A stretch of DNA of 34,667 nt, taken from contig DAHUYJ010000004.1 of the NCBI GenBank assembly GCA_027315225.1, positions 24,580-59,246 of the forward strand. The letters are read 5' to 3'. This DNA is from Candidatus Saccharimonadota bacterium. Its GTDB lineage: Bacteria; Patescibacteriota; Saccharimonadia; Saccharimonadales; UBA4665. The notes under the pieces were generated by a model, which did no database searches, was not told the DNA's origin, and saw only the letters and a list, made by a program, of their open reading frames with translations. Positions 1 to 34,667 of the stretch are shown here, in pieces; the first letter of the stretch is position 1, and every line of letters begins with the position of its first letter. Both the position numbers and the translations under genes were made by a program.

Positions 1-95
1 CCGGTGATGACAACTAACTGATTACGGGGGATCGTCACGTCAATATTCTGTAAGTTGTGCTCCCGAGCTCCCTTAACGACAATCTGGTCGGCCAA
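1..95 (-). CDS. uvrA: UvrA, excinuclease ABC subunit A (N-terminal fragment)
   Basis: Only the first 31 or so codons are in the window; the gene runs off the left edge. The reverse strand reads [20 protein letters not shown] followed by [10 protein letters not shown]. This is the classic UvrA opening, in which the G-A-R-E-H-N-L-x-N-I/V motif leads into the first Walker A loop (ITGLSGSGKSS in the family), which lies just outside. UvrA is the damage-sensing ABC-type ATPase of nucleotide excision repair. I chose the TTG at 95-93 because AAAGGGAG sits 6-7 nt upstream as a good Shine-Dalgarno; there is no ATG or GTG in frame nearby. Identification is confident from the motif, although almost none of the gene is visible. 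Confidence 0.85.
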
Positions 96-120
96 TTTTT
101 TCTCCCTTTCAAGGGGATCA

Positions 121-126
121 ATTATA
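121..126 (-). promoter_or_regulatory. Probable -10 element for uvrA
   Basis: A perfect TATAAT on the minus strand lies 26 nt before the TTG start of uvrA, leaving room for a short leader that contains the AAAGGGAG ribosome site. No good -35 hexamer is seen at 16-18 nt; a TTGACT is present but only 6 nt upstream, too close to serve. The call rests on the -10 and its position. Confidence 0.4.
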
Positions 127-196
127 CCGGAAAGTCAACAAAAAATCGAGAGCTGCGGGCGCGGTCGTGCAAGCATTAACATTTAGTAGTACATAC

Positions 197-224
197 TTGA
201 CATACATGCAATTAAGTGTATAAT
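197..224 (+). promoter_or_regulatory. Consensus sigma-70 promoter, plus strand
   Basis: TTGACA at 197-202 and TATAAT at 219-224 are both perfect matches, with a 16-nt spacer. It is the best consensus promoter in the window and points rightwards, to the small ORF at 285-497. Predicted transcription start is near 231. The spacer and -10 include TTAAGTGTA, half of the palindrome that overlaps the sbcB start at 1962-1975. Confidence 0.7.
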
Positions 225-284
225 GCGAATTGAAAGTACTGTTTTGGCGAGATTCTAAGGCGCCGAGCAGCCAATGGGGCACCG

Positions 285-497
285 ATGTATACGTTCTTGG
301 TTCTCGGCCTGATTCCGGGAACTAATATTCAAATCTCTTTTGAAGCCTGGCTGGTTATCCTGGCACTGTCGCCGTTTATTATTAGAAAGCTCAGGCCTTA
401 TGTCCGGCGCATCTGGGAGGCGGGTCAAGCTGATGCACCGCATTTACCGCAACATGCTAGCCGTTTGCATCAGCGGATTCAGCCGACGGCGCGATAG
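285..497 (+). CDS. Small hydrophobic protein of unknown function
   Basis: A 70-residue ORF with no family that I recognise. The first 33 residues are hydrophobic with a conserved-looking GLIPGTNIQISFEAW stretch, followed by a basic segment (IIRKLRPYVRR) and a polar tail. That suggests one membrane segment or hairpin with a positively charged cytoplasmic side. It lies directly downstream of a consensus plus-strand promoter and is one of only two plus-strand genes here. A GGGG lies 5-8 nt before the ATG. Its last 41 bases overlap the 3' end of sbcB on the other strand, so the C-terminal tail may be poorly constrained. An alternative product of the same transcript is a 32-codon TTG ORF beginning at 229. 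Whether this ORF is translated is inferred, not shown. Confidence 0.5.
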   Translation: MYTFLVLGLIPGTNIQISFEAWLVILALSPFIIRKLRPYVRRIWEAGQADAPHLPQHASRLHQRIQPTAR

Positions 498-1962
498 ATT
501 CACCGTACAGGCGTAGTTCTTCCAGTAAGTAGGCACGGTCTTTTGCCGACCTGCCGTTCACCGCTGCTGGCGGCGCATGTGACACCAACTCCTGTAACTG
601 GCTGAGATAACCAGCAAGGCGGCTGTCCGGTCCGCCCTCCAGCAGTTTTTTATAACAAAACACGTCCCACGCTGTTCGCTCATCATTTGTCAATTGACGG
701 GGATAGTTACGCGCTTTATAAAGAGGCAACAGGTTCTTAAGACGGGCATCGTGAAGGGTGTCCCCCAGGTCGCTTAACTCCTCGGGGCGCGCCGTGCGCA
801 CGGCGCGGGAGAGTTGCCGGTCTTCGTCATTAATAAAACCGTCATACAGGCGTCCATCGACAGTCAGCGGGTCATCGGGGAGCGGCGCGGGAGCTTGCTT
901 TTCGCGCTCTTCGTCAAGCCGAGCCACGGCTTGCAGGACTTTACCGGCAAACCCGGCCTGATGCTTTCTGAGAGTTTTAAGGTGCTTGGTGACCGTCGTT
1001 AAGGATAGCTGCAGGCGCTCCTGGGCAGCGCCGTCTTTCATAACTCCCAGCGGCGCGACCGCCGGGCAGCGATTATACTTCAGAGTCTTAACCGGCAGGG
1101 AAACAGTATCATCAGGCTGCCGCTTAAATCTCCAAGCTTCTACCAACTCGTCGATATCCATATCTATGAACTGCACGGGGTCGAACCGCAAGTCATATAC
1201 CAGGGCGGCATCCTGCTGCGGGTGTTTGCTCAGCAGGACTGCTGCAGTAGTATGCAGGTACTCACCGCTATACCGCCCGGAAGTATACGTGAACGGCTCA
1301 CCCTTGAGCACCAGATTCTCGACCTTTTTCTTGTCTCTCATATCAAGCAGGTACTCGAACAAGTCTTTCTGCTTATGACGTATAAGATCTGCAACCAAAA
1401 TGGTAGCTTTGACATCACTGAGCGCGTCGTGCGCATTATCATGACTTAACTTGTTAACTTTGGTAATAAGTTCCAGGCGGTTTGTCGGTTTCCCTTCTGA
1501 AGTGAACGGCCAAATAATCCCCTCCGGCCGGAGAGCCCTGGTCATGCGCACCACATCAAGCAAATCCCAGCGGGATTGCCCGTCTTTCCACTGCCACTCG
1601 TACGCGTCATAAAAATTGCGGTAATTGATAAACCTCATAAACTCATCATCAAACCTGATACTGTTAAACCCTGTAAACACAGTGCGGGGGCGGGAGACCT
1701 TGTCGTAAAACAACTTCAGGAATTCGGCCTCGGTCAGCCCATCAGCCAGAGTCTGTTGCGGCGTTATGCCGGTTACCAAAACCGCGCCGGGATCCGGCAG
1801 CACGTCCGGTGTTAATTTGATCAGGACATTGACCGGGTCATCAATTGGTTTCAGCGCCATGTCCGTCCGCTGGCCGGCAAACTGCATAATTCTGGCTGAA
1901 CGAGGATTAAAGCCCGAAGTTTCCAGGTCATAAAAGAAAAAACTCGCCGTATCGTCAGCCAT
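457..1962 (-). CDS. sbcB: Exodeoxyribonuclease I (ExoI)
   Basis: Processive 3'-5' exonuclease on single-stranded DNA, used in recombination and mismatch repair. The 501-residue protein follows the E. coli enzyme end to end. The DnaQ-like exonuclease domain starts with FFFYDLETSG (D12, E14), continues with FNSIRFDDEF near residue 100 and closes with HDALSDVKATI near residue 180, giving the DEDDh acidic and histidine residues. The PGAVLVTGITPQ and RWDLLDVVRMTRALRPEGI signatures are also present. The SH3-like and C-terminal helical regions follow (RLYDGFINDEDR, YKARNYPRQL). I prefer the ATG at 1962 over one 18 codons upstream: conservation begins there, and an extended -10 (TGG-TACACT, 1978-1970) ends 7 nt before it, predicting a leaderless mRNA. 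Its last bases overlap the small plus-strand ORF. Confidence 0.95.
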   Translation of the reverse strand: MADDTASFFFYDLETSGFNPRSARIMQFAGQRTDMALKPIDDPVNVLIKLTPDVLPDPGAVLVTGITPQQTLADGLTEAEFLKLFYDKVSRPRTVFTGFNSIRFDDEFMRFINYRNFYDAYEWQWKDGQSRWDLLDVVRMTRALRPEGIIWPFTSEGKPTNRLELITKVNKLSHDNAHDALSDVKATILVADLIRHKQKDLFEYLLDMRDKKKVENLVLKGEPFTYTSGRYSGEYLHTTAAVLLSKHPQQDAALVYDLRFDPVQFIDMDIDELVEAWRFKRQPDDTVSLPVKTLKYNRCPAVAPLGVMKDGAAQERLQLSLTTVTKHLKTLRKHQAGFAGKVLQAVARLDEEREKQAPAPLPDDPLTVDGRLYDGFINDEDRQLSRAVRTARPEELSDLGDTLHDARLKNLLPLYKARNYPRQLTNDERTAWDVFCYKKLLEGGPDSRLAGYLSQLQELVSHAPPAAVNGRSAKDRAYLLEELRLYGESIAPSAESADANG

Positions 1963-1978
1963 ACACTTAAGTGTACCA
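1962..1978 (-). promoter_or_regulatory. Extended -10 promoter and 14-bp palindrome at the sbcB start
   Basis: On the minus strand TGG-TACACT (1978-1970) forms an extended -10, followed by 7 nt and then the ATG. The -10 is half of a perfect 14-bp palindrome, TACACTTAAGTGTA (1962-1975), which covers the predicted transcription start and the A of the start codon. A protein bound here would block RNA polymerase, but no binding factor is known. Confidence 0.5.
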
Positions 1979-2048
1979 TCCGGGCAACGGGGCTCGGGGA
2001 AATCAACGCAACACATTAAATATTGTTAATTAGTAATTACCGAACCGG

Positions 2049-3338
2049 TTAATATGTAATGCTGGAAGTTTCGTCTGGGCCGACACGGACCGTCTGGCCC
2101 GGCTTGATGTCTTGGCGGACAAGCTCGTGCAAAATTCCCATGCGCCGCATAATATCGCGCAAGCGGCGTACGGCATGCTCATTTGTAAAGTCGGTCCGCT
2201 GGGCAAAATGTTCGATTTTATCACCGGTCACAACAAAAACCTGCCCTTGTTTATCAACCCGCCAGGTATCGCCCGTATCGGCATCGTCCAATGTCAGCAC
2301 CGGCACCATCGGCTCTTTATCCTCGTCGGGGGCTTGCTTCCTGACAACGCTTACAAGGTCTTTGATAGCAAATAATAGCTGCTGCAAACCTTCGCCGGAG
2401 CGCGCCGAAATGGCAAAGATCTTCGTCTTGGCTGGTGCGGCACGTTTCAGTTGGGAGACCAGGTCGTTAATTATTTCTTCATCAAGTCCTTCAACTTTGT
2501 TAAGCGCAATAACCTCTGGCCGCTTAATAAGTTCAGGCTGGTAGGCTTCCAACTCGGCCTTGACAGTTTGATAGGTTCCAGCAATATCTTCATTATAGGC
2601 GTCAATCAGGTGCAAAATAACGGCTGTGCGTTCGATATGCCGCAAAAAGTCATGTCCCAAACCTTTGCCATCGGCCGCTCCTTCAATTAGGCCCGGAATG
2701 TCGGCGAATAAAACACTTGTACTTTTATCGATATCAACGACCCCTAGGTTAGGCGTCAAGGTAGTGAACGGGTAATCAGCTATCTCCGGCCGGGCATTAC
2801 TTAACTTGCTAAGTAACGTTGACTTGCCGGCGTTAGGCAGACCGACAAGACCAACGTCAGCAATCATCTTCAGCTCCAATTGAACTTCCAGCGAGTTTCC
2901 CGGTTCGCCTTTTTCGGCAAAGTTAGGGGCCTGACGCCGTGATGATACAAAGTGGGCGTTACCATAACCGCCCCTCCCGCCCCGCGCCACTACGAATTGT
3001 TGCCCATCTTCTGACAGATCGGCAATTACCGTCGTATCATCGGTCTTGGTGACAACTGTCCCGACAGGAACAGCTACTATCAGGTCGGTACCGCTGCGGC
3101 CATGTTTGCGCTGTTTACTCCCAGCTTGTCCGGGTTCAGCCCGAAGCTCCTTTTGGTAGCGGAAGGCAGCCAAGGTGTTTTGGTTGCGGCTCGCCAACAG
3201 CACGACGTCGCCGCCGTCGCCGCCATCGCCGCCGTCCGGCCCGCCCCTATCAATGAATTTTTCATGCCGAAAGCTCAAGGCGCCGTTACCACCTTTGCCG
3301 GCCGTTATGTTTACAGTGACTTTATCGACGAAACTCAT
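2049..3338 (-). CDS. obg: GTPase Obg/CgtA
   Basis: Ribosome-associated GTPase involved in 50S assembly and stress control. All three domains are visible in 429 residues. The glycine-rich Obg fold occupies about 1-160 (FIDRGGPDGGDGGDGGDVV). The G domain runs from about 160 to 340, with G1 GLPNAGKST, G3 DIPGLIEGA, G4 NKVE and G5 SARSGEG. The C-terminal OCT domain runs from about 350 to the end (DTWRVDKQGQVFVVTG, RRMGILHELVRQDIKPGQTVRVG). G4 carries Glu in place of the usual Asp of NKxD, a conservative change in a guanine-specificity residue. Its ATG shares one base with the TAA of the upstream LysM-CHAP gene (TAATG), so the two are likely translationally coupled. Confidence 0.96.
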   Translation of the reverse strand: MSFVDKVTVNITAGKGGNGALSFRHEKFIDRGGPDGGDGGDGGDVVLLASRNQNTLAAFRYQKELRAEPGQAGSKQRKHGRSGTDLIVAVPVGTVVTKTDDTTVIADLSEDGQQFVVARGGRGGYGNAHFVSSRRQAPNFAEKGEPGNSLEVQLELKMIADVGLVGLPNAGKSTLLSKLSNARPEIADYPFTTLTPNLGVVDIDKSTSVLFADIPGLIEGAADGKGLGHDFLRHIERTAVILHLIDAYNEDIAGTYQTVKAELEAYQPELIKRPEVIALNKVEGLDEEIINDLVSQLKRAAPAKTKIFAISARSGEGLQQLLFAIKDLVSVVRKQAPDEDKEPMVPVLTLDDADTGDTWRVDKQGQVFVVTGDKIEHFAQRTDFTNEHAVRRLRDIMRRMGILHELVRQDIKPGQTVRVGPDETSSITY

Positions 3339-4477
3339 TAACGTGTAATGAAGTGCTGATAATCGGAAGCTGACTCTGTAATTGTATCGACGCGGTCCCA
3401 GCCGCCACCGGGCGCGCCGGCGTCATTCATCTCGCGCACGGTTATGGTCCCGTTGGAGTTGACGGCTGTAACGATTGCGACATGGCCTTGGCCTGCCGCA
3501 GCGTACGCTGTTTGCGCGATCGAACCGACGCTCGGCGCGCCGCTGACATTCCAGCCGCTTAATGATGCGTAATAGGCCCAGGTACTGGCATTGCCCCAGT
3601 TGGCAGGTACTGATATCTGGCTGGCTACATACCAGGTACAATACCCGAAATCATATCCGTTATAACCATATGCCGGACCCCCGCCCCACGGAAAGACATT
3701 CAACGACGTGACAGACGCAGGTGGCGTACCGCTGGGTATAATGATTTGTTCTCCAGGTTGAAGGCCGGAGAGCTCAGCATCATTAAAAGCTATTATCTGG
3801 CTTTTGTTGGCACCAAATCTGGCAGCCAGGCTAGCGGGAGTATCCCCGGATCGAACTGTATAGACAATACCATTGACCGGCGGAATAACTAATTTAGTGC
3901 CTGGAGCGATGGCGTTGCCGCTTAGGTTGTTAGACCAGCTGATACTGTTAGACGTAACTCCAAACTTAGCGGCTAAACCCGATATGGTGTCACCAGGCTT
4001 AGTGACGTAATCCTGGATGTCAGCCCGTGATTTTAGTGCCGTCGCTACTACCTGCGGTTTGCTGACGACATTATCATTCGACGCCGCGATCGCCACATCA
4101 GCTTCCTGTGACTGCACCTGGTTATTTATAGCGGTTGTTTCCGGCAAGCCGTTGAGTTGGGCGACAGTCTGTGCGATATCTGCCGAAGATAATTGGTCTA
4201 ACGGGTTGGTTTCAACTGGTGTTATAGAACTGCTCAGGGACGCTGTCTTGGTTGAGTCGGTGCTGTTATGGGGCGTTTGTAACACAATGGCCACGATAAT
4301 GGCGAGAATGGCAACGTTGGACAGTAACAATGCAACGCGTACTGACCGGCGGCGAGCAGCTTTGCGCTTTAGTAGAGGCAGCCGCCGATACAACCTTGCC
4401 AAACGCGAAGCGGCTGGAACGGCTAGACGATCAGTAATTAATGTAGGTTGATTGGTACTGATACGAACTCCTGGCAA
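3338..4477 (-). CDS. LysM-LysM-CHAP peptidoglycan hydrolase, membrane-anchored
   Basis: A 379-residue exported wall hydrolase. Residues 1-45 are basic and cytoplasmic. One membrane segment follows (VALLLSNVAILAIIVAIVL, about 47-65), then a Ser/Thr-rich linker. Two LysM repeats bind glycan, from about 155 (VTKPGDTISGLAAKFGV) and 205 (YTVRSGDTPASLAARFG). A C-terminal CHAP amidase/endopeptidase domain has its catalytic Cys in FGYCTWYVA and His in GQGHVAIVTAV. The start is uncertain: the annotated TTG overlaps the last base of a TATAAT box, so a transcript from that promoter would lack it, and no ATG, GTG or TTG with a ribosome site follows closely. Expression from the upstream promoter at 4632 would include it. 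The gene is coupled to obg and could act on the cell's own wall or on a host wall. Confidence 0.9.
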   Translation of the reverse strand: MPGVRISTNQPTLITDRLAVPAASRLARLYRRLPLLKRKAARRRSVRVALLLSNVAILAIIVAIVLQTPHNSTDSTKTASLSSSITPVETNPLDQLSSADIAQTVAQLNGLPETTAINNQVQSQEADVAIAASNDNVVSKPQVVATALKSRADIQDYVTKPGDTISGLAAKFGVTSNSISWSNNLSGNAIAPGTKLVIPPVNGIVYTVRSGDTPASLAARFGANKSQIIAFNDAELSGLQPGEQIIIPSGTPPASVTSLNVFPWGGGPAYGYNGYDFGYCTWYVASQISVPANWGNASTWAYYASLSGWNVSGAPSVGSIAQTAYAAAGQGHVAIVTAVNSNGTITVREMNDAGAPGGGWDRVDTITESASDYQHFITR

Positions 4478-4482
4478 TTATA
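4477..4482 (-). promoter_or_regulatory. TATAAT box overlapping the LysM-CHAP start
   Basis: A perfect TATAAT on the minus strand shares its last base with the TTG start codon of the LysM-CHAP gene. No convincing -35 is present. If used, it would start transcripts at about 4470, inside the annotated reading frame and just before or in an AGGAG. It could be a chance AT-rich match. Confidence 0.3.
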
Positions 4483-4497
4483 AAAGCTTGCTAGTTA

Positions 4498-4620
4498 GCG
4501 CAGGTTAGGCACCGTTCTATTACATAATTGTGGCGATAGTCACGCCCGCTCACATACCGTCTTCCTGCGCATAGTTCTTAGCGAGTCCCGCAAAACCACG
4601 CGACCTCTGTAAGTAACTAC
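4498..4620 (-). ncRNA. Structured leader or small RNA candidate upstream of LysM-CHAP
   Basis: The 164-base gap between mltG and the LysM-CHAP gene holds no ORF but folds into two domains on the minus strand. Domain 1 (about 4620-4572) is closed by TAGTT-a-CTTA pairing with TAAGAACTA, nine pairs with one bulged A, and carries an inner hairpin around CGCG/TGCG. Domain 2 (4570-4498) is closed by GCGCAGG pairing perfectly with CCTGCGC over 73 nt, with an inner GGCG/CGCC hairpin. A promoter (TGG-TATAAT, 4635-4627) starts transcription just before it. I compared it by eye with ydaO (c-di-AMP), GEMM, SRP and several other riboswitch consensus motifs and saw no match, so function is unknown. Confidence 0.4.
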
Positions 4621-4626
4621 CCGCCT

Positions 4627-4635
4627 ATTATACCA
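4627..4635 (-). promoter_or_regulatory. Extended -10 promoter for the LysM-CHAP leader
   Basis: TGG-TATAAT is a full-consensus extended -10 on the minus strand. It lies immediately after the T-run that ends the mltG transcript, and transcription would start near 4620, at the beginning of the structured leader. No good -35 is seen, as is usual for extended -10 promoters. Confidence 0.55.
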
Positions 4636-4659
4636 AAAAAGCTACTGGCTGCAGAGCTT
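4635..4659 (-). terminator. Intrinsic terminator at the end of mltG
   Basis: On the minus strand AAGCT-CTG-CAGC-CAG-T-AGCTT forms a stem of eight pairs with one bulge, directly followed by six T residues (4640-4635). The mltG stop codon TAG lies inside the stem. It is the clearest Rho-independent terminator in the window and closes the FtsA-like to mltG operon. Confidence 0.65.
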
Positions 4660-5706
4660 GTGACAGTATTGCTGGACCTGCGCCTGGTGTTCCTGCAAGC
4701 TCGTCGAGAAGTACGTGGTTCCATTGTCGCCAGCTACAAAATAGAGCCAGTGGGTCGGCGCGGGATGGGCAACGGCGTTAAGCGAGCTAGTACTAACCGT
4801 ACTGATAGGAGTCGGCGGCAAGCCGGTATGAATCAGGGTATTATACGGCGAATCATACTGGAGGCTGGGTGGTTGTCCGGCCTCAATAGCACCATAATAG
4901 GCCGTTACATCGGACCCCAGCGAGGAATTGGACTTCAGCCTGGATAAGAACACCTGGGCCGCCTGGGCCATGTCGCCGGGTTTATTAACTTCCTGCTGCA
5001 CGATTGAAGCCAAGACGATTCCCTGATAGGCTGTAAGATTTTCGGCTGTGAACGCTGCCTCGAGACTGGGCGTCAGCTGCTGCCCCATTTCGGACAATGA
5101 CTCGCGTACTATTGTCGACGGGGAGGTTGCGGCGGTCTTTTGGAACGAATCGGGCCAAAGCAACCCCTCCAATGTCGTAACGTTAGCCGGTTTAATAGCC
5201 AAGACCGGCAGATTGGTATATTGGCCAGGTTGTAACGCCGCATCGACTGCCGAAGGCGAAAACCCCGCGTTTATAAGGTCGGCCCGGACTTGGTCTATGC
5301 GGCGGCCGGGCAGGATGGTAACCAGACGGGTAGCCACCTTGCCTCTGGCCATAGTGGAGACTATGGATTGTACATCCTGGTCTGGCGATATAGCGTACGT
5401 GCCGGCCTGCAAGCCACCGTGTAATGCTTTGAGGCGGACATATAGCTGGAAGGCTAACGAGCTGCGGATCAGATGATGACCCTGCAGGTTATCGGCGATT
5501 GACCTGACGGACTGGCCCTTTTCTACAGTGAATGTCTGGGCCTGCTGGTTGGCGCTGGCAAGAGGCTGAAGACCAAGCACATAAACGTGACTCAGCAGTA
5601 AAAGTACACCGACTACAACAACCAGCACTATTATTAGTAAACTCCATACGCCATGAGGCAGGCGGATGCGACGTCTTTTGTGGGTGCCGAAGTAGTACCC
5701 TGGCAT
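4642..5706 (-). CDS. mltG: Endolytic transglycosylase MltG (YceG family)
   Basis: Inner-membrane lytic transglycosylase that cleaves nascent glycan strands and sets their length. The 354-residue protein has a basic N-terminus, one membrane segment (about 20-46), a LysM-like subdomain (FTVEKGQSVRSIADNL, LQAGTYAI) and the YceG catalytic domain. The catalytic region reads LASIVQQEVNKPGDM, where the family usually has ASIVEKET: the first Glu is Gln here but the second, which I take to be catalytic, is kept. Further signatures are TAYYGAI, YDSPYNTLIHTGLPPTPI and HPAPTHWLYFVA. The ATG overlaps the ruvX TGA by one base (TGATG), and an intrinsic terminator covers the 3' end. Confidence 0.94.
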   Translation of the reverse strand: MPGYYFGTHKRRRIRLPHGVWSLLIIVLVVVVGVLLLLSHVYVLGLQPLASANQQAQTFTVEKGQSVRSIADNLQGHHLIRSSLAFQLYVRLKALHGGLQAGTYAISPDQDVQSIVSTMARGKVATRLVTILPGRRIDQVRADLINAGFSPSAVDAALQPGQYTNLPVLAIKPANVTTLEGLLWPDSFQKTAATSPSTIVRESLSEMGQQLTPSLEAAFTAENLTAYQGIVLASIVQQEVNKPGDMAQAAQVFLSRLKSNSSLGSDVTAYYGAIEAGQPPSLQYDSPYNTLIHTGLPPTPISTVSTSSLNAVAHPAPTHWLYFVAGDNGTTYFSTSLQEHQAQVQQYCHKLCSQ

Positions 5707-6128
5707 CAGACATCTGCTCCGCGTTCGATCAAAAAGTCTTCTAGGATATAGGTCGCCGCGAGCGCATCAATATCTTCCCGCCGGTAAGGCTTGCCGCGGG
5801 ACTTAAGCTCTGCTTCGGCTTTGCGTGACGTGAGTGCCTCGTCCTGGGAATAGAGCGGCAACGTGTAGCGGTTGTGCAGTTTATGGATAAATTCTTCGGT
5901 AACCTCAGTCTGGGCTGTCTGTCTGCCATGCATGTCGCGCGGCAGGCCTATAACCAGCGCCTTGGCGTTTTCGGTTTTAATAATATTGTCCAACGAGTCA
6001 AAGAACCGTTCGTCACGGACCAACGTCGTCAGGGGTCGCGGTAAGCGCGAAACCAGTGAGGCGGTTGCTATTCCGACTCGACGATCCCCGACATCCAGAC
6101 TAAGAATCGCGCTAGTGGTTGCTGCCAC
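5706..6128 (-). CDS. ruvX: RuvX/YqgF, putative Holliday junction resolvase or pre-16S rRNA nuclease
   Basis: A compact RNase H-fold protein of 140 residues. The opening strand is LSLDVGDRRVGIA with the first catalytic Asp. The ALVIGLPRDMHGRQ loop follows, then YSQDEALTSRKAEAEL with the acidic residues, and IDALAATYILEDFLIE closes the fold with the last Asp. The family matures the 5' end of 16S rRNA in E. coli (YqgF), and a resolvase role has been proposed. The start is GTG, and the first 17 bases overlap the 3' end of the baseplate-J-like gene. It is coupled to mltG by TGATG; ruvX-mltG adjacency is common in bacteria. Confidence 0.94.
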   Translation of the reverse strand: MAATTSAILSLDVGDRRVGIATASLVSRLPRPLTTLVRDERFFDSLDNIIKTENAKALVIGLPRDMHGRQTAQTEVTEEFIHKLHNRYTLPLYSQDEALTSRKAEAELKSRGKPYRREDIDALAATYILEDFLIERGADV

Positions 6129-7899
6129 TTGAGCTGCTCGTTTTCGCGTTGGCAGTAGAGGTCGGCTTGTCGATGTGGACAGTAATTCGGCTGGTATTCT
6201 TAGGCACCGTGGTTACCCAGAAGGGGCTTATATTGACGCTAACGCTGGTGATGTCCGGGTTATTGCCCAGCTGGCTCTTAATGGGACCAGCTTTTTGGCC
6301 AGCAGCCTGCTTTTTGATTTGGGTGATATTAAGGTTCGGGCCAGCCGTTGCCTTAGTCGTCATGTTTATTTGCGCGCCCGATCCGGAGGTAGTGTTTACA
6401 TTGAAACCGGCGCTACTAAGCCCGGTGTCCAGGACGCTCTGCTGGCTGGTGTCAATCTGGGATTTGACCTGGTTATCAATCAGCGTATTGAGGTCGCTCT
6501 GCTTAGCACCGAACATACTATAGGTAATCGTCTCGGTAACCGTCACAGTGTTGGCAACGTCGCCGACGTTGGCGCTGGTCGTTACGTTGGGAGTGCCGGC
6601 TTGATATGTGGCAACTATGGGATACAGGTTGTCACCTTTCAGCTGGCTTTCCAGAGTTTGCTTGAGGTTAGGGTTGCCGGTCGAGATCTTGCTCTTGGCA
6701 CTGTTAATGTCGTTCTGGTTGACAGTCTGGACAATGTTGTCAGTACCGCCGGACGCGGAGCCGCTGGCACTTACATCTGACCGGCCTGCGACAGTGAATG
6801 GGGTACCGTTGCCTGTGTTGTAGTTTGACCCACCGCTTTGAGCAATAATGGGAGTACTGCCATTGGCTGTAAATGTGAGACAGCCTTTAGAGAACTTTGG
6901 GTTATTAGAGTCGAAAGCAGTATCTTGTTGCGTTATGTATGTTAGGTTATTAGCGCTTAGGCCCGTGCCAGCAGGTACGTCCTGTGGTGGCTGAGAGGGT
7001 ATATTACCCCCGCAATACTGTACAGTCATGGTCACTGTACCGCTTGCCTTATTGCCGTTATTCTCCTGGCCGGTCGTGGGAACCTGTTGGGTGTAGGTCT
7101 TTTGCTGGCTGGCTAACTTGGCCGGAACAATATTGTTAACCGGGTCAAGATTGTTGGATTTGGTCGAAAGGCTGAAGTCTATATTGGTATTAACGTTGGT
7201 AGCGTCGGTTTTAATGTTAATCGTGGCTTTCGGCAAAGCGAAAGTCGCAAAGGCAAAGCCGCCGATTATCAGTATGAGCAGCAAAATGCCAAGAGCCAAC
7301 CACAACCGGAACCGCCGGAAGTTTGGGATGTGTAGCTTTTTGCTTTTCTTGGCCCTGGAGGGCGGTTCGAACGTTTTGGCAGAACCCTTAGCGCCCTTCT
7401 TGGAGGCTTCAGCGGCCGGTAACGGCAGGTCCTCATTGTCCAATTTGAGCGTTTCGATACCACCGTCGGCGGGAGGCGGCGGTGGTACGGAACCAGCCAA
7501 TTGGCCGATCGTCTTTTGCTTGTCCGGCAGCGGTTCGGCGCTGGCATGCGCGGTCAACAACTCCTGGGAGTCTTCCTTAACGGTCTCTGCCGTATCATCA
7601 ATCGCTTTTGGCGCCAGCGGTATTTCCGGCTTAGAGGTCAGGGTCTTGGCTACATGGATGCCGGCCGCGCCGGCCAGAGGTAGTAGGCCTGATTCGGAAG
7701 TAACCAACACCAGGTTCTTCTTGGCGTCATCAGCCGCTCTCTTGAGCAACTTCATATTTACAATGCTTTGAAAAACTCCGGCACGTTTCGGCAACACCAA
7801 GGTGACAAGGCTTTTGCCGCTGCCCTTTACTTTGTCGATGATGCCGGTGATTTCATCATCGATGTCGATATAAACGGTGTCTTTTTCTTTATCGGTCAT
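6112..7899 (-). CDS. Baseplate J-like membrane protein with an N-terminal YIDIDDEI domain
   Basis: A 595-residue protein of a type common in CPR genomes and often named baseplate J/gp47-like. Residues 1-95 form a cytoplasmic domain (VYIDIDDEITGIIDKVKG, VTLVLPKRAGVFQSIVNMKL, VLVTSES). A Pro/Ala/Lys-rich linker follows, then one membrane segment at about 198-220 (LWLALGILLLILIIGGFAF). A long Thr/Asn/Ser-rich extracellular beta-rich region resembles the assembly core of gp47 proteins. No phage genes are near, so the name reflects fold resemblance only. It starts 2 nt after the FtsA-like gene stops, so the two are probably one functional unit. A cell-surface or pilus-related role is inferred. Confidence 0.7.
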   Translation of the reverse strand: MTDKEKDTVYIDIDDEITGIIDKVKGSGKSLVTLVLPKRAGVFQSIVNMKLLKRAADDAKKNLVLVTSESGLLPLAGAAGIHVAKTLTSKPEIPLAPKAIDDTAETVKEDSQELLTAHASAEPLPDKQKTIGQLAGSVPPPPPADGGIETLKLDNEDLPLPAAEASKKGAKGSAKTFEPPSRAKKSKKLHIPNFRRFRLWLALGILLLILIIGGFAFATFALPKATINIKTDATNVNTNIDFSLSTKSNNLDPVNNIVPAKLASQQKTYTQQVPTTGQENNGNKASGTVTMTVQYCGGNIPSQPPQDVPAGTGLSANNLTYITQQDTAFDSNNPKFSKGCLTFTANGSTPIIAQSGGSNYNTGNGTPFTVAGRSDVSASGSASGGTDNIVQTVNQNDINSAKSKISTGNPNLKQTLESQLKGDNLYPIVATYQAGTPNVTTSANVGDVANTVTVTETITYSMFGAKQSDLNTLIDNQVKSQIDTSQQSVLDTGLSSAGFNVNTTSGSGAQINMTTKATAGPNLNITQIKKQAAGQKAGPIKSQLGNNPDITSVSVNISPFWVTTVPKNTSRITVHIDKPTSTANAKTSSSSGSNH

Positions 7900-7901
7900 G
7901 T

Positions 7902-9239
7902 CTATACGCTTAACATCTTATCAATTTTATCCCTAATGGAGCCACCGTCGCCGGCGAACTGCCTGGTGTCCATACCGACGCGCAGCAGACCCATGGCGGT
8001 TATAAAGGTGTGGTCGTTAACCTTGCCCGTCATATCGCTGATACCGGCAACCTGCCCGGGGCGAATATGGTGCACGCTGGGTTTACGGGTAAATGGCAGG
8101 TTCTTATACCAATCGGTTCGCTCCAATCGGTCCATGAGCAGGTCGAGCGACGAGCCGCCGCCGCATAGGAACATGCGGTGCGGCAGGTGGTCAAGCTTGG
8201 TGAACTCGCTGAGCGCCAACTCAATGCCGTTGATCCAGACATCGGCGGTCTTGCCGAGAGCGGCCTCAATAGCCGGACGCCTATTGGCCGGAACTTCGTT
8301 GGTGCTGAGACCGACCTTCATTTCTTCGGCCTGTTCGAATTCGACTCCTAAATCTCGCTCAACGGCACGAGTGTAGGCCCGGCCACCTATACCGAACATC
8401 TTGGTGCCCTGCACGCCGCCGTCGTTAATAACGGCAATATCAGTGGTTCCGCCGCCGACATCCATCAATATGGCGCTCAGGGATTGGTTGGGGTTGTTGC
8501 CGATTACGGCTCGGGACACGGCAAACGGCTCGGCGGCGACCGCCAAAAGGTCGAGGTCAAGCTCCTGGGCGGTCTTTTCCAGTGCGCCGATATGAATCAT
8601 CGGCGCGAACGCCGTATACAGCTGCACTTCGACGTTATTCCCCTGAAACCCGATCGGGTTGGTAACGGGATAACCGTCAATCTCGATACTTACCAGGGCG
8701 CTGTTGACCAGGCGCACCTCTACCTCTTTGCCGCCCAATTCCCAGGCCAGCTGTTGCTTGGCTTTAACCTGGGCGCGCTCCTGTACAAGGTTGATGATCT
8801 TTTCCATCTCAGGAATGTCCAGCGGTTTGGTGGCTTGCTGCCGGGAAACCCGTACAGTGGTAGTGGTTCCCTTAACCAGTTCGCCGGCAATGCCGATAAT
8901 GGCCGTCCGGACACTGACCCCGGCTTGCTCTTCAGCTTGGCCAAGCGCCTGGTCGCAGTTCTCCACAACCGCCGCTATGTCGGCAATAGCTCCGGCCTGC
9001 ATATCGCTCAGCCCCTGATGCTGACGGCCGACACCGATGATCTCTACCGTGCCTTCCTCTTGATCGACACGTCCTATCAGCGCCTTGACGAACTCGGTAC
9101 CGACATCAAGCGCCACCAGGTAGTTATCGCCCTGCTGCTTGCCGCCTGTCCGTTGCCGCAACTTCTCTGACGCCCTCTGGGCGACCGGTCCGGCGGTACG
9201 GGCAACAGTGGCGCTAACGCCTTTCAGCTTCTGAAGCAT
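7902..9239 (-). CDS. FtsA/PilM-like actin-fold ATPase
   Basis: A 445-residue actin-superfamily protein. Phosphate 1 is in YLVALDVGTEFVKALIG and phosphate 2 in AILMDVGGGTTDIAVI, and the adenosine region is MFLCGGGSSLDLL. Between them lies the SHS2/1C-type insertion typical of FtsA and PilM (VRTAIIGIAGELVKG). FtsA tethers FtsZ to the membrane and PilM organises type IV pilus assembly; the SHS2 pattern and length fit FtsA better, but no ftsZ, ftsQ or pilN/O is adjacent. Coupling to the baseplate-J-like gene suggests an envelope complex. I prefer the second ATG (9239) because the extended -10 box ends 8 nt before it and only 2 nt before the first ATG (9245). Confidence 0.82.
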   Translation of the reverse strand: MLQKLKGVSATVARTAGPVAQRASEKLRQRTGGKQQGDNYLVALDVGTEFVKALIGRVDQEEGTVEIIGVGRQHQGLSDMQAGAIADIAAVVENCDQALGQAEEQAGVSVRTAIIGIAGELVKGTTTTVRVSRQQATKPLDIPEMEKIINLVQERAQVKAKQQLAWELGGKEVEVRLVNSALVSIEIDGYPVTNPIGFQGNNVEVQLYTAFAPMIHIGALEKTAQELDLDLLAVAAEPFAVSRAVIGNNPNQSLSAILMDVGGGTTDIAVINDGGVQGTKMFGIGGRAYTRAVERDLGVEFEQAEEMKVGLSTNEVPANRRPAIEAALGKTADVWINGIELALSEFTKLDHLPHRMFLCGGGSSLDLLMDRLERTDWYKNLPFTRKPSVHHIRPGQVAGISDMTGKVNDHTFITAMGLLRVGMDTRQFAGDGGSIRDKIDKMLSV

Positions 9240-9247
9240 ATGCATTT

Positions 9248-9256
9248 ATTTTAGCA
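9248..9256 (-). promoter_or_regulatory. Extended -10 promoter for the FtsA-like operon
   Basis: TGC-TAAAAT on the minus strand, 8 nt before the ATG at 9239 and 2 nt before the ATG at 9245. No ribosome binding site fits in between, which favours a leaderless message from the second ATG. Confidence 0.55.
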
Positions 9257-9293
9257 CAGTTACACCCTGGAAAAGGGGAAATTTAACAGGGGG

Positions 9294-9887
9294 CTAGTCG
9301 TGTTTGCGGTGGCGGTAATAATAGGTCAGGGTCAATGCCATGTATATCAGGCCTTGTATGCAACCGGCTACCAAAGGCAGGGAATGGATGATCAGGCCAT
9401 AGGTAAGTACACAAAGCATGGCCCCGAGTGCGAAGTAAAGCGCCCGCTCCGACAGGCCGCTTACCTTGCGGCGGCGCATGATTTTAGCCAGTTGCGGCGT
9501 ACCAGCCAGCCAGTTAAAGGCCATGCCAAGCCATCCCCCCGCGGCTGGATGGACGACAAGCACATAGCTGGTCAGCGGCCCAATGATCACGATAGCTGCC
9601 AGCCCCCGCACGAACTGGCGGCGGCTAGATAGGATAAAGCCCAGGATTGCCACGCTGAGTACTAAGATCATTACGTTGGTCACCACCGGAAACCAGAGGT
9701 GGTTCAGGGCAAAATAGGTGAGCCAGCCTACGTTACCTGCCGTGTTTAGCGTAGTGGTAACTGCGGACAACCCTTTAACGTTGCGCGTCCTCATGAGACG
9801 CCGTAGCTGCGCAGTCGCGCTCAAAACCCAAAAACCTTCACCAATTACGATTAGTGTGTTAACAATCAGCGAGGGCTGGGCAACCAT
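9294..9887 (-). CDS. PQ-loop (SWEET/MtN3-like) membrane protein
   Basis: A 197-residue integral membrane protein with about seven hydrophobic segments arranged as two similar halves. The first half carries TAQLRRLMRTRNVKGLS, where the PQ motif has become AQ. The second half carries the canonical TPQLAKIMRRRKVSGLS. This duplicated PQ-loop architecture is found in SWEET and SemiSWEET sugar transporters, in cystinosin-type carriers and in KDEL-receptor relatives. Substrate cannot be read from the sequence. It has its own extended -10 promoter placed 6 nt before the ATG and lies between alaS and the FtsA-like operon, sharing no obvious pathway with either. Confidence 0.8.
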   Translation of the reverse strand: MVAQPSLIVNTLIVIGEGFWVLSATAQLRRLMRTRNVKGLSAVTTTLNTAGNVGWLTYFALNHLWFPVVTNVMILVLSVAILGFILSSRRQFVRGLAAIVIIGPLTSYVLVVHPAAGGWLGMAFNWLAGTPQLAKIMRRRKVSGLSERALYFALGAMLCVLTYGLIIHSLPLVAGCIQGLIYMALTLTYYYRHRKHD

Positions 9888-9893
9888 GCTAGA

Positions 9894-9902
9894 AGTGTAG
9901 CA
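9894..9902 (-). promoter_or_regulatory. Extended -10 promoter for the PQ-loop gene
   Basis: TGC-TACACT on the minus strand ends 6 nt before the ATG at 9887, placing the predicted transcription start on the start codon itself. It lies just after the alaS stop. Confidence 0.55.
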
Positions 9903-9924
9903 TGACGGTTATGCTTGAACTGGC

Positions 9925-11892
9925 CTAAGCCAGTACGGCTTTGATACGGCGGACACCGGCGGAGCTTGATTCTTCCTTGATAATCTTGAAGCGCTTGCCG
10001 TCTTCGGCGAGTTGCGCGGTATGCTCGACGTGCGGACCGCCGCAGATCTCGAAACTGAACGGCTTATCAGCGCCACCAGCGATCATCTTGTAGACTTTGA
10101 CCGTGTCGCCGTAACGGTCGCCGAACTGCCCCAGCGCCCCCATCTCATCAATAGCGACTTTGGTCGGGTATTCCTGGAACGAAACCTGGAGGTCTTTGGC
10201 GATCTGCTCGTTGACGATGCCCTCGACCCGGCTGATCTCCTCCGGCGTGACTTTTTGCGGATGACTGAAGTCGAACCTGAGCCGCTCCTCGGTTATGTTA
10301 GAACCGCGCTGGATAACGTGATCACCGAGTACGTCCCTTAAAGCTTGGTACATCAGGTGCGTAGCGGTGTGGTACTTCTTGTGCTGCATGGTCTGGCCGC
10401 CCAAGCCGCCTTTGAACACGCCTTTACCGGCCGTCTGCGAACGCTGGCGCTGCTCACGCATGAGACGATCAAATTCTTGCTTCGCGTAATCAGGAACAAC
10501 TAAATCGCGTTTGAACGCTTCTTCAAGGCTCAATTCCAAAGGAAAGCCAAAGGTATCATAAAGTTTAAATAGAATCGCTCCATCTATTTGAAGCTTGTGA
10601 TCCTCAGTCGGGATAAATTTTGACTCTTTTTGAGACCCAACCACACCATGTGTACCATCTGCGGGATAGGCCTTGTCGAACTCGCGGAGGCCCTTGCGCA
10701 GGGTTTGGCGGAAGACGCGCTCCTCCTTGGCCAGGGCTTCGATGATCTCGTCGCGCTTACTGGCAACTTCGGGGAAATCTTCGTGATACAGGTCGGCGAT
10801 GACCGGCACGACCTGCTCTAGGAAGTTCTGCTCGATACCGAGCTCAAAGGCGTGACGGATCGCCCGGCGGACCAGGCGGCGCATAACGTAGCCTTGCTCT
10901 TTGTTACTGGGCTTGACGCCGTCAACAGCCAGGAACGTCGCTGCCCGGAGGTGGTCGGCGATGACGCGCATACTCTCAGTATGGCTCTCGTACTTTTTAC
11001 CGGACAGCTCTTCCAGCTTAGCGATGATCGGTTGCAGCAGGCTGATCATGAACACGTCCGGGTCGCCTAGGCTGGCCGCCGCAATACGCTCCAGCCCGCC
11101 GCCAAAGTCGACGTTGCGCTTAGGTAACTTTTCAAATCCGCCGGACTTTTTGACGTACTCCATGAAGACGCTGTTGCCGATCTCCATGAACTGTCCGCAA
11201 TCGCAGTTGGGGTGGCAGTTCTCCCCATACTCCTGCTTTTCGGCCTCGTTATGTTCGCGCTCGTAGAAGCGGTAAAAGACCTCGCTGTCCGGGCCGCCCG
11301 GTTCGCCCTCCGGCATATCATCGATCTTACCGGCGCGGCACCACCAGTTTTTGCCGGCGTCATAATAAAATATCCGCCCGTTCTGCAAACCCTTGGCCGC
11401 GCCGTCAGCTTCGGAGCCGATCTCGACTTCGCCCGCGTCAATTCCCTTGTCTATAAACAGCTTTGCCCAGATACCGCCGCTCTCGGTGTCTTTGGGTATG
11501 CCGTTCGCCCTGTCGCCGATAAAGCACGTCACGTACAGCTTGGCCGGATCCAGCCCGACTACGTCAACCAAAAATTCAAAAAACCACGGCAGCTGCTCCG
11601 CCTTGAAATAATCCCCCAGCGACCAGTTGCCCAGCATCTCAAAGAACGTGGTATGGCGGTTGTCGCCAACTTCGTCAATGTCCTGGGCCCGCAGACAGGC
11701 CTGGCTGTTAACCAGCCGCTGGCCGTCCTGGTGCGGTTCGCCCAGCAGATACGGAATGAGCGGTTGCATGCCCGAACCGGTGAAAAGCGTCGTCGGGTCA
11801 TTGTATGGCACGAGTTGGGCGCGCGGAATAGCCTTATGCCCGCGCTCCACAAAAAAATCAAGATAGGCTTTACGAACTTCCTGTGCTGTCAT
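9925..11892 (-). CDS. alaS: Alanyl-tRNA synthetase, short form
   Basis: Charges tRNA-Ala, and also tmRNA, with alanine. The class II catalytic core is clear: FFVERGHKAIPRAQLVP, FTGSGMQPLIPYLLG, RHTTFFEMLGNWSLGDYFK (motif 2) and GGGLERIAAA (motif 3). The editing domain has HTATHL and CGGPHVEH, giving the zinc-binding His/Cys set, with Pro in place of Thr in CGGTHV. The protein ends at residue 655, soon after the editing domain, so the C-Ala dimerisation and tRNA-contact domain of the 876-residue E. coli enzyme is absent. A stretch of about 25 residues near 410-434 (GTHGVVGSQKESKF and on) looks like a small insertion in more AT-rich DNA. I chose ATG 11892, not the ATG ten codons upstream, because homology starts there and a promoter box sits 9 nt before it. 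Confidence 0.95.
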   Translation of the reverse strand: MTAQEVRKAYLDFFVERGHKAIPRAQLVPYNDPTTLFTGSGMQPLIPYLLGEPHQDGQRLVNSQACLRAQDIDEVGDNRHTTFFEMLGNWSLGDYFKAEQLPWFFEFLVDVVGLDPAKLYVTCFIGDRANGIPKDTESGGIWAKLFIDKGIDAGEVEIGSEADGAAKGLQNGRIFYYDAGKNWWCRAGKIDDMPEGEPGGPDSEVFYRFYEREHNEAEKQEYGENCHPNCDCGQFMEIGNSVFMEYVKKSGGFEKLPKRNVDFGGGLERIAAASLGDPDVFMISLLQPIIAKLEELSGKKYESHTESMRVIADHLRAATFLAVDGVKPSNKEQGYVMRRLVRRAIRHAFELGIEQNFLEQVVPVIADLYHEDFPEVASKRDEIIEALAKEERVFRQTLRKGLREFDKAYPADGTHGVVGSQKESKFIPTEDHKLQIDGAILFKLYDTFGFPLELSLEEAFKRDLVVPDYAKQEFDRLMREQRQRSQTAGKGVFKGGLGGQTMQHKKYHTATHLMYQALRDVLGDHVIQRGSNITEERLRFDFSHPQKVTPEEISRVEGIVNEQIAKDLQVSFQEYPTKVAIDEMGALGQFGDRYGDTVKVYKMIAGGADKPFSFEICGGPHVEHTAQLAEDGKRFKIIKEESSSAGVRRIKAVLA

Positions 11893-11901
11893 ATCTGTTA
11901 G

Positions 11902-11910
11902 ATTGTAGCA
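11902..11910 (-). promoter_or_regulatory. Extended -10 promoter for alaS
   Basis: TGC-TACAAT on the minus strand ends 9 nt before the ATG at 11892. The predicted leader is only 2-3 nt, too short for a ribosome site. Confidence 0.55.
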
Positions 11911-11953
11911 GATACGGCTCAAATTCTCAGGTTAAACACCTTATAACAGCAGA

Positions 11954-13087
11954 TTAGCTGATGACTCCGCCGCCGAGTACGCGATCATCCTCGTAAACAA
12001 CAGCTGACTGGCCGGCGGCCAGGCCGCGCTGCGGCTCGACCAGGGACAGCGATAGTGGCCGCGCGCGGCTATCGCCGGACGTTGTCGTTTCCGTCGACAG
12101 CGAGCGAGTTGTTTCCTTGCGAGCGAGCGAATGTCCTGCGGCAGCGCGCGGGGCCACGCCTTGTAGCTCACATGGCACCAGCGGTCCGCGGTAGCGCAAG
12201 CGCGCATGGTATCTTTTGCCGGCAGGCGGCGTGCTGCCTATCCAGTGGACGTATTGCAGCATAACCTCGTCAGACCAGAGCTCCTCATCATCAAGATTGG
12301 TGGTGACGTACACAGTATTGGTCTTCATGTCTTTTCGGGCGACGTAATACGGCAAACCGCCGCCGACATTGAGGCCATGACGCTGGCCAATAGTATAAAA
12401 GATCGCGCCGTCGTGTTCGCCGATCGTGCGTCCGTCTTGATCAACAATGGGGCCAGAAGGCTGCCGACCAAGTTCATTAAGCAAAAATTCTTTGATGCCG
12501 ACCTTGCCGACAAAGCATATGCCTTGGCTGTCTTTTTTGTCGGCCGTAGCCAGGCCGAGCTTGGCCGCCAGGGCGCGAACTTCGGACTTGCGCAGTTCGC
12601 CGACCGGCATCAGCGAGTGCCGCAAAGCATCCTCGCTCACGCGGTACAAAAAGTACGACTGGTCCTTACTCTTGTCCAGCCCGGCATAAAGCCGTCCGTC
12701 TTTGACGCGGGCATAGTGGCCAGTGGCAATCAAGTCGGCACCGTCCTCCAGTGACGTTTCCATAAACAGCTTGAATTTAACCTCCTGGTTGCACATGATA
12801 TCCGGGTTCGGCGTACGCCCGGCCTGGTATTCGCGCACCATGTAGTCAACAACCTTGTGCCGGTACTCCGTCTCGAAGTCATACATTTTGAAGTCGATTC
12901 CCAGCTGCACCGCCACACGTTTGGCGTCCTGGTAATCCTCCTTCCACGGGCAAACGAAGCCCGGCAAGTCCTGGCTCCAGTTCTTCATATACACGCCCGT
13001 GACTTGATAGCCCTGATCTTTGAGCAGCGCTGCTGTTACCGACGAATCCACGCCGCCGGACATTCCGACATATACTCTCTTAGACAT
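11954..13087 (-). CDS. mnmA: tRNA-specific 2-thiouridylase MnmA
   Basis: Thiolates U34 of tRNA Lys, Glu and Gln wobble positions using ATP and persulfide sulfur. The PP-loop GMSGGVDSSVTA is at the N-terminus. Both catalytic cysteines are present, in NPDIMCNQEVKF and DSQGICFVGK, and the beta-barrel domain with TIGQRHGLNVGGGLPYYV follows. In the C-terminal domain, between CELQ and LSLSLVEPQRGLAAGQ, a segment of about 33 residues rich in Arg, Ala, Ser and Thr interrupts what is normally a short strand connection. The underlying DNA (about 12055-12160) is GC-rich and strongly palindromic, suggesting an in-frame element insertion. The cysteine desulfurase at 18367-19515 could supply sulfur. It starts 20 nt after atpC with its own -10 box. 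Confidence 0.95.
   Translation of the reverse strand: MSKRVYVGMSGGVDSSVTAALLKDQGYQVTGVYMKNWSQDLPGFVCPWKEDYQDAKRVAVQLGIDFKMYDFETEYRHKVVDYMVREYQAGRTPNPDIMCNQEVKFKLFMETSLEDGADLIATGHYARVKDGRLYAGLDKSKDQSYFLYRVSEDALRHSLMPVGELRKSEVRALAAKLGLATADKKDSQGICFVGKVGIKEFLLNELGRQPSGPIVDQDGRTIGEHDGAIFYTIGQRHGLNVGGGLPYYVARKDMKTNTVYVTTNLDDEELWSDEVMLQYVHWIGSTPPAGKRYHARLRYRGPLVPCELQGVAPRAAAGHSLARKETTRSLSTETTTSGDSRARPLSLSLVEPQRGLAAGQSAVVYEDDRVLGGGVIS
12050..12160. repeat. GC-rich palindromic insertion inside mnmA
   Basis: CGATAG at 12050-12055 pairs with CTATCG at 12069-12074 around the perfect 10-bp palindrome CCGCGCGCGG (12059-12068). The neighbouring DNA repeats GCGAGCGAG-type units with TTGTTTCC between them. 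The block is in frame with mnmA and encodes residues not expected in the family, so it resembles a small palindromic element of the kind that inserts in coding sequences in some bacteria. The exact borders cannot be set without a homologue alignment. Confidence 0.4.
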
Positions 13088-13096
13088 AGTCTTTCT

Positions 13097-13105
13097 ATTC
13101 TAGCA
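13097..13105 (-). promoter_or_regulatory. Extended -10 promoter for mnmA
   Basis: TGC-TAGAAT on the minus strand ends 9 nt before the mnmA ATG at 13087, in the 20-nt gap after atpC. It suggests that mnmA can be transcribed independently of the ATP synthase genes. Confidence 0.5.
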
Positions 13106-13107
13106 AG

Positions 13108-15640
<2,533 letters not shown>

Positions 15641-15646
15641 GGTCGC

Positions 15647-17119
15647 TTATATCCTATCCGGTACCGGGTTCGCAGCCGAAGCCGGCACTGGTTTTTTGCC
15701 CTGGACCAGGCAGGCCTTCTTAAGTTTGTCCCGTACATCATCATAGTCCGTATCTTTTTTGATCTTGGCCGCGTATTCGGCCACATTATGCTTCAGCGTA
15801 TCGGTGTCCAGTTCAACCCCGTCTTCCAGGTTTAGGGCAATATCGAATATCAATTGCTGGCTGAGCAGGGAGAACGTCTCGCCGGGCCCTTGTGTCAGAA
15901 GCTTGTTGATGCGGTTGCCAGCAGCTATGTCATGCCTGGCGTCAGCCCCTAATTCAGAACCGAAATGGGAGAACTCTTCGGCTTGCCGGTAATCGGCCAG
16001 TAATTTCAGGATCCGGGCAGACAGGTCCTTTTGTCGCTTATTGTGTCCGGCGCCCCCGGCCCGGGTCACGCTAAGGCCAATGTTGATCGCCGGACGGATG
16101 CCGGATCGGAACATCGACATATCAAGTATCCACTGGCCGTCAGTAATAGACATGATGTTAGTCGGCAAGTACGAAGTGATGTCGCCGCCGGCCACGTATA
16201 CCAGCGGGATACTTGTCAGGGTCTTGCCACTCTCGCTTAAGCGGCCCGCTCGCTCCAGCAAGCTGGAATGGGCATAAAACATGTCTCCTGGATAGGAATC
16301 ACGCCCGGGGCTGACGCCGGAAAGTAAGGCAACTTCCCGGTAAGCGTGCGCGTGGCTGGTCAAGTCGTCATATATAATAATGGCGTCTTCCTGGCATTGC
16401 TGCCATAGATACTCGGCCATTGAACAGGCCACATACGGAGCCAGATAGCTCATAATTAACGACTCGAACATAGTCGACACGACCACGATTGCCTTTTCGA
16501 GGCCGCCGTCTTCGTGCAAACGCGACAGTAGCGTATCTATGTCACTACGCCGTTTGGCTATAAGACAGTAGACTACCACCTGGTCAGTGTTCTTTTGGTT
16601 GATTGTCAGCTGCGTGGCCAAGGTGCTCTTGCCGGACTTATTGTCTCCCATGAGCGCCATGCGCTGGCCTCGCACAATAGGGAAAAGCGTGTCGATAGCC
16701 GATACGCCGCTTTCCAGTTGGTCTTCAAGCAGCTGACGGGTATGCAGGGGCGGCGCAGCGTTGAATACCGGCCAGACACTATCAGCGGCAATCGGGCCCT
16801 TGCCATCCAGAGGTTCGCCGGTCACCGACACCACCCGGCCGACAAAATCCTTACCGACTTTGCATACCAGCTCAGGATGCTGAATGACGGCCATCACGCC
16901 GGTACTTAACGTTTCGTTTCCAAGGTGCAGAACCGTAACATAATCATCCTGTATCTGATGGACAAAGCCCTTGCTTCCGTCTTCGAACATAACCAGCGCG
17001 TGGGTTTGGCAGGGCTGCAGGCCGCGGACTTTTATCAGGAACTTATCAATGGCAATAACCTCACCAACCGGATTCCCGGCATCGACAAAACCGCGGAAAT
17101 GCTTATTGTCCGTGCTCAT
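15647..17119 (-). CDS. atpA: F1 ATP synthase alpha subunit, divergent
   Basis: Non-catalytic nucleotide-binding subunit, 490 residues. The P-loop is GDNKSGKS at 158-165, where nearly all bacteria have GDRQTGKT. Other signatures persist: [52 protein letters not shown] with the arginine finger, and FSHFGSELG. The segment after Walker A ([18 protein letters not shown]) departs from the usual CIYVAIGQK pattern. The C-terminus is long and charged. The ATG overlaps the atpH TGA (ATGA). Its place in the cluster and the conserved arginine finger make function as alpha very likely. Confidence 0.95.
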
Positions 17120-17631
17120 TGTCCAGGCTCCAGTCCCTTCAGCTTGTCTAAGAGCAGCTGCCGCTTTCCAGCGAAATCCTGACGAAGCGACAAGTCAAAA
17201 TATTTGTTGGTGGTGCGTACTATGCAACCTGCCCCTATAGTTGGCTGCAAACCGGTTGTCAGCAGCAGCAACGGGTGGATCTCCCGCCGCAGCCAAACTA
17301 CCAACTTTTCCATAAATGCCGGCGACGGATCCGTACCAAAGCTCATATGTATTACGGGAGCCTTATCATGGATGGCTCCCAAATACTGCTTGAGCGTCTG
17401 ACGGTCGTCCTTATGCAACAAGTTTAACTCATTATGCTGTATAAGCTGGTCCATGAGCTTGCTGGTCTTGGGCATCTTCACAGAACCACCACCGGACCGC
17501 AGGCCAAGTTGCAACAGTGAATTATCAATGGCCTCCAGCTCGCGCAACAGCCGGCTCACGTCAGCCGGACCGGCCACTGTCGGCGGCAGGCTGAACTCCC
17601 GCTGATGGTTTCTTGAACTGCTAGGCGCCAC
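17116..17631 (-). CDS. atpH: ATP synthase delta subunit (OSCP-like)
   Basis: Peripheral stalk subunit linking b to the top of F1; 171 residues from a GTG start at 17631. The open frame extends further upstream, but those codons lie inside atpF. The GTG has AGGA 8-9 nt upstream and overlaps the atpF stop by 11 bases, so I use it. The C-terminal half holds the family pattern, with a helix [19 protein letters not shown], the strand-loop [21 protein letters not shown] and a final helix. The N-terminal six-helix domain is short and divergent. Order b-delta-alpha supports the call. Confidence 0.85.
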
Positions 17632-18247
17632 TGTTGATGTCCTCAATAATGGCTTGCTTGTTGGCCTCCAATTCGCCCAGGATATATTCAAGCTGGTCAC
17701 TGAGGTCAATCTGGTTGCCAACAGCCGCTAACACGTAGTGGTTGACTATATCCGTCATGTTGGCTTCAAAACGCTTAACAGTTTGTTGCTTTTCGGCAAG
17801 AATTTCTTTTTGGATCTGCTGGCTCAGCAGTTGACGCTGCTCGTCGATAGCTGCGTTGGTTTTTTGGATCGACTCAATCGCCAATTGCTTGGCGTCCATA
17901 ATGGATTGTTCGTACTTGTTGAATTCCTCTTTTAGCTTATTGGTAATCTCGGTCTTCATGTAATCGTTGAGCTGGGAGGTGGTCAGCCGCAGGTCCTGCT
18001 GGAGGAACATGGCGTTTTCGCCGATAATCTTTTCAAAGTGCAGGCGGCCGCGGTTACGCAGCTCCTCCCGGAAATCAGCATTAAAGATGTGCTCGACGTC
18101 CTGGTCGGCGGCTTCCCTTATTGAGTCAATGGGATGGCGCTCGTTCTTGGGGGCACCGGCATTGGCGATCCGCACCAGCAGCCAAATGAACGCCAAGCCG
18201 CCGCTACCGAGCGTCGCCATAATCAAGACCAGCCACCAGATTGTCAT
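17621..18247 (-). CDS. atpF: ATP synthase b subunit
   Basis: Peripheral stalk subunit of 208 residues, with an N-terminal membrane helix (TIWWLVLIMATLGSGGLAF) and then a long charged helical region with coiled-coil character (FNKYEQSIMDAKQLAIESIQ, QLLSQQIQKEILAEKQQ). The ATG at 18247 has GGTGGG about 8 nt before it and opens straight onto the membrane helix; an ATG 16 codons upstream at 18295 adds a Gly-rich tail and has no ribosome site. It heads the cluster. No atpB or atpE (subunits a, c) lies upstream: the next gene is a cysteine desulfurase. Confidence 0.85.
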   Translation of the reverse strand: MTIWWLVLIMATLGSGGLAFIWLLVRIANAGAPKNERHPIDSIREAADQDVEHIFNADFREELRNRGRLHFEKIIGENAMFLQQDLRLTTSQLNDYMKTEITNKLKEEFNKYEQSIMDAKQLAIESIQKTNAAIDEQRQLLSQQIQKEILAEKQQTVKRFEANMTDIVNHYVLAAVGNQIDLSDQLEYILGELEANKQAIIEDINSGA

Positions 18248-18348
18248 GTTGTTTGACCCACCATTCGTTATACCCGGATCACCGTAGCCCGCCATTTCCG
18301 CGCAAGCATGGCCTTAACAGGCATGGCAAAGCTAAAGCTTATGCCCGA

Positions 18349-18354
18349 AGTATA
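18349..18354 (-). promoter_or_regulatory. Possible -10 for the ATP synthase cluster
   Basis: TATACT on the minus strand lies in the 119-base gap between the cysteine desulfurase and atpF, about 100 nt before the atpF start. A weak TTTGCC is 16 nt upstream. A second candidate, TATAAC, lies at about 18266-18271. One of these probably drives atpF-H-A-G-D-C. Confidence 0.35.
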
Positions 18355-18366
18355 CTCCAAAAACGC

Positions 18367-19515
18367 TTACGGCAAAAGTCTGTGCAGCACCTGTACACAA
18401 CGTTCTATCATGGCCGCGTCAGTCCCCCGGCCCAGCGTAAATCGCAAGCTGGCGCGGGCTTCGGCGTCGCTGAGACCGATAGCACGCAGCACGTGCGAAG
18501 GCTCCTCATCGCCGGCGCTGCAGGCAGAACCGGCCGCCGCCAGAATGCCTGCTTCGTCAAGCTGGATTAACAACCGTTCATTGTCCTGTCCCGGTATCGT
18601 GAGATGGACATTGTTCGGCAAGCGGTACTTACGCGAACCGTTGACCGTTATCTGCGGCAACTTTCGCTCCAGCAGTTTAATGAAGTTTTGTTGCAGCACC
18701 TGCAAACGCCTGGCCTCTTGGTGCCTGTCGCTTTGTACAAGATCAAGGGCAGCTGCCAGGCCGACAATGCCAGGAACGTTCTCGGTGCCCGAACGCAGGC
18801 CGCGCTCCTGGCCGCCTCCCGCTACCAGCGGCTTTAATTTAGTGCCGGCTTTAACGTAGAGCGCGCCGGATTGTTTAGGCCCGTAAATCTTGCCGCCGTT
18901 AATAGTCATAAGGTCAACGCCAAGCCGCGCTATGTGCAGGTCCAGGTAGTTAGCCGCCTGGCAGGCGTCCGTGTGCAAGTACAGCGGCAGGTCATTATGC
19001 TCGATATGGCGGCGGGCGCGAATGGACTGCAGTAGTTGGCCAATCTCATGGATCGGCTGGATAGTACCGATCTCATTGTTAGCGTACATGACGCTGACCA
19101 GAACGGTCTTGTCATCGACCTTGTGCTCCAGGTCGTCCAGGTCCAGCCGGCCGTCTGCCTGGACAGCAACTTCCCGGCAGTCGTAATCCCGCGCAGGCAC
19201 TAACACCGACTTGTGCTCGATCGCGCTGACAACCACATTGGCTTTTGGAAACTGCCGCATAGCCCCTTGGATCGCCAGGTTATTTGCTTCGCTGCCGCCA
19301 GCCGTAAAGATAACCTCACTGGGACGCACACCCAGCCAATAGGCGACGCCGGTCCGGGCATTTGCTACGGCTTGACGCACCTCCCAGGCCGCATCATAAG
19401 TTGCCGACGGGTTATAAAAAACGTCCGAAAAGTACGGCTGCATGACACGGAGTACGCCCGGATCAACCGGCGTGGCGGCGGCGTAGTCCAAGTATATGGG
19501 GGCTTGTTTTTTCAT
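18367..19515 (-). CDS. Cysteine desulfurase (NifS/IscS family)
   Basis: PLP enzyme that turns cysteine into alanine and an enzyme-bound persulfide; 382 residues from ATG 19515, where the family N-terminus PIYLDYAAATPVDPGV begins. FTAGGSEANNLAIQG binds PLP phosphate, AIEHKSVL holds the PLP-stacking His and HTDACQAAN is the PLP ring contact. INGGKIYGPKQSGALYV holds the Schiff-base Lys, and AGSACSAGDEEPSHVL holds the catalytic Cys on its flexible loop. No iscU or sufU scaffold follows. The nearby mnmA and the metG-tatD-desulfurase run suggest a role in tRNA thiolation as well as Fe-S assembly. The ATG is 1 nt from the tatD stop. Confidence 0.94.
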   Translation of the reverse strand: MKKQAPIYLDYAAATPVDPGVLRVMQPYFSDVFYNPSATYDAAWEVRQAVANARTGVAYWLGVRPSEVIFTAGGSEANNLAIQGAMRQFPKANVVVSAIEHKSVLVPARDYDCREVAVQADGRLDLDDLEHKVDDKTVLVSVMYANNEIGTIQPIHEIGQLLQSIRARRHIEHNDLPLYLHTDACQAANYLDLHIARLGVDLMTINGGKIYGPKQSGALYVKAGTKLKPLVAGGGQERGLRSGTENVPGIVGLAAALDLVQSDRHQEARRLQVLQQNFIKLLERKLPQITVNGSRKYRLPNNVHLTIPGQDNERLLIQLDEAGILAAAGSACSAGDEEPSHVLRAIGLSDAEARASLRFTLGRGTDAAMIERCVQVLHRLLP

Positions 19516-19516
19516 C

Positions 19517-20329
19517 CTAAATACCGAACAATTTTCGGGCGTTTGCGGTCGTAGCCGCCGCCAGCCCTTCGCGGCTCTCATACCGTAACACAGCTAAAAA
19601 GTCAGCCACCACCGCTACACGGGCAGGCTCGTTCACTTTGCCCCGATGCGGCTGAGGCGCCAAAAAAGGCGCATCGGTTTCCAAGAGCAAACGGTCTGAC
19701 GGAATCGATTTATACATTTCCCGCTGCGCCGCATCCTTGGTGAACGTAGCAATACCGTTCACGCCGATGTACAGGCCTAGCTCCAAGCCCTTAGCCAGGT
19801 TGGCGGCCGAGTCGGTATAACTGTGCAGCACGCCCCGAATACCCGGAAAGTTATTAAAAACCGGCCAAAAGTCACCAAATGCTTCCCGGACATGAAAAAT
19901 TACCGGAAGCTCCGCGGTACGGGCCAGATCCAGCTGAAACTCCAGGGATTTTATCTGGTCGGCCCGGGGTGAATGGTGATAGTGAAAATCCAGGCCGCAC
20001 TCCCCGACTGCCACCACCTTGGGCCGTAACGCCAGTGCCGCGAAGTTCGACAAAGCTTCGCCGCTCAAATGATGTCGGGCCTCATGCGGGTGTATGCCGA
20101 TCGAAGCCCAGCAGCCGTCACGCTTTTGCACGAATTCCACCGCCAACCGGCTGTCATCAGTGTCACAACCGACGCAAATCAGCCGAGTTACGCCCTGCTC
20201 CAGTGCACAGGCTACCGCTTTGTCAGCGGTCAGGTCCGGAGCCTTGGACCAGAGTTCGCGGGTTACGGATTCGCCGGCGTCCTGGCCGATCGACTGGATA
20301 TGACAGTGGGTGTCAACCAGTTCCGTCAT
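19517..20329 (-). CDS. tatD: TatD-family metal-dependent hydrolase/DNase
   Basis: Amidohydrolase-fold protein of 270 residues. Metal ligands are in LVDTHCHI near the N-terminus, VAVGECGLDFHYH (the bridging Glu), PVIFHVREAFGDF, RGVLHSYTDSAANL and LLLETDAPFLAP, all in family order. Members act as 3'-5' exonucleases or D-aminoacyl-type hydrolases; the exact substrate is not settled by sequence. Gene order metG-tatD is very common in bacteria and holds here, with only 3 nt between the metG stop and this ATG. It is followed directly by the cysteine desulfurase. Confidence 0.94.
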   Translation of the reverse strand: MTELVDTHCHIQSIGQDAGESVTRELWSKAPDLTADKAVACALEQGVTRLICVGCDTDDSRLAVEFVQKRDGCWASIGIHPHEARHHLSGEALSNFAALALRPKVVAVGECGLDFHYHHSPRADQIKSLEFQLDLARTAELPVIFHVREAFGDFWPVFNNFPGIRGVLHSYTDSAANLAKGLELGLYIGVNGIATFTKDAAQREMYKSIPSDRLLLETDAPFLAPQPHRGKVNEPARVAVVADFLAVLRYESREGLAAATTANARKLFGI

Positions 20330-20332
20330 AAC

Positions 20333-21808
20333 CTACGAGCTCTCTTCCGAACCTGGTTGGCCGGCGGCCGGTTCGGTTTCGTGTTTCGGGAAAAGGGTGC
20401 CGGCAGCCGGCCGTACTTCATCGCCTTGAAAGATAATTTTGATTTTATCAGCCGTCGCGGGCAAAAAAGGCTCCAGCAAGCCGGCAATAGTGAGCAGGGA
20501 GCTGACCTGGTAGGACAGTACCTCGCGCAAATGTTCCTTGTCCCCGGCTTTGGCAATAGCCCATGGTTTTTCGCCGTCTATGTACTGGTTAAGGCCCCGG
20601 ACCTGGTCCCACACTTCGTCCAATGCCCTGTCAAACCGGCAAGCGGCCAAAGCCTCCTCGTACTGGGCGATATCATGCTCGGCCGCCGGTACAGTACCTA
20701 TTTTGCCATCCTGGTATTTTTGCAGCATCACCACGGTGCGTTGCACAGCATTACCAAGCTCGTTCGCTAACTCATTGTTGTAGACCGCCTCGAACCTTTG
20801 CCAGCTGAAATCGCCGTCTTCGTAGCTCGGCACATGGCGCAAAAAGTAGTAGCGGAAAGCGTCGACGCCGTACCGCGTAACAATATCGGCGGGATGCAGC
20901 ACGTTGCCCAGACTTTTGCTCATCTTTTTGCCTTCGACCGTAATAAAGCTGTGGACGTACAATTGTTTGGGAAGAGGCAGCTCCAGCCCCATCAGGATCG
21001 CCGGCCAGATAGCCGCGTGGAAACGGATGATATCTTTGCCTATAACATGGACTTGTGCCGGCCAGAATTGCTTGAAATCCTCATGCTCCGGATACCCTAA
21101 TACGGTGATGTAATTAAGCAGCGCTTCGAACCAGACATACATGACCTGCTCACTGTCGCCCGGTACCGGGATGCCCCAGGATATTTTGTTGTTCGGCCGG
21201 GAAATGCTGATATCTTCCAGGCCCTCTTTTAGGACATTCAGGATCTCGTTACGCCTGGTCTCCGGCACGACCCGATACTCGTTGCTTTCAATCGCTTTGA
21301 TGATGGCACCGTTGTACTTGCTGAGCTTGAGAAAATAGTTCTCTTCTTTGATCTTCTCGTACGGGCGGTTATGGTTCGGGCAAACGCCGTTATTGGCTTT
21401 CACTTCCGTTTCGGTAAAGAATGCCTCGTCGCCGGTGCAATACCAGCCCTCGTAGCTGCCTTTGTAAATGTCCGCGCTTAATTTCTTCCAGATAAGCTGG
21501 GCCCGCTGCTCGTGTCCAGAATCCGTAGTGCGGATAAAACGGTTACTGCTGACATTCAGCAGGCCAACCAGTTCCCGAAAACGTTGGCTGACCCGGTCGG
21601 CAAACTCTTTGGGCTCGATGTTCTGCTCGGCTGCTTTTTCGGCGATTTTGCCGCCGTGCTCATCGGTTCCAGTGCTGAAGATAACATCGTTGCCCTGCTG
21701 GCGGGCATACCGCGCCAGCACATCGGCATACAGGAGCTCCATAGCGAACCCGATATGCGGCTCGGCGTTAACATACGGAATAGACGTAGAAACGTAGTAT
21801 TTGCTCAT
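20333..21808 (-). CDS. metG: Methionyl-tRNA synthetase
   Basis: Class I synthetase, 491 residues. The HIGH-type motif is PYVNAEPHIGFAMELLYAD, and KMSKS is intact in TVEGKKMSKSLGN. FSTGTDEHGGKI and DIIRFHAAIWPAILMG are also standard. The zinc-knuckle insert is reduced: only WYCTGDEAFF and GVCPNHNRPYEK remain, so it belongs to the short single-knuckle or zinc-poor type. The anticodon-binding helices follow (CRFDRALDEVWDQV, DGEKPWAIAK). There is no C-terminal EMAP/Trbp111-like domain. A TGT-TACAAT box ends 8 nt before the ATG. Confidence 0.97.
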   Translation of the reverse strand: MSKYYVSTSIPYVNAEPHIGFAMELLYADVLARYARQQGNDVIFSTGTDEHGGKIAEKAAEQNIEPKEFADRVSQRFRELVGLLNVSSNRFIRTTDSGHEQRAQLIWKKLSADIYKGSYEGWYCTGDEAFFTETEVKANNGVCPNHNRPYEKIKEENYFLKLSKYNGAIIKAIESNEYRVVPETRRNEILNVLKEGLEDISISRPNNKISWGIPVPGDSEQVMYVWFEALLNYITVLGYPEHEDFKQFWPAQVHVIGKDIIRFHAAIWPAILMGLELPLPKQLYVHSFITVEGKKMSKSLGNVLHPADIVTRYGVDAFRYYFLRHVPSYEDGDFSWQRFEAVYNNELANELGNAVQRTVVMLQKYQDGKIGTVPAAEHDIAQYEEALAACRFDRALDEVWDQVRGLNQYIDGEKPWAIAKAGDKEHLREVLSYQVSSLLTIAGLLEPFLPATADKIKIIFQGDEVRPAAGTLFPKHETEPAAGQPGSEESS

Positions 21809-21816
21809 TAGCGCTT

Positions 21817-21825
21817 ATTGTAACA
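21817..21825 (-). promoter_or_regulatory. Extended -10 promoter for metG
   Basis: TGT-TACAAT on the minus strand, between tRNA-Val and metG, ends 8 nt before the ATG. A 1-2 nt leader is predicted. Confidence 0.5.
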
Positions 21826-21840
21826 GCTATGAAGAAGTTA

Positions 21841-21917
21841 TGGTGGGCGATGAGGGACTTGAACCCCCGGCCTCGTGAATGTGAATCACGCGCTCTAGCC
21901 AGCTGAGCTAATCGCCC
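21841..21917 (-). tRNA. tRNA-Val (anticodon CAC)
   Basis: A full cloverleaf with encoded CCA, 77 nt. The acceptor GGGCGAT pairs with ATCGCCC, followed by A and CCA. The D arm contains AGCTCAGCTGGCTAGAGC. The anticodon arm is CGTGA-TTCACAT-TCACG with anticodon CAC, reading GUG. The T arm has the TTCAAGT loop closed by GGGGG/CCCTC with one G-U pair. An extended -10 (TGG-TATAAT) lies about 35 nt upstream. Confidence 0.97.
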
Positions 21918-21951
21918 TTGGACATTGGTGACGAACCGTCTTAACAGAGAG

Positions 21952-21960
21952 ATTATACCA
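21952..21960 (-). promoter_or_regulatory. Extended -10 promoter for tRNA-Val
   Basis: TGG-TATAAT, a full consensus extended -10 on the minus strand, sits right after the stop of the trehalase-like gene. Transcription would start near 21945, leaving a leader of about 28 nt for RNase P removal. Confidence 0.55.
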
Positions 21961-21961
21961 C

Positions 21962-23245
21962 TTAAGCCGACCTGTCGATGTAGTCCTGGCAAAAACGTTC
22001 GAATACGGCATTAGTCCAGCCGAAACCGGTTTGTGACGGATAAAGGCCTTTGACCGGGGGCTTCTCGGGTGAGACAACGTTGTACTTCTCCAAAAATACA
22101 TGGTATTCGTTGAACCACTGCAGATTGGTTTTGAGCCATTTGATAGCAATGCGGCGGGCGTCCCGGTGGTATCCGTAGCGCTCCAGCGCCCTGACTATAA
22201 TAACGTGCAGCGGCGCCCAGCCGTTTGGATAGGCCCATTGGGTCGGCAGACTGCCAAGTACGAATTGGCCGAGGGGCAAAGCGTCAGTGGTGCTTAACCC
22301 TCCCTTGTGTTCGAACCGCCGGAGTGCCCTAACCAGCGCTGCGGCTTGTTTTTCGTCGGCCATGCCGGCCCACATAGGGTAGTAGGCTGCCAGGCTGCTG
22401 GTGTTACCCCGTTTCTGTTTTACATAGTTATAGTCATAATAAAGTCCGCGGATGTGGTCCCACATGAGCTCATCCATGGTGGCCTTGCGAGCCGCTGCGG
22501 CGGCGTCCCACTGGGCAGCTTCCCGTTTGTTATCGAAGATGCGGGCAACCCGCGCGAAGTCCTCTTCGTACTTATATAGCAGCGCGTTCAGGTCAACCGG
22601 CAAAAAGTTCAGAGCCCGCCGCTCAAAGCGCGGTGTCATATCCCAGCCGCTCTCAGCCTCAGCCAGGTCATGAAGATAATTAATATCATAGTGCCGGCTC
22701 AGACCCCGATAGACCTGCCGCTCATTCGGCTTGCTGACACCCATCCAGACTGTTTGGTACTCTTCCTGAGCTACCTCTATCGAGGCCTTTAACCAATCCT
22801 TGTCCAGGTCGTACTTCTGGTAAAGGTCAAAGATGAAGCTGGTCAAAAACGGCGGCTGCGAACGTCCGGTCAAGTATGTACGCGAAGCGTTCGGGATGAC
22901 CTTAAAGCGTTTGAACAAAAACAGCAGGTTGTCAAGAATCCCGCATACCAGCTCCTTGTGCTCGGCGTCCAACAAGCCCTGGACCATGAAGTAACTGTCC
23001 CAGTAGTACATCTCGTTGTAGTCGAAGCCGGTTTTGGTACGGTAGGAAGGCACCAGATACGGATGCGGCAATCCCAACAGGCTTTCGTCGTCTTTGGGGT
23101 GAAAGCGCTCCACTCTGGACCAATACTTAGCAATGTACTGCCGGGCCTCGGCCACATCCTCAGCCGTCAGGCCTTTATCCGGCCGGAATGACAACTGAAG
23201 TGTATGCGTAACTAGTTCTTTTGCTTTGTCTAAGGGCGATAGCAT
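21962..23245 (-). CDS. GH37 trehalase-like glycoside hydrolase
   Basis: A 427-residue (alpha/alpha)6-barrel enzyme. Both trehalase signatures are recognisable: the first as TGFDYNEMYYWDSYFMVQGL, the second as QWAYPNGWAPLHVI. The catalytic acid Asp is expected in AEAESGWDMTPRF and is present. The C-terminal block reads FLEKYN, then GLYPSQTGFGWTNAVF. E. coli TreA has EKYD and GEYPLQDGFGWTNGV there, so the Glu before Y-P is Leu here while the EKY Glu is kept. No signal peptide is seen, so it is cytoplasmic. Trehalose is the likeliest substrate, but another alpha-glucoside is possible given the shorter length and that substitution. A TTGACC-18-TAGTCT promoter ends 6 nt before the ATG. Confidence 0.82.
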   Translation of the reverse strand: MLSPLDKAKELVTHTLQLSFRPDKGLTAEDVAEARQYIAKYWSRVERFHPKDDESLLGLPHPYLVPSYRTKTGFDYNEMYYWDSYFMVQGLLDAEHKELVCGILDNLLFLFKRFKVIPNASRTYLTGRSQPPFLTSFIFDLYQKYDLDKDWLKASIEVAQEEYQTVWMGVSKPNERQVYRGLSRHYDINYLHDLAEAESGWDMTPRFERRALNFLPVDLNALLYKYEEDFARVARIFDNKREAAQWDAAAAARKATMDELMWDHIRGLYYDYNYVKQKRGNTSSLAAYYPMWAGMADEKQAAALVRALRRFEHKGGLSTTDALPLGQFVLGSLPTQWAYPNGWAPLHVIIVRALERYGYHRDARRIAIKWLKTNLQWFNEYHVFLEKYNVVSPEKPPVKGLYPSQTGFGWTNAVFERFCQDYIDRSA

Positions 23246-23251
23246 ACACCC

Positions 23252-23281
23252 AGACTACGGCGGCAACCACAGTCAGGTCAA
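23252..23281 (-). promoter_or_regulatory. Promoter for the trehalase-like gene
   Basis: TTGACC (23281-23276), an 18-nt spacer and TAGTCT (23257-23252) on the minus strand, with the ATG 6 nt after the -10. The -10 is weak, but the layout matches the leaderless pattern seen elsewhere in the window. Confidence 0.4.
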
Positions 23282-23320
23282 GCTATGCCGTAATCTTTTT
23301 GACAAAAATGGAACGCGTGC

Positions 23321-23587
23321 TTAGTATCGGGAACGCTCTTCGCGGGGACGGGCCTCGCTGACGACGATGGGGCGGCCATCGAGCTCTTTGCCATTGAGCT
23401 GGTCGATAGCGGCTTTCGCCTCTTCGTCGCTCGACATTTCAACAAAGCCGAAGCCTTTGCTGCGGTTGGTTTCACGATCCGTGATGACATTAGCCGACAC
23501 TACGTTTCCAGCTGAAGAAAAGAACTCCTTCAAACTGTCGTCAGTGGTTGCCCATGCCAGGGAACCGATAAATAACCTGGTTGCCAT
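23321..23587 (-). CDS. RRM-type RNA-binding protein
   Basis: A single RNA recognition motif of 88 residues or so. RNP2 is RLFIGSLAW near the start, RNP1 is KGFGFVEM in the middle and the last strand is GRPIVVSEARPRE, followed by a short Arg-rich tail. Such small RRM proteins occur in cyanobacteria and many other bacteria, where several are cold-induced; targets are unknown here. I use the ATG at 23587 rather than the one 13 codons upstream because AGGAG lies 10 nt before it and the RRM begins at once. Unlike its neighbours it has a long 5' leader of about 124 nt with two palindromes, so post-transcriptional control is likely. Confidence 0.93.
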   Translation of the reverse strand: MATRLFIGSLAWATTDDSLKEFFSSAGNVVSANVITDRETNRSKGFGFVEMSSDEEAKAAIDQLNGKELDGRPIVVSEARPREERSRY

Positions 23588-23657
23588 ATTGATATGCTCC
23601 TGGGTGTGGTCGAGGTAATCTGGCAAACCAGTTAGCTGCGCCTCTTAACACGTACTT

Positions 23658-23695
23658 TTTTATTAATAAAACTCTAGATCCTAACAAAATGTTAG
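23658..23695 (-). promoter_or_regulatory. Two palindromes in the RRM gene 5' leader
   Basis: CTAACA-aaa-TGTTAG (23681-23695) and the perfect 14-bp palindrome TTTTATTAATAAAA (23658-23671) lie in the predicted leader of the RRM gene. Either could form an AT-rich hairpin in RNA that melts with temperature, or bind a protein as DNA. Neither is followed by a T-run that would make a terminator for an upstream gene. Confidence 0.4.
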
Positions 23696-23717
23696 TAGCA
23701 GCTTCTCTAGCATGGCC

Positions 23718-23746
23718 AGTGTATCAGAGACCGGACAGATACACAA
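23718..23746 (-). promoter_or_regulatory. Promoter for the RRM gene
   Basis: TTGTGT (23746-23741), 17 nt and TACACT (23723-23718) with TGA just before it as an extended -10. Predicted start is near 23711, giving a leader of about 124 nt. Confidence 0.5.
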
Positions 23747-23774
23747 TAGCAAATTATCAGAAGATAATAATAAT

Positions 23775-23803
23775 TTGTCTAAAAGTAAATAAAACAGTAT
23801 AAT
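23775..23803 (+). promoter_or_regulatory. Promoter for the plus-strand hypothetical gene
   Basis: TTGTCT (23775-23780), 17-nt spacer, TATAAT (23798-23803). The start codon at 23828 follows after a GAGG ribosome site. It is divergent from the RRM promoter about 30 bp away, in AT-rich DNA. Confidence 0.6.
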
Positions 23804-23827
23804 TTCCCTGATCTAAGATGAGGCGCG

Positions 23828-24295
23828 ATGAGCGAAACACTCCCACCGGAACAAGCCCCCATACCGGGATCCCCAGAGAGCTTTAGGGGCAACCTGGGCC
23901 ATGGCTCAGTGCCAAGTGGCGGCGAGGTAATTAGCTACGTCGTCCTTGATCACAGCTCTCCTGATTTGGAAGGCAGCGCCGTGCGTAGACTACAGAGTGG
24001 GGTGGTGCTCCTGTCGCATAAATTCCCTGACCACCCCAGTACGAATGAAAAAATTCTCCCTTCTAAATCCGAAGTTGTGGTTTTCTTGGCTGCTGCAGAG
24101 CAACAAGCGAATAACTGGTTTACTGCCCCGCGGCCGTCTGCCTTATGGCACCGGCGCGGCAGACAAGAAGAAGCAGAGCCGATTGAAGCAATGCGCCGCC
24201 AGAAAAAAGTTGAGAATACCCAAAGAAAACTTGCCAGGCTGGGCTTCTCTATAGGTATTACGATAAACCCGCCCGACCAGTCAGAACAACGTTAA
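23828..24295 (+). CDS. Hypothetical protein, 155 residues
   Basis: No family recognised. The N-terminal 35 residues are Pro/Gly/Ser-rich and probably disordered. The middle (GEVISYVVLDHS, RRLQSGVVLLSHKFP, KSEVVVFLAAAEQQANNWF) has a strand-rich compact look, and the C-terminal third is charged and helical (EPIEAMRRQKKVENTQRKLA) before a short IGITINPP end. There is no signal peptide or membrane segment. Support for a real gene is good: a promoter with 17-nt spacing, a GAGG site 5 nt from the ATG, and isolation on the plus strand with no competing gene opposite. It converges on the pilin-like gene. Confidence 0.7.
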   Translation: MSETLPPEQAPIPGSPESFRGNLGHGSVPSGGEVISYVVLDHSSPDLEGSAVRRLQSGVVLLSHKFPDHPSTNEKILPSKSEVVVFLAAAEQQANNWFTAPRPSALWHRRGRQEEAEPIEAMRRQKKVENTQRKLARLGFSIGITINPPDQSEQR

Positions 24296-24369
24296 AGCTC
24301 TTGCGGCGGAGAATGTACTCAAGAACTGGCGCCCAATGTTTGTGGTATTTTGATTCGCTTAGTTTGTAC

Positions 24370-24879
24370 TCATTTAAACCTAGGTTGGCCAGTTGCCTTG
24401 GCTACATCGTTCCAGAACGTATTGGTAGATACATAAGTTTTATCATTAACGATTATAAATCCGTCGCACCCGCAACCGCTAGACGTAACGATAAGCGACG
24501 GGTTGGTAAACTTGAATGAATAACCTGTGCCAGTACAAACATTACAATCTGCGCGGCCTTTTGGAGCAGGTTTAAACGACCTAACATCGTCTAATATAAT
24601 TTTGGCATCCGAACTGCTAACAGTTTTGGTGTAGCTACCACCTACGCCAGGCTGGTTTAAGGCATCTTCTTTAGTGATTACCAGGCTCGTAGAAGCGGAA
24701 CCGGCAACAGCCTTATGCTTGCTCGAAGAACTTGATGTTGCGGGAGGTTTGGCAGTTTCGAGCGTGGTCTTGTTGTTCCGGACATACCAGCCAATGAGGC
24801 CGACTATTCCTACAATTACAACGATTAATAGGGCTTCAATAGCACTGAAGCCTCTCTGGCTTTTGTTTACCTTTTTCAT
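24370..24879 (-). CDS. Type IV pilin-like protein
   Basis: A 169-residue secreted protein with a class III signal. The basic KKVNKSQRG is followed by FSAIEALLIVVIVGIVGLIGWYV in one helix; cleavage would be after Gly, with Glu at mature position 5 as prepilin peptidase substrates require. A Ser/Thr/Lys linker leads to a globular domain with four or so cysteines in two motifs (CNVCTGTGY and SGCGCDGF), which could form disulfides or bind metal. There are no pilus assembly genes in the window. It could be a minor pilin or pseudopilin; type IV pili are known in Saccharibacteria and other CPR. It lies just downstream of ssrA. Confidence 0.8.
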   Translation of the reverse strand: MKKVNKSQRGFSAIEALLIVVIVGIVGLIGWYVRNNKTTLETAKPPATSSSSSKHKAVAGSASTSLVITKEDALNQPGVGGSYTKTVSSSDAKIILDDVRSFKPAPKGRADCNVCTGTGYSFKFTNPSLIVTSSGCGCDGFIIVNDKTYVSTNTFWNDVAKATGQPRFK

Positions 24880-24886
24880 AATAGTT

Positions 24887-24960
24887 TAAGCATAAGCTGT
24901 AGAATTACAAAAATCAACAAAAATGACTTCATTTTACAGAGGTCATAACACTTATGCTTA
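24887..24960. repeat. 10-bp inverted repeat between ssrA and the pilin gene
   Basis: TAAGCATAAG (24887-24896) and CTTATGCTTA (24951-24960) are perfect inverted copies 54 bp apart. One abuts the CCA end of ssrA and the other lies 7 nt before the pilin ATG. They could bring the two ends of the spacer together in RNA, or flank a regulatory site. Confidence 0.5.
24918..24946 (-). terminator. Probable terminator of ssrA
   Basis: Fifteen bases after the tmRNA CCA, ATGACCTC pairs with GAAGTCAT (one mismatch) around an 8-nt loop, followed by TTTT and a further T-rich stretch. It is AT-rich and weaker than the mltG terminator. Confidence 0.45.
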
Positions 24961-25359
24961 TGGTGGAGCTGCCGAGTACTGCCCTCGGGTCCGCCGGTTT
25001 ATCTAAGGTTAATCGTCTACAGGCTTAGGCCATTTATGTATTCTCGAGGTTTGGCCGATAAATGACCAAAAAACCATTCCTCAAAGTCCGAAGTCTTAGC
25101 AGGCATTATGGACAGTAATGCCTGGGCGTCCTGGAAATATGGCGCGCCTTCGCGCTACCAGGCGTCACGTTCGGCGCGGCTTTAATAATTAAACTAAAGC
25201 TGGTGCGAAACTAGGCACGGCGAATGCAGCTTTTACGCTGGCGACCATGCTAGCTACGCGATCTGTAAGTTTTGCACTTATAGAAGTTGCCTATACGCTG
25301 ACAAGCGACCTGCTGATATAACCGATAAAGTCCGAGCGTCGAGCTTAAAATTCAGCCCC
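24961..25359 (-). ncRNA. ssrA: tmRNA (transfer-messenger RNA)
   Basis: Rescues stalled ribosomes by trans-translation; 399 nt with encoded CCA. The 5' GGGGCTG pairs with 3' CAGCTCC, including the G3-U pair that AlaRS recognises. H2 is visible as TTTATC near the 5' end pairing with GATAAA near the 3' end. The 3' region has CCTAAGCCTGTAGACG, matching the family's CTAAGCATGTAG, and hairpins such as GGCATTA/TAATGCC and CATTTAT/ATAAATG for the pseudoknots. The tag frame opens GCA with A at -4 and runs 28 codons to TAA (25275-25189), AKLTDRVASM to PSFAPALV. The T arm is CCGAG-GGCAGTA-CTCGG, so the usual TTCRANN loop is missing. It lies between marR and the pilin gene. Confidence 0.94.
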
Positions 25360-25397
25360 ACGATATGGCTGCGGAGAATGCCCCCACAGGACTTGGT

Positions 25398-25406
25398 ATT
25401 GTAGCA
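25398..25406 (-). promoter_or_regulatory. Extended -10 promoter for ssrA
   Basis: TGC-TACAAT on the minus strand, about 38 nt before the mature tmRNA 5' end. The transcript would start near 25391 and the leader would be removed by RNase P. It lies in the 71-nt gap after the MarR gene. Confidence 0.55.
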
Positions 25407-25430
25407 TTTTTACGCAAGAAATACTAGTGT

Positions 25431-25895
25431 TTATAGGCCAAGCTGGTGGTCACAAGCGCCCGTCCTGCCAGGTCGGCAAACCATCCGGTGCAGTTTCTGC
25501 AAACCTGTGACCAGCTGCATAACCTGGTCATCTCCCAGACCCGCGAATTCCGGACCGAGGTTGCGGTGCAGTATATTGCCGGCAGCCTCGGTAACTTGCA
25601 TACCGAGGGTGGTCGGCGCGGTAATATGGCGGCGGCGGTTTTGCGGATCCTGCTTGATGACCAATAGCTTTTTGGATTTTAGCAGCTTGATCTGGCGGCT
25701 GATGCTGGCTTCGGTCTGCCCCAGGCTATCGGCAATGGCACGTTGCTGGACACGCGGGTTCCATTCCAGGACCATCAGAATTTTGAACTGGCTGAGGCCG
25801 ATACCGAGTTGCTCCTGCAACGCCTGGTCCGACTGCCGTCCGATAACAGTAGCTAGGTGCTGTATAAGATAACTGAGATTATTGGCTGGTCCCAT
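25431..25895 (-). CDS. MarR-family transcriptional regulator
   Basis: A 154-residue winged-helix repressor-type protein. The N-terminal helix for dimerisation is followed by the core LSQFKILMVLEWNPRVQQRAIADSLG, the recognition helix TEASISRQIKLLKSKKLL, and the beta wing VIKQDPQNRRRHITAP in which the D-x-R-R-R motif of the family is nearly intact. The C-terminal helices complete the dimer arm. The ligand is unknown. Its promoter overlaps the end of rsmA, and an imperfect palindrome centred on TGCA covers the spacer, which is a plausible autoregulatory site. No transporter or enzyme is next to it, so the target is not obvious. Confidence 0.9.
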   Translation of the reverse strand: MGPANNLSYLIQHLATVIGRQSDQALQEQLGIGLSQFKILMVLEWNPRVQQRAIADSLGQTEASISRQIKLLKSKKLLVIKQDPQNRRRHITAPTTLGMQVTEAAGNILHRNLGPEFAGLGDDQVMQLVTGLQKLHRMVCRPGRTGACDHQLGL

Positions 25896-25901
25896 GGTAG
25901 T

Positions 25902-25930
25902 AGTTTAACTTTGCATACTTAACGCATCAA
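25902..25930 (-). promoter_or_regulatory. marR promoter with imperfect palindromic operator candidate
   Basis: TTGATG (25930-25925), exactly 17 nt, TAAACT (25907-25902), then 6 nt to the ATG. AACTTTGCATACTT (25907-25920) matches its own reverse complement at 10 of 14 positions around TGCA and lies across the spacer and the -10, where an autorepressor would act. Confidence 0.55.
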
Positions 25931-26721
25931 GTATTGAACTGGCCGTAGAGCGCCCGCCACTCCTCCAGGCTCAAAGTCTGGGCCCGGCGGCCCGTGTCGA
26001 TACCGGCACCCTGGCATAAAGTTATGGCCTGCGCACGATCCAGATGCAGCCCGCTGCCCAGGTTATTGAGCAGTGTCTTACGCGGCTGGGCAAAGCCAGC
26101 TTTTACCAGCTGGAAGAATCGTTTGTCATCTACATTCTCGAATAGCGGAATCCCTCGCCGCTCGAGTATCAGGATCTGCGAGTCAACCTTTGGCGGCGGC
26201 GTGAACAGCTCAGCAGTCACGACCCGTCCAAGACTGACGTGCCAATAGTACTGGGTAGTAGTGCTGACAATGGACATCGCTCCCGGGCTGGCGGCTACCC
26301 GCTCTGCGACTTCTTTCTGTACCAGCAGAACAGCGGTAGCAGCCGGGTTGGCTGCCTCGCTGATTACCCGCAGCAACTTGCCGGTCAGATAATAAGGGAT
26401 ATTAGCTACGATCTTGTAGCCGGCCGGCAGGGAGTTGAAATCAAATTGCAGAATATCATGCACGACAACCTGCAGGTTGTCGGCCGGCACGCGGTCCGGC
26501 AGTTCGCGGGCCAGCTTTTCATCCAACTCTATAGCAACCACCTGCCCCGCTTTGCCAACCAGGACTTTAGTAAGGGTACCGAGTCCCGGACCGATTTCGA
26601 CGACCGTGTCGTCTGCTTGAATATCAGCGGCGGTGCACATTGACTGGAGGCTAGCCTTGTCGCGCAACCAGTGTTGCCCAAGTGATTTTTTGGCGAATGG
26701 TTGGCCGCCCACTACCACCAC
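25927..26721 (-). CDS. rsmA: 16S rRNA dimethyladenosine transferase RsmA (KsgA)
   Basis: Dimethylates the two adjacent adenines in helix 45 of 16S rRNA using SAM; 264 residues. KKSLGQHWLRD is the family opening (KKSLGQNFL). SAM-binding motif I is VVEIGPGLGTLT, the acidic motif is VVAIELDEKLA, and the catalytic motif IV is NIPYYLTGKLL, corresponding to NLPYNIS. The C-terminal domain has FTPPPKVDSQILIL and GFAQPRKTLLNNL. Start options GTG 26721, 26718 and 26712 all overlap the end of the upstream G5 gene; the GGTGGTGG there may serve as a ribosome site. It is the last gene of the pcrA-G5-rsmA run; rsmA next to a G5/DUF348 gene recalls the rpf-ksgA order of Actinobacteria. Confidence 0.95.
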   Translation of the reverse strand: MVVVGGQPFAKKSLGQHWLRDKASLQSMCTAADIQADDTVVEIGPGLGTLTKVLVGKAGQVVAIELDEKLARELPDRVPADNLQVVVHDILQFDFNSLPAGYKIVANIPYYLTGKLLRVISEAANPAATAVLLVQKEVAERVAASPGAMSIVSTTTQYYWHVSLGRVVTAELFTPPPKVDSQILILERRGIPLFENVDDKRFFQLVKAGFAQPRKTLLNNLGSGLHLDRAQAITLCQGAGIDTGRRAQTLSLEEWRALYGQFNT

Positions 26722-27995
26722 CCAGTATTGACTTTGTGTATGTAAGCGTTAGCCCAGCCGCCATAGGTCGAGTCTGCATACCCGTTGCACCACCTGAGCT
26801 GTGTAATCGGATCTGTTGCCCAGTCAGAACCTGCACTTTCCATTTTGTAGCCGGGCGTAGCCTGACATAGACCATAGCCGGCGGAGGTATACGCATTATC
26901 CGGAACGGCGGGACAATAGTGTTCACCTTGGGCCTTAGTTGGGCACCAACCGGACTCATGGCTGATTATGTAATCCGCATATTGGTAGTCTACCGGGGAT
27001 ATTCCGGCCAACGCCATATCCCCTTTGATGCCGCTAAGGCTGGTACCGACTACCATGATCTGTGTAACCGCCGGCTTGATAACGATTGTTTGGAGAATAG
27101 TCTTGCCGGTAACGACATTGTTCTGCAGAGATTCCTTATAAGTCACGAGCTGCTGACCGGGCGAACCGTGCTGCCTTATAGCACTTGTGCCGTAAGCCAA
27201 AGAGTTGTCGTCTATCGTCTGTATGGGCATAGGGATGGCTTCGGTTTCGGTTTCGACCTTGATACCTGTTCGGAAGAAACCGATTTGCATGCCGGAGGTG
27301 ATCGGCGTGTTAAGCGCCGGCGTTATACGGTCGTTTTTTTGGGGCTTAATGTGCTTTTCCTGTATTAAGGCCCCGACAGTCTTGGCATGGGTCCTGAGTG
27401 TCACTTGGACACCGTACAGGTCGACGCTCACGGGCGTAGCACGGTTGATTACTACCTGCTCGCCAATAGCCCGGGCCTTCAGAAAGTTCTGGGTCGGCTC
27501 AATATTCGCCCAGTCCTCCGGATAAAGGTTGACGCCATTTTGTTCGGCAATGGCCCGGCCAGTAGTTGCAGCGCTGAAAGTAAATGTCTTTTGTGAGCCG
27601 TCGACTATTTCAACCGGTACGGCCCGGTAGATGTTGACACGGAAATCATCCTGGTTTATAGGGGTATTCTGACTTGGTTCAACGACATCGCCCTGGTTCA
27701 GCTTGATGTGCAGTTTAGTCAGCAGTGCGCCTACGGTTTTCTGCTTAGTGGGAACAACCTGCTGGACATGGTCGTGCGAAATGATAACGATCTTGGCATC
27801 CTGCACCGGCGGCAGGTGATGCGTGTCTCGGGCCAAAAAGTAAGCTCCCGCCGTGAGTATACCCAGTATGCCGATGGTAATAACTGGAACCGCAAAAGGA
27901 TGTCGGCTAAGGAGTTTAGCGCTGCGTACCCGCTTTTTGAACCGGATCTGGCGATAACGCCTGAGTTTTATTGATAATCTCTTGGGTCTGCGCAT
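26712..27995 (-). CDS. Rpf/YabE-like wall protein: DUF348, G5, lysozyme-like domain
   Basis: A 427-residue exported protein. A very basic start (RRPKRLSIKLRRYRQIRFKK) is followed by one membrane segment at about 37-54. DUF348 units follow (VVPTKQKTVGALLTKLHIKL, TFTFSAATTGRAIAEQNGV, VTLRTHAKTVGALIQEKHIK), then a G5-type region (GIKVETETEAIPM, QQLVTYKESLQNNVVTGKTI). The C-terminal domain is of lysozyme/transglycosylase type: IISHESGWCPTKAQ with the expected catalytic Glu, YGLCQATPGYKM and DPITQLRWCNGYADSTYGGW. RpfB of Actinobacteria has the same order of parts. It starts 1 nt after pcrA and overlaps rsmA. A role in the cell's own growth or in opening a host wall is inferred. Confidence 0.9.
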   Translation of the reverse strand: MRRPKRLSIKLRRYRQIRFKKRVRSAKLLSRHPFAVPVITIGILGILTAGAYFLARDTHHLPPVQDAKIVIISHDHVQQVVPTKQKTVGALLTKLHIKLNQGDVVEPSQNTPINQDDFRVNIYRAVPVEIVDGSQKTFTFSAATTGRAIAEQNGVNLYPEDWANIEPTQNFLKARAIGEQVVINRATPVSVDLYGVQVTLRTHAKTVGALIQEKHIKPQKNDRITPALNTPITSGMQIGFFRTGIKVETETEAIPMPIQTIDDNSLAYGTSAIRQHGSPGQQLVTYKESLQNNVVTGKTILQTIVIKPAVTQIMVVGTSLSGIKGDMALAGISPVDYQYADYIISHESGWCPTKAQGEHYCPAVPDNAYTSAGYGLCQATPGYKMESAGSDWATDPITQLRWCNGYADSTYGGWANAYIHKVNTGWW

Positions 27996-27996
27996 A

Positions 27997-30216
27997 TTAT
28001 GATACCTTTTCGAGCGGCGCGAAGCTGACGTTGAGTTTGCGGGTGCCTTTGTTCTTGAAATACACCACGGCCGTGTCTCCCTCTATCTCAACCACAGTAC
28101 CCACACCGAAAACCTCATGACGTACCGCGTCGCCCTCATTGAGTTCCGTCACATATCGCGGTTCGCTAGAAGTAGCCGTAGCAGCGCCAAATGGAGTAGT
28201 TGGCGAAAGGCTCTCGGCATGTTCCATCGAAGACCGTGGGCTAGGTCGAGATGGAAGGGTGCCGAAGCCCCCCTGTCCACCGACCATGAAAGCGTTAGAG
28301 GTCTGGAACTCGCCGTCGATTTCACTCAAAAAACGGCTCGGGATGTTATGCTGAACGCCACCGTAGAGTAAACGGCTGGCCGCGTAGGTCATGTAAAGCT
28401 CGCGCCGTGCCCGCGTCATGCCTACGTAGCACAGCCGCCGCTCCTCTTCCATTTCGTTCTGGTCGTACAGTGCCCTGGAGTGCGGCAAAAGTGATTCTTC
28501 CAGCCCGATCATAAAGACCGCCGGGAACTCCAAGCCCTTGGCGGCATGCAATGTCATGAGCGTCACGGCGTCACCGTCAAAATCGGCGCTGTCCAGGTCA
28601 CTGACCAGCGCTACCTCCTCTAAAAATCCAGCCAGACCCACCTCCTGGTACTCCCGGGCCACGCTCAAGAGTTCCTTGACATTTTCCTGTCGGGCTTCGC
28701 CCTGCGGCGTACCGTCATCTAGGTAGCGCAGGTAGTCAATCCGGCGCAGCAATGAATCAACAAGGCCTGAAACACTGGCATCACGGTTAACATCACGCTG
28801 TGCGTCTAATATGTCGCTGAGTTCAAATAGCGCTTTGCGGGCTTTAGGCGTAATCCCGTCGCACTGCTCCACATGCTGCAAGGCCTGGAAGAGCGTCAAG
28901 CCCTTGGCCTGCTGCCAAGCAAAGAAGTTCTGCAAACTCTTAGCCCCGATCCCGCGGGCCGGGATATTGACGATGCGCTCAAAGCTGACACGGTCTTCCG
29001 GTTGGTAAATCAAGCGCAGGTAGGCCAGGATATCTTTAATCTCTTTGCGGTCATAAAAGCGCACCCCGCCGATAATCCGATACGGTACCCCGTAGCGGAC
29101 AAATGCCTCCTCAATTGGACGGCTCTGGGCGTTAGTACGGTACAAAACGGCATAGTCACGGTAATGTCGCTGGCTGGCATCAATACCCATACGGATCCGG
29201 CGAATGATCGCCTCCGCCTCCGCCTGCTCGCTGCCGACCTGCAACATCTGGACAGGCAGGCCGTCGCCGGCTGCAGTCCACAGCTTCTTGTCGGAGCGTT
29301 GGGCATTCTGGCTGATTACGGCATGGGCAGCATCTAGGATGTGCTTGGTGCTACGGTAATTCTGTTCAAGCTTGATAACCGTGCAGTTTTTATAATCCTT
29401 CTCGAACCGCAAAATATTGCGAAAATCCGCGCCCCTCCAGCTATAAATGCTTTGCCAGTCGTCCCCTACTACCGCTATATTCTTGTGCTCACTGGTTAAC
29501 AAATTAACCAGTTGGTACTGGGCCGCGTTGGTATCCTGGTACTCGTCAATCATGATGTATCTGAACTGTTGCTGCCACTTTTTGCGAATTTCGGATCGGG
29601 TCTTGAGCATGTGTACGGTTTGGCTGATAAGATCATCAAAATCCAGCGCCGAAGCTTCGCGCAAGGATCGCTCATAAAGCGGGTAGACTTTGGCGGCGAC
29701 CGCGCCGGCTGGAGTACTGGTGTGGGCGGCATACTCTTCCGGCGCGACCATCTCGTTTTTGGCGCTGCTGATAAGGCCGCTCAATAGCCGCGCCGGAAAC
29801 GATTTTTCGTCGATCATCAGCTGCTTGCTTATCTGTTTGACAGTTGCCTGGCGGTCGGTTTCATCAAAGATCACGAAGCTGCGCGGAATACCGACGCTCT
29901 CGCCGTCCTGGCGCAGGATCCTAACGCAGATGCCGTGGAACGTGCCGCAAAATGGCATGAAGGAACGGTTATCGGGATTTTCGCCCAACAATTTGGCAAT
30001 GCGTTCGCGCATTTCCTTGGCTGCTTTGTTAGTAAACGTCACAGCCAGGATATTAAACGGCGTGGCCTTTTTAGATGCAATGAGGTAGGCGATGCGATGG
30101 GCCAGTGTTTTGGTCTTGCCCGACCCGGCACCGGCCTGAATGAGCAGCGGCCCCTCTGTCGTTTCTACTGCCCGGCGCTGCTCCGGGTTCAGCTCTTCAA
30201 TCAGTCTATCTAACAC
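27997..30216 (-). CDS. pcrA: UvrD/PcrA-type DNA helicase
   Basis: Superfamily 1A 3'-5' helicase, 739 residues. The Q motif is LNPEQRRAVETTEGPLLIQ and motif I is AGAGSGKTKTL. Motif II is YIMIDEYQDTN and motif III is VVGDDWQSIYSWRGAD. Motif IV includes LEQNYRST, motif V VTLMTLHAAKGLEF and motif VI CYVGMTRARREL. The C-terminus ends in the small Tudor-like module that binds RNA polymerase in PcrA/UvrD (GDAVRHEVFGVGTVVEIEG, AVVYFKNKGTRKLNVSFAPLEKV). The start is GTG at 30216; an extended -10 ends 6 nt upstream, so the mRNA is probably leaderless. Confidence 0.97.
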   Translation of the reverse strand: MLDRLIEELNPEQRRAVETTEGPLLIQAGAGSGKTKTLAHRIAYLIASKKATPFNILAVTFTNKAAKEMRERIAKLLGENPDNRSFMPFCGTFHGICVRILRQDGESVGIPRSFVIFDETDRQATVKQISKQLMIDEKSFPARLLSGLISSAKNEMVAPEEYAAHTSTPAGAVAAKVYPLYERSLREASALDFDDLISQTVHMLKTRSEIRKKWQQQFRYIMIDEYQDTNAAQYQLVNLLTSEHKNIAVVGDDWQSIYSWRGADFRNILRFEKDYKNCTVIKLEQNYRSTKHILDAAHAVISQNAQRSDKKLWTAAGDGLPVQMLQVGSEQAEAEAIIRRIRMGIDASQRHYRDYAVLYRTNAQSRPIEEAFVRYGVPYRIIGGVRFYDRKEIKDILAYLRLIYQPEDRVSFERIVNIPARGIGAKSLQNFFAWQQAKGLTLFQALQHVEQCDGITPKARKALFELSDILDAQRDVNRDASVSGLVDSLLRRIDYLRYLDDGTPQGEARQENVKELLSVAREYQEVGLAGFLEEVALVSDLDSADFDGDAVTLMTLHAAKGLEFPAVFMIGLEESLLPHSRALYDQNEMEEERRLCYVGMTRARRELYMTYAASRLLYGGVQHNIPSRFLSEIDGEFQTSNAFMVGGQGGFGTLPSRPSPRSSMEHAESLSPTTPFGAATATSSEPRYVTELNEGDAVRHEVFGVGTVVEIEGDTAVVYFKNKGTRKLNVSFAPLEKVS

Positions 30217-30222
30217 CTTATA

Positions 30223-30231
30223 AGTGTAGCA
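30223..30231 (-). promoter_or_regulatory. Extended -10 promoter for pcrA
   Basis: TGC-TACACT on the minus strand, then 6 nt (TATAAG) and the GTG start codon. The spacing is the same as for the PQ-loop and marR genes. Confidence 0.55.
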
Positions 30232-30251
30232 GAACTATGTATACAGTGCCG

Positions 30252-31544
30252 TTATTGTGATGCAGCCGGCGCAGTTGACAGCAAGATCGCGCGGGCTTGC
30301 TGGTAGTCGGCTGAAGACTGTATGAAGTGCTTAGCATCATTAACTGAGGCGAAACTATTATTTAGGCTGCCGGCGGCATTTTCCGGGATAACATTGACCT
30401 CGAACAGGCTGCTGGTTTGGCTACCAAAGTTGAGAAAACCCTGATCGATCGAATTTAATTGCTGGCCAACGGTTAACGTGTCGTTGTTGGTGATAGAGGC
30501 TATAACGTTAATTTCCCCGCTTTTATTTTGGCTCTGGTAGACCATATCACATAAGTAGACGGTACCGTTTATTTTGTGGGGCAATTTTTGGTAGTGAACG
30601 TATCTGACCACAAACGACCCGTTTTGGTTGGTCTGCGGCTTACTGCTAAAGTTAACGAGAATGCCTGAATTTGGGTCGGTTTTTTCGGATGGGTTAACGC
30701 TAATATAATCGGCTGTCGCCGTACTTCCGCTGCTATCAAGTTGCCAACTCGATGGGTAGCGGAACGTGAGCTTAGTGACTGGCGTGGTGAAGCTCTTAAA
30801 CGTGACGGCCGGCACGTCACTAACGGGGCTTGCCGTACTCTGGTTATCGAAGAAGTGCGTGTGGGGCAGGTTGGCGGCGTTACTGGTCAACCCCGCATCA
30901 AGGGCAATATCCACCCAGGCTGCTATGAGCAACAAACTAAAAATAACGCCAAGTGCCACGAAGCGTCGTGAGCGGCGCTTCTCAACGGAGTTAATAGAAA
31001 GGTAGTATTGCTTGCTCTCGACCAGCTTTTCTATGGCAGCTCTGTGTTTTGCCTGTTTGGCGGATTCTTCCTCAAGCTTTTCAGGGCTGTCAGTTGGCGG
31101 GTTGTCGGCGCCGTCTTTCTTCTGGCCTTCCGGAGCAAGCTTTTCACGATCACCAGGATTCGCAAGCGGCTCAGCTTGCGTTGGGCTGGCGGGTTCATTG
31201 GACTCCTCCTCTTTTTCCTGCACCTGACCGTTCGTATTGTCAGACTTGGTGAGCGCCGCGGGCTCGTTTTGTGGAGTTTGCGCAGCCGACTCCTTGGGCG
31301 CAGCGGTCAGGGGTTGTAACTTGGCTTCTTGACTTGAACCTCCGAAAGGTTTTGGGCCTTTTGGTACCGACTCGTCGGTTCCGAGGTTCTCGGATTGGTC
31401 GTCAACCACCATGGGGTCCCTTAATACCGGGTGATTATTCAGGATAATCGACTTAGAATTAGGAGACGGGGCCGATTTGCCTGGAGGAGCTACGTCGACA
31501 ATGGGTTTAATACTAGTTTTCTTCGGTTTTTCTGTCTTGGCCAC
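30252..31544 (-). CDS. Membrane-anchored protein with PsbP-like extracellular domain
   Basis: About 430 residues. The first 180 or so are Pro/Glu/Lys/Ser-rich and probably disordered. A basic helix (SVEKRRSRRF) leads into one membrane segment (VALGVIFSLLLIAAWVDIAL), leaving the C-terminal 200 residues outside. That part has a PsbP/MOG1-like look (TKLTFRYPSSWQLDSSG, ISVNPSEKTDPNSGILVNFS, VIASITNNDTLTVGQQLNSI), a fold often found in lipoproteins and membrane proteins of unknown role. I chose the GTG at 31544 with AAAGG upstream; it overlaps the 3' end of tpiA by about 30 bases, and a TTG 14 codons earlier would overlap more. Function unknown. Confidence 0.75.
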   Translation of the reverse strand: MAKTEKPKKTSIKPIVDVAPPGKSAPSPNSKSIILNNHPVLRDPMVVDDQSENLGTDESVPKGPKPFGGSSQEAKLQPLTAAPKESAAQTPQNEPAALTKSDNTNGQVQEKEEESNEPASPTQAEPLANPGDREKLAPEGQKKDGADNPPTDSPEKLEEESAKQAKHRAAIEKLVESKQYYLSINSVEKRRSRRFVALGVIFSLLLIAAWVDIALDAGLTSNAANLPHTHFFDNQSTASPVSDVPAVTFKSFTTPVTKLTFRYPSSWQLDSSGSTATADYISVNPSEKTDPNSGILVNFSSKPQTNQNGSFVVRYVHYQKLPHKINGTVYLCDMVYQSQNKSGEINVIASITNNDTLTVGQQLNSIDQGFLNFGSQTSSLFEVNVIPENAAGSLNNSFASVNDAKHFIQSSADYQQARAILLSTAPAASQ

Positions 31545-32328
31545 GGGTTCGCCTTTGGCTGCTTTGCAGATGGTATGCTTTTTCAACTATATCAGAGAAC
31601 TGGTGATAATTCAGGCTTTTGCCGCCGACCAGCGCGCCGTCGCAATCGGGTAGTGCCAGGTACCCGGCAGCCGTATCAGCGTTAATGCTGCCGCCGTAGA
31701 GCAACCGCACCTGTTTGGCCGCCTGATCACCATACAGTTCCCCGATACAGCTTCTAATCAATTCCAGTACTTTCTGTATGTCGTCGGGTTTGGAGATTTC
31801 ACCGCCGAAAGTACTGATGGCCCATATCGGCTCGTAGGCGATGACCATGTTCTCGACCTCTTCGGCTGTCAGGTTGGCCAGGGCGGTCGTGACCTGGTCA
31901 TGGACGACCCTTCTGGTCTCGTTGGCAGCCCGTTCTTGCTTGGTTTCTCCAACGCAAAGGATAGGAGTTAACTCGTTACGGACTGCGGCTTGGACCTTGT
32001 CCCGTACTGTTTCCAATGTTTCGTTGAAATAAATCCGGCGCTCAGAGTGTCCTACAATCACATAGTGGACCAGGTCGCGAAGCATCGTGAAGCTGACTTC
32101 ACCGGTATAAGCGCCTTCATCCTTATAAAAAGCGTTCTGGGCAGCCAACCGGAATTTGCGGTGATCAAGCTCTTGGCTGATAGGCTGCAAACTGACCAGG
32201 CTAGGTGCCAGCACGACTTCGACGGAATGGTGCGGAATTATGTGGTCATTCAAACGCTTCACCAATACACTGCCCTCATGTACATTGAGGTGCATTTTCC
32301 AGTTACCGGCAATCATCATTCGTTTCAT
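31513..32328 (-). CDS. tpiA: Triosephosphate isomerase
   Basis: Interconverts dihydroxyacetone phosphate and glyceraldehyde 3-phosphate; 271 residues. Catalytic Lys lies in IAGNWKMHLN, His in YVIVGHSERR and Glu in VIAYEPIWAI. The phosphate-gripping loop 6, normally AIGTGKTA, reads AISTFGGEIS, so the conserved G-T-G-K is altered. The loop 7/8 phosphate motif LLYGGSIN is normal. The C-terminus has about 16 extra charged residues beyond the usual end (SSQRRTRGQDRKTEEN), in the zone that overlaps the next gene. It lies 20 nt after pgk; a TACAAT box there may give extra transcription. Confidence 0.95.
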   Translation of the reverse strand: MKRMMIAGNWKMHLNVHEGSVLVKRLNDHIIPHHSVEVVLAPSLVSLQPISQELDHRKFRLAAQNAFYKDEGAYTGEVSFTMLRDLVHYVIVGHSERRIYFNETLETVRDKVQAAVRNELTPILCVGETKQERAANETRRVVHDQVTTALANLTAEEVENMVIAYEPIWAISTFGGEISKPDDIQKVLELIRSCIGELYGDQAAKQVRLLYGGSINADTAAGYLALPDCDGALVGGKSLNYHQFSDIVEKAYHLQSSQRRTRGQDRKTEEN

Positions 32329-32347
32329 AGTGGTTATGTTAATTGTA

Positions 32348-33640
32348 CTATTTGTCCTCCAGGGCTGTCACGCCGGGCAGTTCCTTGCCGCTCATCAGGT
32401 CAAGGCTGGCGCCACCCCCGGTAGAAACATGTCCAAACCGTTCCACCAGGTTACGTGATTCCAAATATCCGGCCGTGTCGCCACCGCCGACAACGGTAAA
32501 CGGCTTATTGCCGAAGTCGCCCAGCAAAGCCTCGATAACGGTTTGGGTCCCGTGCGCGAACGGCCCGATCGGCCCCTGTAGTCCTGGCGTCTCTGTTACA
32601 CCCATAGTGCCGTTCCATACCACGGTATTTGCAAGTTGTAGCGTGCCAGCGATGAACGAAGCGCTAAGCGGACCAATGTCCAGAATCTTCTCATCACTGC
32701 CCACCTGGCCGGTTTCTGCCGGCGGCCGCTTGGGATAGTGCTCGGTGTCCGCGAGAACGTGCGACGAAAAGCCGACAATCCGCGTCGGCGCAGTCCTGTC
32801 GACTGCCTTGGCTACCACGCCGTCCTGGGGAATAACGAATGAGAAGTCTCTACTTTCCGCTTCGGCGGCCGCTTGGGCCAGAATATCCTTGGCAACAGGC
32901 ACGCCTTCGGCGTCGTACAGGCTGCTGCCGACATTAACACCTTGGGCTACTAGAAATGTGTTGGCCATGGCGCCGCCTATAACCACGCAATCGGCCATGG
33001 TAATGAACCGCCTGAGAATCTCTATTTTATCGGCGATTTTGGCGCCGCCTATAATAGCGACCAGCGGCTTTTCGGGCTGCTCCATGGCTCCGGTAATAGT
33101 GTTGAACTCTTTTTCCAGCAGCAGGCCGGCTACACTTGGCAGGTGCCTTGTGATGGCTACTGTGCTGGCATGTGCCCGGTGCACAACACCGAAACCGTCC
33201 TGCACAAAGACCCCGCCTTCTCCGGCCAGGCTGGCCAGCTCTTTGGCAAAATTGTCGTCATTGGCTTTTTCTTCCGGATGATACCGCAGGTTCTCCAGTA
33301 GCAAGATTTCCCCCTGCTGAAGCTCACCGGCGGCCTGGCGTGCCGGCTCGCCTACGCAATCGCCTGCAAACTTTATCGGTTTGTCGAGTAATCGGCCCAG
33401 CATTTCAGCTACCGGCGCCAAGCTGTCCGCGATATCTTCGGGACCGCTGGGCCTGCCGTGATGGGAACAGATAATAAGGCGAACGTCATGGTTCACGAGT
33501 TCCCGAATAGTAGTCAGGGATTGTTGTATGCGATAGTCAGAGGTAATTTTGCCATCCGAGATCGGTGCATTGTAATCAGCCCTGAGCAGGACAGTTTTGC
33601 CGTGCAGATCAATATCATGAATTGTTTTTTTATTAAGCAT
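32348..33640 (-). CDS. pgk: Phosphoglycerate kinase
   Basis: Makes ATP from 1,3-bisphosphoglycerate; 430 residues. The N-terminal substrate domain has VLLRADYNAPISDGKITSDY (the family's RVDFNVP region), ICSHHGRPSG and LLENLRYHPEEKAND. The hinge and nucleotide domain follow with VAIIGGAKIADKIEIL, VVIGGAMANTFL, WNGTMGVTETPG and TVVGGGDTAGYLE. GHVSTGGGASLDLMSGKELPG closes it. The usual AKVSDKI motif is AKIADKI. The ATG has an AAAGGGTGGG ribosome site, so unlike many neighbours it has a normal leader; a TACACT candidate -10 lies about 35 nt upstream. pyk-pgk-tpiA form a glycolytic block. Confidence 0.97.
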   Translation of the reverse strand: MLNKKTIHDIDLHGKTVLLRADYNAPISDGKITSDYRIQQSLTTIRELVNHDVRLIICSHHGRPSGPEDIADSLAPVAEMLGRLLDKPIKFAGDCVGEPARQAAGELQQGEILLLENLRYHPEEKANDDNFAKELASLAGEGGVFVQDGFGVVHRAHASTVAITRHLPSVAGLLLEKEFNTITGAMEQPEKPLVAIIGGAKIADKIEILRRFITMADCVVIGGAMANTFLVAQGVNVGSSLYDAEGVPVAKDILAQAAAEAESRDFSFVIPQDGVVAKAVDRTAPTRIVGFSSHVLADTEHYPKRPPAETGQVGSDEKILDIGPLSASFIAGTLQLANTVVWNGTMGVTETPGLQGPIGPFAHGTQTVIEALLGDFGNKPFTVVGGGDTAGYLESRNLVERFGHVSTGGGASLDLMSGKELPGVTALEDK

Positions 33641-33709
33641 CCCACCCTTTCCTGATTACCAAAATTAAAAGTGTACTGCCTTAATAGTATCATCTATGGC
33701 TTGCGGGCA

Positions 33710-34667
33710 TTAGTCCAGAGCCCGGACTTTAATGGTATCCGTGGTGCCGACTACGCCCGGATAGCGGCCGGAGGCCGTGACCACGACATCACTCTTATGC
33801 AATAGCTTGTTTTTGCGAAGCCAGTCGGTGAGTTTTTCGGCGGCCCGTGCATCCGCCGGGCGTACGTAACTCTTGGCGCCAAATACGATAGCCAGCTGCT
33901 GCGCTGTGCGGTTGTCGCTTGTAACGGCAATCAACGGTATGGCTGAGCGCCGGGCGGCTATTTGCCGGGCCGTGGCGCCGGACTTGGTCTCGGCAACGAT
34001 GGCTTTGGCCTCAATGTTCTCCGCCAGGTTCAGTATGGCGCTGCTGATGGCGCTTTGGCGGCTATGGTCGTCGTTACCCGGAAAGCTAACCTTGAGCGGC
34101 ATGTGGCCCTCGGTGTACAGGATAACGCGCTTCATGGTCGCTACAGACTCTGTCGGATAGGCTCCGCTGGCCGTCTCGTCGCTGAGCATCACGCAATCTG
34201 CGCCAACCACCACGGCAGTAGCGATATCCGAGACTTCGGCCCGCGTCGGTTCCGGCGCCTCATTCATACTGGCCAACATCTGGGTAGCAACGATGGTAGG
34301 AACGGCGTAACGCTGGCCCAGGCCGATAATCTCCCGCTGGACAATCGGCACGCTTTCGGCGCTGGTCTCCACCGCCAAGTCGCCCCGCGCGATCATGACA
34401 GCATCGCTTTCACGCATAATGGCCTCTATATTGTCCACGGCCGCCCTGGTTTCTATCTTGGCAATGACTCTTGCGGTACTGTCCATTGACCTGAGCAGTT
34501 TCTTCAGCTTTATAATGTCATCCGCAGTTTGGACAAAGCTGAGCGCCACATAATCGATGTCCTGGGACGAACCGTAAACCAGGTCGGCGCGATCCTTGGC
34601 CGTTATTATGTCGCCGCCGAAGTCGGTATCCGGCAGGTTCATGCCCTTGCGTTTAACCAGCGTGCCG
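33710..34667 (-). CDS. pyk: Pyruvate kinase (C-terminal part; N-terminus beyond the window)
   Basis: Converts phosphoenolpyruvate and ADP to pyruvate and ATP. About 319 codons are visible, from GTLVKRKGMNLPDTDF to the stop; the first third of the gene is outside. The barrel part has DIDYVALSFVQTADDI, VIAKIETRAAVDNIEAI (active-site Lys and Glu), VMIARGDLAVE and TQMLASMNEAPEPTRAEVSD. The usual RGDLGVE and MLSGETA are RGDLAVE and MLSDETA. The C-terminal allosteric-type domain is present (AIVAETKSGATARQIAARR, TSDNRTAQQLAIVFGA, VVTASGRYPGVVGTTDTIKV). It lies 69 nt before pgk. Confidence 0.96.
   Translation of the reverse strand, partial: GTLVKRKGMNLPDTDFGGDIITAKDRADLVYGSSQDIDYVALSFVQTADDIIKLKKLLRSMDSTARVIAKIETRAAVDNIEAIMRESDAVMIARGDLAVETSAESVPIVQREIIGLGQRYAVPTIVATQMLASMNEAPEPTRAEVSDIATAVVVGADCVMLSDETASGAYPTESVATMKRVILYTEGHMPLKVSFPGNDDHSRQSAISSAILNLAENIEAKAIVAETKSGATARQIAARRSAIPLIAVTSDNRTAQQLAIVFGAKSYVRPADARAAEKLTDWLRKNKLLHKSDVVVTASGRYPGVVGTTDTIKVRALD

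Follow-up and report, generated by a model that had tools for sequence, protein, structure and literature searches.

The 34,667-nt stretch of DNA analysed here (the window) belongs to the genome of a Saccharibacterium (0.97 Mb in 62 contigs), whose nearest publicly available relative is a Candidatus Saccharibacteria MAG. On its minus strand the gene order is mltG, a LysM-LysM-CHAP wall hydrolase gene and obgE. The mltG gene (YceG-like, Pfam PF02618; 4642..5706, minus strand) was detected in 91 of 99 relatives and was used as the upstream synteny anchor. The hydrolase gene (Pfam PF01476 and PF05257; 3338..4462, minus strand) encodes 374 amino acids when counted from an AUC start, with approximately 45 residues at the N-terminus ahead of a membrane helix, then two LysM domains and the CHAP domain. 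The order mltG then LysM-CHAP, with a leader in between, was found in approximately 80 of the 99 relatives, and 80 intergenic regions from relatives together with that of the window made up the leader comparison set. In several genomes (G052:C1:31277, G020:C35:1033, G019 and others) the LysM-CHAP protein is accompanied by shorter CHAP proteins of approximately 160 to 250 amino acids. Rfam also placed a tmRNA (24961-25359) and a tRNA gene (21844-21917) on the minus strand of the window.

A sequence-only reading of this locus had described an mltG terminator followed by an extended -10 element. The -10 element is present on the minus strand (TGGTATAAT, 4635-4627), and an element of the type TGnTAnnnT occupies the equivalent position in nearly all relatives. 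The terminator was not recovered: our terminator scan found none, and the -10 element begins 7 nt past the mltG stop codon. The predicted transcription start, at approximately 4620, coincides exactly with the beginning of the first long helix described in that reading.

The promoter region also contains a DNA octamer, ACAGRGGT, of which 43 copies were found in the 81 mltG-to-LysM-CHAP leader regions where 0.41 were expected. The octamer is present in 32 of the 81 regions (relatives G001-G098), the window included, and stands at fixed distances from the -10 element, mostly 53 to 56 nt before its end and otherwise 42 to 45 nt before or 14 to 16 nt after. The window copy (ACAGAGGTCG, 4601..4610, minus strand) is at position +16 counted from the -10 element's end. 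The octamer looks like a putative operator or activator site. It also precedes other promoters, for example that of metK in L209. A genome-wide uptake sequence, AACAGGGGTSG, was considered and rejected, since only 0 to 7 copies were present per genome, many of them within ORFs.

The two long helices that had been described for 4498-4620 are both found in the minimum free energy fold of the minus strand. The first, P1 (4571..4620), pairs GTAGTT-a-CTTA (4620-4610) with TAAGAACTAT (4580-4571), or in the transcript GUAGUU-a-CUUA with UAAGAACUAU, at a pair probability of approximately 0.65. The second (4498..4570), assigned from the fold with no alignable relative, consists of seven perfect pairs between GCGCAGG (4570-4564) and CCTGCGC (4504-4498) at a pair probability of approximately 0.85, and encloses a small GGCG/CGCC hairpin (4546-4543 with 4535-4532). 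Both helices dominate the predicted ensemble, yet neither rises above what chance would give when the window is taken by itself. The fold has no excess stability over either 4498-4620 (z = -1.01) or 4440-4620 (z = +0.73), and a perfect run of at least seven Watson-Crick pairs occurred in 83 of 300 dinucleotide shuffles. The second helix was found as described, but shuffles did not bear out its standing above chance, an equally GC-rich run appearing in 12 of the 300 (4%). A start-stop mini reading frame, AGGA-N7-ATG-TGA, is also present in the leader (4550-4566, minus strand) and may be due to chance. The best ungapped helix would pair the 5' end differently, through a long match of GGTAGTTAC with GTGACTATC; this alternative was rejected because its probability is zero in the ensemble of a transcript starting at 4620.

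The evidence for a structured leader is comparative and does not come from the window by itself. A BLAST search for DNA-level similarity to the leader among the 99 relatives gave chance-level matches only. Because the leader DNA could not be aligned between relatives, position-specific tests were used instead. For P1, the best ungapped helix between the first transcribed bases and the downstream sequence was scored, with the downstream parts swapped between leaders as the control. Over 69 leaders the pairing score was 14.99 against 12.32 in the swap control (sd 0.29; maximum of 100 swaps 13.01). In the window's family (f1), with 42 leaders and the window left out, it was 15.35 against 12.15 (sd 0.41; maximum of 200 swaps 13.17), approximately 8 SD above the control, and in the 11 nearest relatives it was 15.86 against 12.20 (sd 0.86). 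The score for families other than f1 was inside the swap range (14.04 against 12.88; sd 0.58, maximum 14.61). In most leaders the predicted 5' end is folded into a hairpin, and helices of the P1 type with different sequences occur at the same place in relatives, such as AUUAUUUACU/AGUAAAUAAU, CAUACUAUUU/GAAUAGUAUG and GGUAAC/GUUACC. The first long helix, nine pairs with one bulge in the sequence-only reading, thus belongs to a conserved feature, as the helix at that position covaries in relatives. Taken as a set, whole leaders also fold more stably than their shuffles, with a mean z of -2.35 (sem 0.21, n = 67).

A second position-specific element was found at the ribosome site. Strong hairpins ending 1 to 4 nt before the Shine-Dalgarno sequence, with a sharp positional profile, were present in 31 of 74 leaders versus 5.2 (maximum 11) in shuffles, being seen in 13 of 42 leaders in the window's family and in 17 of 23 in other families. 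In the window the corresponding hairpin is weak (4474..4491, minus strand): GCAA (4491-4488) pairs with TTGC (4477-4474), giving four pairs only and a score of 10 where the cut-off was 12. It is followed by the Shine-Dalgarno GGAG (4468..4471, minus strand), which is at the same place in relatives.

These observations bear on two other explanations of the locus. The region could be a free small RNA of approximately 120 nt, with a second promoter at TATAAT (4482) driving the gene. The TATAAT string does exist at 4482-4477, where it occupies the loop and 3' arm of the pre-Shine-Dalgarno hairpin, and in relatives its position is that of this hairpin; a separate promoter there is unsupported, as a transcript from it would begin approximately at the Shine-Dalgarno site itself. 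The scan found no intrinsic terminator between 4498 and the gene. We consider this explanation highly improbable. The region could also be fast-evolving untranslated DNA without regulatory structure, in which selection acts only on the promoter, the Shine-Dalgarno sequence and the start codon. The absence of DNA-level similarity in the 99 relatives agrees with this, as do the window's own fold (z -1.0) and the 4% of shuffles with a second helix of this type, but such DNA would not be expected to show covariation of P1 in the window's family, a mean z of -2.35 over 67 leaders or a position-specific pre-Shine-Dalgarno hairpin, nor to have a recognised Rfam motif in the same place in other families (see below). 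This makes an unstructured leader improbable, and the earlier proposal of a structured cis-acting leader ahead of LysM-CHAP is supported by the relatives.

The start codon of the hydrolase gene is itself unusual. Rather than the TTG at 4477, the likeliest start is ATC at 4462-4460 (minus strand), where the window ribosome site reads GGAG-TTCGT-ATC. Conservation in relatives points to this codon: GGAG followed after 5 to 10 nt by an in-frame AUH was found at the matching position in 74 of 81 leaders (AUU in 66, AUC in 6 and AUA in 2), a count that is conditional on starts having been picked by a search for in-frame GGAG-N5-10-AUH and that includes one probably false call (L132). For approximately seven relatives, which do not have a GGAG-AUH site, the start seems to be AUG. 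In 49 of the 74 leaders the reading frame has no ATG, GTG or TTG from the preceding stop codon down to AUH, so that no canonical start could serve instead of the conserved codon at Shine-Dalgarno distance. The residues following AUH are alike between relatives (Ile-Ser/Arg-Thr/Asn, with mostly Ser, Arg and Asn codons after the start), the residues preceding it are not, and AUU and AUC exchange at the start between close relatives. The AUH start extends to family f35 and to other orders of the class. As a control, the start position of obgE, the gene following LysM-CHAP, was read from translated peptides and was Met in 41 of 45 cases and Val in 4.

The textbook case of an AUU start is infC, and infC and pcnB of E. 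coli are the classical examples. In the genomes studied here infC also has AUC, AUA or AUU after a GGAG-like site (L236-L265), with AUA in the window's own genome (L237). In S. aureus, infC (AUA), ccpN and cvfC1 are AUH-start genes, and in poor medium AUU and AUA starts yield approximately 10% of the output seen with AUG, an effect attributed to IF3 (PMC13009471); for pcnB of E. coli the same article refers to Binns and Masters 2002. That so rare and weak a start codon as AUU or AUC is conserved throughout the group suggests that protein output is deliberately held low. The usual gene callers accept ATG, GTG and TTG only, and the N-terminus of the LysM-CHAP protein is therefore probably misannotated in databases. 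Our literature search found no paper linking Saccharibacteria to AUU starts or to the CHAP domain, and the start-codon observation can be called new only with reserve.

The sequence-only reading had noted that the leader resembled no known motif. For the sequence of the window this is true: Rfam gave the leader no match at the gathering score and none at E <= 10 on 551 nt. For the locus it is not true, since the lysM-TM7 RNA (RF03005) is found in the same place in other families. RF03005 matches were obtained at the mltG/LysM-CHAP locus in families f35, f15, f25 and f3, with E values down to 7.9e-22 when leaders of f35 and of other orders in this class were scanned. Like this RNA, the window leader comes from the Saccharibacteria (TM7) and lies directly 5' of a LysM gene. 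The window did not reach the RF03005 threshold of 61.5 bits, its own genome was without a match, and RF03005 was found at the locus in none of approximately 58 genomes of its family. In f35, approximately 100 nt 5' of the RF03005 boundary are conserved as well (GCACATTTGTG ... GCGAGTGGGAA ... TCATnAATG; L290-L300, alignment A6 columns 200-300), and the Rfam model may be missing a 5' domain of lysM-TM7 RNA. A literature search, whose coverage did not extend to the papers that name lysM-TM7, found no function for this RNA.

A hairpin was identified in 18 leaders, mostly from other families, with a near-invariant loop that carries GGUCGA, the core of lysM-TM7 RNA, and is followed by UAAGAACCA. 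Differing loop lengths had misaligned the stems in a MAFFT alignment of hand-picked GGUCGA segments, and the model (R1) was therefore built from an equal-loop subset. All five pairs of the stem were changed on both sides, with 97.7% of cells paired, and the covariation score was 0.441 versus 0.168 when the whole structure, not the stem alone, was tested. Of 149 genomes, 13 had a match to the model, and none had more than one. Nine of these matches were at leaders in the set and four in new genomes, and all were ahead of a LysM-CHAP gene. One member, G090, also has a weak RF03005 match at the locus (E 0.15) and so bridges the GGUCGA-hairpin form and the RF03005 form. A pseudoknot of the GGUCGA loop with the UAAGAACCA tail was judged weak, having only three, largely invariant, pairs in a helix with 75% of its cells paired. 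Model R1 had no match in the window, and in the window's family GGUCGA was present in one of 44 leaders without the domain, where 0.5 were expected. In this family a degenerate form of the core, GGUCGA or UAAGAACC, did not rise above shuffles and was also rejected. With no model match, no RF03005 at the locus and GGUCGA at chance level in the family, the window leader occupies the lysM-TM7 locus in a divergent form and is not a recognisable lysM-TM7 RNA.

The same results weigh on the possibility of a riboswitch. The middle domain would then act as the aptamer, binding for instance c-di-AMP or a precursor of the wall, and would switch either the pairing of P1/P2 or the accessibility of the Shine-Dalgarno sequence. 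Many members of the order do carry a covarying hairpin with near-invariant GGUCGA and UAAGAACCA, and Rfam assigns lysM-TM7 to the class Cis-reg. However, the GGUCGA hairpin is the sole domain that could be an aptamer, and it is undetected in the window and at chance level in its family. Where present, it is confined to the LysM-CHAP gene, once per genome, unlike most classes of riboswitch, each of which serves several genes. It is followed by no terminator, and there is no sign of a ligand. A riboswitch is thus unlikely for the window; the core-bearing relatives may have riboswitch action.

We consider it likely that 4498-4620 is the 5' part of a cis-acting mRNA leader of LysM-CHAP, approximately 160 nt long, at the lysM-TM7 locus, in which the core was lost or replaced and the AUH start holds translation low. 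Transcription would begin at approximately 4620 from the extended -10 promoter, and the 5' end would be sealed in P1. Hairpins at the 5' end slow 5'-end-dependent decay in other bacteria, and P1 may protect this mRNA in the same way. Between P1 and the pre-Shine-Dalgarno hairpin lies the middle domain, through which any regulation is conjectural. The ribosome would load at GGAG beside a hairpin and initiate slowly at AUC (AUU in most relatives), a codon presumably disfavoured by IF3. The wall hydrolase would then be kept low, at a level that may track the availability of IF3, as for infC itself. The models for 5'-end protection and for control by IF3 come from E. coli and other bacteria, and the stability of the RNA, the low output and the dependence on IF3 are to be read as predictions. 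An excess of an enzyme that cuts the wall would be harmful.

As infC and LysM-CHAP share the AUH start, a broader proposal is that across Saccharibacteria the abundance of IF3 dictates how much of a wall-remodelling enzyme an obligate epibiont has, the lysM-TM7 leader being an RNA device that tunes weak AUH initiation. We offer this tentatively, as a speculation that is more doubtful than the reading of the leader itself. The order-wide AUH start raises the idea that the lysM-TM7 leader acts on initiation at a purposely poor start codon. If true, a wall hydrolase would join the few known AUH-started genes, and the locus would show how an ultrasmall epibiont restrains a potentially self-harming enzyme.

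Among known systems, the c-di-AMP riboswitch (ydaO-yuaA) of wall-hydrolase leaders is alike only in the kind of downstream gene, and it was not matched when Rfam was run on the window and, at E <= 5, on 40 other leaders. The lysM-TM7 RNA (RF03005, Cis-reg) is closer: it occurs in the same phylum directly 5' of a LysM gene, has a pre-Shine-Dalgarno hairpin (weak in the window, clear in relatives) and then GGAG, and in Rfam-matched members the LysM gene also starts with AUH. The window leader differs in having no model match (E <= 10) and no GGUCGA hairpin and in that a hairpin begins right at its 5' end. P1, which is conserved, could not be aligned with the outer helix of RF03005, which encloses a three-way junction, and may or may not correspond to it. 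With the AUH-start genes infC, pcnB, ccpN and cvfC1 the locus shares a Shine-Dalgarno sequence followed by a conserved AUU, AUC or AUA, but it differs from them in encoding a membrane-anchored wall hydrolase behind a structured leader.
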